From: Pseudomonadota bacterium
Lineage (GTDB): Bacteria; Pseudomonadota; Alphaproteobacteria; Rhizobiales; Beijerinckiaceae
Direction: 5' to 3'
Length of the DNA: 64,000 nucleotides
Assembly (NCBI GenBank): GCA_021781815.1
Contig: JAJXWB010000006.1
Coordinates: 1-64,000, forward strand
Below the pieces are notes generated by a model. It worked only from the letters and a program-made list of their open reading frames with translations, was not told where the DNA came from and made no database searches. Made by a program: the position numbers and the translations under genes. Below are positions 1-64,000 of this stretch, piece after piece. Position 1 is the stretch's first letter. Each line of letters starts with the position of its first letter.

Positions 1-2
1 AG

Positions 3-329
3 AAAGGCGGGCCCGCGCTGCTGGAGCCGATCCTCGCCGTGTCGATCGCCGTGCCGACCGAAGCCATGTCGCGCGCCACCGCCATCGTGTCCGGCCGGCG
101 CGGCCAGATCCTCGGCTTCGACGGCCGTCCGGGCTGGGAAGGCTGGGACGTGCTGGAGGCGCAGATCCCCGAAGCCGAAATGAGCGGCCTCATCGTCGAC
201 CTGCGCTCGGCCACCTCAGGGGTAGGCGGCTATACCTGCAAATTCGACCATCTGGCGGAAGTGGTCGGCAAGCACGCCGACGCCATCGTGCAGGCGCGGG
301 CGAGCGAGAAGGCGAACGGGGGGCATTGA
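3..329 (+). CDS. Elongation factor G / EF-G-like protein, C-terminal fragment (5' truncated by window)
   Basis: Frame open from window start; LLEPI..V.VP.E..S.....RRGQI.GF...PGWEGWDVLEAQIPEAEMSGLIVDLRSATSG matches EF-G domain IV/V pattern. Confidence 0.8.
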   Translation, partial: KGGPALLEPILAVSIAVPTEAMSRATAIVSGRRGQILGFDGRPGWEGWDVLEAQIPEAEMSGLIVDLRSATSGVGGYTCKFDHLAEVVGKHADAIVQARASEKANGGH

Positions 330-339
330 GCTTCCCCGT

Positions 340-366
340 CCCCTCTCCCGCACCGCGGGAGAGGGG
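340..366. terminator. Strong stem-loop after EF-G gene
   Basis: CCCCTCTCCCGC-acc-GCGGGAGAGGGG, 12-bp perfect stem just downstream of stop; no clear T-run. Confidence 0.4.
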
Positions 367-513
367 GGCCCTCGCGCAGCGAGGATCGGGCAAAGGCGTC
401 GCGATTATGTCAGAGACGGCGGCAGGAAAATCCGTCGTCAGGATCACTTTGGCATGAGTGTAACGCTCGACCTCAAGTCCTTTGGATACGAGCGCGGCGA
501 ACATTGGAGTTCG

Positions 514-1158
514 CTACTCCGCAGCAATCAGCGATCCATCGCTCGCCGAATTATGCCCATAAGTCTTCCAGGACGGAGCATACGTCTCGTCCGCCTGATT
601 GCCCCACACCGTCCAATTCGGCCGCGCGCCGCGTGCGAACAATTCGAGATACGGTCCCGGCGAACAGGCCTCGATAATCTCGTATTGCTCGTCTGGCTTG
701 CGACTGTGTTCGCGCTTGCGCGTCGCGAGCAGATTCACCTGCCGCCGTCCCGGCGCGAGCGTGCGCGCGTTCTTGCCGCGCACGCCGAACAGGACGATCT
801 CCGTGACGTTGCGAAAATAGAATCCGACGCCGCGACCATCCGAACCGCCGTCCTTGCGCACTTTGTGCCAGATGAGGTTCGACTTGTAGCTGAAGCCCCA
901 TGCCTTCATGACCTCCAGCCCTTCGGGCAGGAGCGCGTTGGGAACCCACAGATAAAGATGAGCCGTACTCGCCGCGACATTCGCCACCGGCAGACGCTTG
1001 ATCGCCGCGAGGTCCATCGTGCCGTAGCGGCTGAGACGACGATGCTCGGGCGCGACCTTTCCTGTCTTGTTCTGGAATTGCCAAGGGGGGTCGGCGAGGA
1101 TCGTCTTGAAGGTCTTGCCGCTTGTCTTCGTGAGAAGATCGTCCGAGGCAGAATGCAT
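514..1158 (-). CDS. MT-A70 family adenine-N6 DNA methyltransferase
   Basis: ILADPPWQFQN (DPPW catalytic motif), NLIWHKVRKDGG, GPYLELFARGARPNWTVWGNQ. Confidence 0.85.
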   Translation of the reverse strand: MHSASDDLLTKTSGKTFKTILADPPWQFQNKTGKVAPEHRRLSRYGTMDLAAIKRLPVANVAASTAHLYLWVPNALLPEGLEVMKAWGFSYKSNLIWHKVRKDGGSDGRGVGFYFRNVTEIVLFGVRGKNARTLAPGRRQVNLLATRKREHSRKPDEQYEIIEACSPGPYLELFARGARPNWTVWGNQADETYAPSWKTYGHNSASDGSLIAAE

Positions 1159-1339
1159 ACGTCACCTTCTCGAATCACTTGCCGGCAAGCGCCATCTTCG
1201 CGCAAGGACGAGAATTCACGAACTTGGGACATAAGGTGAACAGTCTCAATCGCCCCTTTCCAAAATTTCATCCGTCCGCCCCTTGTCGTCTCGCCAATGT
1301 AAATGTAAATTACATTCATATCGGCGACCAACAGGGGTC

Positions 1340-1876
1340 ATGCCGATGGAGCGAACCATGAGCGTCTATCAAGGCACTATCGACAACGGACCGCAGCCTT
1401 CCGGGCCTCGCGGCCGGCGCTGCGGCGGGCGGTGGAGGCCCGGCGAACTCGCGGCGATGATCCTCGGCTTCATCTTCTTCTGGCCCCTCGGCCTCGCCAT
1501 CCTCTTCCTGAAGATCTGGCAGAAGCGCGAAGGTCACGGGGGCGATCTCGTCAGCTTCGTGCAGGAAAGGATAAGCAACATGCGAGCTAGGTGCATGAGC
1601 CATCGGGCGCAATGGACGCCAGGCGAATGGGCGCATCGCGAATGGCGCGCCGGCTTCGGTCCCCGTCCCACCGGCAACAGCGCCTTCGACGACTGGCGCG
1701 GCGCCGAACTCGCGCGCCTCGAGGAGGAGCGTCAAAAACTCGTCGCCGCCGAGCGCGAATTCGCCGAGCATCTCGACAAGCTGCGCCGCGCCCGCGACCG
1801 CGAGGAATTCGACAGGTTCATGAACGAGCGCCGCGCCGCCCCGCAGAATCCGGGCGATCAGGGGCCGCAGATCTAA
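1340..1876 (+). CDS. DUF2852 domain membrane protein
   Basis: WRPGELAAMILGFIFFWPLGLAILFLKIW motif typical of DUF2852; start inferred at 1340 or 1358. Confidence 0.7.
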   Translation: MPMERTMSVYQGTIDNGPQPSGPRGRRCGGRWRPGELAAMILGFIFFWPLGLAILFLKIWQKREGHGGDLVSFVQERISNMRARCMSHRAQWTPGEWAHREWRAGFGPRPTGNSAFDDWRGAELARLEEERQKLVAAEREFAEHLDKLRRARDREEFDRFMNERRAAPQNPGDQGPQI

Positions 1877-1890
1877 TTCGATCGACCGGG

Positions 1891-1917
1891 CGCCGGCGGG
1901 GTTTCCGCCGGCGTTTT
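1891..1917 (+). terminator. Rho-independent terminator
   Basis: CGCCGGCGG-ggttt-CCGCCGGCG followed by TTTT. Confidence 0.65.
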
Positions 1918-1938
1918 CATTTGGGCGCGGGGGCGGCC

Positions 1939-4065
1939 ATGAAGACATTTCTCGCCGTCAAAATCACGCTCATCCCTTTCGTCGTTTTCTATGCCCTGCT
2001 TGCGCGCGGCATGCCCGCTCAAGCGATCGCGGGCGGCTTCGCGCTCACCGCCGCGCTCGAACTCTGGCGCCTGTCGCGCCGCGAAATCTTCGTCTTCGAG
2101 ATCGGTTCGCTGGCGATCTTCGCCGGGCTCGGCGCGGGCTATGCCGTCGCGCCCGCCGCGACCGGCGCCAATGCGCTTTGGCTGTCCCTCGCCGGACAGG
2201 GCATCGTCGCGCTCGCCAGCCTCGCGCTGAAGCGGCCGTGGACGTCGGACTATTCGCGCACAGCCTTTCCCGACAACGCCGACACGCCGCAATTCTTCAT
2301 GATCAACGCCGCGCTTTCCGGCCTGTGGGGCGTCCTCTTTCTTGCGCTGGCGGCCGCCCGCGCCCTCGGCGCGCCGGGCTTCGTATCGGTCGCAATCCTG
2401 ATTCCCGGCGCGGCGCTGTCGATCTTCGGCCCGAAGCTCGCCATCCGCGCCGCGCTCGCCCGTATGCTGGCGGCGCGCGAAACCTTTCATTGGGATGCGC
2501 CCGACTTCGATGACGAGAGCGGCGATTGCGATGTGGCGATCGTCGGCGCCGGCATCGGCGGCCTGTCGGCGGCGGCCTTTCTCGCCGACGCCGGCTATCG
2601 CGTGCAGGTCTTCGACCAGCACGCGCTGCCCGGCGGTTACTGCCACCATTATCCCCGCAAGGCGCATTATCAGGGCAAGCCGATCCTCTACCGTTTCGAC
2701 GCCGGCCCGCACGATTTTTCCGGCGTGTGGGAGGGCGGAACGATCATCGGCCTGCTCAAGCGCCTCGGAATCGCCGACCGCATCGAGTGGAGGCGCGTCG
2801 ACCACAGCTACATCACGAAGGACGGGCGCATCGACCCGCCACGCGACTGGTGCGACTACGCGCGGATGCTTGGCGCGAAATTTCCTGAGAGCGCCGCCGG
2901 AATCATGGCCTTGTTCGAGGAGATCGCCGCGATCTTCGAGGACATGTTCTCGACCGGCGCGGGACGGAGCGGCATACCCGGCCTCCCCGCCAGCCTCGAG
3001 GCGATGCTCGCCTTCCCGAACGAGCATCCGCACGGGTTCAAATGGATGGGACGGCCGTTCGACGAACTCGTCGCGACATATGTCTCCGATCCCGGCGCGC
3101 TGAAGGTCATCTATGCGCTGTCGGGCTATCTGCATGACGGATCGGAGACCCTGACCTGCGCGCAGATGGTTCCTATCTTCGGCTATTACTTCAAGGGCGG
3201 CCATTATCCGGTCGGCGGCTCCGGCCGCTTCTCGCTTGCGCTGGTCGAGGCGATCGAGGCGCGTGGCGGCGCGGTGCATCTGAAGACGCCGGTGAAGAGA
3301 ATCCTCGTGAAAAACGGCGCAGCCTGCGGCGTCGAACTGGGACACGGCCGCGTCGTCAGCGCCAAAGCCGTCGTCTCGAACGCCGACTTCCAGCGCACGT
3401 TCAGCGAACTGGTCGGGGCCAAACATACGCCCGCTGGCTTCCGCGCCCGTCTCGCTGCGGCGCAGCCGGCCTGCTCTGCCTTCACCGTGCAACTCGGCGT
3501 TGACTACGTGCCGGACATCAAACCCGCAACGCATCTGATTGATGGCGCCCATATCGGCATCGCCGCCATGTCGCTCGTCGATCCCTCCGCCGCGCCGGAC
3601 GGCCATTCGATCCTCAATCTCATTCGACTCGTGCCGAACGAAAAGGCCCGGACCTGGTTCCCGCCGAAAGGCGGCGGCGACGACTGGAGGGCGTGGCGGC
3701 GATCCGAGGAATACGAGCGGCGCAAGCTGGCGTTCGGCGACGAGATGATCGCAGCCGCGGAGACGCTCCTGCCGGGCTTGCGCGCCCACATCGTCTACCG
3801 CGCCGACGCGAGCCCCGTGACCTACGCCCGCTACGACTGGTCGAGCGCCGGCTCGATCTACGGCCCTTCGTCGCAGGGCAGGCTCAAGGGCTCCAAATCG
3901 CCGGTGCGCAACCTGGTGATCGCCGGCGGCGGCACTGTCGGATCGGGCGTGGAAGCCGTGATTATCTCTGGCGCCGAAGCGGCGGAAGCGCTGGTTCCCG
4001 GCATTCTCGCCCGCGCGCCCGGCGCGAAGGCCGGACAGGCGCTGCCGACGCACACGGCGGCGTGA
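1939..4065 (+). CDS. CrtI/CrtISO-like FAD-dependent oxidoreductase with N-terminal multi-TM domain
   Basis: VAIVGAGIGGLSAAAFLADAGYRVQVFDQHALPGGYCHHY Rossmann motif preceded by about 190 aa of hydrophobic segments; C-term NLVIAGGGTVGSGVEAVIISG. Confidence 0.75.
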   Translation: MKTFLAVKITLIPFVVFYALLARGMPAQAIAGGFALTAALELWRLSRREIFVFEIGSLAIFAGLGAGYAVAPAATGANALWLSLAGQGIVALASLALKRPWTSDYSRTAFPDNADTPQFFMINAALSGLWGVLFLALAAARALGAPGFVSVAILIPGAALSIFGPKLAIRAALARMLAARETFHWDAPDFDDESGDCDVAIVGAGIGGLSAAAFLADAGYRVQVFDQHALPGGYCHHYPRKAHYQGKPILYRFDAGPHDFSGVWEGGTIIGLLKRLGIADRIEWRRVDHSYITKDGRIDPPRDWCDYARMLGAKFPESAAGIMALFEEIAAIFEDMFSTGAGRSGIPGLPASLEAMLAFPNEHPHGFKWMGRPFDELVATYVSDPGALKVIYALSGYLHDGSETLTCAQMVPIFGYYFKGGHYPVGGSGRFSLALVEAIEARGGAVHLKTPVKRILVKNGAACGVELGHGRVVSAKAVVSNADFQRTFSELVGAKHTPAGFRARLAAAQPACSAFTVQLGVDYVPDIKPATHLIDGAHIGIAAMSLVDPSAAPDGHSILNLIRLVPNEKARTWFPPKGGGDDWRAWRRSEEYERRKLAFGDEMIAAAETLLPGLRAHIVYRADASPVTYARYDWSSAGSIYGPSSQGRLKGSKSPVRNLVIAGGGTVGSGVEAVIISGAEAAEALVPGILARAPGAKAGQALPTHTAA

Positions 4066-4185
4066 ACACAGGACTGCGGGCCTGATCTCGCGCGGCGCCC
4101 CTCCCGAAAGCGACACTCCGTCGAAATTTACGCATTAACCTTCTTTTTTTGGCGTGGGTTAACTCAGGCGGCGCATCCGTAACAA

Positions 4186-5145
4186 ATGGCGCGTCGCATT
4201 CTGCCATTCCTCGCTTGCACAGGACTTCTGTCCCTTCTCGCCGGCTGCTCGCTCTACGAGAGGCCGCAGCGGCCGGCCTGGCGCGCGGCGGCGGAAAACG
4301 CCTGCTTCGCCGAGAACCGCATTCAGATCACGGCTTATGTTCAGACCGCCCGCGAAATCGACGGACCGGGCATCTGCGGCCTCACTCACCCGCTGCATGT
4401 CACCGCGCTGCAGGGCGGCGCCGTGCGGCTGAACTCGCGCGCGACGCTCGACTGCTCGATGGTCGCCGAACTTGAGTCCTGGGTCGCCGACGTGATCCAG
4501 CCCTCAGCGCAGGCCCGGTTTGGCCAACCCGTAGTGCAGATCAACACCATGGGCGCATATTCCTGTCGCGGAATGAACAACCAGATCGGCGCGCGCATTT
4601 CGGAGCACGCGTTCGGCAACGCCATCGACATTGGCGGCTTCTTGCTGGCCGATGGACGCGCCATAGTCATCCGCCACGACTGGACGCAAGGCGACGAGCA
4701 GACGCAAGCTTTCCTGCGCGACGCCCAGGGCGGCGCGTGCGACCGCTTCACCACCGTGCTCGCGCCCGGCTCCAACGCATTCCACTACGATCACCTGCAT
4801 GTGGATCTCGCCATGCACGGCAATTCGTCGCGCGGCCTGCGCCGCATCTGCAAACCGACGTTGCAGAACGTCGCGCCGCCGCCGAAACGCGACGATCTGC
4901 CGGACGCGCCCGAGCTGGAAGAAGAAACCGACATTGCGCAGACCAAGCGGTTGCCCGGCGACGCCGCCTACGCCATGCACGCCGCGCCGAGCGGCGGCTT
5001 GCCTCCGCTGGCGCTCCAGCAGCAGCACGATGTGTCGCGCGCTTCAGCGTTTCCTCGCCCTCCCGGAGTGATCCGCGAGGACGGCGCTTTCGATCCGGGC
5101 AGCGATGGCGACGACACGACGTCCGCTATTATGCATAGCCGCTGA
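4186..5145 (+). CDS. Extensin-like C-terminal domain lipoprotein/secreted protein
   Basis: Lipobox-like LLAGC; INTMGAYSCRGMN..IGARISEHAFGNAIDIGGF..DGR, FHYDHLHVDLA. Confidence 0.8.
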   Translation: MARRILPFLACTGLLSLLAGCSLYERPQRPAWRAAAENACFAENRIQITAYVQTAREIDGPGICGLTHPLHVTALQGGAVRLNSRATLDCSMVAELESWVADVIQPSAQARFGQPVVQINTMGAYSCRGMNNQIGARISEHAFGNAIDIGGFLLADGRAIVIRHDWTQGDEQTQAFLRDAQGGACDRFTTVLAPGSNAFHYDHLHVDLAMHGNSSRGLRRICKPTLQNVAPPPKRDDLPDAPELEEETDIAQTKRLPGDAAYAMHAAPSGGLPPLALQQQHDVSRASAFPRPPGVIREDGAFDPGSDGDDTTSAIMHSR

Positions 5146-5248
5146 AAATATCAGCGTTGTGGACAGCACCGCAGCGGTGATTTTATTTGCTTGACTGACG
5201 TAAATGCGCCACCATGGATAGCGTAATCTCCGCCACAGGGAGACGGCC

Positions 5249-5464
5249 ATGGGAAGCTATCGCATCTCGGTCCGTCGCAAAGCGACGGACGACGAACTCT
5301 GCGTGATAGTCCACGACGAAACCGAGCGTTCGCTTGCCGAGATGAGCGCGTTTTCGGCCGAGCACGCGCAGAAGGTGGCGCGCGATCTCGTCAGCCTCGT
5401 GCGCAAGGCCGATCCTGGTTGCGACTTCATGCTCGACCTGCGCGAACGGCCCGCGGCGAACTGA
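5249..5464 (+). CDS. Hypothetical small protein (71 aa)
   Basis: Intact ORF with GGGAGA upstream; no family recognised. Confidence 0.5.
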   Translation: MGSYRISVRRKATDDELCVIVHDETERSLAEMSAFSAEHAQKVARDLVSLVRKADPGCDFMLDLRERPAAN

Positions 5465-5529
5465 CCGCGGCGTCCTCGATGGCGCTGCGCCTCGACATTT
5501 GAATGCCCGGTCGTTGAGCGTTAGACCTC

Positions 5530-6948
5530 GTGATGAGGGACGCCGTGATGACCGCTGTTTCGATCGCTTTTCGTCCGCCTGCGCCGAAACCGCGCGAAAC
5601 GCCGCTCGGCTTCTTCGGCATGATCTCGGCGCTTCGGCGAAATCCGCTCGAAATCTGGACGCGCGCTCATTACGAATTGCCGGTCCTTGTCGGGCGCGGC
5701 GTGATGGGCGATCGCGCCGTCGTCAGCGATCCGATGGGCGTGCGCCGCATATTTCTCGACAACGCCGCCAATTATCGCAAGGACGACCTCCAGTTGCGCG
5801 TGCTCCGGCCCGCGCTCGGCAACGGGCTTCTGACCAGCGAGGGCGACGAATGGCGCGCGCAGCGGCGCTCGCTTGCGCCTCTCTTCACGCCGCGGCAGGT
5901 CGCAGCCTTCGGCGAGGCCATGGCTCAAGCGACGCGCGAAGGCGTTGAACGATTTGATCGTCGCCGCCCCGGCCAGCGGATCGACATGGCGCAGGAAATG
6001 GCGCGGTTGACGCTCGAAATCCTCGAACACACATTGTTCTCGCAAGGACTGGGTCGCGACACCGGCGAATTCCAGCGCGCGGTGACGCACTATTTCGATA
6101 CGGTCGGTCGAATTGATCCATTCGATCTGCTTGGCCTCCCGCAGTTTCTGCCGCGGCTGGGCCGGCTGCGCGGTCGCGCGACGCTCGATTGGTTCGCGCG
6201 CGCCGTCGACGACATCGTCGCCGCGCGCCGCAGTCTGATCGAAAGCGGCGAGACACCGCCGCGCGACGTGCTCACGCTCCTGCTCGAAGCGCAGGATCCG
6301 GAGACCGGCCAGGGCATGCGCGAGGACGACTTGCGCGCCAACATTGTCACCTTCATTGGCGCCGGCCATGAGACAACGGCCAATGCGCTGACCTGGACCT
6401 TCTATCTCCTGTCGCAGGCGCAGGATTGGCGCGAAAAGGTCGAGGCCGAGGCGCAGGCGCAACTCGACGCCGGGCCGATCGACACATTGCCCGAGCGCAT
6501 GCCCGTCACAAGGGCCGTCTTCGAAGAGGCCCTGCGGCTTTACCCGCCCGCGGCCTTCCTGAGCCGCGCCGCGATCGCCGACGACGAAATCAGCGGCAAG
6601 CTCATCCGCGCCGGAACCGTGGTCACGGTCTCGCCCTTCCTGCTGCACCGCCATCGCAAGCTCTGGCGCGAACCTGATCTGTTCGATCCGACGCGCTTCC
6701 TCGGGGAAAACCGCGACAAGATCGATCGCTACGCCTACATCCCGTTTGGCGCGGGGCCGCGCATCTGCATCGGCATGGGCTTTGCCATGCAGGAGGCGCT
6801 CATCGTCATCGCGCATCTCGCAAGGCGTTTCCGCTTCGACCTGGCGCCGGGACACCGGGTTCACGCGGTTCAGCGCGTCACGCTGAGGCCGCAGGGCGGC
6901 ATGCCGATGGTCATCAGGCCGTTGCAGCCGCAGATCACGAGCGCATGA
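5530..6948 (+). CDS. Cytochrome P450
   Basis: I-helix FIGAGHETTANALTW; ExxR EEALRLYPP; heme loop FGAGPRICIGMGFAMQE. Confidence 0.93.
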   Translation: MMRDAVMTAVSIAFRPPAPKPRETPLGFFGMISALRRNPLEIWTRAHYELPVLVGRGVMGDRAVVSDPMGVRRIFLDNAANYRKDDLQLRVLRPALGNGLLTSEGDEWRAQRRSLAPLFTPRQVAAFGEAMAQATREGVERFDRRRPGQRIDMAQEMARLTLEILEHTLFSQGLGRDTGEFQRAVTHYFDTVGRIDPFDLLGLPQFLPRLGRLRGRATLDWFARAVDDIVAARRSLIESGETPPRDVLTLLLEAQDPETGQGMREDDLRANIVTFIGAGHETTANALTWTFYLLSQAQDWREKVEAEAQAQLDAGPIDTLPERMPVTRAVFEEALRLYPPAAFLSRAAIADDEISGKLIRAGTVVTVSPFLLHRHRKLWREPDLFDPTRFLGENRDKIDRYAYIPFGAGPRICIGMGFAMQEALIVIAHLARRFRFDLAPGHRVHAVQRVTLRPQGGMPMVIRPLQPQITSA

Positions 6949-7012
6949 CCCCGTCCACGGCGCCTTCGCTTACGCCGCCCTGATGCGTTAGTCTCCGCAT
7001 GACGGAGACATC

Positions 7013-7894
7013 ATGTCGAAAAAACACAGGCGCGCGAGCAGGCCACGCCGACTCAATCTCGGCGGGCGCGAGATCGAATCCTACGGCCTGCGAACCGACT
7101 TTTGGGCCGACATCAACCACCGCAGTCTGACCGCGCGCTGGCCCACGTTCATCGCCGGCGCGACCGTCGCATTTCTGCTGCTCAATTGCCTGTTCGCAGC
7201 GATCTTCATGCTCGGCGCACAACCAGTGGCCAATGCGTCCGGCGACTTTCTGCACTATTTCTATTTCAGCATCGAGACGCTCGCGACCGTCGGCTATGGG
7301 GACATGCACCCGCAGACACACTACGGCCACATCGTCGCAAGTGTGGAAATGTTTGTCGGAATCTTCGCTACCGCCGTTTTGACCGGCCTCATTTTTTATC
7401 GTTTCTCGCGCCCCCGCGCGCGGTTTCTGTTCGCCGAACGCGCCGTCGTCACGCGTCATGAAGGCCGGCTGAGCCTGATGTTGCGGGTGGCCAACGAAAG
7501 GCTCAACCCGATCGCCAACCCCAGCGCAAAAGCCTGGCTGGCGACGACGGTCATTACGGCGGAAGGCGAGTCGTTTCGACGCTTCGCCGAGCTTCCGCTC
7601 CTCCGCGCGCAATCGCCTCTGTTCGTGCTGAGCTGGACGATCATCCACGACATAGATGCCGCGAGCCCCCTGCACGGGATCGACGCCGCCGCGCTGGAGG
7701 CGATGCAGGGCTCGGTGCTCGTGACGATCGAGGGCTACGACGAAACGTCGACGCAGACCGTCCGTGCGCGAAAAACCTACATGTCATCCGACATCGTGTT
7801 CGGCGAGCGTTATGTCGATGTGCTCGAATCGCAGGATGAGGACCGGGTGCGCGTAAACTACACCAGGTTCCACTTGACCGAGCCGGACGAATAA
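7013..7894 (+). CDS. KirBac-type inward-rectifier potassium channel
   Basis: Selectivity filter IETLATVGYGDMHPQTHYGH plus Kir C-terminal domain (RLSLMLRVANERLNPI.....A...). Confidence 0.88.
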   Translation: MSKKHRRASRPRRLNLGGREIESYGLRTDFWADINHRSLTARWPTFIAGATVAFLLLNCLFAAIFMLGAQPVANASGDFLHYFYFSIETLATVGYGDMHPQTHYGHIVASVEMFVGIFATAVLTGLIFYRFSRPRARFLFAERAVVTRHEGRLSLMLRVANERLNPIANPSAKAWLATTVITAEGESFRRFAELPLLRAQSPLFVLSWTIIHDIDAASPLHGIDAAALEAMQGSVLVTIEGYDETSTQTVRARKTYMSSDIVFGERYVDVLESQDEDRVRVNYTRFHLTEPDE

Positions 7895-7954
7895 TCCGGT
7901 CATTGGCGCGCCACAATCGAGCGCAAAGCATCGCGTCCCCGAACAGAGGCGCTT

Positions 7955-9574
7955 ATGAACATCATCCGGCTCGCATTCACGCCACGTTACGCGCCGCTCA
8001 CGCTCAGCGTCGTTTGCTCGCCGGTCTTTCTGGCGATCGCCGCGGTCTCTCCCATATTCGGCGGCTTCTTCACCCTTCTCGCATGCGTGTTCGCCATGCT
8101 CGCCGGTCTGGGCATATACGACCTGCGCCAGGAGAAGCACGCGATCCTGCGCACGCATCCCATCGCCGGACATCTGCGCTTTCTCCTCGAAGAACTGCGA
8201 CCGGAAATTCGGCAGTACTTCTTCGAGGACGACAAGAGCGGAACGCCGTTCAGCCGCGACGAACGCGCTCTTGTCTATCAGCGCGCCAAGAGCCAGCTCG
8301 ACAAGCGCCCATTCGGCACCGAACAGCGCGTCTATGCCGAAGGCTTCGAGTTCCTCCGCCATTCAATCTTTCCGAGACCGGTATGCAGAGAGTCGTTTCG
8401 CGTCGATATCGGCCCAGCCTGCGCAAAGCCGTATTCCGCGTCGATATTCAATATCTCGGCTCTGAGCTTCGGCGCATTGAGCGCGAATGCGATCCGAGCG
8501 CTCAACGCCGGCGCGCGCCGCGGAAATTTCGCGCACGATACCGGCGAAGGCGGCGTCAGCCCCTATCATCGCGAAAATGGCGGCGATCTCATTTGGGAAA
8601 TCGGCTCCGGCTATTTCGGCTGCCGAACCGTGGACGGCCGTTTTTCACCGGATCTTTTCGCCAGGACAGCCGCCAATCCGCAAATCAAGATGGTCGAGCT
8701 GAAATTGAGTCAGGGCGCGAAACCCGGTCACGGCGGCGTCTTGCCGGCGGCGAAACTCACTCCGGAAATCGCCGCGATCCGCGGCGTGCCGCTCGGGCAG
8801 GACTGCGTCTCGCCGGCCTCGCATTCCGTGTTTTCCACCCCGATCGAACTGGTGAAGTTCATCGACGAGATGCGCAGGCTCTCCGGCGGCAAACCCGCCG
8901 GATTCAAGCTCTGCATCGGCCAGCCCATCGAATTCCTGGCGATCGTCAAAGCGATGCTGGAGACGGGCTCGCATCCGGACTTCATCGTCGTCGATGGCAA
9001 GGAAGGCGGGACAGGCGCGGCGCCGCTCGAATTCATGGACCATCTTGGCATGCCGATGCGCGACGGCCTCAATTTCGTACACAACGCGCTGGTCGGCGCG
9101 GGCCTGCGCGACCGAATCCGGATCGGCGCCGCCGGAAAGATCGTCAGCGCCTTTGACATTGCGCGCGCGGTCGCACTCGGCGCCGACTGGTGCAACGCCG
9201 CGCGCGGCTTCATGTTTGCGCTCGGATGTCTGCAGTCGCAGACCTGCCACACCGATCGCTGCCCGACCGGCGTCGCAACCCAGGACGAAAATCGCGCCCG
9301 CGGCCTCGTCGTCCCGGACAAGGCGGCGCGTGTTGCGAATTTCCACCGCGCGACGCTGGAAACCTTGGCGGAACTCACGGCCGCCGCCGGCCTGGACCAC
9401 CCGGGCGGCCTGACGACCGCACATTTCGCGCGCCGGGTTTCGCCAAGCGATATTTGCGGCTTCGATGAATTGTATCCGGCTCTGGCCCCGGGCGAACTGG
9501 TCGCAGGAACGGACAAACGCCGCCTTGCGGAGGCATGGAGCAAAGCCCGCCCCGACAGCTTTGCATTCGCCTGA
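7955..9574 (+). CDS. FMN-binding glutamate synthase family protein
   Basis: SFGALSANAIRALNAGARRGNFAHDTGEGGVSPYH; KEGGTGAAPLEFMDHLGMPMRDGL; CHTDRCPTGVATQD. Confidence 0.88.
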   Translation: MNIIRLAFTPRYAPLTLSVVCSPVFLAIAAVSPIFGGFFTLLACVFAMLAGLGIYDLRQEKHAILRTHPIAGHLRFLLEELRPEIRQYFFEDDKSGTPFSRDERALVYQRAKSQLDKRPFGTEQRVYAEGFEFLRHSIFPRPVCRESFRVDIGPACAKPYSASIFNISALSFGALSANAIRALNAGARRGNFAHDTGEGGVSPYHRENGGDLIWEIGSGYFGCRTVDGRFSPDLFARTAANPQIKMVELKLSQGAKPGHGGVLPAAKLTPEIAAIRGVPLGQDCVSPASHSVFSTPIELVKFIDEMRRLSGGKPAGFKLCIGQPIEFLAIVKAMLETGSHPDFIVVDGKEGGTGAAPLEFMDHLGMPMRDGLNFVHNALVGAGLRDRIRIGAAGKIVSAFDIARAVALGADWCNAARGFMFALGCLQSQTCHTDRCPTGVATQDENRARGLVVPDKAARVANFHRATLETLAELTAAAGLDHPGGLTTAHFARRVSPSDICGFDELYPALAPGELVAGTDKRRLAEAWSKARPDSFAFA

Positions 9575-9606
9575 AGCAGCGCGACCGGCCGCCGATCCAG
9601 GACGGC

Positions 9607-10275
9607 TCACCGTCGATAGGCGATCAGGAACACACGCACCGCATCGTCGACGGTTTTTTCGATGTCGGCCAACGGCGGCGGCGGCGAACCGCAGAACAGC
9701 ATCCTGCGAAACAGGGAGCCCTGCGCCAGATTGAAGAATTGCACCGCGGCGGCGTCGAGATCGGCGACAGCGAGAACCCCCTCCGCAACCTTGCGTCGAA
9801 GCCATGCGGCCAGACGCTCCTGCCCGAACTGCGGACCCGCCTCATAGAACACCTGCCCGATTTCCGGGAATTTGGACGCGGCGGCGATGATGGTCCTGAC
9901 CTGTGCGACATGGGCGGGATCGAGCATGACCTTCATCAGGTTGACGCCCATGCGCCGCAGCGCCTCGTCCACCGGGCCGTCGTGATCGTCATAGGCGCCG
10001 AGCTGTTCCGCCTGCGCCCGCCTGTCCTCGCGCACCAGCGCGGCGAACAGCGCCTCCTTCGAAGGGAAATGCGAATAGATCGTGCCCTTCGACACGCCCG
10101 CGACACGCGCGATATCGTTCATCGATGCGCCGTCGAAACCATCGGCAAGAAAAACTTTACGCGCGCCATCTAGGATCTGACGCGCCTTGGCGCTGTCGAT
10201 CCCGGCGTCCGGCGCCTCGGCCTGATGAAAGACCTCAATCGCCAGGGCGGGATTATCGGCAGAAATGAAAGACAT
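9607..10275 (-). CDS. TetR/AcrR family transcriptional regulator
   Basis: ILDGARKVFLADGFDGASMNDIARVAGVSKGTIYSHFPSKEALFAALV; start at ATG 10275 preferred over GTG at 10302. Confidence 0.9.
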   Translation of the reverse strand: MSFISADNPALAIEVFHQAEAPDAGIDSAKARQILDGARKVFLADGFDGASMNDIARVAGVSKGTIYSHFPSKEALFAALVREDRRAQAEQLGAYDDHDGPVDEALRRMGVNLMKVMLDPAHVAQVRTIIAAASKFPEIGQVFYEAGPQFGQERLAAWLRRKVAEGVLAVADLDAAAVQFFNLAQGSLFRRMLFCGSPPPPLADIEKTVDDAVRVFLIAYRR

Positions 10276-10283
10276 CGTTTCCA

Positions 10284-10300
10284 GACCGAACCGTTCGGTC
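10284..10300. promoter_or_regulatory. Putative TetR operator O1
   Basis: GACCGAAC-c-GTTCGGTC perfect inverted repeat directly upstream of tetR start. Confidence 0.7.
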
Positions 10301-10338
10301 ACCTTGTTAGTCGGTCGCGCCCGTGCTAGTCAAGCTCG

Positions 10339-10353
10339 ACCGAACCGTTCGGT
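10339..10353. promoter_or_regulatory. Putative TetR operator O2
   Basis: ACCGAAC-c-GTTCGGT, identical core to O1, 54 bp centre-to-centre. Confidence 0.7.
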
Positions 10354-10413
10354 TTGCTCGACCAGAGCCGCCCTGATGACACGTCACGCACGGACCCGAT
10401 TTCAGAGTCGCCG

Positions 10414-11574
10414 ATGACAGAGCAATTTCCGAAGGAAAGCTTCGAGCGATTGGCCGACCGGCTGAATGGTCCGGCTGGGGCGTCTTCGCCGGCGCGAGAC
10501 GCGTCCGCGCCATTCGAGAAGACTGCGCCGCCGGCGAAGCGCCGCGTCGTTCTTCCGATTCTGGGCGCGGCCGCTTTGCTCGCCGGCGTCTGGTACGGCT
10601 ATCGCTACGTCACGGAATGGCGGTTCATCGTCTCCACCGACGACGCTTATGTGAAGGCTGACACGGCGATCCTGTCGGCCAAGGTCGCCGGCCATCTGCT
10701 AGCTGTGCCCGTCGCCGAAAACCAGGTGGTGAAAGCCGGCGAAATTCTGGCTGAGATCGACCCCGGCGATTATCGTCTGGCGGTAGAGGCCGCGCAGGAC
10801 CGCATCGATACGCAATCAGCGACGGTTTCCCGCATCGAAGCGCAGGAGCGCGCGCAGATGGCCGCAGTGGCGCAGGCCCATGCGCAGGAAGCGGCGAGTC
10901 AGGCGGACCAGATCCGCGCCGCCTCCGAATTCGAGCGCACGCAGTCGCTGGTGGAAAAGAATTTCGCCACGCCGCAACGTCTCGATCAGGCGCGCGCGGA
11001 CAGGGATCGCACGATCGCGGCAGTCGCCGGAGCCGAGGCGGCGGTGAACGCTGCCGAGGCCAACCTTGCCGTACTGCGCGCGCAGCGCGCCGAAGCCGAG
11101 CGGGCGCGCGATGAACTGAAAATTGCGCTTGCCCGCGCCAGGCGCGACCTCGATTTCGCTACGGTGCGCGCGCCGTTCGATGGGGTGGTCGGCAACAAGG
11201 CGGCCCAGCCCGGCGCTTTCGTCACGCCCGGCGCCCGTTTGATGGCGCTGGTTCCTGTCGACACCGCCTATGTCGAGGCCAACTTCAAGGAAACGCAGCT
11301 CGGCCGTATCGCGCACGGCCAGAAGGCCACGATTCTGGTCGACGCCTATAACGATCGTCGGATCGAAGGCGTCGTCGATAGCGTCGCTCCCGCCTCCGGC
11401 GCGCAGTTCTCACTCCTGCCCCCGGAAAACGCGACAGGCAATTTCACCAAGATCGTGCAGCGCGTGCCGGTGCGCATCAGTGTGCCCGCTGACATCGCGC
11501 GCTCCGGCATCTTACGGCCGGGGCTGTCGGTCATCGTCGACATCGACACCCGCAGCGGCGACGCGGCGCGCTGA
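10414..11574 (+). CDS. HlyD/EmrA family efflux periplasmic adaptor
   Basis: Single N-terminal TM, STDDAYVKADTAILSAKVAGHL, long coiled-coil, ATVRAPFDGVVGNKAAQPGAFV. Confidence 0.9.
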   Translation: MTEQFPKESFERLADRLNGPAGASSPARDASAPFEKTAPPAKRRVVLPILGAAALLAGVWYGYRYVTEWRFIVSTDDAYVKADTAILSAKVAGHLLAVPVAENQVVKAGEILAEIDPGDYRLAVEAAQDRIDTQSATVSRIEAQERAQMAAVAQAHAQEAASQADQIRAASEFERTQSLVEKNFATPQRLDQARADRDRTIAAVAGAEAAVNAAEANLAVLRAQRAEAERARDELKIALARARRDLDFATVRAPFDGVVGNKAAQPGAFVTPGARLMALVPVDTAYVEANFKETQLGRIAHGQKATILVDAYNDRRIEGVVDSVAPASGAQFSLLPPENATGNFTKIVQRVPVRISVPADIARSGILRPGLSVIVDIDTRSGDAAR

Positions 11575-11579
11575 CGCGA

Positions 11580-13181
11580 ATGTCCGCCCTCGCGACAGCA
11601 GGCGACCGCCGCACGCCACGACCGGCGCCCGCGGCTTCAGCGCCGAATCAGAGATTCGACGCCCATCGCATCATCGCCTTCACCGGCATGGTGTTCGGCA
11701 TGTTCATGTCGATCCTCGACATCCAGATCGTCTCTGCTTCGCTCAACGAAATTCAGGCCGGACTTTCGGCCGGCGCCGACGAGGTGACCTGGGTTCAGAC
11801 GAGCTATCTGGTCGCTGAAGTCATCATGATCCCGCTTTCGGGATTTCTATCGCGCGCATTTTCAACGCGCTATGTTTTCACGATCTGCGCCGGCGGCTTC
11901 ACCGCCATGAGCTTTCTCTGCGCACAGGCCACGTCGATCGAACAGATGATCGTGTTTCGAGCGATCCAGGGCTTCATCGGCGGCGGCATGATCCCAACCG
12001 TGTTCGCCAGCGCCTTCACAGTATTTCCTCCATCCAAGCGCGTCGTCATCCAGCCGATCATCGGCCTGGTCGCAACGCTGGCGCCGACGATCGGCCCGAC
12101 GGCAGGAGGCTATCTCACCGACATTTTCTCCTGGCATTGGCTGTTTCTCGTCAATATCGCGCCAGGCATTCTCGTCACGCTCGTCTCCTGGTTCATGATC
12201 GACTTCGACGCTCCTGACCTGCGCCTGCTCAAGGGGTTCGACTGGACCGGCCTGATCTCGATGGCGGTCTTCCTTGGCGCCCTCGAATACGTGCTGGAGG
12301 AAGGCCCCTCCAAGAACTGGTTCGACGAGAACGTAATCGTCTATTCGGCGATTGCTTCGCTCGGCGGCGCGATCGTTTTCTTCTGGCGCTCCTATGTCTC
12401 GCGAAATCCTATCGTTGATCTGCGCGTCCACAGCACGAGCTTCTGGGCCGGCAGTCTGTTCTCGTTCGTGCTCGGCATCGGCCTGTATGGTCTGACTTAC
12501 ATCTATCCCGTCTATCTCGCGCGCGTTCGCGGCGACACGGCCTTGATGATCGGCGAGACGATGTTCGTCACCGGCATGATGCAGATGCTCTCGGCGCCGA
12601 TCGTCGGTCGCATCATGATGTTCGTCGACGCCCGCATCCTGCTCGCGATTGGTTTCGCCAATTTCGGCATCTCCTGCTGGCTGATGACTGACGTCACGAA
12701 GGACTGGGATTTCTGGCAATTGTTTGTGCCGCAGCTTTTCCGCGGGTCGTCGCTGATGCTGTGCATGGTGCCTATCAACAGCGTAGCCATGGGATCGCTC
12801 GCGGCTCACGAGATGAAGAACGCCTCTGGCCTGTTCAATCTGACTCGCAACCTGGGCGGCGCCGTCGGTCTTGCGATCATCAACACATTCCTGAATGATC
12901 GCTGGGATCTGCATCTCTCGCGGCTGCACGACCAGGTAAATTGGTCGTCCGACCGAACGCAGCAATGGCTGACGACGCTGACAGGCGCCTTCGCCAGGCT
13001 CGGCTCCTCCGCCGATCTGGCTGCAACCCGGCAACTCGCCGGCTTTGTCCGGCGGGAGGCCCTGGTCATGGCGCTATCGGACGTCTTTCTGCTGATCGCC
13101 GTGATCTTCGCCTTGATGCTGTTGCTGGTTCCTTTTGTCCGCAAGCCTCCCATGCTCGGCATGGGCGCTGACGGGCATTGA
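11580..13181 (+). CDS. DHA2 (EmrB/QacA) family MFS transporter
   Basis: DIQIVSASLNEIQAGL..DEVTWVQTSYLVAEVIMIPLSGFLSRAFSTR; adjacent to EmrA-like gene. Confidence 0.9.
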   Translation: MSALATAGDRRTPRPAPAASAPNQRFDAHRIIAFTGMVFGMFMSILDIQIVSASLNEIQAGLSAGADEVTWVQTSYLVAEVIMIPLSGFLSRAFSTRYVFTICAGGFTAMSFLCAQATSIEQMIVFRAIQGFIGGGMIPTVFASAFTVFPPSKRVVIQPIIGLVATLAPTIGPTAGGYLTDIFSWHWLFLVNIAPGILVTLVSWFMIDFDAPDLRLLKGFDWTGLISMAVFLGALEYVLEEGPSKNWFDENVIVYSAIASLGGAIVFFWRSYVSRNPIVDLRVHSTSFWAGSLFSFVLGIGLYGLTYIYPVYLARVRGDTALMIGETMFVTGMMQMLSAPIVGRIMMFVDARILLAIGFANFGISCWLMTDVTKDWDFWQLFVPQLFRGSSLMLCMVPINSVAMGSLAAHEMKNASGLFNLTRNLGGAVGLAIINTFLNDRWDLHLSRLHDQVNWSSDRTQQWLTTLTGAFARLGSSADLAATRQLAGFVRREALVMALSDVFLLIAVIFALMLLLVPFVRKPPMLGMGADGH

Positions 13182-13229
13182 TTTCCGAACTCCGCGATCG
13201 AATTCTGAGCGTCAACCCGATCCCGCCGC

Positions 13230-14309
13230 TTAAAGGCGCACGTCCGCGTCAGCCATCTGCGCCACTTTCGCTCCGATATCGGCGATCGCGGCGCGCAATT
13301 TCTCCGTCTCCGCGGAACTGCGGCCCGCCTGAGCGCCGCGCGCAACCTTGAGCGCGCCGCGGAGCGCAGCGACCTCGGCGCGCAGGCGCTCGGTCTGCGC
13401 GGCGCCGGATTCCTCTGCCGCGCGCGCGGAATCCATCTGCCCGGCCAAGCGACGCGAAACGTTGCGCGCGTCATCCTCTGCGGTCAGGCGGGCGCGCTCG
13501 GCCGCTTCGCTCGCCTTTTGCGCCTCGCGGAGCAAGGCGCGCGTCGCGTCCGCCTCCATGCGCTGGGTATCGAGCGCATGCTGAAATCCCGCCGCGCGCT
13601 CGCGTTCGGATTCAAAACGCGCCTGGGTCGCAGCCATCAATTGCTCGACGGCGCGCATCTCCTTCAGGACCATGTCGCGTTCTTCTCCAAGCCCGAGCGC
13701 GCGCTCTTCTTCATATTTCGCTTTGCGGGCAAGCGCCTCCAGATCTCGGTCGAGTCCTTCGATCCTCGCCACCAGGCCTTCGACCCGCGTTTCGAGTCCG
13801 GCGATCGCGCTCCTGCGCTCATCGGCCAGCGCCAGGAGAGCCGCATGCGCGCGACCAAGCTCCTCGTGGCGCGCGCGCGTCGTTTCGTACAACCCGGCCG
13901 CATCGTGCAGCTCCGTGATCAGCGCGCCGCGTTCGCCGTTCGCCTCGGCCAGTTCCCGCGTCGCAACCGCATGTCGGAGCGAAAGATCGGCGTGCTCGCC
14001 CCGCAATTGCGAAAGGTAGCCATTGAGCGTCACGATTTCAGTCGCGCGTCGCCCCAGTTCGGCCATTTGCAGCGCCTGCGCCGTAGCCTCCGTCTCCATC
14101 TTCTGTTCGAGACGACGACGTTCAGCGGCAAATTCGGCGCGCAGCAGATCGCGCTCGGCCACGACCTCGTCCATGGACAACGGCAGCAGCAATTCGAGCC
14201 GCCGTCGCGACAGCCGCATCGCTCGGCGCGAAATGGCCGGCAGCAACAACAGCGAAACAAGCCCGGCCGAAAATACGCCGAGCAAAAAAATCATGATCTC
14301 TTCGATCAA
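13230..14309 (-). CDS. Membrane-anchored coiled-coil protein of unknown function
   Basis: N-terminal TM (MIFLLGVFSAGLVSLLLLPAISRRA) followed by about 300 aa Ala/Glu/Arg-rich heptads. Confidence 0.65.
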   Translation of the reverse strand: MIEEIMIFLLGVFSAGLVSLLLLPAISRRAMRLSRRRLELLLPLSMDEVVAERDLLRAEFAAERRRLEQKMETEATAQALQMAELGRRATEIVTLNGYLSQLRGEHADLSLRHAVATRELAEANGERGALITELHDAAGLYETTRARHEELGRAHAALLALADERRSAIAGLETRVEGLVARIEGLDRDLEALARKAKYEEERALGLGEERDMVLKEMRAVEQLMAATQARFESERERAAGFQHALDTQRMEADATRALLREAQKASEAAERARLTAEDDARNVSRRLAGQMDSARAAEESGAAQTERLRAEVAALRGALKVARGAQAGRSSAETEKLRAAIADIGAKVAQMADADVRL

Positions 14310-14389
14310 AACGCCGAGGCCCTAGCCTGATGAAGTCCGCCGCGACAATGCCATGCGCGGGGCCGCAAGGTAAAGCGGCGGGAACAACG

Positions 14390-14965
14390 TCAGAACGGGT
14401 TCCAGGTCGATGTCGGCGTAAACTTGAGATAACCCAGATTGAGACCGAGCCGCGCGCCGACGCCCGAACGGATCGGCACGACGACGACCTTGTCCGCGGC
14501 CAGTGCGGTAAAGCCGAAGCCGCCAATCAGGTAGGCTGAGCCGTCGACGCCGCCGAACCTCTGGAAGATCGCTTCCACGGCGGGCAGATTGTACACAAGC
14601 ATCATGGTGCGGTCGCCATCGAGGCCCGCGTCGAAACCAAGCGAGGGGCCCTGCCAGTAAACCGGACGATCGCCGGCGTTGCGAGTATACATCTTGCCTT
14701 CGCCGTAGCGCAGGCCTCCGATGAAGGCGCCGGAGCCTTCCTGCCCGAGAATATAGGCGTTGGGCTTGCCCCAGCGCCGCGTCGCCGATTCAATTCCCTG
14801 TGCGAGGCCGCGCGACACAGATCCGAAGAAGCGGTGACCGTTGTTGACGATCTCGTTCGTCGAAAAACTGTCGGGAGCCTCGCTCGCCAGCACCGCGCCG
14901 GGCGCGGCTGTCAACAGCAGGGCGCCAGCCGATAGCTTCATCAACTCGCGGCGTGTCGTGGTCAT
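14390..14965 (-). CDS. eipA: DUF1134 / EipA-like periplasmic envelope protein
   Basis: Signal peptide then DSFSTNEIVNNGHRFFGSVSRGLAQGIE..WGKPNAYILGQEGSGAFIGGLRYGEG; start inferred at 14965. Confidence 0.75.
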   Translation of the reverse strand: MTTTRRELMKLSAGALLLTAAPGAVLASEAPDSFSTNEIVNNGHRFFGSVSRGLAQGIESATRRWGKPNAYILGQEGSGAFIGGLRYGEGKMYTRNAGDRPVYWQGPSLGFDAGLDGDRTMMLVYNLPAVEAIFQRFGGVDGSAYLIGGFGFTALAADKVVVVPIRSGVGARLGLNLGYLKFTPTSTWNPF

Positions 14966-15172
14966 GGCCGTCTCCTCCCGCGCTGGCGCGCCGTCCCAAA
15001 TCGAAGCGCGAGCTTCGCGCGCGAAAGCGGTGAACACATGGCGCAGCCCGATCCGCGCCGGCGCCGCCGACGTGCCGCCCGGCAGACTGCCGCAGCATGG
15101 TTAACGAAGGGTTGACAGCTCGGACAGGCAAGCCCGGCTCGCCGGCCGAACGCGGCGGCTGCCATGCGGCCC

Positions 15173-15982
15173 TCAGTTGGCCCGCCCCCAGGCGACGAAC
15201 GGCCCGTTTCGGAAATGGTCCGCGCGCTTGCCGTAACGCGCCGGCGCGCCGTCCGCGCCGAGCACCCGCCCGCCGGCCGCCCGCAGGATCGCGTCGCCAG
15301 CCGCAATGTCCCATTCCATGGTTGGACCGAAGCGTGGATAGACGTCGGCCGCCCCCTCCGCGATCATGCAGAATTTGAGCGAGGAGCCGACGTTCGTGCG
15401 CTCGGCGATCCTGAGCCCGGCCAGAAACGCCTCCGTCTCGGCCTCGCCATGCGACCGGCTCGCAAGCGCCACAAGTCCATCGGCGGGCGCAACGCGCGCG
15501 GCGATCTTTTTCCGCGCAGCCGCAGGCGGAAGCGCTGCGCCCGGCGCCGCAGCGCACAGGCAGGCGGTCGCGCCGCCGAGCCAGAGCTTCTCGAGCGCCG
15601 GCGCGTAGATCGCGCCCGCGATCGGCGCGCCATCCTCGATCAGCGCCAGATTGACGGTGAACTCGCCGTTGTGCGCCAGAAATTCGCGGGTGCCGTCGAG
15701 CGGATCGACCAGAATGAACCGCGCGCCGCATTCGGGCACGCGTCCCCGCGCGACTGATTCTTCAGCGATTACGGGAATATCGGGCAAATCCGCCGCCAGC
15801 GCCGCAAGGATCGAGGCCTCCGCCCGCTCGTCCGCGTCGCAGACAGGGCTCGAATCGGCCTTGGTACGCGCGCGCGGCGCGCCGGCGTAAACCTTCATCA
15901 CGACGCCCCCGGCCACGAGCGCGATTCGCCCGAAGATTTCGGCGATTTCTTCGCGCGCGGAATCGGAGAGCGAGGAGGACAT
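15173..15982 (-). CDS. cysQ: 3'(2'),5'-bisphosphate nucleotidase (inositol monophosphatase family)
   Basis: FILVDPLDGTREFLAHNGEFTVNLALIEDGAPIAGAIYAPAL; PTMEWDIAAGDAILRAAGG. Confidence 0.85.
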   Translation of the reverse strand: MSSSLSDSAREEIAEIFGRIALVAGGVVMKVYAGAPRARTKADSSPVCDADERAEASILAALAADLPDIPVIAEESVARGRVPECGARFILVDPLDGTREFLAHNGEFTVNLALIEDGAPIAGAIYAPALEKLWLGGATACLCAAAPGAALPPAAARKKIAARVAPADGLVALASRSHGEAETEAFLAGLRIAERTNVGSSLKFCMIAEGAADVYPRFGPTMEWDIAAGDAILRAAGGRVLGADGAPARYGKRADHFRNGPFVAWGRAN

Positions 15983-16029
15983 GGCTCCTCATGCGCCGAT
16001 CCGGGGGGACGATCAAGGGCGCGGCCCTT

Positions 16030-16045
16030 TTAAAGGAACATTAAG
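16030..16045. promoter_or_regulatory. Candidate CtrA box between cysQ and chpT
   Basis: TTAA-aggaaca-TTAAG, canonical TTAA-N7-TTAA spacing. Confidence 0.5.
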
Positions 16046-16220
16046 TCTGCGGCCCCAATGTGCGGCCGCGCTTTCCATACGCACTGCGCCGGAGTATCGA
16101 TTCGGACACGCGCCTGCGATTCGCGGGCGTGGAATGCCGGTTCGAAACCGGGTCGTGTAATGTTTGTAAAGTGGCCGCCCGGCGCCGTTTTCGCGTCCAA
16201 CGACCTTCCGGATCGCACTC

Positions 16221-16904
16221 ATGACCGATCAGCCCAAGGTATTCTCGCTCGCCCCACTCGACCTCGCCGCGCTACTCTGCTCGCGCGTATGCCATGACGT
16301 GATCTCGCCGGTGGGCGCCATCGTCAACGGCCTCGAAGTCCTGGAGGACGAGAAGGACGAGGACATGCGGACGTTCGCGCTCGACCTGATCAAGAAGAGC
16401 GCCCGCACCGCTTCAGCCCGCCTTCAGTTCTGCCGCCTCGCCTTTGGCGCGGCAGGATCGGCCGGCGCAGCGATCGACACCGGGGACGCGGAGAACGTCG
16501 CGCGCGGGCTGCTAGCGGACGGCCGCACCAGCCTCGAATGGAACGCGCCGCGCATTCTGTTGCCGAAGAACAAGGTCAAGCTCGTTCTCAACATGTGCCT
16601 GATCGCCGCAGCCGCAATTCCGCGCGGCGGGGTGATCATCGTGACGATCGCGGACGAAGGCGCAGACCTGTCGGTCGCGGCGAGGGGCGTGAACGCGCGT
16701 GTCGCCGCCCATGTGCCCTCCCTGCTCGATGGCCAGCCGGACAACGGTTCGGTCGATGCACACGGCATTCAGGCCTATTATACGGGCCTGGTCGCGCGCG
16801 ACAGCGACCTTGTCCTCACCTTCGAAAGCGCGCCGGAGAGCATGGCGCTCCGCGCCTCGCCGAGGCAGCAGGAGCAGGCGGCGTCGGCATCGAACGCTGC
16901 CTGA
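16221..16904 (+). CDS. chpT: Histidine phosphotransferase ChpT
   Basis: LAALLCSRVCHDVISPVGAIVNGLEVLEDE..DEDMRTFALDLIKKSARTASARLQFCRLAFGAAG. Confidence 0.85.
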   Translation: MTDQPKVFSLAPLDLAALLCSRVCHDVISPVGAIVNGLEVLEDEKDEDMRTFALDLIKKSARTASARLQFCRLAFGAAGSAGAAIDTGDAENVARGLLADGRTSLEWNAPRILLPKNKVKLVLNMCLIAAAAIPRGGVIIVTIADEGADLSVAARGVNARVAAHVPSLLDGQPDNGSVDAHGIQAYYTGLVARDSDLVLTFESAPESMALRASPRQQEQAASASNAA

Positions 16905-16987
16905 CCGGCAGGGATTTCAATCCTCCCTTAACCTAGGCGTCGCATAGTCTTGCGGAGGTGCGCATTCGCGCCTCCCCAGGCGGATAC

Positions 16988-19579
16988 ATGGACGATATCC
17001 TCAAGGATTTCCTGGTCGAAACGGCCGAGCACATCGACGCCGCGAGCGAGCAGCTCGTGCGTCTCGAGCGCGACCCGTCCGACAAGGAGATGATTTCGAG
17101 CATTTTCCGCCTCGTGCATACGATCAAGGGCACCTGCGGATTCCTGGGCCTGGCGCGGCTGGCGAAAATCACGCATGCGGCGGAAAACGTGGTCGGCCGG
17201 CTGCGCGACGGCGCCCGCCCGAGCGCCGACGCCATTACGCTCGTCCTGTCGACGATCGACCGCATCAAGGCCCTTCTCGCGGACATCGAAATCCGGGGCG
17301 AGGAGCCGGAGGGCGACGATTCGGCGCTGATCGAGGACCTGCTTGCCTTTGCGGCAGGAATGGACGCTCCGCTCGCCATGACGGCGCCCGCGCAAATCAG
17401 CGCCGCCGAAAGCCAAGCCCTTGCGCCCGAGCCGCCTGACTCGCCGACTGATACGGCCATGATGCCCGCAGCGCCGCGCGGGATCGGCCTTGAACACGCC
17501 GATGCTGCGCGTCCGCTCAGGACAGACACGATCCGGGTCACGATCGACGCGCTCGAATCGCTGATGCTGCTGGTGTCCGAGCTGGTGCTCACCCGCAATC
17601 AGCTCACCGAAGTCACGCGCGCCAATACGGACGAAGCCGTCAAGGGCGCGCTGCAACGTTTGTCAGCGGTCGCCACCGATCTGCAGGATGCGGTGATGCG
17701 AGCCCGCATGCAGCCCATGAGTCGCGTGTTCAACGCCCTGCCGCGGCTGGTGCGCGAACTCGCGTCCGAGCTGGGCAAGAAGATTGATTTCGTGGTGGAG
17801 GGCGCAGACACCGAACTCGACCGGCAACTTATCGACCTGATCCGGGATCCCTTGACGCATATGATCCGCAATTGCGCGGATCACGGCCTTGAAACGCCGC
17901 GGGAACGGGTCGAAAGGGGCAAGCCGGAAACCGGCGTAATCCGCATTTCCGCCGCCCACGAGGCCGGCCAGATTACGATCGAAGTCGGCGACGACGGACG
18001 CGGCCTCGATCTCGATTCCATCAGGAAGAAGGCGGTGGCGCAGGGGTTGACCAGTGCGCAGCAGATCTCCGTCATGTCGAACGAGGAGATCTACCGTTTC
18101 ATTTTTGCGCCGGGGTTTTCGACTGCAAAGTCGATCACCAGCGTATCTGGACGGGGCGTCGGTCTCGACGTCGTCCGCGACAACATCCACGCCATCGGCG
18201 GCACGGTGTCGGTTTCCTCGAAAGCGGGCGCAGGCGCGCGCTTTCTCATCCGCATTCCGCTCACGCTTGCAATCGCGCCGTCGCTGATCGTCTCTGCCGG
18301 AGGGCAGCGGTTCGCGCTGCCGCAGGCTGGCGTGATAGAGGCCGTTTCCATCGGTCGCGAATCGGAACACAGGATCGAGACCGTGCAGGGGGCGCTCGTC
18401 TTGCGTCTGCGCGACGAGGTGCTGCCAGTCGCGGATCTGGCCGGCCTGCTCGGGATTGGAACGCCGACCGTCGCCGACGATCAGGACCGCCTCGTCATCG
18501 TCGTGCGTGTCGCCTCGTCAACCTTTGGCGTGATCGTCACATCGGTCGACGACGTGCAGGAGATCGTCGTCAAGCCATTGGGCGCCCAGCTCGCGCATCT
18601 GCGCGTCTATTCCGGCCAGACGATCCTTGGCGACGGCTCGGTCGTGCTCATCCTCGACACAGGCGGCGTCGCCGATGCGCTTGGCCTCGATCGGTCGACG
18701 CATTATCGCGCGGCGGTTGCGGACGGGCCTGCCTTGCCGCGCCAGTCGAGCGCGCGCATCGTTCTGTTGCGCGCCGGCGCCGGCGTATGCAAGGCGCTGC
18801 CGCTCTCTTTGATCACACGGATCGAGAGCATTGACAGTTCCCAAATCGAGGAAACCGGCACGGGCTACGTCATCCATCACCGCGGTCAGCTCATGCCGCT
18901 CCTGCCGGCGGCTGCCACCGTCACGCCGTCGCACGCTCAACAACCGATCCTCGTCATCGGGTTCGGCGGCGAGACCATGGGTTTGCTCGTAGACGAGATC
19001 ATCGACATCGTCGAGGATCCGCTGGAAATACAGGTTGCGCATGGCGCGCCAGGTATCATCGGTTCGGCGCAATTCGGCGGCGTCGTCGCCGAATTGCTCG
19101 ACCTCACCCATTTCATTCGCATAGCCCGGCCGGATTCGGTGGCGCGCGGCGTCAACCGGAAGTTTCGGATCCTGCTCGTCGATGACCGGCTGTTCTTCCG
19201 GGACATGCTGACTCCGGTCCTGTCAGCCGCGGGCTATATGGTGACGACACGGGAATCGGCGGCTGAAGCCCTGGCGCTCGTAGAGAACGGCGTCGCCTTC
19301 GACGCCTTCGTTACCGACACCGACATGCCGGAGATGGACGGCTATTCGCTCGCGCGCGCGCTGCGCGCCATTCCGAACTGCAAACAAACTCCCATCATCG
19401 CGTTGACCGCGCATCCGAACAACAAGACGTTGAAGGCGGCGCACGCCTCCGGCGTCGACGCCATCGCCGGCAAGTTCGATCGGCAAACGCTGCTCAACGT
19501 GCTGGCTGAAGCGCTCGACCGGGGCGAGCTTTCAGGACAGCGCCTTGAAGACCGCATACTCTCGGAGACAGCGGCATGA
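16988..19579 (+). CDS. cheA: Chemotaxis histidine kinase CheA with C-terminal receiver domain
   Basis: Hpt FRLVHTIKGTCGFLG; ATPase DPLTHMIRNCADHGLETP, GRGVGLDVVRDNI; CheW-like domain(s); C-term RILLVDDRLFFRDML...DTDMPEMDGYSLARALR. Confidence 0.93.
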   Translation: MDDILKDFLVETAEHIDAASEQLVRLERDPSDKEMISSIFRLVHTIKGTCGFLGLARLAKITHAAENVVGRLRDGARPSADAITLVLSTIDRIKALLADIEIRGEEPEGDDSALIEDLLAFAAGMDAPLAMTAPAQISAAESQALAPEPPDSPTDTAMMPAAPRGIGLEHADAARPLRTDTIRVTIDALESLMLLVSELVLTRNQLTEVTRANTDEAVKGALQRLSAVATDLQDAVMRARMQPMSRVFNALPRLVRELASELGKKIDFVVEGADTELDRQLIDLIRDPLTHMIRNCADHGLETPRERVERGKPETGVIRISAAHEAGQITIEVGDDGRGLDLDSIRKKAVAQGLTSAQQISVMSNEEIYRFIFAPGFSTAKSITSVSGRGVGLDVVRDNIHAIGGTVSVSSKAGAGARFLIRIPLTLAIAPSLIVSAGGQRFALPQAGVIEAVSIGRESEHRIETVQGALVLRLRDEVLPVADLAGLLGIGTPTVADDQDRLVIVVRVASSTFGVIVTSVDDVQEIVVKPLGAQLAHLRVYSGQTILGDGSVVLILDTGGVADALGLDRSTHYRAAVADGPALPRQSSARIVLLRAGAGVCKALPLSLITRIESIDSSQIEETGTGYVIHHRGQLMPLLPAAATVTPSHAQQPILVIGFGGETMGLLVDEIIDIVEDPLEIQVAHGAPGIIGSAQFGGVVAELLDLTHFIRIARPDSVARGVNRKFRILLVDDRLFFRDMLTPVLSAAGYMVTTRESAAEALALVENGVAFDAFVTDTDMPEMDGYSLARALRAIPNCKQTPIIALTAHPNNKTLKAAHASGVDAIAGKFDRQTLLNVLAEALDRGELSGQRLEDRILSETAA

Positions 19580-20103
19580 GCATCGCAACGCAGGACGTGA
19601 CGGGCGAATTCGGAACAAAAGCCAAGCGCGAACGGCGCGGGTTCTTCAGCGTGAATGCGGGCGGCGCGGCGTTTGGCCTTCCGGTCGATTCGGTCCAGAC
19701 GATTTTTCGACTCCAGTCCATCACGCCCGTGCCGCTCGGCCCGCCGATTGTCGCGGGCCTTGTCAACCTGCGCGGAAAGGTCGTCACGGCGATCAGCCTC
19801 GCCAAGCGGCTGGCGATGAACGACGCGCCGCCGGCGCAATCTCCCTTCGCTGTCGCCGTCGATTGCCTTGGCGAGACCTACGCTCTCGTCGTCGACTCCG
19901 TTGGCGATGCGATGGAGTGCGATGAAGGCGACCTCATCGAAGCGCCGCCGCACGTCGACCCCCTGCGCGCCCACGCAACAAAGGCGTACTACCGCATCGA
20001 CGGCGGCATTCTTCCCGTACTGGATATCGAAGCGCTGGTCGAGATCGCCAACATTCAGACCCAACCGGCGTCCGCCAGCGCCAGTTCCGGAGCAGTGAAA
20101 TGA
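19576..20103 (+). CDS. cheW: Chemotaxis coupling protein CheW
   Basis: CheW fold motifs (LGPPIVAGLVNLRGKVVTAISLAKRL); 4-bp ATGA overlap with cheA. Confidence 0.88.
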   Translation: MSIATQDVTGEFGTKAKRERRGFFSVNAGGAAFGLPVDSVQTIFRLQSITPVPLGPPIVAGLVNLRGKVVTAISLAKRLAMNDAPPAQSPFAVAVDCLGETYALVVDSVGDAMECDEGDLIEAPPHVDPLRAHATKAYYRIDGGILPVLDIEALVEIANIQTQPASASASSGAVK

Positions 20104-20465
20104 AACAGATTCTCGTCGTCGACGACTCCGCCGTGATTCGCAAGATTGCGCGTCGCATTCTCGATGGCATGCGCTTGCGCACGATCGAAGCGACAGACGG
20201 CCGCGAAGCTCTCGATGTCTGCTCCGAAGCCATGCCGGACGGCATCCTTCTCGACTGGAACATGCCAGTCATGGATGGGTTCGAGTTCCTGCGCGCGTTG
20301 CGGAAACTCCCCGGCGGCTCCAAACCGAAGGTCGTGTTTTGCACGACTGAAAACGACGTCTCGCAGATTGCGCGCGCAATGCACGCGGGCGCCGACGAAT
20401 ATATCATGAAGCCGTTCGATCGTCAGATCATGCAATCCAAATTCGAAGAAATCGGGCTCGCCTGA
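20100..20465 (+). CDS. cheY: CheY-like response regulator
   Basis: ILVVDDSAVIRKIARRIL..DGILLDWNMPVMDGFEFLRAL..GADEYIMKPFD. Confidence 0.9.
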   Translation: MKQILVVDDSAVIRKIARRILDGMRLRTIEATDGREALDVCSEAMPDGILLDWNMPVMDGFEFLRALRKLPGGSKPKVVFCTTENDVSQIARAMHAGADEYIMKPFDRQIMQSKFEEIGLA

Positions 20466-20467
20466 GC

Positions 20468-21163
20468 GTGTCACACTCGGCGCGCGACTCAAAATCAATC
20501 GGGACGCGGGAGCGGCCGCCGGCGGCCGGAGTCGACGGCGCCGCGCAGCTTCGGCGCTTCGCCGCCCTGACGCCGCGCATCGTCGCAATTGGCGCCTCGA
20601 CCGGCGGTCCTCAGGCGCTCTCGACCTTGCTTGCCCGGCTGGCGCCGCGCCTCGGCGGCGTTCCGGTCGTCGTCGTGCTTCATATGCCCAAGGATTTCAC
20701 GGAGGTCGTCGCCAACGAAATCGGCCGGCTGACCGGATTGCCCGCCTATGCGCCCGCGAACGGCGAATCGCTTTCTCCCGGCCGCATATACTTTGCGCCC
20801 GGCGACGTACATCTCAAGGTCGTCAGGATTGGCGCATCGCATGCGCTCGCCTATTCGGACGCGCCGCCGGAGAACTTCTGCAAACCGGCGGTCGACGTGC
20901 TGTTTCGCTCGGTCGCCGACGCCTTCGGCCCGGGCGCGCTGGCGGTCGTCCTGACCGGCATGGGCGCCGACGGCCTGAAGGGCGCACACAGGATCGTCGA
21001 CGCTGGCGGCAGCGTCATCGTCCAGGATGAGGCAAGCAGCGTGGTCTGGGGCATGCCCGGCGAAATCGCCCGCGCAGGTCTGGCGGCTGCAGTCGCGCCG
21101 GTCGGATCGCTCGCCGATATTGTCATCGACCGGCTCGCCGGCAGCCGCAGGGTGCGGACATGA
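20468..21163 (+). CDS. cheB: CheB-type methylesterase lacking N-terminal receiver domain
   Basis: IVAIGASTGGPQALSTLL; HMPKDFTEVVANEI; VVLTGMGADGLKG; no REC domain N-terminal to it. Confidence 0.88.
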   Translation: MSHSARDSKSIGTRERPPAAGVDGAAQLRRFAALTPRIVAIGASTGGPQALSTLLARLAPRLGGVPVVVVLHMPKDFTEVVANEIGRLTGLPAYAPANGESLSPGRIYFAPGDVHLKVVRIGASHALAYSDAPPENFCKPAVDVLFRSVADAFGPGALAVVLTGMGADGLKGAHRIVDAGGSVIVQDEASSVVWGMPGEIARAGLAAAVAPVGSLADIVIDRLAGSRRVRT

Positions 21164-22005
21164 TGGCCGCGCTCGCCGAACTGGCCAGCTTCCTGTCGGA
21201 TCGCATCGGCCTTTCAGTCGACCAGCGCCGTCAGGCCTCGATCGAATCGCGGCTGGCGCCGGTCATGGCCGAAGCCGCCACGAAAGACCTGCGCGAACTC
21301 GTCGCGCGCCTGCGACGCGGCGCGGAACCGGAACTCATCGATCGCGCCATCGACGCGATGGTGACCTGCGAGACGCTGTTCTTTCGCGACCGCTTGCCAT
21401 TCCAGGCCATGCGCACCGTGGTGCTGCCCACGCTGCGCGAAGCGCGAGAGCAGGCGCGGACGCTGCGAATCTGGAGCGCCGCCTGCGCAACGGGCCAGGA
21501 ACCATATTCGATCGCGATGCTGCTCGATGAAATGTCTCGCCAATTTCTTGGCTGGCGCATTGATATCGTCGCCTCGGACATTTCCCGGGCGGCGCTCGCG
21601 GTCGCCACGGTCGGCCGCTACTCGCAGTTCGAAGTGCAGCGGGGATTGTCGACACCGCTCTTGTTGCGCCATTTCCGGCAAGACAACGGCGGCTGGCTGA
21701 TCAACGAACATTTGCGCGCCGCCGTCGACTTCCGACGCATCAACCTGACATCGGATTTTTCCCGTCAGGGCGTTTTCGACGTCATCTTGTGCCGCAACGC
21801 CCTCATGTACATGGATGTGGCGCGGCGCCGCGACATTCTCGTCCGCTTGGCCCAGCAACTTTCGCCGGATGGCTACCTGATGCTCGGGGCGACTGAAACC
21901 GTCGTCGGACTGAGCGACGATTTCGTTCCTGCGGGAGGCTACGCGGGCCTGTTTCGGCGCGCCGGGTCCAGCAAACGGACATTGCGGCTCGTCGCCAATT
22001 CCTGA
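21160..22005 (+). CDS. cheR: Chemotaxis methyltransferase CheR
   Basis: TCETLFFRDRLPFQAM; LRIWSAACATGQEPYSIAMLL; FDVILCRNALMYMD. Confidence 0.92.
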   Translation: MMAALAELASFLSDRIGLSVDQRRQASIESRLAPVMAEAATKDLRELVARLRRGAEPELIDRAIDAMVTCETLFFRDRLPFQAMRTVVLPTLREAREQARTLRIWSAACATGQEPYSIAMLLDEMSRQFLGWRIDIVASDISRAALAVATVGRYSQFEVQRGLSTPLLLRHFRQDNGGWLINEHLRAAVDFRRINLTSDFSRQGVFDVILCRNALMYMDVARRRDILVRLAQQLSPDGYLMLGATETVVGLSDDFVPAGGYAGLFRRAGSSKRTLRLVANS

Positions 22006-22018
22006 TCGCCGCAAACGA

Positions 22019-22049
22019 AAAAAGCCCCGCCATTCCGGCGGGGCTTTTT
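22019..22049. terminator. Bidirectional rho-independent terminator between cheR and ctrA
   Basis: AAAAAGCCCCGCC-attcc-GGCGGGGCTTTTT between convergent genes. Confidence 0.9.
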
Positions 22050-22067
22050 CGTTCGGCGCATCCGACC

Positions 22068-22769
22068 TCAGGCGATGCTGCGCTCTTCCGCCTCGTTCGG
22101 CTCCCGTAACACGTAGCCGCGGCCCCACACCGTCTCGATGTAGTTGCGGCCCTGGCTCGCATTCGCGAGCTTCTTGCGCAGCTTGCAGATGAACACGTCG
22201 ATGATCTTGAGTTCCGGCTCGTCCATGCCGCCGTAGAGATGATTGAGGAACATCTCCTTGGTCAGCGTCGTGCCCTTCCGCAGCGAGAGCAGTTCGAGCA
22301 TCTGGTATTCTTTCCCGGTCAGATGCACGCGGGCGCCATCCACCTCAACGGTCTTCTGATCGAGATTGACGACCAGATCGCCCGTCGTGATGACCGACTG
22401 CGCATGACCTTTGGAGCGGCGAACAATGGCATGGATGCGCGCAACCAGTTCGTCCTTGTGGAACGGCTTGGTGAGGTAGTCGTCAGCGCCGAAGCCGAGC
22501 CCCTTCACCTTGTCTTCGATGCCAGCGAGACCGGAGAGAATGAGGATCGGGGTCTTCACCTTGGCGACGCGCAGCGTCCGCAGAACCTCGTAACCCGACA
22601 TGTCCGGCAGATTCAGATCCAGAAGGATGATGTCGTAGTCATAAAGTTTGCCGAGGTCGATGCCCTCTTCGCCGAGGTCGGTCGTGTAGACGTTGAAATT
22701 CTCGGACTTGAGCATCAGTTCGATGCTTTGCGCCGTAGCGCTGTCGTCTTCGATCAGTAGTACGCGCAT
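22068..22769 (-). CDS. ctrA: Cell-cycle response regulator CtrA
   Basis: [121 protein letters not shown]. Confidence 0.97.
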
Positions 22770-23235
22770 CAGCAGTCCCCACCCTTCCCCGTGCAGCGCC
22801 GTCAGGCCTCGTTCGCCCTCGGCTCACGGCGTGCGGCTCCATCGGTCCAAACGCACCAGCCATTCGTCGTATCCAGAGTTAACGCCGAATGGTTAACAAA
22901 CAGTATTCCCGCCACGAACTGTCGCGCTCATGCTTGAGCGTTCCGCGCAGCAATTCGCAGGCGCCGGAATCCCCGACGAACGCGACGCTGGCCAGAAGCC
23001 GGACGCAAACAAGTGTTAAGCAAACGGGTTAACGATTCCTTTTTGCATGGCTCCCGCCGGAACCGGACGCGCAAAACGAATCGCTCATCAAAATCGCCGG
23101 TGCGGATTTTTTTGTCCAGCGCATTCGTCAAGTAACTAACGAGCAACCTCCATTGCTCATGATCCGTGCGTCTCGCGGATCATGCCTAATGCGTAACCAA
23201 AACGAGTTCGGACCGTCGTCCTGGAGTGCCGTGTT

Positions 23236-23640
23236 ATGAAGTCGCGGGATACCCTTTTGAGATTGAAGCGTTTTCAAGCGGACGAAAAGCGGCGACGCGT
23301 GACGCAGCTTGAAATGATGATCGCGGAATTCAATCGCATGGCCGCCGATCTCGACCGGGAGATCGCTGCCGAGGAACAGCGGGCCCGTATCTCGGACCCC
23401 TCGCATTTCGCCTATCCGACCTATGCGCGCGCCGCCCGCAGCCGCCGGGACAATCTTCTGAGCTCGACGGAGGAGTTGCGCGGCCAGCTCCAGGAAGCCG
23501 GCGCCCGCCTCGACGAAGCGCTGGCCGATGTAGCGAAGGCCGAGAGCCTGGAAGGTCGCGAGAAGGCTGGCGATCGGCTGCACGATGTCGTTCGCGCGAC
23601 CGACATCGGCATGATGGGCCTGCGCGCTGCGCGCGCCTGA
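23236..23640 (+). CDS. fliJ: FliJ-family flagellar export coiled-coil protein
   Basis: MKSRDTLLRLKRFQADEKRRRVTQLEMMIAEFNRMAADLDREI; typical alphaproteobacterial FliJ located near ctrA. Confidence 0.75.
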   Translation: MKSRDTLLRLKRFQADEKRRRVTQLEMMIAEFNRMAADLDREIAAEEQRARISDPSHFAYPTYARAARSRRDNLLSSTEELRGQLQEAGARLDEALADVAKAESLEGREKAGDRLHDVVRATDIGMMGLRAARA

Positions 23641-23669
23641 CCTCCAGACCCATTGATCTCGACAATAGG

Positions 23670-23697
23670 CGCCGCCGCCCGGCGGCGTCTTTTTTTG
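23670..23697 (+). terminator. Rho-independent terminator after fliJ
   Basis: CGCCGCCG-cc-CGGCGGCG followed by TCTTTTTTT. Confidence 0.85.
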
Positions 23698-23777
23698 CGC
23701 GCCGCGCGCTTGCGGCCATGAGGCCAGTGGTGCATGGGTTGCGCGATCGCCCGGCGCGTCCCGGGCGCGGGAACACT

Positions 23778-24782
23778 ATGAAGCGCGCGCTCGAATTCGT
23801 CTGGCCGATCGTTGGCGTCGCAGCGGTGCTCGTCGCGTTCTGGCTGCTGGCGCGCGAATTTCGAGGTGAGGCGGTCCGCCATGACGTGATCGAGGCGCTC
23901 TGCGCTATTCCGTCAGGTCGCTATGTGGCCGCCGCCCTGTCGACTCTGGTCGCCTACGCAGCGCTTGCCTGGTACGACCGCATCGCGCTCATCCACCTCG
24001 GCGTGCGGCACATATCCTGGACGTTCGTTTCGCTGTGCTCGTTCACGACTTACGCGCTGTCGCACAACATTGGCGCTTCGGTCTTTTCAGGGGCGATGGT
24101 CCGCTATCGCGCCTATTCGACCAAGGGGCTCGACGCAGCCCAGGTCGCAATCCTCGTAACCCTGTGCTCGTTCACGTTTCTGCTCGGAACGACTCTGCTC
24201 GGGGGGCTGGTCCTTCTTCTTGAGCCCGAGCAATTGCTGCGCCTGAAAGGGTTGCTGCCCCAGGCGCTGACCGAGGAAGGCGCAGCGACCGTCATCGGGC
24301 TCCTGTGCGTCGGTTCGGTCTTCCTCTACATCATCGGAACGATCAAGCGATTCAAGCCGATGCAGATCGGAAGATTCCGACTGGAGTATCCGCGCCCGGA
24401 AATCGCGGCCCGCCAGATGATCGCCGCGCCGATGGAGCTGCTGGGGGCGGCCGGAATCATTTATTTCGCGCTCCCCGCCGACGGCAATCCGGGCTTTTTC
24501 GCGGTTCTGGCGGTATTTCTGGCGTCTTTCTCGGCCGGCCTCGTTTCGAACGCTCCCGGCGGCCTCGGCGTGTTCGAACTCATATTCATCAAGGCCATGC
24601 CGGCCGTGGCCAAGAGCAAGGTTCTGGCGGCGCTGCTGGTCTTCCGCCTGTTCTACCTGCTGATCCCGCTGGCCTTCGCCCTCGTCGTGGTCCTGCTGTT
24701 CGAAAGGCGTCGACTGGTCGAGGCGCTCAGGGACCGTCACGATGGAACGAACGGATCCCCGCGCTCTCTCGCGCAGGACTGA
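23778..24782 (+). CDS. Lysylphosphatidylglycerol synthase TM-region (UPF0104/YbhN-like) membrane protein
   Basis: Multi-TM; TYALSHNIGASVFSGAMVRYRAYSTKGLDAAQ; SFSAGLVSNAPGGLGVFELIFI. Confidence 0.75.
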   Translation: MKRALEFVWPIVGVAAVLVAFWLLAREFRGEAVRHDVIEALCAIPSGRYVAAALSTLVAYAALAWYDRIALIHLGVRHISWTFVSLCSFTTYALSHNIGASVFSGAMVRYRAYSTKGLDAAQVAILVTLCSFTFLLGTTLLGGLVLLLEPEQLLRLKGLLPQALTEEGAATVIGLLCVGSVFLYIIGTIKRFKPMQIGRFRLEYPRPEIAARQMIAAPMELLGAAGIIYFALPADGNPGFFAVLAVFLASFSAGLVSNAPGGLGVFELIFIKAMPAVAKSKVLAALLVFRLFYLLIPLAFALVVVLLFERRRLVEALRDRHDGTNGSPRSLAQD

Positions 24783-24828
24783 AGTTAGGCGCGCAGCGGC
24801 GGCCGCTTCGGACGGAGGCGGCTGGCGC

Positions 24829-25104
24829 TCAGACTCTGTATTGCTGGATGCGCGTGGTGCGCAGGCCCGCCAGTCCATGCTGGTCAATCGACATTTGCCA
24901 GCTCAGGAATTCATCGACGGTGAGCGTATACCGGCTGCACGCGTCTTCAAGAGAGAGCAGCCCCCCGCGCACCGCGGCCACAACTTCCGCTTTGCGCCGG
25001 ATGACCCAGCGCTTGGTCGATGGCGGCGGCAGATCGGCGACGGTCAATGGGCTGCCGTCCGGTCCGATCACGTATTTGGCCCGCGGGCGATAGGGTTCGG
25101 TCAT
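24829..25104 (-). CDS. sciP: DUF1153 protein SciP (CtrA inhibitor)
   Basis: MTEPYRPRAKYVIGPDGSPLTVADLPPPSTKRWVIRRKAEVVAAVRGGLLSLEDACSRYTLTVDEFLSWQMSIDQHGLAGLRTTRIQQYR. Confidence 0.93.
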   Translation of the reverse strand: MTEPYRPRAKYVIGPDGSPLTVADLPPPSTKRWVIRRKAEVVAAVRGGLLSLEDACSRYTLTVDEFLSWQMSIDQHGLAGLRTTRIQQYRV

Positions 25105-25159
25105 TGATTTACTCACACACTCGACTGACCACTTCGAACCGGATACTAGAGCCGCGCGC

Positions 25160-25174
25160 TTAAGATTTACCTAA
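25160..25174. promoter_or_regulatory. Candidate CtrA box upstream of sciP
   Basis: TTAA-gatttac-CTAA (plus) / TTAG-N7-TTAA (minus), 56 bp from sciP start. Confidence 0.4.
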
Positions 25175-25440
25175 ACGCATAGCGCCGCGAAATTGGAAAA
25201 ATTCAAGGAAAATCCTTGATTTATGTCAGACTTTGCGACCACGGCGCCCCTTTTCCGTTCCTGTTCGGCACATGGCGCAATCCGACGTTAACCATATTCG
25301 CCGCAAAATCCTCGCGAATGGACGGTCGCCGCCATGAAGCCGCCACAAGCCTCACCTGCCCATCGGCGCGCCTGCGCCGCCTTGACACCCATTGGACCAG
25401 CGTCCTATACCGCCGCGCTCGGCGACTTCGGTCGCCGCGT

Positions 25441-25517
25441 GGCGGGGTAGCTCAGCTGGCTAGAGCACGGGAATCATAATCCTGGGGTCGGGGGTTCGAG
25501 TCCCTCCCCCGCTACCA
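25441..25517 (+). tRNA. tRNA-Met (CAU), CCA encoded
   Basis: Cloverleaf GGCGGGG-TA-GCTC..GAGC-A-CGGGA-ATCATAA-TCCTG...GGGGGTTCGAGTCCCTC-CCCCGCT-ACCA; anticodon CAT. Confidence 0.95.
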
Positions 25518-25629
25518 TCTTACCCCGCACTCCTTTGACCCTGTTGGGGTATGCTTTCTCCCCTAAGAGGGCCGTGAGTTGCCCGGTGATGTCGACCTGA
25601 ACCCTTCCGGGCTTGGACGAATCACGGGA

Positions 25630-25990
25630 CTTTCCAGCCACCCGCGATTGTCGACCTGCTTGCCGCGAAGGGTCGAGATTGGAAGGCTCTGGTCCCCGTC
25701 GAGGCCGAGCATGCGCTTGAGGTCGGGCATGCGATCGAGGCGCTCGCGCAATTTCTCGGCCTCGGCCGTCGCCTGATGACGACGGCGCGCCGGTCCACCA
25801 CATAGACGAGCCGTCGCGGCAATTGCGCGCCATGCGCAAGCGCGATCAGCCAGATCGCCATGACCGAGATCTTGCCAAGGCCGGTGGGAATATCGACAGC
25901 GCCGGGAATGTCGCCCCTGGCGAAATACTGCTCGTAAAGCCGCTTCTGCCAGGAGAACGGTTCGAAGCGGGTCAGTTTTTCAAATGCGTA
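25630..25990 (-). pseudogene. Remnant of Cas3-like CRISPR helicase (N-terminal part, frameshifted and truncated)
   Basis: Two adjoining frames read FEKLTRFEPFSWQKRLYEQYFARGDIPGAVDIPTGLGKISVMAIWLIALAHGAQLPRRLVYVVDRRAVV // DQATAEAEKLRERLDRMPDLKRMLGLDGDQSLPISTLRGKQVDNRGWLESP; re-joined by adding one G near 25775. Confidence 0.6.
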
Positions 25991-26254
25991 TCAAAAAAAT
26001 AAATCCACGATCAACTGTCCAAGTCGTCTGTCGCGGTAGTCTCCCTTACGTGCGTTGCGAAGTCCGCTTGAATGTGTCGGCGGTGACCGTTACCGCCGAT
26101 TGATGTCGCGTCTTGCGACAGGATCCCCGCCGCTTACGGGCCTTCACCCTGTCCAGACCCGCGCCACGTCGGGCATAGGCGAGTGTCATCCCCGCCTCCG
26201 GGCGTTCGGATCTGGCCGCATTCGCGGACCATCACGATCCGTCGGGTTGGCCCG

Positions 26255-27892
26255 TCAGACGTTGACCGCGAGTGCGATGATGCGCGCCAACACAAGGCCG
26301 CCTGCGAGGACGAGATAGGTCCGCAGGACGCCCATCCACAGCCGGCTTGCCTTCGACAGTCGCGCGGGCGGCAGCTTCCCGAGTGCAGGCATACGCCAGT
26401 GATTCCGGTTGTTCCTCAAACCAATCGCCGGTGCGGCGCGTGAGGAGACGCGCATCGCTCCTGTCACAAACGCCGCGACCATCGCCAGAACGACGCCGCC
26501 TGCGAGTATGCCAAGGATCACGGTCTCGTCTGTCTGCTCAGGGAACAAGACCGACGCCGTCAAGATCACGGACATGATGACGAGAACCGCAATCACCGCG
26601 CCCGTGAACAGATTAGCGGCGCGGCCGTTCACCCACGGGCCGAGCACGGCCTCGTCGTTGCACAGCAGGAGGAGGAACACGGTCGCGCTCGGCAGCAACA
26701 CGCCGGCGAGCGTCTGCACCGCGTTCGTCAGCAGGCCAAGCGGCGCGCCGGGTGTCAGCACCACGCCGGCGGCGATGATGATCAGCGCGGCGTAAACGGC
26801 GTAGAAGCCCTTCGCGTCCTGCGGCTTGCGGTGAAGCGAATGGCTCATGGAGAACACGTCGCCGATAGCGTAGGCCGTGGACAGCGAGACGGCGGACGCA
26901 CCGATGATGCTCGCGTCGATCAGAGCGATAGCGAAGAGCACCCCGGCGATGCGCCCCGAGTACGCCTCAAGACCTTTCGCCACCGCCGCCGCGTCGGTGA
27001 ATGCGCCGAACTCGGGACGACCGGCGAACACGGCAGCGGTGAATGCCATCATGGCGACCGCGCCGATCACGACGAGCACGATGCCGAGCCACAAGTCGAT
27101 GCGTTCATACTGAATGAAGCGCGGCGTGATCCGCTTGTCGATCACGTAGCTCTGCTGGAAAAACAATTGCCACGGCGCGACCGTCGTCCCGACGATTGCG
27201 ATGATCAGCAGCATGACCTCGCTCAGCTTGCCGCCCTCAGGCAGGCGCGGAATGAAGAAATCGCGCGCGACTTCGCCCATCGGCGGATGAGCCATCACGA
27301 ACACCGGGATCAGGACGAGGCTCCCGGCGACCAACGCCAGCGCGAACCGCTCGAACCGGCGGAAATCGCCCGTGCTGACCGCGCCCATGATGGCGACGGC
27401 CGACAGCGCGACGCCCAACTCCTTGGGGACACCCAGATAGGACAGGCCGAGCGCGATGCCGATGAACTCGGTTACGATGGTCAGGGCGTTGAGCAGGAAC
27501 AGGTCTATGACGCTGAACGCACCCCAGAACTTGCCGAACCGCTCGAAGATCAACCGCGCATGGCCGACGCCCGTCACCGCCCCGAGGCGCAGCACCATCT
27601 CCTGATTGACGTAGAGGACGGGCACCAACAGCAGCAGCGTCCACAGCAGCGCCGTACCATAGTTCTGGCCAGCCTGCGTATAGGTGCCGAATGCGCCGGC
27701 GTCATTGTCGCCGACCATGACGATCAGGCCGGGGCCGATGATCGCCATCAGCGTCCGCAGGCGGGCTTTCCAGCCTTCGCGCGGACCTGTGTCGTGTTGG
27801 AGAATGGTGCCCAGCGCGCCTCGAATATTGCCGACGTGGGCTGCGTCGAGGACCGCGCCTTGGGCCTCGTCGGCTCTTATATGTGTATTCAT
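26255..27892 (-). CDS. NRAMP/SLC11-family divalent metal transporter with non-canonical metal-site motifs
   Basis: IIGPGLIVMVGDNDAGAFGTY in TM1 and IIAIVGTTVAPWQLFFQQSYVID in TM6; about 11-12 TM segments. Confidence 0.85.
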   Translation of the reverse strand: MNTHIRADEAQGAVLDAAHVGNIRGALGTILQHDTGPREGWKARLRTLMAIIGPGLIVMVGDNDAGAFGTYTQAGQNYGTALLWTLLLLVPVLYVNQEMVLRLGAVTGVGHARLIFERFGKFWGAFSVIDLFLLNALTIVTEFIGIALGLSYLGVPKELGVALSAVAIMGAVSTGDFRRFERFALALVAGSLVLIPVFVMAHPPMGEVARDFFIPRLPEGGKLSEVMLLIIAIVGTTVAPWQLFFQQSYVIDKRITPRFIQYERIDLWLGIVLVVIGAVAMMAFTAAVFAGRPEFGAFTDAAAVAKGLEAYSGRIAGVLFAIALIDASIIGASAVSLSTAYAIGDVFSMSHSLHRKPQDAKGFYAVYAALIIIAAGVVLTPGAPLGLLTNAVQTLAGVLLPSATVFLLLLCNDEAVLGPWVNGRAANLFTGAVIAVLVIMSVILTASVLFPEQTDETVILGILAGGVVLAMVAAFVTGAMRVSSRAAPAIGLRNNRNHWRMPALGKLPPARLSKASRLWMGVLRTYLVLAGGLVLARIIALAVNV

Positions 27893-27949
27893 CGCTCTTG
27901 CTCCTGCGCCGGTCTCAAGAACCGGGCTGGCCGAGCGATGCAGATACGC

Positions 27950-28054
27950 TCAGGCCCGCCGTGCGGCGCGAAATTGGGGTGTTGTCTCTTTGATTCGTCC
28001 GCTCACCAGCGCGCACGGGGCGCTACCGATGAGCCAACGCGAGTGGTCGTTCAT
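27950..28054 (-). CDS. Possible 34-aa small ORF upstream of NRAMP gene
   Basis: MNDHSRWLIGSAPCALVSGRIKETTPQFRAARRA preceded by AAAGGAAAG; lies in operon gap. Confidence 0.3.
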   Translation of the reverse strand: MNDHSRWLIGSAPCALVSGRIKETTPQFRAARRA

Positions 28055-28065
28055 CGTGCTTTCCT

Positions 28066-28302
28066 TTAGGCCGCGAGGCGCATGCCGAATGCCCGGCGCG
28101 CGTCATCGCGGCCGGTGCAAGGTCGATCATCGGCCGATTGCACGCCATCGGACGAACGCCAGCGGCAGATGAGACGACCGGTCGCCGGGTCAGGCGTCCA
28201 TGCGCAGACCAGCGCGGCGGAGCGGCGCGCGATCACAGGATTGTGGGGCGGAAGTTCGAAGATGCGACGGTTCGCCGCATGCAGACGGACGATCTTGTTC
28301 AT
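28066..28302 (-). CDS. Hypothetical small protein (78 aa) upstream of NRAMP gene
   Basis: ORF preceded by AAGGAGGTGAGCC ribosome-binding site; MNKIVRLHAANRRIFELPPHNPVIARRSAALVCAWTPDPATGRLICRW. Confidence 0.55.
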   Translation of the reverse strand: MNKIVRLHAANRRIFELPPHNPVIARRSAALVCAWTPDPATGRLICRWRSSDGVQSADDRPCTGRDDARRAFGMRLAA

Positions 28303-28450
28303 GGCTCACCTCCTTGTCCGCGATGGGAGGCGAGCGACAGGACCGAGGCTAGGTCAGCCTCGCTCCTCTCACTCAGTCACCCTGCGGACAGGCGCTTTTT
28401 GGTTCGACGCCATCAGACCGATCAACGCAGCCGTCATAGCGCCGGAGTTG

Positions 28451-28669
28451 CTACTGCCCATGTCTCTTTCTGGGTTGCGGAACTGTCGGGACGCAGGAAG
28501 TGCCCGAAGCGCCGCCTATGAACCTTGTATTCAAAGTGGTCAAGCAAAAATGTTTCGAAGCAATGAAAGGTGGTCTTTGACCGGTAGTCCCGATCTCGAA
28601 ATCGGCATTGAGTTCGGCTTTAGCCTTCGGGCTATTCAACCAGCCGGGAAGTTCCGTCATCGCGGACAT
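28451..28669 (-). CDS. Hypothetical small protein (72 aa)
   Basis: Strong SD GGAGGTGA 5-8 nt before ATG; no family recognised. Confidence 0.4.
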   Translation of the reverse strand: MSAMTELPGWLNSPKAKAELNADFEIGTTGQRPPFIASKHFCLTTLNTRFIGGASGTSCVPTVPQPRKRHGQ

Positions 28670-28920
28670 CGTTCACCTCCGCGCAAATTAAGCGGATGAC
28701 GTGCCCGCGCAATAGAACACCGTTGCTGGACGCCTTCTCCGATTGCGTCATAAGGCCCCCGCCGGTTTGCAGACCCGCGGGGTTTTCATGACAGGCGCTG
28801 TTCTCCGGGATTGCGGCGAGGCGGCCAGCCCGCGGCGATACAATGAGGCCCGGGCGCGCCGCACGGACTCAGATTCGTCATCGCGTGACATGAGCCTTTT
28901 GACGCCGCGCGGCGTCCGCG

Positions 28921-30504
28921 TCAGTTCACGCGCCGGTCTTTCCCGGCCCAGTAGGGCTCACGCAATTCCCGTTTCAGAATCTTCCCGGAGGGGTTGCGCG
29001 GCAGCGCCTCGATGAAATCGACGCTGCGCGGCGACTTGTAGCCGGCGATGCGAGTTCGGGCGAAGGCGATGATATCGTCGGCCGTCGCCTCCTGTCCTTC
29101 CTTCAGCACGACGACAGCCTTCACGGATTCGCCCCAGGTGTCGTCGGGCACGCCGATAACCGCGACCTCAGCCACCGCGGGATGGCCGAAGATCGCATTC
29201 TCGACTTCGGCGGGATAAATGTTTTCCGCGCCGGAAATGATCATGTCCTTCACGCGGTCATGCACATAAACGTAACCGTCTTCGTCGAGATAGCCGGCGT
29301 CGCCGGTGCGCAGCCATCCGTCCTTCGCCATGGCGCGCGCTGTCGCCTCCGGTAGATTCCAGTAGCCACTCATGTTCGCCATCGAGCGCGTTGCGATCTC
29401 GCCGACCTCGTGCGGCCGCAATTGCCTGCCTGCGTCGTCGAGAATAGCGATTTCGACGCCCGGCAAAGGTTTGCCCGCCGATCGCATGCGTGGCGAGCCC
29501 TCGGGCGTATGGTCCTCCGGTTCGAGTGCGACGATCGTCCCGGTCGTCTCGGTCATGCCATACATTTGCACGAAGCCGCACTTGAACACATCCATGCACT
29601 CCCGGAGCAGGTCGAGCGGGATCGGCGAGGCGCCGTACATCATGTATTTGAGCCGCGAAAAGTCGACCTGCCGCGCCTGCGGCAGACGCACGATGAATTG
29701 CATGGCCGCCGGCACGAGGAAGAGCTTGGATACGCGGTGCCTGACGAAATCGTCGAGGATGGTCACGGGATTGAACTCGCGCGTGATGACGCATTTTCCT
29801 CCGTTGTAGGAGGCCCAGACGAGAATGCCGGAACCGCCGATGTGAAACACCGGCATGGGAACCAGCCATACGTCGTCGGGCGAGGCGAGGTTCCACTGGC
29901 GCACGTCGGATGAATCGCGCTGACGCATGCCCAGGAGATTGCGGTTGGTAAGCATCGCGCCCTTGGGATGGCCGGTGGTGCCTGACGTGTAGAGTTGGAT
30001 CGCGACGTCGTCCTCGCTCTCGGCCCTGTCAGGCCGCGCATCGCTCTGGGCGCGCCTCCATTGCTGAAAATCCAGCCACTCGGTCGTTGCGCCATCCATC
30101 GACACGATGCGCCGGACCGACTTCAGTTCCCCCGCAAACTTGCGTACGCCCTCGATGAACTCCGGACCGACGAACAGCACTTCCGCCTGGCAGTCATTGA
30201 TGATGTAGGCCATTTCAGGCGCCGCGAGCCGCCAGTTGACCGGCGCCAGAATCGCGCGCGCCTTGGCCGCGCCGAAGAACAATTCATAATACAGATCGCT
30301 GTTCTTGCCGACGTAGGCGACGTGTTTCTGCGGCTCGACGCCGAGCGCGATCAGGCCATTGGCGACCTGATTGGTGTGTCGCTCGAACTCCGCGAACGTC
30401 GTATCGCGCCCTTCGAAATGCGCAGCGATCGCATCGCCGCGAATCGCGGCGTTCTTGCGCGCCACGTCGCCGAGAACCTTCGGCGCGAATTCTTCCGTGA
30501 ACAT
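28921..30504 (-). CDS. Acyl-CoA synthetase (AMP-binding)
   Basis: IQLYTSGTTGHPKGAMLTNRNL; QMYGMTETTG; GWLRTGDAGYLDEDGYVYVHDRVKDMIISGAENIYPAEVE; NPSGKILKREL. Confidence 0.93.
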   Translation of the reverse strand: MFTEEFAPKVLGDVARKNAAIRGDAIAAHFEGRDTTFAEFERHTNQVANGLIALGVEPQKHVAYVGKNSDLYYELFFGAAKARAILAPVNWRLAAPEMAYIINDCQAEVLFVGPEFIEGVRKFAGELKSVRRIVSMDGATTEWLDFQQWRRAQSDARPDRAESEDDVAIQLYTSGTTGHPKGAMLTNRNLLGMRQRDSSDVRQWNLASPDDVWLVPMPVFHIGGSGILVWASYNGGKCVITREFNPVTILDDFVRHRVSKLFLVPAAMQFIVRLPQARQVDFSRLKYMMYGASPIPLDLLRECMDVFKCGFVQMYGMTETTGTIVALEPEDHTPEGSPRMRSAGKPLPGVEIAILDDAGRQLRPHEVGEIATRSMANMSGYWNLPEATARAMAKDGWLRTGDAGYLDEDGYVYVHDRVKDMIISGAENIYPAEVENAIFGHPAVAEVAVIGVPDDTWGESVKAVVVLKEGQEATADDIIAFARTRIAGYKSPRSVDFIEALPRNPSGKILKRELREPYWAGKDRRVN

Positions 30505-30521
30505 CTGCTTTGTTCCTTGCG

Positions 30522-31727
30522 TCAGAGACCGATCACGACCTTGGCGATGATGTCGCGCTGCACTTCCGACGTGCCCCCGAAAATCGTATAGGCGCGCCCA
30601 TTCAGATATTCCGGCAGCGCGGCCAGCGCGTCTTCTTCGAGCATGGCAGGCTGATTCAGTTCGTGCAGCGGACGTCGTGGCTCCCAGACGAGAGCGTCCT
30701 CGCAGAGCACATCGACAGCGAGCGACGTGATCGCCTGCTTCAATTCGCTGTTGCGCAACTTGGAAATTGACGATGAGACCGAACCCGGATTCTGACCGGT
30801 CTGCAGGCTCGACATGAGGCGTAGCTCGGTCATTTCGAGCGCGTCTATATCGATCTCGATCTGCGACAGGCGAAGCGCAATCGAATGATCGAGCGACGCC
30901 GACGAGCCATTGCCGGAATAGCGGCGGGCCAGTCTCTCAACGTGCCGAAGCCCCGCGCGCAGACGCCCGGACGCCATAGCGCCGCCGCGTTCGAATTCCA
31001 GCAGGTATTTCCCATAGGACCAGCCTTGTCCTTCAGCCCCGATCCGGTTCGCCACGGGCACGCGCACATCATCGAAGAACACCTGGTTGGTCTCATGGTC
31101 GCCGCCGATCGTCAGGATCGGGCGCACGGTGATGCCGGGCGTGTCCATATCGATCAGGATGAAGCTGATGCCATCCTGTTTCCTCGGCTCATCCGACGTG
31201 CGCACCAGCGCGAACATGCGATTGGCGAAATGCGCGTGCGACGTCCAGATCTTCGAGCCATTGACGACATAGTGATCGCCGTCGCGCGCCGCGCGCGTCT
31301 TCAACGAGGCGAGGTCGGACCCCGCGCCCGGCTCCGAATAGCCTTGGCACCAGTAATCGTCGGCGCTCAGGATGCGCGGCAGGTAGAATTCCTTTTGCGC
31401 CTGCGTTCCGAATTTCATGATCACCGGCCCGACCATGCGCAGGCCCATCGGCTGGAGCGGCGGACTGCCAGCGCGCGCCGCTTCGATCTCGAAGATGTAG
31501 CGCTGCGTGAGCGACCAACCCGTACCGCCATACTCCTTGGGCCAGGACGGCGCCCCCCAACCCCTGTCGTTCAGGATGCGCTGCCAGCGCCTGTGAATGT
31601 CCGGCTCCGAAAAGACGCTCGCCGTCAGAGCGTTTGCGCGGCGCAGGTCCGACGCCAGCTTTTCATCGAGGAACGCGCGAACTTCCGCCTGAAACGCGCG
31701 CTCTTCCGGAGAAAATTCAAGATTCAT
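30522..31727 (-). CDS. Acyl-CoA dehydrogenase
   Basis: CQGYSEPGAGSDLASLKTRAARDGDHYVVNGSKIWTSHAH; C-term IFGGTSEVQRDIIAKVVIGL. Confidence 0.92.
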   Translation of the reverse strand: MNLEFSPEERAFQAEVRAFLDEKLASDLRRANALTASVFSEPDIHRRWQRILNDRGWGAPSWPKEYGGTGWSLTQRYIFEIEAARAGSPPLQPMGLRMVGPVIMKFGTQAQKEFYLPRILSADDYWCQGYSEPGAGSDLASLKTRAARDGDHYVVNGSKIWTSHAHFANRMFALVRTSDEPRKQDGISFILIDMDTPGITVRPILTIGGDHETNQVFFDDVRVPVANRIGAEGQGWSYGKYLLEFERGGAMASGRLRAGLRHVERLARRYSGNGSSASLDHSIALRLSQIEIDIDALEMTELRLMSSLQTGQNPGSVSSSISKLRNSELKQAITSLAVDVLCEDALVWEPRRPLHELNQPAMLEEDALAALPEYLNGRAYTIFGGTSEVQRDIIAKVVIGL

Positions 31728-31736
31728 CTCGGCCTC

Positions 31737-32858
31737 CTAGTCTGCCCGTGATAAACGGGCGGAGAGCGCGGCGTGCTGGCGCAGGTGATGTTCGGGACTG
31801 CCGATGATCGCGTCGAGCGCGACAATGCGCTTGAGATAGGCGCCAATCTGCAGTTCGTCGGTAACGCCCATACCGCCATGCAATTGAATGGCCTGCTCGG
31901 CGACGAAGCGCCCGCCCCTACTGATTTTGGCCCACGCGCCGGCGATCGCGCGGGCGCGCTGCGCCGCATCGTCGTCGGCTGCATACAACGCGGCTCGCAG
32001 GGCCATTGCGCGCGCTTCCTCGCACTGGACCGCCATGTCGGCGATGCGGTGGCGCAGCGCCTGGTTCGCCGCCAGCGGCTTGCCGAACTGCACACGAATC
32101 TTCACATACTCGATTGTCGCCGCCGCAGCCGCATCCATCAGGCCGACAACCTCGGCGCACCAGGCGGCCACAGCATGATCGAAACCGCGCTCGATCTGCG
32201 CCAGCGCATTCTCGTCGGCGCCGAGCAAAGCATCGGCAGGCAACTTCACGTCGTTCAGCGTGAGGCGCGCGGCAGACGCGCCATCGACGGTTCGATACGT
32301 TTCGAGGACAACGCCGGCCTGGCCTGGCTCAACAAGGAACAGGCCGATCCCATTGGCGTCGTCGAGCGAACCGCGGATCCGGGCAGAGACGATCAGACGG
32401 TCGGCTTCGCCGGCGCCCAGCGCCGCGATCTTGCGGCCCGACAATCTCCATCCGCCGTCATCGCGGGTCGCCCCTGCGCCGACATGTCGAAGATCGTGCC
32501 GCGCGCCCTGCTCGGCGTGCGCCAGCGCGAGCGTGGCGCCCCCCACCGAGAGGCTGGGCAGAATCGCGCGCTTCTGCTCGTTCGAGCCCGCCGAGGCGAC
32601 GATGCCTCCACACAGAACGATGCACGGTATGTAGGGTGTCGCAACGAGATGACGGCCGAAGGCCTCGGCGAGGATGCCGACGTCGACTGCGCCCTGTCCA
32701 AGTCCGCCATGTTCCTCCGGCGCCGGCAGGGCGAGCCAGCCGAGGCCGGCCATCTCCTGCCAGAGACCGCTCGCGTCCTTTCTCTGCGCGCGTGTGGCGA
32801 GCAGGCCATGGGCGCTCTCCGCCAGCAATTTCTGTTCGTCGGAATAGGCGAGATCCAT
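31737..32858 (-). CDS. Acyl-CoA dehydrogenase (second subunit/paralogue)
   Basis: MDLAYSDEQKLLAESAHGLL; VQFGKPLAANQALRHRIADMAVQ; IQLHGGMGVTDELQIGAYLKRI. Confidence 0.9.
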   Translation of the reverse strand: MDLAYSDEQKLLAESAHGLLATRAQRKDASGLWQEMAGLGWLALPAPEEHGGLGQGAVDVGILAEAFGRHLVATPYIPCIVLCGGIVASAGSNEQKRAILPSLSVGGATLALAHAEQGARHDLRHVGAGATRDDGGWRLSGRKIAALGAGEADRLIVSARIRGSLDDANGIGLFLVEPGQAGVVLETYRTVDGASAARLTLNDVKLPADALLGADENALAQIERGFDHAVAAWCAEVVGLMDAAAAATIEYVKIRVQFGKPLAANQALRHRIADMAVQCEEARAMALRAALYAADDDAAQRARAIAGAWAKISRGGRFVAEQAIQLHGGMGVTDELQIGAYLKRIVALDAIIGSPEHHLRQHAALSARLSRAD

Positions 32859-32861
32859 GGC

Positions 32862-33707
32862 TCACGACTTCTTTCTGACAGATGGATGCAGGCCGGACGG
32901 ATCGACCAGCGTTCCGAACTGCAGCATGTTGTGGGCGTGGCAAAGGTGATGCAGGCCGAATGCCTGCTCGATCGCACTGTTCTGCCCCATGATGTCGAGC
33001 GTGCGATTGACGGCTTCCTTCACCGTCTTCACCGCGAACGATGGTTTGGCTGCGATCCTTTCGGCGAGATCCAGCACGAAACGATCGAGATCGCCGCGCG
33101 GCACGACATGGTTCACCATTCCGAGGCGATGCGCCTCCGCCGCGCTCCAGGACTCAGCGGTCCACAGGAGTTCTTTCGCCTTGCGCGGTCCAAGTTCCCA
33201 AGGATGCACGAACCATTCGACGCCGCACACGCCCATGGTCACGACAGGATCGCAGAATTGCGCGTCGTCGCTGGCGACGATCAGATCGCATGCCCAGGCG
33301 AGCATCAACCCGCCGGCGATGCATTTTCCCTGCACGGCAGCAATCGTTGGCTTGGCCAGGTTGCGCCAGCGACGCGTATTCTGCAGGTATATTTCCTGCT
33401 CGCGCGCATAGCGGCCCTCGGCGCCCGGCGCGGCGAATCCGCCCCAGGTCGACACGACCGGATAATCCTTGCCGAGCTGCTTCTCCGTTGCGTCGCGCAG
33501 ATCATGGCCTGCGGAAAAATGCGGATCGGCGCCGGCAAGAATGATGACCTTCACTGCATCATCGGCAACCGCGCGCGCGAATGCAGCGTCGAGTTCATAG
33601 GTCATGTCGAGATTCTGCGCATTGCGCGCATCAGGCCGGTTCATGACGATGCGTGCGACGCCATCGGCCGGCGTTTCATAGAGCAGGGTCGAAAGGGGAT
33701 CCGGCAT
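32862..33707 (-). CDS. Enoyl-CoA hydratase/isomerase family protein
   Basis: VARIVMNRPDARNAQNLDMTYEL; FSAGHDLRD; AVQGKCIAGGLMLAWACDLIVAS. Confidence 0.9.
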   Translation of the reverse strand: MPDPLSTLLYETPADGVARIVMNRPDARNAQNLDMTYELDAAFARAVADDAVKVIILAGADPHFSAGHDLRDATEKQLGKDYPVVSTWGGFAAPGAEGRYAREQEIYLQNTRRWRNLAKPTIAAVQGKCIAGGLMLAWACDLIVASDDAQFCDPVVTMGVCGVEWFVHPWELGPRKAKELLWTAESWSAAEAHRLGMVNHVVPRGDLDRFVLDLAERIAAKPSFAVKTVKEAVNRTLDIMGQNSAIEQAFGLHHLCHAHNMLQFGTLVDPSGLHPSVRKKS

Positions 33708-33766
33708 GTGCTCTCCGGTTTGACGGAAAACAGGGCCGGCGGGACGCGCCGGCCCTTGCGAAGGGT

Positions 33767-34963
33767 TCACTTGTACGTCTGATGTTGCGCGATGGTGGTC
33801 CACCGTCCGTTCTTGACCTGGGCGACGAGCAGGGCCTCCGCGCCGAGATGGTTGGTCCTTGAAAAGACGACAGGCGCCTGACCGAAAATGTCCTGGTAGC
33901 CCTTTCCGGATTCCATCGCCGTGATCAGCGAGTCGGTCGTGAGGGCCTTGCCGGCCAGACCCGCAAAATAAGCGAAGGTCATCATCCCGTTATAGCCAGA
34001 CGTGACCTGGAGATTTGGCGCGGTCCCGAACATCTTCTGGTAGGCTTCGATGAACTCCTTGACCTTGCCGGTTGCGGTATCCGGATAGAAGATGTCGAGT
34101 TGGCCGACGCCATAGACGCCCTCCGCGTATTCCTTGCCGAGATCGACCAGATCCGGAACGTAAGTCGGAGAAAACGCAACCCAGATTGGATTGTAGTCGG
34201 TCTTCCTGGCTGTCGTCAGGATGGCGACGGATTCGCGCACGACCGAACCGAGCGCCACCAGATCGCACCCGTCCGCCTTCAGACGCGCGACCTGAGACGA
34301 GAAATCGGTCGCGCCGCGCTTGAACGACACCATGGAGCCCAGCGGCGCGTTCATCGCGTTGAGCTGATCCTTGTACGCATCCGTGAAATTCTTGCCCATT
34401 TCGTCGTCCTGGTAGACGATGCAGGCCTTGTTCGGCTTCTTGGCCTCGACCAGATATTTGATGCCCACGCGCGCCTGATCGTAATAGGGCGAGAAGATAT
34501 TGAATTTCAGCCTGTCCTCGGGTTTGGCCGGATCCATCGTGTAGGTGAATTCCGCGGCGGTGATCGGGAACAGATAGGCGATGCCTGCGGCCTGAACGAT
34601 AGGCAGCGGCGCCAGGCTCGTCGCAGAGCCCATTGGCGAGACGATCGCGAAAACCTTGTCGAGTTCGATCAGCTTCTGCGTCTCGAGCACCGCCTTCTTC
34701 GGATCATAAGCGTCGTCTTCGAGAATGTAGCGAATCTTGCGGCCGTTGATTCCGCCGCTCGCATTGATCTGTTCGACCGCGAGCTTGGCGCCGTTGGAGG
34801 CAGGAATGCCCCACGACTTGATCGGGCCGGACAAATCCATATGCGTGCCGATGACGATCTCCGTGTCCGTCACGCCCTGCGTCTTGAATTGCGCAAGCGC
34901 CGACGACGACGCGAGCGCGCCGGTCACGGCGCCGATGCCGATGGCGTAAGCCAGTCTATTCAT
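33767..34963 (-). CDS. Branched-chain amino-acid-type ABC transporter substrate-binding protein
   Basis: Signal peptide; GVTDTEIVIGTHMDLSGPIKSWGIPASNGAKLAVEQINASGGINGRKIRYILEDDAYDPKKAV. Confidence 0.92.
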   Translation of the reverse strand: MNRLAYAIGIGAVTGALASSSALAQFKTQGVTDTEIVIGTHMDLSGPIKSWGIPASNGAKLAVEQINASGGINGRKIRYILEDDAYDPKKAVLETQKLIELDKVFAIVSPMGSATSLAPLPIVQAAGIAYLFPITAAEFTYTMDPAKPEDRLKFNIFSPYYDQARVGIKYLVEAKKPNKACIVYQDDEMGKNFTDAYKDQLNAMNAPLGSMVSFKRGATDFSSQVARLKADGCDLVALGSVVRESVAILTTARKTDYNPIWVAFSPTYVPDLVDLGKEYAEGVYGVGQLDIFYPDTATGKVKEFIEAYQKMFGTAPNLQVTSGYNGMMTFAYFAGLAGKALTTDSLITAMESGKGYQDIFGQAPVVFSRTNHLGAEALLVAQVKNGRWTTIAQHQTYK

Positions 34964-34980
34964 CCTTCGTTCCTCCCTGT

Positions 34981-36666
34981 TTAACCCGACGCATCGGTCG
35001 CCCCGCCAGAAAATGACTGGAGGACCACGCGCCGCCGCAGATTGGCTGCTGGCCCCAGCTCCGGATCCCCTGGTCTGATAGGTCGATCGGCGAGCACGAG
35101 GTCGACAATGCGCGACGGCGCAATCATGGCGTTGACGCACGCGATCTCCTGATCGAACAACGATCGGATGTCCGGGGCCTCGATCAGGCTTCTGTAATGC
35201 GTGAACGGCGTCAGCTTGGCCTGAGCGTATCGAACAACGTTATCGTAGTCGATCAGCACGATCGCCGACAATTCCTCCGGCGTTTCGCCGTCCACGATGC
35301 AAGCCGAAACGTAAGGCGACGCCTCGATCAAATCCTCGATAGACCAGGCCGGGAGAGGCTGCGCCCCGCCAGGAACGAATGAATCACGTGGACCCAGAAG
35401 CGTCACTGCGCCGCCCGGCCCCGGCGCCGCAATATCTCCGGTCTCGCACCAGCCGTCGGCGCCCAGCATATCGTCGACATAGCCGGAGCAGAGCGCCGAG
35501 GATCGCAGCCGAAGCTCGCCTGTTGCGCCAATATCCGCAATCACCGCGCTCGCAAGCGTGAATTCGCGCATGCCGTCGGATGCAATCGCGAGCGGCCCGG
35601 CCATTTCCGTCAGCGAATAGACATCGCTCACGTCGCCGCCCAGCGCCGCCAGCGTCCGCCGCGCGTCTGGCGCAAGCCGCGCGCCGGCCGACAGCGCCGT
35701 CCGCACCCGGCCGAGACCGAGATCGCGACGGACTTTGGCAAGCACGAGGCGACCGACGAGTCCCCCGGCGGACCGCATGGCGCGATCGAACATCGCACGC
35801 TGAAATTTTGTTGCGTCGGCGCCCGAGCGCGCCAGACTTCGGGCGATCTTCCGCCACAGCGCCGGCGGCCCCGTGACGACATGGGGCTGCACCTCGCGCA
35901 GATCCTCAAATGCCGTCTCCGCGCTCTCCGGGAAATTCACGACGACGCCGGCCACGAGCGCCGCATAATAGCCAAAGACCCGTTCGAAATGGTGGCTTGC
36001 AGCCATCAACGACAGGCGTTCGTCGCCCTCGCGCATCTCAACCAGCGACAAGCCAATATCGACCGCGGCGCACAGCGCGACATGGTCGAACACCGCAGCC
36101 TTTGGCGACGCGCTCGCGCCGGAGGTCGGGATGATCGCGGCCCTCGCGCCGGCAGCGAGGTCAGCCCAGGGAGCGCTCGCCCGCGTCGGCGCGACTTTTG
36201 CGGTCAACGCCTCGAAGGACGAGACGCGCGCATCATCGAATTCGGCGGCGATCGCGGAATCGAAGCAGACAATCGACAGGAGATCGGGACACGCATCCGC
36301 AATTTCGAGGGCGGTGACGAGCGTATCGAGGACATCGACAAACAGGATTCGGACACCGCAGCGGCGCATGAGCGGCGCAAGTTCGCCGGCCGACGCCCCC
36401 ACGTCGAATCCAGCGGATACGCCGCCCACGGACTGAATCGCCAGATCGGCGATCAGCCACTCCGGACTCCCCGCCGCCAGCATGCCGGCTGTCTCCCCGC
36501 GCCGCAGGCCGGCCGCGAGAAGACCAGCGGCGCAATCAGCGACCGCGCGTGTGAACTCGGCGCCCGTGATCGGCGTCCAGATCCCGTAACGCTTGCGACG
36601 CAGGATTGCGCGCTGCGGCCCGGCCTGCGCCCGCGCCAGTACGCGCGCCGGAAGGTTTGCGCTCAT
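34981..36666 (-). CDS. AMP-binding long-chain acyl-CoA synthetase-like protein with degenerate P-loop
   Basis: Overall ANL fold (YSLTEMAGP; TGDIAAPGPGGAVTLLGPRDSFV) but A3 motif reads IIPTSGASASPKAAV. Confidence 0.8.
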   Translation of the reverse strand: MSANLPARVLARAQAGPQRAILRRKRYGIWTPITGAEFTRAVADCAAGLLAAGLRRGETAGMLAAGSPEWLIADLAIQSVGGVSAGFDVGASAGELAPLMRRCGVRILFVDVLDTLVTALEIADACPDLLSIVCFDSAIAAEFDDARVSSFEALTAKVAPTRASAPWADLAAGARAAIIPTSGASASPKAAVFDHVALCAAVDIGLSLVEMREGDERLSLMAASHHFERVFGYYAALVAGVVVNFPESAETAFEDLREVQPHVVTGPPALWRKIARSLARSGADATKFQRAMFDRAMRSAGGLVGRLVLAKVRRDLGLGRVRTALSAGARLAPDARRTLAALGGDVSDVYSLTEMAGPLAIASDGMREFTLASAVIADIGATGELRLRSSALCSGYVDDMLGADGWCETGDIAAPGPGGAVTLLGPRDSFVPGGAQPLPAWSIEDLIEASPYVSACIVDGETPEELSAIVLIDYDNVVRYAQAKLTPFTHYRSLIEAPDIRSLFDQEIACVNAMIAPSRIVDLVLADRPIRPGDPELGPAANLRRRVVLQSFSGGATDASG

Positions 36667-37439
36667 CGCATGGGCCTCGCGCGGTTGCGGCGGCCTTTCT
36701 CCCGCCCATCGTCGGCGTGCGCGCCGAGGTAGGATTCCCTGATTTCGTCGGAGCGCATCAGCGCCTCGCTTGCATCGTGCATGACGACGCGGCCGACTTC
36801 GAGCACGTATCCATAATCGGCTGTCTCCAGCGCGACCTTCGCGTTCTGCTCGACCAGCAGGATCGATACGCCCTCCTCCCGGTTGAGGCGGCGCACGATC
36901 GCAAAAATCTCCTTCACCAGCAGAGGCGATAGCCCAAGCGACGGCTCGTCGAGAAGCAGAACCTTCGGTCTGCTCATCAGCGCGCGCGAAATGGCGAGCA
37001 TCTGTTGCTGGCCGCCGGATAGAAGGCCCGCCGCCTGTTCGCGACGCTCGCGCAGAACCGGAAAATAGCCGTAGACCTTCTCCAGATCGGCGGCGACGCT
37101 GGCCCGGTCCCGGCGCAGATAGGCGCCCATCCGGAGATTGTCGCGCACGGACAGGAACGGAAATATCTCGCGCCCCTCCGGCACATGGCTCATGCCCAGC
37201 GCGACGATGCGATCCGGCGCCATGCGCTCGATGCGCCGCCCTTCGAGTTCGACGGAGCCGTTCACGGGATCGAGCACGCCCGACGCCGTTTTGAGAATGG
37301 TCGTCTTGCCTGCGCCATTGGCGCCAAGCACCGCCACGATCCTGCCTCGCGGGAGATCGAGGCTTACGCCGCGGATGGCGGTGATCGGCCCGTAGGCGCT
37401 CTCCACGTTGGACAACCGGAGGATTGGCGCTTCGCTCAT
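36663..37439 (-). CDS. livF: Branched-chain-type ABC transporter ATP-binding protein (LivF-like)
   Basis: LGANGAGKTTILKTASG; LLSGGQQQMLAISRALMSRPKVLLLDEPSLGLSPLLV. Confidence 0.92.
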   Translation of the reverse strand: MSEAPILRLSNVESAYGPITAIRGVSLDLPRGRIVAVLGANGAGKTTILKTASGVLDPVNGSVELEGRRIERMAPDRIVALGMSHVPEGREIFPFLSVRDNLRMGAYLRRDRASVAADLEKVYGYFPVLRERREQAAGLLSGGQQQMLAISRALMSRPKVLLLDEPSLGLSPLLVKEIFAIVRRLNREEGVSILLVEQNAKVALETADYGYVLEVGRVVMHDASEALMRSDEIRESYLGAHADDGREKGRRNRARPMR

Positions 37440-37446
37440 GCCTGCG

Positions 37447-38205
37447 TCATCCTCCGAGATAGGCGGCGACGACATCGGGATGAGCCTGAACGTCCTGTGG
37501 CGCACCGATGGCCATGATACGCCCGTAATTCAAGGCGAGTACGCGATCGGACACGCGACTGACCAGCGACATGTCGTGCTCGACCATCAGAATGGTGATG
37601 CCGAGACGCATGTTAATTTCGAGTATCCAGTCCGCCATGCGGTCGGTTTCCTCGACGTTCAGACCGGACGACGGTTCATCGAGCAGCAGAATCTCCGGGC
37701 CAACGCAAAGCGCGCGGCCGACCTCGACGACCTTGCGGACGCCATAGGAAAGCGCGCCAATCAGCGTGTCGCGGTAGCTCTGCAAGCGCAGGAAAGCCAG
37801 AACCTCCTCGACCGCGCGGCGATGGACGATCTCCGCGCGGCGAACGCCGGGTAGAAACAGGATATCTTCAATAAACCGCGTTCGCGAATAACGGTGCCGG
37901 CCCACGAGCAAATTCTGAAGCGTCGACGCATTCTCGAACAATTCGATGTTCTGGAATGTACGCGCAATCCCGCGGCCGGCGATCTGTTGCGCCGAAAGCT
38001 GGGTGATGTCTTCGTCCTTGAAAAGAATCCGTCCGGCGGACGGATTGTAGAGCCGGCTGATCAGGTTGAACAGCGTCGTCTTGCCCGCGCCGTTCGGGCC
38101 GATGATCGTAAAAATCTCGCCCTTCTCGACATCGAACGAAACGCCGTCGACGGCCTTCAGTCCGCCGAAATGAATCGAAACGTTGTCGACCGAAAGATAG
38201 CTCAT
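37447..38205 (-). CDS. livG: Branched-chain-type ABC transporter ATP-binding protein (LivG-like)
   Basis: IIGPNGAGKTTLFNLISRLYNPSAGRILF; GPEILLLDEPSSGLN. Confidence 0.92.
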   Translation of the reverse strand: MSYLSVDNVSIHFGGLKAVDGVSFDVEKGEIFTIIGPNGAGKTTLFNLISRLYNPSAGRILFKDEDITQLSAQQIAGRGIARTFQNIELFENASTLQNLLVGRHRYSRTRFIEDILFLPGVRRAEIVHRRAVEEVLAFLRLQSYRDTLIGALSYGVRKVVEVGRALCVGPEILLLDEPSSGLNVEETDRMADWILEINMRLGITILMVEHDMSLVSRVSDRVLALNYGRIMAIGAPQDVQAHPDVVAAYLGG

Positions 38206-39323
38206 CGGGCGCGCTCTGATTTCAGGTACATCTTGTGGCGGCGGAACGTCGCCGAGCGGTAGAAGGGAAACTGCGCGAACCAGGTTTTCAGTCTGATCCA
38301 GCGTCCATCCAGCCCCATCGGCTCGTGGATGATGAAGAAGATGATGATGAGGCCGAAGATGAGGCTCTTCACGCCGGGCGCGCTGAGCAGGATGCTCGTC
38401 TTGTCCTCGATGGCCGGCGAGGCGGCGATCGCGCCCAGCATGCCCGGGAGCTTGTCCTTGATCAGCACGAGCAGGGGGTCGACCATGATCATGAAGATCG
38501 CGCCGAGCGCCGCGCCGCGGATCGAGGCGACGCCGCCGATAATGACGATCATCACGAATTCGATCGACAGGGAGAGCGTGAACATTTCAGGGCTGATGAA
38601 CGACAGTTTGTGTGCATAGAGCACGCCTGCGAGGCCCGTCATTCCCGCCGACAGCGCAAATGCGAAGGTCTTGTAGCGCGCGGCGTCGACACCCATGCTG
38701 CGTGCGGCGGTCTCGCTGTCGCGCAAGGCGAGAAACGCCCGCCCTGTTGGCGAGCGAATGACGTTGATGGCGACCAAAAGGACTGCGACGGTTGCAAAGA
38801 CGCACAGATAGTAAAATCCGGTCTCGCCGAGCGGCTTGCCAAGCAGCGATGCCGGCTTGACCATGAAGCCTTCATTGCCGTTGGTGACGCTTTCCCAGCG
38901 CGCGAGAATTTCCTCGACGATGATGGCGAATGCGAAAGTGGCGATCGCCAGATAGATTCCGTGCAACCGCAGCGCCGGCAAGCCGACCAGCCAGCCGACC
39001 AGTCCAGTGAGCAGCGCCGCTCCCGGCAGGTAGACGTAAATCGGCACACCGTATTTAGCGGCGTTCGCGGCCGTGTAGGCGCCAATCGCCAGGAAGGCCG
39101 CATGCCCGATCGAAGTCTGGCCGGCATAGCCGGACAACAGCACGAGACCGACGCCGACAATCGTGTAGATGAGCACGAAGACGATCTGGCTGAGGAAATA
39201 CGAGCCCAGCGTCAACGGGGCAACAAGCAGAAGCGCCAGCAGCAGTCCATAGGCCGCCCCAGACATCGGCGTCTGAAAAAGCCGCAAATCGTCCTCGTAG
39301 CCGGTGCGGATCCTGAAAGCCAT
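38202..39323 (-). CDS. livM: Branched-chain-type ABC transporter permease (LivM-like)
   Basis: Multi-TM; LLSGYAGQTSIGHAAFLAIGAYTAA; GVDAARYKTFAFALSAGMTGLAGVLYAH. Confidence 0.92.
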   Translation of the reverse strand: MAFRIRTGYEDDLRLFQTPMSGAAYGLLLALLLVAPLTLGSYFLSQIVFVLIYTIVGVGLVLLSGYAGQTSIGHAAFLAIGAYTAANAAKYGVPIYVYLPGAALLTGLVGWLVGLPALRLHGIYLAIATFAFAIIVEEILARWESVTNGNEGFMVKPASLLGKPLGETGFYYLCVFATVAVLLVAINVIRSPTGRAFLALRDSETAARSMGVDAARYKTFAFALSAGMTGLAGVLYAHKLSFISPEMFTLSLSIEFVMIVIIGGVASIRGAALGAIFMIMVDPLLVLIKDKLPGMLGAIAASPAIEDKTSILLSAPGVKSLIFGLIIIFFIIHEPMGLDGRWIRLKTWFAQFPFYRSATFRRHKMYLKSERAR

Positions 39324-39327
39324 CGGT

Positions 39328-40200
39328 TCAGACCTTCTTCAACGCGGCGCCGCCAAACAGTCCCTGCGGCCGCAGCAGGAGGACCAACAGCAGGACGATG
39401 TAGGCGGCGACATCCTTGAACCCTTCCGGCAGATAGAATCCCGACAGGTTTTCGACGATTCCGATGATCACTCCGCCCGCGAGCGCGCCGGGAATACTGG
39501 TGAACCCACCGAGCACGGCCGCGGGAAAAGCCTTGAGGCCGAGCAGGCCGAGATTGGAATGGATGAAGGTGATCGGAGCGAGCAGGATGCCGGCGGACGT
39601 CGCAACCATGGCGCTGATCGCCCATATCGCAGAGAACATCCGCTCGACCGGTATGCCCATGTAATAGGCCGCGAGCATGTTCTGCGAGGTCGCCTGCATG
39701 GCGACGCCAATGCGTGTGAAGCGGAAAAAACTATAGAGCACGACGCTGAGAATGGCGGTCGCGACGATGATCGACAGATTGTCAGCCGGCAGCGTCAGGC
39801 CCCATATGTGCAGGACACCCTTGGAGAAGGGCGTCTCGATGCGCAGGTCGTCGGTGCCCCAGATCATGCCGGCGAGGGCGCGGAGCACCATGCCAAGTCC
39901 GATTGTCGCCATGACGATCGAGAATTGCGGATAGCCGAGGATCGGCCGCACCACGAGCCGCTCGATCAGCGCCCCGGCGATCGCCATGCAAACGACGCAC
40001 AGAACGAAAGCGAGCCAGTAGTTCAGGCCGAGCGTATTGATGAAGGTGAAGGACAGGAAGGCGCCGAGCATCGTCAGTTCGCCCTGCGCAAAATTCACGA
40101 CTTCCGTCGCCTTGTAGATCAGCACGAATCCGAGCGCGATGAGCCCGTAGACGCAACCGAGCGCGACGCCGCTGATCGCCTGCTGGACGAAGTCGAGCAT
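39328..40200 (-). CDS. livH: Branched-chain-type ABC transporter permease (LivH-like)
   Basis: MLDFVQQAISGVALGCVYGLIALGFVLIYKATEVVNFAQGELTMLGAFL. Confidence 0.93.
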   Translation of the reverse strand: MLDFVQQAISGVALGCVYGLIALGFVLIYKATEVVNFAQGELTMLGAFLSFTFINTLGLNYWLAFVLCVVCMAIAGALIERLVVRPILGYPQFSIVMATIGLGMVLRALAGMIWGTDDLRIETPFSKGVLHIWGLTLPADNLSIIVATAILSVVLYSFFRFTRIGVAMQATSQNMLAAYYMGIPVERMFSAIWAISAMVATSAGILLAPITFIHSNLGLLGLKAFPAAVLGGFTSIPGALAGGVIIGIVENLSGFYLPEGFKDVAAYIVLLLVLLLRPQGLFGGAALKKV

Positions 40201-40778
40201 GATCCTCCCCGGATCGCCGCGCTTTGGCGGCTGTAATCTTGGCGCCGACGCAGTGGCCGCTGGTCTGATTCGAGACTGTCGAACAATCTTGCCGGACGCT
40301 GATTGGAACATCGCCCACACAGACGTGGGAATCAAGCGAAATTAAGTGACCGATTAAACACGTCCGTCCCCGGTCTTGACGGCGGCCCGGTTCGACGTGT
40401 CGATCCACCCCGGGCGTTTCGGGACAGGATTGCGAAACAGCCGCGACAAGCGCTGTGAATTGCGCACATCAGCCGCCTGGAAGAAAGTGTTTGCTGCGCC
40501 GATCTCGCTGACAAACATAGCCGGCCTCGGACCGGGCGGAGATCGGAAGGCGCGCGCTCAAATTTTCGTGACCGCGCGCTCCGCAATGGCGTCTCTTGAT
40601 CGAAGCGGCAAAAATGACAATCTATGTCCACTGCAGGCGCTTGAACGCGCCATCTCGAACGCAACAGCGGCTTCACGGCAAAATCGGGCGGCGTCCGGCA
40701 ATGTGATCAAACGGCGTGCACGGGCAGGATCGCAGAGCCGCGCTGCGCGACGCGTTCAAATGAGGAGAGCATCGGAGC

Positions 40779-42167
40779 ATGTGGCGTCGAATGATATTCG
40801 CGCTGGGCGTGGTCGCGCTGACATCGTCAGGCGCAGCGTCGGCTGAACCGGGCATTCCAAACGCAGCCGACCTCGTCCAGAAGGTCATGCAGTCGGTCGT
40901 CAATATCAAAAGCAAGGCGATGAAGCCCAAGGCCGCGGACGGCGCCACGCAGTCCGCATCGTCACCCGCGTTATCGACAAAGGAGAGCTTTGGATCCGGA
41001 TTCATCATCGACACGCAAGGCTACATCCTGACAAACCTGCATGTCGTCGAGGACGCCTGCGAAATCGAGGTGACGCTTGCCGACGGATCGCCCTACAAGG
41101 CTGAAATTATCGGTCTTGCGCCCAAGACCGACCTCGCGCTGCTGCACATCAGACCGCAGAAGCCGCTGCTGGCCGCCCATTTTGGCGAAAGCGACAAGCT
41201 CAAGATCGGCGATCCGGTCATTGCGATCGGCAACGCCTTCGGCCTGGGAATGACCGTGACGTCGGGAATTGTCAGCGGTTTGAACCGCAACCTGAATTTC
41301 TCGATGTTCGACGCCTACATCCAGACGGACGCCGCAATCAATCACGGCAATTCAGGCGGGCCGTTGTTCGACGCGAATGGCGACGTCATCGGAGTGAATA
41401 CCGCTTTCTACAATGGCGGAAATGCAAGAAGCGGCTTCATCGGCATCGGCTATGCGATCCCCTCCAAGCTCGCGGAATATGTCGCCGTGCTGCTCAAGAC
41501 GTACGGATATCCGCGCGTGGGCTGGACCGGCGCGATCGTGCAGAATCTCACTCCGGAACTCGCGTCGGCCCTCGATCTCGCCCGCATGCACGGCGCTATC
41601 GTGTCTGAAGTCGACAAGAACAGCCCAGCTTCTGGATTGCTGCGGGCTGGAGACATCGTGATGAAGGTGGATGCGAACGACGTCGACGACGCTCACGATT
41701 TTTACTTCCGCACTGCGCCCCTGCTCGGGCGACCCACGGTTCTCGAAATCTGGCGGGAAGGGGCCGAACATCACGTCTCGCTGACGCCCGCCGAATGGCC
41801 TGGCGAGGCGCCAAACCCCTCCGCACGAACGGCATGGCCCAAACTCAACGGCCCCGGCATGAAGATGGATTTCGGGGCGGAAGTTTCCGACATCACCAAC
41901 GAACTGCGACAGCAATTCGACCTGCCGCCGGATATTCAAGGAGTCGTGGTGACGTCGGTCAAGCCGGACAGCGAGGCCGCAGACGCGGGCGTGTCCATGG
42001 GAGACGTGATCGTTAACGCTCAATTGAAACCAATTGCGTCGCTCGCCGATCTGAAGGCGGCAATCCACCGCGCCATCGATGAAAAGCGTTCGGTCTCGAC
42101 ATGCCTTGTGCGGTCAAAGACCGGCTTTCGATGGATCGTCTGGTCCCTGGTCGACTTTGCGCCTTAG
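40779..42167 (+). CDS. HtrA/DegP-like trypsin-family serine protease with PDZ domains
   Basis: GSGFIIDTQGYILTNLHVVEDA; TDLALLHI; GNSGGPLFDANGDVIGVNTAF; two PDZ-like segments. Confidence 0.92.
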   Translation: MWRRMIFALGVVALTSSGAASAEPGIPNAADLVQKVMQSVVNIKSKAMKPKAADGATQSASSPALSTKESFGSGFIIDTQGYILTNLHVVEDACEIEVTLADGSPYKAEIIGLAPKTDLALLHIRPQKPLLAAHFGESDKLKIGDPVIAIGNAFGLGMTVTSGIVSGLNRNLNFSMFDAYIQTDAAINHGNSGGPLFDANGDVIGVNTAFYNGGNARSGFIGIGYAIPSKLAEYVAVLLKTYGYPRVGWTGAIVQNLTPELASALDLARMHGAIVSEVDKNSPASGLLRAGDIVMKVDANDVDDAHDFYFRTAPLLGRPTVLEIWREGAEHHVSLTPAEWPGEAPNPSARTAWPKLNGPGMKMDFGAEVSDITNELRQQFDLPPDIQGVVVTSVKPDSEAADAGVSMGDVIVNAQLKPIASLADLKAAIHRAIDEKRSVSTCLVRSKTGFRWIVWSLVDFAP

Positions 42168-42497
42168 GGGATTCTTTCAGCAACGCTGACGATTTGTGTC
42201 ACGCCTTGAGGCAATCGCATCTGAAGCTGCGCTGCGCGCCAATGTCCCGCCAGCTTGACTGATAGCGCGCGTGCGCCATATCGACGATACGCCAGGGAGT
42301 AGACGACGGTCGAGAATTTTCAGACCAGTCGACCATGTCGTCGATTCAAATCCTGCGACGAACGCCGGCTGTCGCGGAGAGGCGTGATCTACGTCAACAC
42401 GCTGGTCGCAACAGGAAAATTTATTTCGCTCATCTTGCGCATATGCGCGGTCACGCACACTTACCGTGTGACCGGAAACAGCCGGTAGGAGGCAATC

Positions 42498-43223
42498 ATG
42501 AAATTTTCAACAATGACCGCGGTTGCAGCTCTGATGCTGGGGGTTGGAGGATTTGGCGCAACCGCAAATGCGGCTCCTGCAAAGCTTGTCGCATGCAAGG
42601 TCGTGTCGATGACCGTCGCCTCGGCCGACAAGCCTGAAGGCAATGGCAGCGTCTCCCATGCTTCCGCCGCCAAGCCAGAAGGCAACGGCACGGTCTCCCA
42701 CGCTTCCGCCGACAAGCCTGAAGGCAATGGCACGGTCTCCCATGCTTCCGCCGACAAGCCTGAAGGCAACGGAACCGTCTCCCACGCTTCCGCCGACAAG
42801 CCTGAAGGCAATGGAACCGTCTCCCACGCTTCCGCCGACAAGCCTGAAGGCAACGGCACGGTCTCCCACGCTTCCGCCGACAAGCCTGAAGGCAATGGCA
42901 CGGTCTCCCATGCTTCCGCCGACAAGCCTGAAGGCAACGGAACCGTCTCCCATGCTTCCGCCGACAAGCCTGAAGGCAATGGAACCGTCTCCCACGCTTC
43001 CGCCGACAAGCCTGAAGGCAACGGAACCGTCTCCCATGCTTCCGCCGACAAGCCTGAAGGCAATGGAACCGTCTCCCACGCTTCCGCCGACAAGCCTGAA
43101 GGCAATGGAACCGTCTCCCATGCTTCGGCGACCAGGCCGGAAGCTAATGGAAATGTGATCGTCGCACGAATTGAAGGCCCTACGCCGTGCGAAATGCGCG
43201 TGCCGGTTCCCTCAAGCCGCTAA
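42498..43223 (+). CDS. Secreted tandem-repeat protein of unknown function (12 x 14 aa)
   Basis: Signal peptide MKFSTMTAVAALMLGVGGFGATANA; AGGAGG RBS; ADKPEGNGTVSHAS repeated. Confidence 0.8.
   Translation: MKFSTMTAVAALMLGVGGFGATANAAPAKLVACKVVSMTVASADKPEGNGSVSHASAAKPEGNGTVSHASADKPEGNGTVSHASADKPEGNGTVSHASADKPEGNGTVSHASADKPEGNGTVSHASADKPEGNGTVSHASADKPEGNGTVSHASADKPEGNGTVSHASADKPEGNGTVSHASADKPEGNGTVSHASADKPEGNGTVSHASATRPEANGNVIVARIEGPTPCEMRVPVPSSR
42624..43127 (+). repeat. 42-bp in-frame tandem repeat, 12 complete units plus degenerate 13th
   Basis: GCCGACAAGCCTGAAGGCAAYGGMACSGTCTCCCAYGCTTCC repeated head to tail. Confidence 0.97.
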
Positions 43224-43486
43224 GCGTCACTGTCCGCAGCGGTACATTGGAATCAGAGGTGAAAGGGGCGCGGGGCATATCCTGCGCCGTCTTTCATTTG
43301 AAAATTGTCTCCGGAGGGACGTGTGCGTCGTTGCGTCGACGCTGCCGCGCCTCCGCAGCAGCCGGGATGAGACGTCGCCCCGCATGGAGAAAAATCGCCT
43401 ACTTCGATTTTCTTGAGCGGCATGGACGCGCCTGACTCCGCCAACGCGTCAAGCCACATCTTGCGCGCCTGCGTGCGCATGCAAAG

Positions 43487-43792
43487 ATGACCGACATGCA
43501 ACAAATGGTCGCCCTCCTCTCCGCTCTCGCTGAACCGACCAGAATGGCCGCGCTTCACATCGTGTGGGATGGCGGCGAGCATTGCGTCTGCGAAATGATG
43601 GACAAGCTCGGCGCAACCCAGTCGCGCATGTCGCGCCACATGAGCGTTCTCAAGGCGGCCGGGCTTGTGGTCGACCGGCGCGATGCGCAATGGGTCCGCT
43701 ACCGCCGCAACCCGGACCTGTCTCCCGAGTGCCGGGCCATTGTCGATGCGGTAATGGCGGCGCTGCCGCAGGCGGAACGAAAGGCCGCATGA
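43487..43792 (+). CDS. ArsR family transcriptional regulator
   Basis: ALAEPTRMAALHIVWDGGEHCVCEMMDKLGATQSRMSRHMSVLKAAGLVVDRRDAQWVRY. Confidence 0.9.
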   Translation: MTDMQQMVALLSALAEPTRMAALHIVWDGGEHCVCEMMDKLGATQSRMSRHMSVLKAAGLVVDRRDAQWVRYRRNPDLSPECRAIVDAVMAALPQAERKAA

Positions 43793-43893
43793 GCATCTGC
43801 GCCTCGGCCTTCAGCTCATCAAGCCACAGGCCTCCCGATCAGGGCGACTGCTACGGCGTGCCCGCGCATCCGTGGCGACCGCCGGTCCCTCGA

Positions 43894-44748
43894 TCAGATT
43901 TCGGTCTGGCGCTTCGCCAACCGATCGAATTCGAGAAGGGTCTCGATCAGATCGGGCAACTGGTCGAGCGGGATCATGGTCGCGCCGTCCGAGACGGCAG
44001 CCTCGGGATTTGGATGCGTTTCAAGAAAAACGCCCGCCACGCCAACAGCGACCGCCGCGCGCGCCAGCACGGGAACGAATTGCAGGTCGCCGCCAGACGC
44101 GCCCCCGCGGCCGCCGGGCCGCTGCGCTGAATGGGTCGCATCGAAAATCACCGGCGCGCCGGTGGTCTCGGCGAGGATCGGCAGAGCGCGCATGTCGGAG
44201 ACGAGCATATTGTATCCGAAACTTGCGCCGCGCTCGGTGACGAGAATGCGCTCGTTGCCAACCGAGCGCGCTTTTTCGACCGCATATTGCATATCCCAGG
44301 GGGCCAGAAACTGGCCCTTCTTGATGTTGACTGCGCGACCCGTCCGCGCAGCCGCAACGATGAGATCCGTCTGCCTGCTGAGAAACGCCGGAATCTGAAG
44401 GACGTCCACGACCGCAGCGACATCGGCGCAATGTGCGGTCTCGTGAACGTCGGTCAGAACCGGCAACCCCGTTCGGGCCTTGATTTCGGCGAAAATGTCC
44501 AGCGCGGCGGACAGGCCGACTCCGCGGCCCGACGCCGCGCTCGTCCGGTTGGCCTTGTCGAAGGACGCTTTGAACACAACGCCAATCTGGAAACGCTCTC
44601 CCAGCGCGGCAAGCGCCTCCGCAACTTCGAGGCCGAGCGCGCGGCTCTCGAGCGCGCAAGGCCCCGCGATGATCGACAGCGGCGCGCGGTTGCCGAACGT
44701 CGCGCGCCGCCGGCCTTCTCCTGCCGCGACTGCCGTTCGCTCCACCAT
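43894..44748 (-). CDS. kdsA: 3-deoxy-8-phosphooctulonate synthase
   Basis: SIIAGPCALESRALGLEVAEAL; FKASFDKANRTSAASGRGVGL; GLPVLTDVHE; PVIFDATHSAQRPGG. Confidence 0.93.
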   Translation of the reverse strand: MVERTAVAAGEGRRRATFGNRAPLSIIAGPCALESRALGLEVAEALAALGERFQIGVVFKASFDKANRTSAASGRGVGLSAALDIFAEIKARTGLPVLTDVHETAHCADVAAVVDVLQIPAFLSRQTDLIVAAARTGRAVNIKKGQFLAPWDMQYAVEKARSVGNERILVTERGASFGYNMLVSDMRALPILAETTGAPVIFDATHSAQRPGGRGGASGGDLQFVPVLARAAVAVGVAGVFLETHPNPEAAVSDGATMIPLDQLPDLIETLLEFDRLAKRQTEI

Positions 44749-44776
44749 GGCGAAAACCGCCTCTCCTTTCGCGCGC

Positions 44777-45586
44777 TCAGTGCGAGAGCAGTATGGGAAC
44801 CGTCATGTGCTTCAGCATGAAGCGCGATCCGGAGCCGCGCGAAAAGCGCGGATAGCCCTCGCCGCCGAAGGCGCCGAGGATGAGCAGGTCGGCCGCATGA
44901 TCGGCCGCCTGATTGAGCAGCGCGTCCATCAGGCCGATTTCGACGGCGACGGCCTGATCGGCGACGGCCTTGATCCCGTGCGCCCGGAGATGGGCGACGG
45001 CGAATTCGAGCGAGGTCTTGTTATAGGCGATGTTGGCGTCATCGGGTTTGGAGATCGAAACGACCGTCGCGTCGGCGTCTTTCTGCAAGAGGCCGATTCC
45101 GTCGGCGAGCGCGCGCGCCGCTTCGCGCGAATCCGACCAGGCGAAGAGCGGGCGTTTGCCGACGTCCGTGAAATGGCCGGCATAGGGTACCGCAAGGACA
45201 GGTCGGCCGGAATCGACGACGATGCGCTCGATCATGTCCGTCGGCGCCGGCGAATTCTCGACCGGCTGACCGCAGACGATGAGGTCGAAATGGCGCGCGA
45301 GGTCAACCGCCTGCTGGAGGATTTCGGCCTCGATTCCACGATTTAGATCCATGAATTCGACGTTCACGAGACCGCTGGCGGCGGCCTTGAAGGCCGCGGC
45401 GGCGTCCTTGGACGCCCGCGCATAGTCCTCCGGCGGCCACGCTGCGACAACGCCCGCATGCACGCGGGCCGTTTGCGCAAACACCCCGACCAGTCGGGCG
45501 TTCAGCCGCCGCGCCAGATTGATCGCGAGTTCCAGCCGGTTCCCGGTCTGCGCGCCGGAATCAAGGTGGACGAGTAAGTTCCGCAT
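44777..45586 (-). CDS. Universal stress protein (UspA family)
   Basis: MRNLLVHLDSGAQTGNRLELAINLARRLNARLVGV; ADLLILGAFGGEGYPRFSRGSGSRFMLKHMTVPILLSH. Confidence 0.85.
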   Translation of the reverse strand: MRNLLVHLDSGAQTGNRLELAINLARRLNARLVGVFAQTARVHAGVVAAWPPEDYARASKDAAAAFKAAASGLVNVEFMDLNRGIEAEILQQAVDLARHFDLIVCGQPVENSPAPTDMIERIVVDSGRPVLAVPYAGHFTDVGKRPLFAWSDSREAARALADGIGLLQKDADATVVSISKPDDANIAYNKTSLEFAVAHLRAHGIKAVADQAVAVEIGLMDALLNQAADHAADLLILGAFGGEGYPRFSRGSGSRFMLKHMTVPILLSH

Positions 45587-45749
45587 GTCGAAATTCTCCG
45601 GGCGAAAGGCCACAATGTCGAATGGATGATCGGTCCCGCGCTTCCATTCGTCAAACCCCGCGCCGCGTCAAGGAGCCCTGGCGGCTGTCCCGACTTGTCT
45701 TTCGCGTGCGCATGCTTTCTTTCTCCCCTCAAAGAAAGGCAGGGATTCC

Positions 45750-46532
45750 ATGAGCGCAGGCAGGATCGAAACCGCTGTCGAAGGGCCGATCGGCTGGATC
45801 GTCTTCGACAACCAGAAAAGCCGCAACGCCATGTCGCTGGGCATGTGGAAGGGCGTGACCGACGCGCTCGAGGCCTTCGCCGCCGACCCGTCGATTCGCA
45901 CGGTCGTCATGCGCGGGGCAGGCGACGCCGCATTCGTCTCTGGCGCCGACATTTCCGAGTTCGAGGCGAACCGGAACGACGCCAGTGCGCAGGCGACCTA
46001 CGCGGCGGCGACCGACGGCGCATGGCGCGCGCTCGGCGCATTTGAAAAGCCATTGATCGCGATGATCCGCGGATTCTGTTTCGGTGGCGGACTCGCGATC
46101 GCGATGAAGGCGGACCTGCGCATTGCGTCCGAAGGCGCGTTGTTCGCCATACCCGCCGCCAGGCTCGGAATAGCCTATCCGCCGCATTCGGTGCGCGACC
46201 TCGTCGCTTTGGTGGGACCGGCCGTCGCCAAGGACATCCTGTTCACGGGCCATCGCATCGCCGCAAGCGACGCCGCCCGCCTCGGACTCGTCAATCGCGT
46301 GGTCCCGGACGCACACCTCGAATCGGACATCAAGACGCTCTGCGCGACGCTCGCGAGCAACGCGCCGCTGTCGATTCGCGCGTCGAAGGAGGTCATCGAC
46401 CAGATCGTGCATGACACGCCAGACCCTGCTCGGGTCAACGAGCGCGTCGTCGCCTGTTTCGACAGCGCCGATTATGCGGAAGGCCGCCGCGCCTTTCTCG
46501 AAAAGCGGCGACCGGTCTTCACGGGGAGATGA
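45750..46532 (+). CDS. Enoyl-CoA hydratase/isomerase family protein
   Basis: IGWIVFDNQKSRNAMSLGMWKGV; FVSGADISEFE; MIRGFCFGGGLAIAMKADLRIAS. Confidence 0.92.
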   Translation: MSAGRIETAVEGPIGWIVFDNQKSRNAMSLGMWKGVTDALEAFAADPSIRTVVMRGAGDAAFVSGADISEFEANRNDASAQATYAAATDGAWRALGAFEKPLIAMIRGFCFGGGLAIAMKADLRIASEGALFAIPAARLGIAYPPHSVRDLVALVGPAVAKDILFTGHRIAASDAARLGLVNRVVPDAHLESDIKTLCATLASNAPLSIRASKEVIDQIVHDTPDPARVNERVVACFDSADYAEGRRAFLEKRRPVFTGR

Positions 46533-46880
46533 ACCTGATGAACGCTAGGCTCGCTTGCGCGGGCGGTGTGTAAATCGTTCACGTCGGGCGCGGCTCGCCC
46601 GGCGGCCGCGCAGCCCCTGATCGCCGCGCCTGCCATTTCGATCGACGGCGCAAATCCTGGCAAAGCCCGCCACGCCGCCAAACTCGCGTGCGCGGCGCGA
46701 CCGCATGATTGAGAACGCAGGTCACAATTTACCTCGAACGTGCCCCGGCCGACTGCGCCCGGTCGATGCTCGATGGGCGCTGGATTGCGGCTGCATGACC
46801 GCCAGCCTAAGCCTGTCGCATAATTGACACGGATACGGCCCGATACGTATGAACTGCATGTCGGACGATCTTGGTGACAT

Positions 46881-47555
46881 TTGATGACGAAGCAGCAAGC
46901 CGCCCTGGCCGATGGATCGCCAGGCGTAGTGTACCGCGGCATTGTCGACGGGCTATATCGAGGGCGTTACGTCCCGGGACAGCGGCTCGTCGAAGCCGAC
47001 CTCACCCGCGACTTCGATGTCGGCCGCGGCTCCGTGCGCGAGGCCCTGAGCCGGCTGGCGGCCGAGGGGCTCATCAGCATGAGCCTGCACCGCAGCGCGA
47101 TCATTCGCTCCATGAGCCGGGTCGAGGTACGCGATCTCGTGGCGCTGCTCGAGGTGCTGAACGGCTTCGCGGCGCGCCTCGCCGCCGACCGGATCGAGGA
47201 AGGCGCAAACCGAAAGCTGATCGACGACGCCTGCGCCACGCTGCTGGACGCCGAGGTGCAGCGTGATTTCCTGCACTTCGCGCGCGCGCGCAACGCCTTT
47301 TACAAGACAATGGTCGCAATCGGCGGCAATCACGAACTCGCGCGAATCATGCCGCGTACGAACGTCGATCTGCTGCGTGTGCAGTTTCGCGCCTATCAGA
47401 CCGTCGACGAGGGCGTCCGGATCGGCGATTATCGCGCGATCTACGATGCGATCGCCGAAGGGGTTGGCCGCAAGGCCGAGGCCGCGGCCAAGACCCACAT
47501 TCGCCGGCTCGGCGACGCCATCGACCGCCTGCCGGACGCAGCTTTCGCCGGTTAG
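46881..47555 (+). CDS. GntR family regulator, FadR/FCD subfamily
   Basis: GIVDGLYRGRYVPGQRLVEADLTRDFDVGRGSVREALSRLAAEGLISMSLHRSAIIRSMS plus all-alpha C-terminal domain. Confidence 0.92.
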   Translation: MMTKQQAALADGSPGVVYRGIVDGLYRGRYVPGQRLVEADLTRDFDVGRGSVREALSRLAAEGLISMSLHRSAIIRSMSRVEVRDLVALLEVLNGFAARLAADRIEEGANRKLIDDACATLLDAEVQRDFLHFARARNAFYKTMVAIGGNHELARIMPRTNVDLLRVQFRAYQTVDEGVRIGDYRAIYDAIAEGVGRKAEAAAKTHIRRLGDAIDRLPDAAFAG

Positions 47556-47578
47556 CAACCGGCCTCTTGATTGTATTT

Positions 47579-47599
47579 AGAAATTGTCGGACAATTTCT
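47579..47599. promoter_or_regulatory. Putative FadR-type GntR operator
   Basis: AGAAATTGTC-g-GACAATTTCT 21-bp perfect palindrome containing TTGTCGGACAA (TNGTNNNACNA). Confidence 0.75.
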
Positions 47600-47639
47600 C
47601 CGTTGGAGGGCGCCTGACCCGCCGCAGGGGAGAGCATCG

Positions 47640-48851
47640 ATGGATTTCGAGCACAGCGCGCGCGCGAAGGAGTTGCAGGCGCAGTTGACCGCCTTCATGA
47701 AGGCGCACGTCTATCCCAATGAACATCTTTATGGCGAACAGGCGCAAGGCGCGGCGCGCTACAGGACGCCGCAGATCGTGCAGGATCTGAAGAAGAAGGC
47801 GAAAGCCGAAGGCCTGTGGAACCTGTTCCTGCCGGGCGATCACGGCGCCGGCCTCACCAATCTTGACTACGCGCCGCTCGCGGAAATCATGGGCCGCATC
47901 GACTGGGCGTCGGAAGTGTTCAACTGCTCGGCGCCCGACACCGGCAATATGGAAGTGCTGACGCTCTACGGCAGCCACGAGCAGAAGAAGCAATGGCTTG
48001 AGCCCTTGCTCAATGGCGAGATTCGCTCGGGCTTTTCGATGACGGAGCCGGCGGTGGCCTCGTCCGACGCGACCAACATCGAGACCTCGATCAGGCGCGA
48101 GGGCGACGAATACGTCATCAACGGCCGCAAATGGTTTACCTCCGGCGCGATGAACGAGGATTGCAAGATCCTGATCGTGATGGGCAAGAGCGATCCGGAC
48201 AATCCAAACAAGCATATCCAGCAGTCGATGATCCTCGTGCCAAGGGACGCGCCCGGCGTGAAGATCATCCGCGACATGAAAGTCTACGGCTACGATCATG
48301 CGCCGGTCGGCCATCCCGAAATCGTCTATGACAACGTGCGCGTGCCCGCCTCCAACATGCTGCTCGGCGAAGGCCGCGGTTTCGAGATCGCGCAAGGTCG
48401 CCTCGGCCCCGGCCGCATCCACCATTGCATGAGGCTTATCGGCTGCGCCCAGCGCGCGCTCGAACTTATGTGCTCGCGCGCGCAAAAACGGATCGCGTTC
48501 GGCAAGCCGCTGGGCGACCAGGGTTCGGTACGCGAGGATATAGCCAATTCGTTCTGCGAGATCGAACAGGCGCGCATGCTCACTCTGCGCGCTGCCGACA
48601 AGATGGACCGGGAAGGCAACAAGGCGGCGCGCGACCTGATCGCCGCCGCCAAGATCGTCGTGCCGAGCATGGCCGCGCGTGTGATCGACCGCGCGATCCA
48701 GATCCATGGCGGGATGGGCGTGTCGCAGGATACGTTTTTGGCCGAGGCCTATACCTATGCGCGCTTCATCCGCATCGGCGATGGGCCCGATCAGGTGCAC
48801 ATGTCGCAACTCGGCCGCGCGCTGCTGAAGCGATATGCGCCGGAAGTGTGA
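47640..48851 (+). CDS. Acyl-CoA dehydrogenase
   Basis: [63 protein letters not shown]. Confidence 0.93.
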
Positions 48852-48913
48852 GATGACGCCTGCCCCCTGCCTCTTGTGGAGTGGGGAATAAACGCGCGAG
48901 CGGGGAGAAACGA

Positions 48914-50236
48914 ATGTCTCGCCTCTACACCGACGAACAACTCGCCGAAATTGCGAAACCGTTCGAAGACCACGCCATCGCCGCGTTGAAGGCCGGCGAC
49001 ATTTCGCGCGTGAAGGAACTGCTCGTGGAGATGAAGAATGGCCCGGCTGGCCTCGACGGTCTTTCCGGCCACACGCTCGCGCGCAAGGCAGCCAAGCTGC
49101 GCCGTGATTTCGGCGAGGACGTCGCGCTCGCATCCCTCCACCGCATCGGCGCGCAATTGATGCGCACGTGGACGCAGCAGTATGTCCAGGGAGCCGAGCG
49201 TGACGCGATCTGCGATCTGATCGCGATCTTCCGTGAGCAGTTCGGCGCGAAACTCGCGCCATTGCGGGAAGACGACGACAAGATCACGCTCGATCTGGCG
49301 CCCTGCGGCAGCGGCGGCCGGCTGGAGAAGCAGGGCCTGCCGCAAAAACATCCGGACTGGTACGGCGGCTGGAGCGATGGAATCAGCTCGTTCTGCCAGA
49401 TTTGCAAGGCCTGTCAGACATCTCTGAACCAATCCGTCGGCGCCGACGTCTGGACGACCGACAAGGGCGAAAACGGCGCGTGCAAGCTGACATTCGCCAA
49501 GCGCGAGACACGCGGCAAGACATTGTTCACAGACGAAGATCGCCTGAATCTGACGAAGACGAGGGTCGATCAGGCGCGCGAAAAACTCGACGCCGGCGTA
49601 ACCGACATCGAACATCTGCTGAAGGGCCAGCGCAAGGACTGGAAGCCCTGGCATGATTTCGGCGTCGTTCTGCTCGAATATTTTTATGCGATCGCGCTCG
49701 AAAAGGGCGGCGCCGACTATCTTCAGGAAGTGCTGGCGCAAACCTACGAGCCGGCTTTTCACGCGGGGTTTCCGCGTTATGCCGCAATGAGCGACGACGA
49801 ACTCGCGCGCGAGATCGCGCGCACATGGAACTATCATTGCGCCGATTTCACGCTGCACGAGGAGGACGACCGTTTCGTGTTCCGGCTCGATCCGTGCGGC
49901 AGTGGCGGACGCCTGTTCCGGGGCGAAATGTGGCGCGACATGTTCCATTATGGCGAGCCGCTTGCCCCGATCATGCCGTCTGCGCATGACGTCAATTTCA
50001 ATCGCTCCGGCGCGCCGGCCTATTGCACGCATTGCGCGGCCTCCAACCGCGCGCAGCTCAGGGGCGCGCTGTCGCCGGAAACGCCGTTGTTCTTCGTGAT
50101 CGACGGACATGCGCAGATGAAACCCGGCGCGCCATGCCGGGTCTTCGCCTACAAGAAAAACGCTGTGCGTGAAAACATCGACCCCGTCCTGTTTCGCCAG
50201 ATCGGGCTCACGCCGCCAGGGGAGAAGAGCGCATGA
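48914..50236 (+). CDS. Protein of unknown function with duplicated PCGSGGRL / CxxC modules
   Basis: LDLAPCGSGGRLEKQG....SFCQICKAC and FRLDPCGSGGRLFRGE....YCTHCA. Confidence 0.75.
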   Translation: MSRLYTDEQLAEIAKPFEDHAIAALKAGDISRVKELLVEMKNGPAGLDGLSGHTLARKAAKLRRDFGEDVALASLHRIGAQLMRTWTQQYVQGAERDAICDLIAIFREQFGAKLAPLREDDDKITLDLAPCGSGGRLEKQGLPQKHPDWYGGWSDGISSFCQICKACQTSLNQSVGADVWTTDKGENGACKLTFAKRETRGKTLFTDEDRLNLTKTRVDQAREKLDAGVTDIEHLLKGQRKDWKPWHDFGVVLLEYFYAIALEKGGADYLQEVLAQTYEPAFHAGFPRYAAMSDDELAREIARTWNYHCADFTLHEEDDRFVFRLDPCGSGGRLFRGEMWRDMFHYGEPLAPIMPSAHDVNFNRSGAPAYCTHCAASNRAQLRGALSPETPLFFVIDGHAQMKPGAPCRVFAYKKNAVRENIDPVLFRQIGLTPPGEKSA

Positions 50237-51003
50237 GCGTACACGAAAATCCGTTCGATCTCGCCGGCAAGGTCGCGCTCGTCACGGGCTCGACCATGGG
50301 CATAGGCGAAGGCATTGCGCGCGTGCTCGCGCGCGCGGGCGCGCATGTCGTGATCTCCAGTCGCAAGGCCGATGATTGCGCGCGCGTCGCGGCGGAATTT
50401 GAGGTCGAGGGCCTGAGGGCGGAGCCGCGCGTCTGCCACATCGGCAAGATGGAAGACATCGAATCCATGTGCGCCCATCTGAAGGAAAGGCACGGCGGTC
50501 TCGATATTCTCGTCAACAACGCCGTGCTGAGCCCCTGGCGCTCGATCGACGACACCGATCCAGCCCTGTTCGCCAAGGCGCTCGACGTCAACATGCGCGG
50601 CAATTGGTATCTTTCGGTCGAGGCGACGAAACTGATGAAGCCGCGCGGCGGCGGGTCGATCGTCAACATTTCCTCAGTGGCGGCGCTCCATCCCGACAGG
50701 ATGCTCGGCCTCTATTCGACGTTGAAGACCGCGATGATCGGCATGAGCCGCTCGTTCGCGCTCGAATATGGCGAGTTCGGCATTCGCGTGAACACGATCC
50801 TGCCCGGCGTGATCGAGACCAGGCTGGCCGCCGCCTTCGACGGCTCGGCGCGAGAAGCAATTCTGAAGGGCACGCCGCTCCGTCGCACCGGCCAGCCCGA
50901 GGAGATCGGATACGCCGTGCTCTACCTCTGCGCCCGCAGCGGCGCCTTCGTCACCGGCGCGAGCCTCGTGGTCGACGGCGGCCTGAGCATCGCGACGCAT
51001 TAG
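50233..51003 (+). CDS. SDR family oxidoreductase
   Basis: GKVALVTGSTMGIGEGIARVLARAGAHVVISSR; ILVNNAV; YSTLKTAMIGM. Confidence 0.92.
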   Translation: MSVHENPFDLAGKVALVTGSTMGIGEGIARVLARAGAHVVISSRKADDCARVAAEFEVEGLRAEPRVCHIGKMEDIESMCAHLKERHGGLDILVNNAVLSPWRSIDDTDPALFAKALDVNMRGNWYLSVEATKLMKPRGGGSIVNISSVAALHPDRMLGLYSTLKTAMIGMSRSFALEYGEFGIRVNTILPGVIETRLAAAFDGSAREAILKGTPLRRTGQPEEIGYAVLYLCARSGAFVTGASLVVDGGLSIATH

Positions 51004-51064
51004 CGGGATCTGGTTCTCTCGCCCTTGCGGAGGAGAGGAGTTGCCCTGTCATGCGGAGTTCCAA

Positions 51065-51847
51065 ATGCGCCTTGAAGGAAAAACTGCCCTCATCTCCGGC
51101 GCCGCGCGCGGCATCGGCCGCGCCATTGCGCTCAGGCTCGCGCGCGAAGGCGCCGATGTCGGCCTCTTAGATATCAGTTCGGCGATCGAGGATACGGCGG
51201 CTGAAGTGCGCAAGCTCGGTCGCCGCGCGCTGGCTATCGCTTGCGACATTTCAGATTCCGGGCAGGTGAAGGCGGCGGTCGCGCGTGTCGCCGCCGAACT
51301 CCGCCCGGTCGATCTGCTCGTCAACAATGCCGGGATCGTCGACAACATCGCATCCGTCGAGAAAATGAGCGACGAGAAATGGGCGCAGGAGATAGGCGTC
51401 AATCTCACCGGCGCGTTCAACCTCGTGCGCGCGGTCGTCGGCGCCATGGCCGAACGCGGCTTCGGCCGCATCGTCAATATTTCGTCGGTCGCCGCGCGCG
51501 GCGGGCTTGCGCGCCAGGTCGGCTATTCCGCCACCAAGGCCGGCCTGCTCGGCCTCACGCATACGGTCGCGCTTGAATATGCGCGAAATGGCGTGACCTG
51601 CAACGCGGTCCTGCCAGGCATGGTCGAGACGGAGAACGTGCGCGCCATGCCGCAGACGATCCGCGATCGTGCGCTCGCGGCGACGCCGGCGCAGCGCTTC
51701 GGCGAGCCAGAGGAAATCGCCGCGCTGGTCGCATTCCTATGCGGCGACGAAGCGGGCTACATCACCGGCGCGGAAATCGATATTTCCGGCGGCGGCCACC
51801 TCAACACGCTCGTGTTGGGCGGGAGCAGGCCAGCGTCGCTGCGCTGA
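51065..51847 (+). CDS. SDR family oxidoreductase (FabG-like)
   Basis: GKTALISGAARGIGRAIALRLAREGADVGLLD; LLVNNAGIVDN; YSATKAGLLGLTHTVALEYARNGVTCNAVLPGMVET. Confidence 0.92.
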   Translation: MRLEGKTALISGAARGIGRAIALRLAREGADVGLLDISSAIEDTAAEVRKLGRRALAIACDISDSGQVKAAVARVAAELRPVDLLVNNAGIVDNIASVEKMSDEKWAQEIGVNLTGAFNLVRAVVGAMAERGFGRIVNISSVAARGGLARQVGYSATKAGLLGLTHTVALEYARNGVTCNAVLPGMVETENVRAMPQTIRDRALAATPAQRFGEPEEIAALVAFLCGDEAGYITGAEIDISGGGHLNTLVLGGSRPASLR

Positions 51848-52117
51848 ATTGAAGCAGCAGCCGGTTTTCGGGCGTAAACGGCGCCCCCGGCCCCGATGGC
51901 GGGCCTGGCCCTGAAAATCCGAGAATCCCGGATGGGTTCCTTTGCCGTAACGACCGATCTGGCCGACATCGGCCGAAGCGCGCGCCCCGCGCTGGTCCTC
52001 ATTTGCAGCGCCGCAAACACGAACTTGATTTAGATCATAGATTCCCCGGCGCGAAATAAGGTCCGGTGAGGTGGGGCAAGGCCTTCGCAATCAGGGTTTG
52101 CGATCGGGGAGAAGGGT

Positions 52118-52741
52118 ATGGATGCTGTCGGAGAAACGATCGGCGACTCCGCGGTGCGCATGACCAAACCGCCTGGCGCTTATCGGCACGGCGATTTGCG
52201 CAACGCGCTGATCGCCGCTGCAACGGAATTGACGGTGCGCCGCGGCGGACCCGACTTCACCTTGCGTGAGATCGCCAGTCTGACCGGCGTTCGTCATGCG
52301 GCCGTCTACCGGCATTTTGCATCGAAGGGCGCGCTTCTGGAAGAAATCGCGCGCTTGGGCGTGCAGGCGCTCAAAGCGCGCCTCGACAAGGACAAGCCTG
52401 CGCCGCCTGGCGAGCGTCTGGAGGCGATCGCCGGGAGCTATCTGGCCTTCGCCGTGTCCCGCCCCGGCGAATATCGCGTGATGGCGCAGGAAGGCGGCGC
52501 ATCGCCAGCCCAGTATCGCGCCTTGCTCGACATGATGAGCGAGCCGATCGCCGCCGCGCAATCAGCCGGCGTCCTGTGCCGGGATATCTCGCCCGACATG
52601 CTTGCGCGGCTCTGGTGGGCCGAGTTGCACGGCCTCGCCATGCTGGCGCTCAGCGCGGCGATGCAATCGTCCGAACTGGACGAATGTGTGCGTGCGGTCT
52701 CGCGGATCTGGCGCCGGGATTTGACGAAACTGCAGAACTGA
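52118..52741 (+). CDS. TetR/AcrR family transcriptional regulator
   Basis: YRHGDLRNALIAAATELTVRRGGPDFTLREIASLTGVRHAAVYRHFASKGALLEEIA. Confidence 0.9.
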   Translation: MDAVGETIGDSAVRMTKPPGAYRHGDLRNALIAAATELTVRRGGPDFTLREIASLTGVRHAAVYRHFASKGALLEEIARLGVQALKARLDKDKPAPPGERLEAIAGSYLAFAVSRPGEYRVMAQEGGASPAQYRALLDMMSEPIAAAQSAGVLCRDISPDMLARLWWAELHGLAMLALSAAMQSSELDECVRAVSRIWRRDLTKLQN

Positions 52742-52765
52742 CGCTGGACAGCAGGAGGCCGCCGT

Positions 52766-53656
52766 CTATCGCGCGGCGCTCGCGAGCAGGAACGCTGCCG
52801 CCTCATCCACCGAACGGCGCGCCTCGGGCATGATCCAGCTCAGAATCGGCCATGCGTGCGGCACGCCGGGCACGATCTTGATCTCCACCTTGACGCCAGC
52901 CGCGCGCGCTTTTTCGGCGACGCGACGCGAGTCGTCGAGCAGGATTTCAGTTGCGGCGACATCAATGAGCAGCGCCGGCAATCCTGCGTAGTCCCCATAC
53001 AGCGGCGAGGCGAGCGGATTGCGCGCGTCGGCGCCGCCAAGATATGCGGCTGCGATTGTGTCCATCCCGTCGGCGACCAGCAGCGGGTCGCTTGCGGCGT
53101 TCCGCCTGATCGAATCGCCGGTGATCGCAAGATCGGTCCACGGCGAAAAAAGACATGCGCCGTCGGGGCCGCGCTCTCCCCGGTCGCGCAGATGAAGCAG
53201 GAGCGCCAGGGTCAATCCGCCGCCCGCCGAATCGCCGGCGACGTAGACTGGGCCATCGACCGAAGCCCGCAACGCCCGCCATGCGGCTGCGGCGTCGTCG
53301 AGCGCGGCCGGAAACGGATGCTCCGGCGCAAGACGGTAGTCCGGCGCGAAAACTCGAAATCCTCGCGCCGCGAAGGAGCCGGTGACGCCGCGATGCGTTT
53401 GCGGCGACATGGCGACATAGCCGCCGCCGTGGAGATAAAGCAGCGTCGCGCGCGGCGACGCGCCGGTATTCGCTTCCGCCCATTCGCCGCCGACGCCGCC
53501 CAGCGCGCCCGGCCGAAAGGTCACGCCACCGGGCGCAAGCGCGGGCGCCGAATTGAACACCCTGCGCACGTCAAGCGGTGTCCGGCAGGCGGACAGCCGC
53601 CTTTTGGTGACATGCCGGATGACGAACGTGATGATGCGCGCGCGAAGACTCGTCAT
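52766..53656 (-). CDS. Alpha/beta hydrolase (HSL-type esterase)
   Basis: LLYLHGGGYVAMSPQTHRG; YVAGDSAGGGLTLALLLHLRD. Confidence 0.92.
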   Translation of the reverse strand: MTSLRARIITFVIRHVTKRRLSACRTPLDVRRVFNSAPALAPGGVTFRPGALGGVGGEWAEANTGASPRATLLYLHGGGYVAMSPQTHRGVTGSFAARGFRVFAPDYRLAPEHPFPAALDDAAAAWRALRASVDGPVYVAGDSAGGGLTLALLLHLRDRGERGPDGACLFSPWTDLAITGDSIRRNAASDPLLVADGMDTIAAAYLGGADARNPLASPLYGDYAGLPALLIDVAATEILLDDSRRVAEKARAAGVKVEIKIVPGVPHAWPILSWIMPEARRSVDEAAAFLLASAAR

Positions 53657-53665
53657 GTCGTCCTC

Positions 53666-54493
53666 TTACTTCAGCGCGGCTTCGGCGCCGCGCTTCATGA
53701 GCGTCCAGTACCGTGCCGGAAGAAGCCGTTGCAGCCGGTCGCCGCCGCGCGCATCGGCGCCAATCAGCACGCGTGGCGCGCGCCGTTCCACGCCATCCAG
53801 GATTTGGCGCGCCGCCTCCCCCGGCTCTATCGTCAGCAGCGCGTTGAATTTCTGCATGCGTATCGCAAGATCGGGATCATTCGCCCCCGCCGGGATGCGC
53901 GCGTTATTGGAAATGTCGGTCTTCACGCCGCCTGGATGCACGAGAGTGACGCCAACGTCCGTGTCCTGGAGTTCGTGCCGCAGCGATTCCGAAAACCCGC
54001 GCACCCCGAACTTGGCGGCGCAATAGGCGGTCTGGCCGGGTGGCGCGATTAGACCGAACAGGCTTGAAATGTTCACGATGTGCGCAGCCGGGCGCTGCCG
54101 CAGCACAGGCAGGAACGCCTTGCACATGCGCACAGGTCCCCAGAAATTGATCGCCATCAGCCATTCGAAATCGTCGAGCCCGATCTGGTCGAAATCGCCG
54201 GCGAGCGCGACGCCGGCATTGTTGATGACGAGATCCGCCCGCCCGTGGTCGGCGAGGACTGCTTCCGGCAGCGCCTGGATTGCGGCGGCGTCGGCCATAT
54301 CGAACGCATGTTCGCTGACTTTCCGGGCGCTCGCACGGCAAAGCGCGGCGGTGGCCGCCAGCGTCTGCGCGTTGCGGTCGGTGAGCGCAAGTTCCGCCCC
54401 GCGCGACGCGAGATCAAGCGCGAGCGCGCGCCCGATTCCGCCCCCGGCGCCAGTGACGACGGCCACCCCGCCCCTGATCGTGAACGTCGCCAA
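53666..54493 (-). CDS. SDR family oxidoreductase
   Basis: GGVAVVTGAGGGIGRALALDLASRGAELALTDRN; VINNAGVALAGDF; YCAAKFGVRGFSESLRHEL. Confidence 0.9.
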   Translation of the reverse strand: MATFTIRGGVAVVTGAGGGIGRALALDLASRGAELALTDRNAQTLAATAALCRASARKVSEHAFDMADAAAIQALPEAVLADHGRADLVINNAGVALAGDFDQIGLDDFEWLMAINFWGPVRMCKAFLPVLRQRPAAHIVNISSLFGLIAPPGQTAYCAAKFGVRGFSESLRHELQDTDVGVTLVHPGGVKTDISNNARIPAGANDPDLAIRMQKFNALLTIEPGEAARQILDGVERRAPRVLIGADARGGDRLQRLLPARYWTLMKRGAEAALK

Positions 54494-54884
54494 TTGTTCG
54501 CCCCCTTGCGCCGGAAACCAAGGCTATCGAGCGGATGTGGGCGGCGCAACCTGTGCGGAGCGCGGGTGGCGCCCCGCGCGCGGGGCAGGTTGCGTCCGAC
54601 CTGCCCTTCGTGGTCTGAATACACGGCCCTTTCCCTCGGAGTCCCCGTGCAACAGTCCAGCGATCATTCCACGCGCCCATCGCGGCGGAGGTTTGCAAGT
54701 CCGCTGCTGCGATGCCCTGTCAGCCCGACGGTGGGCGGCGGCGCCAACAGTCTCGCGTCGGACGAGCCTATGACGCGACGCCATGTGGAAGCAGGAACAA
54801 CCTTGCAGGCGATCCCGTCGGTTCACGACATTCTCGCCCGCCAGTCATGGGCTCCAGCGCGGAGATTCAGGAACGAGGTCTCGT

Positions 54885-56309
54885 TTGAACGCTCCTGATA
54901 CACGCCGCGACGACACGCTCGCGGAAATTGCTCTCATCGTCGGCGCCGGGAATGTTCTGACTGCGCCCGAGGACATGCAGAGCTACCTCGTCGAGGAGCG
55001 CGGTCTATACAAAGGCGCGGCGCGCGCGATCGTGCGCCCGGCCGATACCGCGCAGGTTTCGCGCATTGTGGCGCTCTGTAATGCGCGCGGCGTCGGGATC
55101 GTGCCACAGGGCGGCAATACCGGGCTGGTCGGCGGCCAGATCCCATCCGGCGCCGGTGACGAGATCGTGCTGTCGCTGCGCCGCCTCGATCGAATCCGCG
55201 AGATCGACGCGAAAGCCAACGCCATGACGGTGGAGGCGGGCGTCGTTCTTCAGCGCGCGCAGGAAGAGGCGGACAGGGCGAACCGGCTTTTCCCACTCTC
55301 GCTCGCTGCGGAAGGCTCTTGCACGATCGGCGGCAATCTTTCGACCAACGCCGGCGGCGTCGCTGCGATCGCCTATGGCGTCGCCCGCGATCTGGCGCTT
55401 GGGCTCGAAGTGGTGCTGGCCGACGGGCGCGTGATGTCGACGCTTGGCAAACTGAAGAAGGACAATACCGGCTACGATTTGAAGAACCTGTTCATCGGCG
55501 CGGAGGGCACCCTCGGGATCATCACTGCTGCCGTCCTGAAACTGTTTCCCAAACCGCGCGCGACGGCGACCGCCTTCATCGGACTCGCCTCGCCGCACGC
55601 GGCGCTCGACCTACTCGGCCTCGCGCAGGAGCGCGCCGGCGCCGATGTGAAGAGCTTCGAACTGTCGCCGCGGATCGGCGTCGATTTCGTCCTGCGGCGA
55701 GGCGCTGGCGCGCGCGACCCGCTTGCTGCCCCGCACGCCTGGTATGTGCTGATGGAACTGGCGTCGCAGACCGATGGATCCCTCGAAACGACCATCGAGA
55801 CCATTCTCTCCGAGGCGGTCGAACGCGGCTTCGTCGAGGACGCTGTCATCGCCGCCTCGCTCGACCAGCGTCTCGACTTCTGGCGATTGCGCGAACTTCT
55901 GTCGGAAGCGCAGAAGTACGAGGGCGGGTCGATCAAGCACGACGTCTCCGTGCCGATTTCTTCGGCGCCCGCTTTTCTGGACGACGTTGAGCAAGCTGTC
56001 GCAGCAGCGATTCCGGGCGCGAGGCTGGTCGCCTTCGGCCATCTCGGCGACGGCAACATCCATTGCAACGTGTCGCAACCGGTCGGCGCCGACAAGGCGG
56101 CGTTTTTGGCGCGTTGGAGCGAAGTGAACGCAATCGTGCACGGCCTCGTCGCGAAATATGCGGGATCGATTTCGGCCGAACACGGAATCGGCGTGCTGAA
56201 GCGGGACGAACTGCCGCACGTCAAGGATCCGGTCGCACTCGACCTCATGCGCACGTTGAAGAAGACGCTGGATCCCAACAACATCCTGAATCCCGGCAAA
56301 GTGCTGTAA
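54885..56309 (+). CDS. FAD-binding oxidase (GlcD / D-2-hydroxyacid dehydrogenase type)
   Basis: VPQGGNTGLVGGQIPSGAGDEIVLSLRRLDRIREID; STNAGGVAAIAYG; SAEHGIGVLKRDEL..LMRTLKKTLDPNNILNPGKVL; TTG start inferred. Confidence 0.9.
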   Translation: MNAPDTRRDDTLAEIALIVGAGNVLTAPEDMQSYLVEERGLYKGAARAIVRPADTAQVSRIVALCNARGVGIVPQGGNTGLVGGQIPSGAGDEIVLSLRRLDRIREIDAKANAMTVEAGVVLQRAQEEADRANRLFPLSLAAEGSCTIGGNLSTNAGGVAAIAYGVARDLALGLEVVLADGRVMSTLGKLKKDNTGYDLKNLFIGAEGTLGIITAAVLKLFPKPRATATAFIGLASPHAALDLLGLAQERAGADVKSFELSPRIGVDFVLRRGAGARDPLAAPHAWYVLMELASQTDGSLETTIETILSEAVERGFVEDAVIAASLDQRLDFWRLRELLSEAQKYEGGSIKHDVSVPISSAPAFLDDVEQAVAAAIPGARLVAFGHLGDGNIHCNVSQPVGADKAAFLARWSEVNAIVHGLVAKYAGSISAEHGIGVLKRDELPHVKDPVALDLMRTLKKTLDPNNILNPGKVL

Positions 56310-56332
56310 CGCCGGCAAATCGTGAGGAACGC

Positions 56333-57139
56333 ATGAAGGACAGGATTGCCATCGATATGAAGGACGGCGTCGCCGACGTCCGCATGATCCGCGCCGACAA
56401 GATGAACGCCCTTGACGAAGCTATGTTCAGCGGCCTGATCGAGGCGGGAGAAAAGCTCTCGGCTATGCATGGCTTGCGCGCAGTCGTGCTGTCGGGCGAG
56501 GGCCGCGCTTTTTGCGCCGGCCTCGACATGGGCCGGTTCGAGGACATGAAAAACAAGGGCGAGGCGCTGGCCGGACTTCGCGATCTGACTGTTCGCACGC
56601 ACGGGGTCGCCAACCGCCCGCAATGGGCGGCGTGGCTCTGGCGCGAACTGCCCGTGCCAGTGATTGCAGCCGTTCACGGCGTCGCATTCGGCGGCGGCTT
56701 CCAGATCGCGCTCGGCGCAGACATGCGCTACGCGACCCCCGATGCAAGAATGTCGGTGATGGAAATTCGCTGGGGGTTGGTGCCGGATGTCGCGGGCACC
56801 CAGCTCATGCGCCATCTCTGCCGGGAGGATATCGTCCGCGAATTGACCTATACCGGCCGCATTTTCTCAGGCGAGGAGGCTTTCTCCTACGGCCTTGTCA
56901 CCCGCGTGACAGCCGATCCGCGCTCCGCGGCGCTGGAGACGGCCCGCGAGATCGCCGGCAAGAGCCCGCATGCGATCCGCGCCGCCAAACGCCTGCTCAA
57001 TCTCGCAGTCGCAACCGACGCCGGGACCGGCCTGACTGCTGAATCCGTCGAACAGCTCAAATTGATCGGCAGCCCCAACCAGATTGAGGCGGTCCGCGCC
57101 CAGATCGATCGCCGAACGCCGGATTTCAAGGACGTCTGA
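56333..57139 (+). CDS. Enoyl-CoA hydratase/isomerase family protein
   Basis: LSGEGRAFCAGLDMGRFEDM; AVHGVAFGGGFQIALGADMRYA. Confidence 0.9.
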   Translation: MKDRIAIDMKDGVADVRMIRADKMNALDEAMFSGLIEAGEKLSAMHGLRAVVLSGEGRAFCAGLDMGRFEDMKNKGEALAGLRDLTVRTHGVANRPQWAAWLWRELPVPVIAAVHGVAFGGGFQIALGADMRYATPDARMSVMEIRWGLVPDVAGTQLMRHLCREDIVRELTYTGRIFSGEEAFSYGLVTRVTADPRSAALETAREIAGKSPHAIRAAKRLLNLAVATDAGTGLTAESVEQLKLIGSPNQIEAVRAQIDRRTPDFKDV

Positions 57140-57292
57140 CCGGGCGACCGGGCGAAAATCAAGCCGCTCGCGCCTTCCCCTTGCCAGCGCAGCCGGCGTG
57201 TTGCTAATTGCGCGGTCTCCGGGCGCCGCGAGCGGCGCGCGCGAGGCCAGTTTCGCGGGCGGGATGGTCCGTTGCGCTGGAAACATCCGTAG

Positions 57293-59274
<1,982 letters not shown>

Positions 59275-59283
59275 GGGACGGGC

Positions 59284-59607
59284 ATGGATCGCGAAACATC
59301 CGCCGTGGACACCGCCAGCGCCGACCGCATTCGCATTCTCGAATTCCAGGTCGATCACCTCCGCCGCGAACTGGAATTGCTGGAAGCGCGGCACGCGGAG
59401 GCCATTTACAGCGTCGCCTGGCATTTCGGCTGGCCAGTGCGCGTGATCGAGCGCGCAATCCGCCGCGCGCTCGCGCGTGGCGCGGCCCCCGCGCCTGACG
59501 CGGCCATGCCCCCCGGAGCGCGCCTCGACCTGCAACCGCCACCGCAGCCAATGACCGCCGAACGGCTCGCTGCACGCATCGCGCGGCGCATCGTCCGGCC
59601 GGTCTGA
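59284..59607 (+). CDS. Small coiled-coil protein (107 aa) between rmd and glycosyltransferase
   Basis: Heptad-like ILEFQVDHLRRELELLEARHAEAIYSVAWHFGWPVRVIERAIRR. Confidence 0.6.
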   Translation: MDRETSAVDTASADRIRILEFQVDHLRRELELLEARHAEAIYSVAWHFGWPVRVIERAIRRALARGAAPAPDAAMPPGARLDLQPPPQPMTAERLAARIARRIVRPV

Positions 59608-59617
59608 GAGCGCGCCG

Positions 59618-62143
59618 GTGCGCATCCTTTTCGACCTCATTGGCGCGCAAACTGACTCACGACGGCGCGGAATCGGCCGCTACACGCGCGCGCTTGCGTT
59701 GGAAATGCTCCGGCAGCGCGGCGATGACGAGCTTGCGTTCGCGCTCAGCGCCAACTTCGCCGAGGCAGCGAACGATCTGCGACGGGACATCGGCCGGATC
59801 GCGCCGCAGACGCGCTTCGCGACCTATGCGACGCCGCATTCCGCGCGCTATGCGGCTCCCCGTTCCGATCCAGCCCGCCGGCTTGGCGAGACGATTATTC
59901 GCCGGGTCGTGACCGGCGCGGACCCGGACGCCTACTTCGTATCCAGCGTGTTCGAGGCGTGGCCGCCGGATTTCGCCCTGCCGGATTTCGCCCGTCTGCC
60001 AACCCGCCTGGGGGTGGTGCTGGTGCATGATTTCATCCCGGCCATCTTCCCTGACCTCTATCTGCGCGACCGGACAACCGCGCGATTCTTCGCGGAACAG
60101 ATGAAGGCGACGGCCAGCGCCGATTTGCTGCTCGCCAATTCGGATTGCACCAGACTCGACACGATACGCCTGCTGGGGGTTGAGCCCTCCCGCGTGGTCA
60201 CGATTTCTGCTGCTGCGGAGCCAATCTTTCGCCCGATGGCGCCCGGCGATGGCGATGACGAGATCCGCCAGCGCCTCGGCGTGCGTGCGCCCTTCGTCTT
60301 CTGCGCATCCGGAGATGACCCGCGCAAGAATGTAGCCGCCGCAATTGACGCTTTCGCCAGTCTCGACAGGCGTGATCGAGACGCACGCCAGCTCGTCCTG
60401 TTGACGCCGCTCGACCAGGATCACGAGCGCCGCCTGCGCGCCCGGGCGCGCAAGGCGGGCCTGCAGGATCACGAACTGGTCATTCTCAGGCGAGTCGACG
60501 ATTCCGACCTCGTCTTTCTGTATTCGCATTGCGAATTGTTCTTCTTTCCTTCCCTCTACGAGGGGTTCGGGTTGCCGGTGCTTGAAGCCATGCAATGTGG
60601 CGCGCCGGTGCTGGTCGGCGACAATTCGAGCCTGCGCGAAATCGTCGATCGTGCGGATTTGCGGTGCGATACGGCTTCGCCGCGCGCAACTGCAACCGCG
60701 ATGGCGGCGCTGCTGCGCGATCAGGCTCGCCTGGCGGAATCGAGCGCATGGGGCCTCGCGCGCGCCAAAGACTTTTCTTGGGAGAAAACGGCCGTCCGCG
60801 CGCTCGACGCCATACGCGACGCCTGGCGACGACCGCCCGCTGTCGCCCGCGCCAGACCGCTGCCCGCGTCGCTTCTGCTCACGGATGGTCTGGAAGCGGA
60901 GGCCGCCGAAATCCTGAAATCAGCGCCAGCGTCTCTATCGGCGAACACCGCAGCCGATTGCATTCTCGCGTCCTGTCCGGACCTCTACAACGGCGTGCGG
61001 CGGCGGTTGCTCGTGGATGTCACGACTATCGTGGCGAAGGACGACCGCACCGGCATTCAGCGCGTCGTGCGCAATGTCGTGAAGGCGCTGTACCTCGATT
61101 CCGATCCGGGCGCCGTGACGCCGGTCGCCGTCCGATTGCGCAACGGCGCCCTCGTCTCCTGCGAAAGCTATATGGCCGTGCTGACCGGCGTCGCGCAAAC
61201 CGTCCCTGAAGCGGAGATCGAGATCGCCCCGGGCGACCGCCTGCTGATGCTCGACAATTCCTGGGCGGATTTTGAGCGCTTCGCCGGAGTGTTTGCGCAG
61301 GTGCGCGCGGCTGGCGGCATGGTCGTCTCCTGCATCTACGATCTCATTCCGCAGCTTTACAAGGGCGCTTCGATCGGGCGCGTGCCAGAGATTCATCTGG
61401 CCTGGTTGAAGGCCGCGCTCGTGGAAAGCGATGGGGTCATCGCCATTTCGCGCACGGTCGCGGAAGAATTGTGCGACTACATCGCGCAGCGCGCGCTGGC
61501 GACCCGGCCCGGTCTGCGCATCGGCTGGTTCCACTGCGGTTCGGACCTGGCGCCTGCAGGCAACGGCCGCGCGACGCAGCCCATGCGGGAAGCCATGGCG
61601 TCGTCTGCGCCAACCTTCCTGCTCGTCGGCACGATCGAGCCGCGCAAGGGACACACGATTGCGCTCGCCGCCTTCGAGGCGCTCTGGCGCGCCGGCGGCG
61701 ATGCGCATCTTATGCTGATCGGCCGTCGCGGCTGGCACGTCGAGGCGTTGATCGAAGACATTGAGAGCCACGCGGAATTCGGTCGCCGCCTATTCTGGTT
61801 CGAGGACGCCGACGATTCCGACCTCGCCTGCGCCTACGACAATTGCGCCGCAGTGCTCGCGCCATCCTATGCGGAAGGCTTCGGCCTGCCTCTGGCTGAG
61901 GCCGCATGGAAGGGGAAACCGGTGATCTGCAGCGACATTCCGGTTTTCCGCGAAATCGGCGGCCGCGGCGCGCTCTATTTTCGGGTCAACGATTCAGCGG
62001 CCCTCGCCGCAGTCCTGGACGACTTCATCGCGGGCCGGGCGACCGGCGACGCCGCGCTGATCATAAAGCCTACATGGCGCGAAGCGGCGGCGCGCATTGT
62101 CGAGGTCGTCATGCGCGACGACTGGATGCGCGCTTTGACGTGA
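59618..62143 (+). CDS. Two-domain glycosyltransferase (tandem GT4-like)
   Basis: SLYEGFGLPVLEAMQCGAPVLVGDNSSLREIV and again SYAEGFGLPLAEAAWKGKPVICSDIPVFREIGG. Confidence 0.9.
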   Translation: MRILFDLIGAQTDSRRRGIGRYTRALALEMLRQRGDDELAFALSANFAEAANDLRRDIGRIAPQTRFATYATPHSARYAAPRSDPARRLGETIIRRVVTGADPDAYFVSSVFEAWPPDFALPDFARLPTRLGVVLVHDFIPAIFPDLYLRDRTTARFFAEQMKATASADLLLANSDCTRLDTIRLLGVEPSRVVTISAAAEPIFRPMAPGDGDDEIRQRLGVRAPFVFCASGDDPRKNVAAAIDAFASLDRRDRDARQLVLLTPLDQDHERRLRARARKAGLQDHELVILRRVDDSDLVFLYSHCELFFFPSLYEGFGLPVLEAMQCGAPVLVGDNSSLREIVDRADLRCDTASPRATATAMAALLRDQARLAESSAWGLARAKDFSWEKTAVRALDAIRDAWRRPPAVARARPLPASLLLTDGLEAEAAEILKSAPASLSANTAADCILASCPDLYNGVRRRLLVDVTTIVAKDDRTGIQRVVRNVVKALYLDSDPGAVTPVAVRLRNGALVSCESYMAVLTGVAQTVPEAEIEIAPGDRLLMLDNSWADFERFAGVFAQVRAAGGMVVSCIYDLIPQLYKGASIGRVPEIHLAWLKAALVESDGVIAISRTVAEELCDYIAQRALATRPGLRIGWFHCGSDLAPAGNGRATQPMREAMASSAPTFLLVGTIEPRKGHTIALAAFEALWRAGGDAHLMLIGRRGWHVEALIEDIESHAEFGRRLFWFEDADDSDLACAYDNCAAVLAPSYAEGFGLPLAEAAWKGKPVICSDIPVFREIGGRGALYFRVNDSAALAAVLDDFIAGRATGDAALIIKPTWREAAARIVEVVMRDDWMRALT

Positions 62144-62177
62144 TGACAAGAATTGCCGTTTCATCCACACTCCCCTT

Positions 62178-63620
62178 GTGGGGACAGGAGGGCGCGTGCA
62201 GCCGGCGGAAGGCCTACGGAAGGCTGAAATTCGTGACCTTGAGCGCCACGGATTCGGACTGGCGCGCGTCGCCGCCGATGGCTCTGTCATCGACCGCATC
62301 GGCTCGGCGTCCGGCTGGCTGCCGCCGCCGGGCGAATCGTGCTTCGCAGCGCCGCTGCTGACCGGGCTGGACGGCGAATTTCAAAACCTTCGCGAAGGCC
62401 GCGGCGATCTGATCGCGTTGCCCAACGTCGGCATGGGCGAGCGCGCCGAAAAAGCAACGGTCACCATCGTCTGGGACCAAAACGACGCCTGCTTCTCGAT
62501 TGCGAGCGCCCGGTCGTTCGGCGCGAGCGAAACCGAACTCATGCTCGTCCGCGAGCGGCGCGAGCGCAGACTGGCCGACGAGCAGGCCGAAGCGGCCCGG
62601 CGGCGCGCCAACATCAGCGAGGCGCTCTATCGCGACATAGTCGAGTCCGGCGCCGATCTGGTGCTGCGGCTGAACGCCGACCGACGGATCGCGTTCGCCA
62701 ACAGCAAACTGGTCGCAATGTGCGGCGGCGATCTCGCCGCGCTTGTCGGCCGCGACATCGCCGAAGCGCTCCCAGCTCATGACGGCGCGCCATGGACGAC
62801 GATCGCGGGCGAGGCGAGCGAGGTTTCGTTCGAACAGCAGATCGTCGATGCGCATGGCGCGCCGATCTGGATCTGGTGGCGAGCCGCCTGGCTCGGCGCC
62901 GCCGGCGGACCCGCCGAATACCAGGCTATCGGCCGCGATATAACGCTCCTGCGCAAATTGCGCGCGGACGTGGAGCGCGCCAACGCGGAGGCGCGCTCGG
63001 CGCTCGTCATGCGCGAACGCCTGAAGATCGCGCATGATCTGCACGACACGATCGTGCAGGCGCTCGTCGCCGTCGTCGCGCAATTGCGCCTCGTCCGGAA
63101 GCTGACGACCCGAGCGCCGGAACAGCTTGACGCGGAACTCGCCCGCGCGGAAGAAGCCGCCCGCACCGGACTTGACCGCAGCCGGGAAGCGCTCGGCCAG
63201 GTGCGGTTCCAGCGCGCAGGCGTCGAAGGCCTTTCGACGGCGCTCGCCCGCGCCGCCGCCCGATTCGAGGAAAGAACCGGCCTGGCGATCGACGTGCGAC
63301 TTGACCCCGCGCTGGATCGCGTCATCGGCGATCGCGCCGAGATTTTTTACAGGATCGTCGAGGAGGCCCTGCGCAACGTCGAAGCGCACGCCAACGCCCG
63401 GTCGGTGCGGCTTTCCGCAAGCGAGATCGGCGACCAGGCGGAGATCGTGGTGGCCGACGATGGCCGCGGCTTTGATCCGACGCTGGAGCATCCGGGCCAT
63501 TACGGGCTACAAGGCATGGACGAGCAGGCGCACATGCTCGGCGGTCGCCTGACGATCGTTTCCGAACCCGGGCGAGGCGTCACGACGACGATCCGCGCGC
63601 CCATCCGCGCCAGGGGGTAG
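62178..63620 (+). CDS. PAS-containing sensor histidine kinase (HisKA_3, NarX/DegS type)
   Basis: RERLKIAHDLHDTIVQALVAVVAQLRLV; VVADDGRGFDP; HYGLQGMDEQAHMLGGRLTIVSEPGRGVTTTI; true start may be GTG 62196. Confidence 0.88.
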   Translation: MGTGGRVQPAEGLRKAEIRDLERHGFGLARVAADGSVIDRIGSASGWLPPPGESCFAAPLLTGLDGEFQNLREGRGDLIALPNVGMGERAEKATVTIVWDQNDACFSIASARSFGASETELMLVRERRERRLADEQAEAARRRANISEALYRDIVESGADLVLRLNADRRIAFANSKLVAMCGGDLAALVGRDIAEALPAHDGAPWTTIAGEASEVSFEQQIVDAHGAPIWIWWRAAWLGAAGGPAEYQAIGRDITLLRKLRADVERANAEARSALVMRERLKIAHDLHDTIVQALVAVVAQLRLVRKLTTRAPEQLDAELARAEEAARTGLDRSREALGQVRFQRAGVEGLSTALARAAARFEERTGLAIDVRLDPALDRVIGDRAEIFYRIVEEALRNVEAHANARSVRLSASEIGDQAEIVVADDGRGFDPTLEHPGHYGLQGMDEQAHMLGGRLTIVSEPGRGVTTTIRAPIRARG

Positions 63621-63624
63621 ATAC

Positions 63625-64000
63625 ATGTCGGAGGGGGCGACGGCCGGAAACCCGATCCGCGTGATGATCGTCGAGGATCAGCATCTGATTCGCCGCGCAT
63701 TCAGGACGATGTTGTCGCTCTTGCCCGACATTGACGTGGTCGCCGAGGCGGGCGACGGGCACGAGGCGATCCGGCTTGCACGGCTCTCCTGTCCCGACGT
63801 GATCCTGATGGACCTGCAGATGCCGCGTCTCGGCGGCGTCGCCGCCACGCGCCAGATCCTCGCGGACCTGCCGGACACACGCGTGATCGTGCTGACCACA
63901 TTCGACACGGACGAGATGATATTCGACGCAATTTCCGCAGGCGCTTCCGCCTACCTGTTGAAGGACGCCGACGAAGCGGACATTCTTGCGACCATTCGCG
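63625..64000 (+). CDS. NarL/FixJ-type response regulator (3' truncated by window)
   Basis: IRVMIVEDQHLIRRAFRTMLSLLPDIDVVAEAGDGHEAIRLARLSCPDVILMDLQMPRLGGVAATRQIL; open to window end. Confidence 0.88.
   Translation, partial: MSEGATAGNPIRVMIVEDQHLIRRAFRTMLSLLPDIDVVAEAGDGHEAIRLARLSCPDVILMDLQMPRLGGVAATRQILADLPDTRVIVLTTFDTDEMIFDAISAGASAYLLKDADEADILATIR

Follow-up and report, generated by a model that had tools for sequence, protein, structure and literature searches.

In the window (the whole stretch of DNA that was analysed, 64,000 nucleotides from a member of the Beijerinckiaceae), a tRNA-Met gene on the plus strand is followed on its 3′ side by two gene relics that lie antisense to it. The nearer relic is the tail of a large serine recombinase, and the farther one is the beginning of a type I-G cas3 gene (cas3g). 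Both are on the minus strand and abut without any spacer. The features are:

25441-25517, plus strand: tRNA-Met (CAT), found by ARAGORN and matching Rfam tRNA
25629-25477, minus strand: relic of a large serine recombinase (its last ~50 codons), 76% identical to the protein of locus L170
25626-25633, minus strand: junction of cas3g codon ~125 with recombinase codon ~532, the two overlapping by ~3 bases at most
26008-25630, minus strand: type I-G cas3 (cas3g) pseudogene comprising the first ~125 codons, from profiles, tblastn and alignment
25777/25778, minus strand: one-base deletion at which the frame changes; intact homologues read VVDQAT here
25868-25882, minus strand: Walker A reading GLGKI instead of GLGKT/S, from translation and alignment
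25993-25991, minus strand: in-frame TGA (relic codon 6), from translation, and given as '1 TGA' inside the profile match

Identity and decay of the cas3g relic

About 125 of ~900 residues, the first seventh of the gene, are left in the relic, which begins at a probable GTG start codon (26008-26006) and ends with '...VDNRGWLESP'. The initial annotation had placed a frameshifted cas3-like helicase fragment at 25630-25990; its end near 25630 stands, but the homology starts earlier, since the GTG at ~26008 opens 'MDLFF*YAFEKLTRFEPF...' and similarity to cas3g reaches back to it across a TGA that had been missed. The two peptides quoted in that annotation are indeed encoded on the minus strand in two frames, with the one-base loss between them. 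Alone, the first peptide gave E = 5.6e-24 against TIGR02621 and 3.2e-25 against PADLOC Cas3g, and the second gave 0.0025 and 0.016-0.025, respectively. When linked by an X in place of the frameshift, the two matched TIGR02621 (NCBIfam) with E = 1.1e-34 and 120.4 bits, and PADLOC Cas3g with 5.1e-34 and 116 bits, values that exclude a chance match. The TIGR02621 score stays below the cut-off of that profile (400 bits) because only profile positions 6-129 of 854 are present in the relic.

By this match to the subtype profile, the encoded fragment is read as type I-G (formerly I-U) Cas3, i.e. Cas3g, as had been proposed for its N-terminal helicase region. It shares with type I-G Cas3 the N-terminal helicase start and the motif I region, the RRLVYVVDRRAVV and STLRG..DNR.W signatures, and the start position of intact proteins. 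Pfam reported ResIII only, at 23.2 bits, which by itself would also suit a non-Cas helicase or a restriction-type ATPase; such an origin is refuted by the best Cas3g models, which scored 111-120 bits against at most 13.6 bits for non-Cas helicases, and we give it practically no weight. Moreover, the relic matches intact cas3g genes by tblastn and, over its full stretch, shares 61-69% identity with most of the family's cas3g genes. As the median nearest-neighbour identity among intact homologues is 72% (alignment of 71 proteins), the decay was probably recent. In a tree of the relic fragment and the 71 intact homologues, the relic was left unplaced because the forks were too weak.

As judged from its sequence, the relic is a pseudogene with four lesions, namely the nonsense codon, the one-base deletion, the altered Walker A and, as the fourth, the loss of everything beyond '...DNRGWLESP'. 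To place the lesions, the N-terminal regions of the 71 intact homologues were aligned, and 44 columns of this alignment are near-invariant. The relic breaks two of these 44 columns and intact homologues break 0-2; the two are the Walker A threonine and the aspartate of VVDQAT, the latter lost through the one-base deletion. Translation and this alignment bear out the earlier reading of GLGKI, and the threonine occurs in 71/71 aligned homologues, a count that holds partly by construction, since GLGK[TS] was the pattern used to select the homologues.

The fact that four separate lesions occur together makes a sequencing error unlikely. In a draft genome of 60 contigs, an intact gene might have been misread or misassembled, but the lost base does not lie in a homopolymer, the truncated end is cleanly fused to another gene family, and no second piece of cas3g was found in the genome (3.79 Mb), so that we regard this explanation as highly improbable.

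In contrast to type I-G Cas3, the relic is devoid of Walker B, the second helicase domain and the HD nuclease, the last of which is C-terminal in the Cas3g of locus L038. Its end, at 25630, precedes Walker B. In a studied type I-G effector, Cas8g links Cas3 to Cascade, and mutation of either Walker A (K39A) or Walker B (D164A) of Cas3g stops the DNA degradation smear (PMC9638904). The cas3g relic is without function now. One could imagine instead that the fragment is retained as a short protein, e.g. a truncated Cas3 interfering with Cas effector complexes, and both the degree of identity to the cas3g genes of the family and the small number of broken near-invariant columns would suit such a role; against this, its frame is interrupted at codon 6, shifted further on, changed in Walker A and finally run into the recombinase tail, leaving this role a very slight chance.

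The recombinase tail at tRNA-Met

The cas3g homology stops near 25630 because the second relic begins there. Its frame reads SRDSSKPGRVQVDITGQLTALLGEKAYPNRVKGVRGKMVAGEGLEPPTPGL and continues into the tRNA-Met antisense, with a stop codon at 25476-25474. The tail corresponds, at 76% identity, to residues 532-581 of a 581-aa open frame in L170, a protein with Resolvase, Recombinase and Zn_ribbon_recom domains; such domains were found in both relatives that were scanned. Intact relatives of the recombinase are frames of 561-583 aa that sit beside tRNA-Met, and their last residues are likewise read from the tRNA antisense. The family's large serine recombinases that lie at tRNA-Met (L170, L171, L175, L176) have in common with the window tail the C-terminal ~50 residues (63-76% identity) and a C-terminus encoded across the 3′ end of the tRNA, whereas the Resolvase, Recombinase and zinc-ribbon domains are gone from the window, and Pfam gave no match for the tail. 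A query with the tail matched 38 of 298 genomes of the family.

We regard the tRNA-Met as the integration target. In Mesorhizobium, ICEs and IMEs are found next to tRNA-Met, and a few elements carry serine recombinases; a type I-C system has also been described there on an ICE (PMC8627217). The earlier suggestion of an eroded genomic island at the tRNA is strengthened by a recombinase tail that had not been seen. A repeat of the tRNA 3′ end, as expected for attR, was looked for within the window and not detected; it may be lost, lie outside the window or be too short to detect. No DNA similar to 25518-26254 was found on plasmids. In two related genomes (G003 and G004), the upstream side of the tRNA is common with the window and the directly adjacent downstream side is not, which is as expected of an integration hot spot; due to this difference downstream, an empty site is not cleanly readable in them.

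The lost type I-G system and the resident type I-C system

Intact type I-G operons usually begin with cas3, next to cas8g-cas7g-cas5g and with cas4-1 and cas2 nearby. The order in L038 (Nitratireductor sp. XY-223) is cas3g, cas8g, cas7g, cas5g/csb2, cas4-1, cas2 and the array, and the type I-G loci of the family have the same gene set; in L178, cas4-1 and cas2 are divergent. Within the window, tblastn returned no match for cas8g, cas7g, cas5g/csb2, cas4-1 or cas2, and the other parts of a type I-G system are absent from the genome. Most type I-G arrays that were fetched have repeats ending in CCTCATTGAAGC; no cluster of such repeats occurs in the window or the genome, where four isolated one-mismatch matches lie on four contigs, none of them near the relic.

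Array-like repeats at 42624 of the window were rejected as a coding tandem repeat. The stretch 42624-43108 consists of a 42-base unit (ADKPEGNGTVSHAS) within the gene of a small protein with a signal-peptide-like start, and a simple CRISPR finder would take it for an array.

The initial annotation had seen neither an array nor other cas genes, which is correct for the window but not for the genome, as contig C30 holds a complete-looking type I-C system. Cas2c, Cas1c, Cas7c, Cas8c and Cas3c were identified by profile, Cas4 and Cas5 were recognised by eye from the open frames (the cas4-1 query also matches the Cas4 region), and three repeats lie at the contig end. The Cas1 of this system is the only one in the genome. 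The second-best TIGR02621 match in the genome, 62.6 bits on C30, is the type I-C Cas3c and was discarded as a candidate for cas3g. Since a type I-C system is present, the cas3g relic belongs to a second system, and the proposed loss of CRISPR-Cas narrows to one of two: the type I-G system is gone and the type I-C system is still held. The two visible type I-C spacers matched none of the fetched loci. A different serine recombinase (556 aa) lies ~3 kb from the type I-C locus and a tRNA with CAT anticodon 5 kb from it (both at L169:12042-14106), possibly marking a second island.

Among the six genomes of the genus, cas3g occurs in this one only, and comparison with the five others gave no intact type I-G copy at this tRNA-Met. 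In the family, 10 of 397 genomes have cas3g, and the aligned region is identical within the pairs L059/L180 and L060/L182. Plasmids of other bacteria carry the gene as well; no Cas3g match came from viral contigs or phage records. This patchy distribution, together with the occurrence on plasmids, indicates that the type I-G system moves.

Two further loci, like the window relic, keep the 5′ part of cas3g alone after loss of the operon. In a family member (G144; L184:11446-11832), cas3g breaks off behind '...DNREWLDDP', a few codons at most from the break in the window relic, and is followed by a transposase-like ORF. In a Nitrospirales MAG (L005:9592-9950), a truncated cas3g is fused to a single type I-G repeat, apparently by a deletion from cas3 into the array. 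Unlike the window relic, neither involves the tRNA-Met recombinase. Operon loss that leaves the 5′ end of cas3g has thus happened more than once.

A probable single island and its proposed deletion

We consider it likely that one island, with a tRNA-Met serine recombinase and a type I-G operon, was followed by a single deletion that left both relics. An integrative element with a tRNA-Met-specific serine recombinase would have entered at the 3′ end of the tRNA-Met, with the type I-G operon within or beside it and cas3g as the first gene, transcribed toward the tRNA. A single illegitimate deletion, with its ends at cas3g codon ~125 and recombinase codon ~532, may then have taken away what followed in cas3g, most of the recombinase and presumably cas8g, cas7g, cas5g/csb2, cas4-1, cas2 and the array. 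With cas3g at the head of the operon and the relic directed toward the tRNA, the rest of the operon and the bulk of the recombinase would be lost in one such event. The part of cas3g that is left also bears the nonsense codon, the frameshift and the Walker A change; we infer the shared element, the single deletion and the order of the lesions from the arrangement of the relics.

This history is favoured because the relics abut on one strand, relatives of the recombinase sit at tRNA-Met, the type I-G system moves, and comparable leftovers exist (L184 and L005). Counted against it are the missing attR in the window and the fact that no intact element with both the recombinase and type I-G genes was found among 80 cas3g loci or the family loci L177-L184, within the stretches examined. 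The same lack of a combined element would suit two unrelated relics, in which the tail stems from an older element and the cas3g fragment came later, via a different element or a rearrangement. In a sister species of the genus (G002), a recombinase tail of the same kind lies at tRNA-Met without cas3 (L172:7829-8080; G002:C167), so the window tail may be an older, independent relic. Moreover, about 16 of 39 tail matches listed in the family are short frames, a few of them near contig ends, which indicates that such islands commonly end as a leftover tail and that lone tails often persist. However, the two relics lie on the same strand, in the order that one island would give and with no intervening sequence, and separate origins are therefore unlikely in our judgement, though to be weighed seriously. 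Beyond the single-island history, a more general proposal would be that islands using the tRNA-Met serine recombinase carry type I-G systems in the family, and that these are more readily lost where a resident type I-C system makes them redundant; this we hold to be doubtful.

Gain and loss of CRISPR-Cas systems on mobile elements is well known, and the relic is ordinary genome decay that fits known biology. Beyond the initial annotation, the analysis adds that the genome is not CRISPR-free and that the recombinase tail explains the end of the cas3g homology. The locus thereby offers a clean example of one CRISPR-Cas loss with its breakpoint, next to an integration hot spot at a tRNA and with another subtype retained in the genome, and it is a reminder that CRISPR relics can sit in genomes that still have a system.
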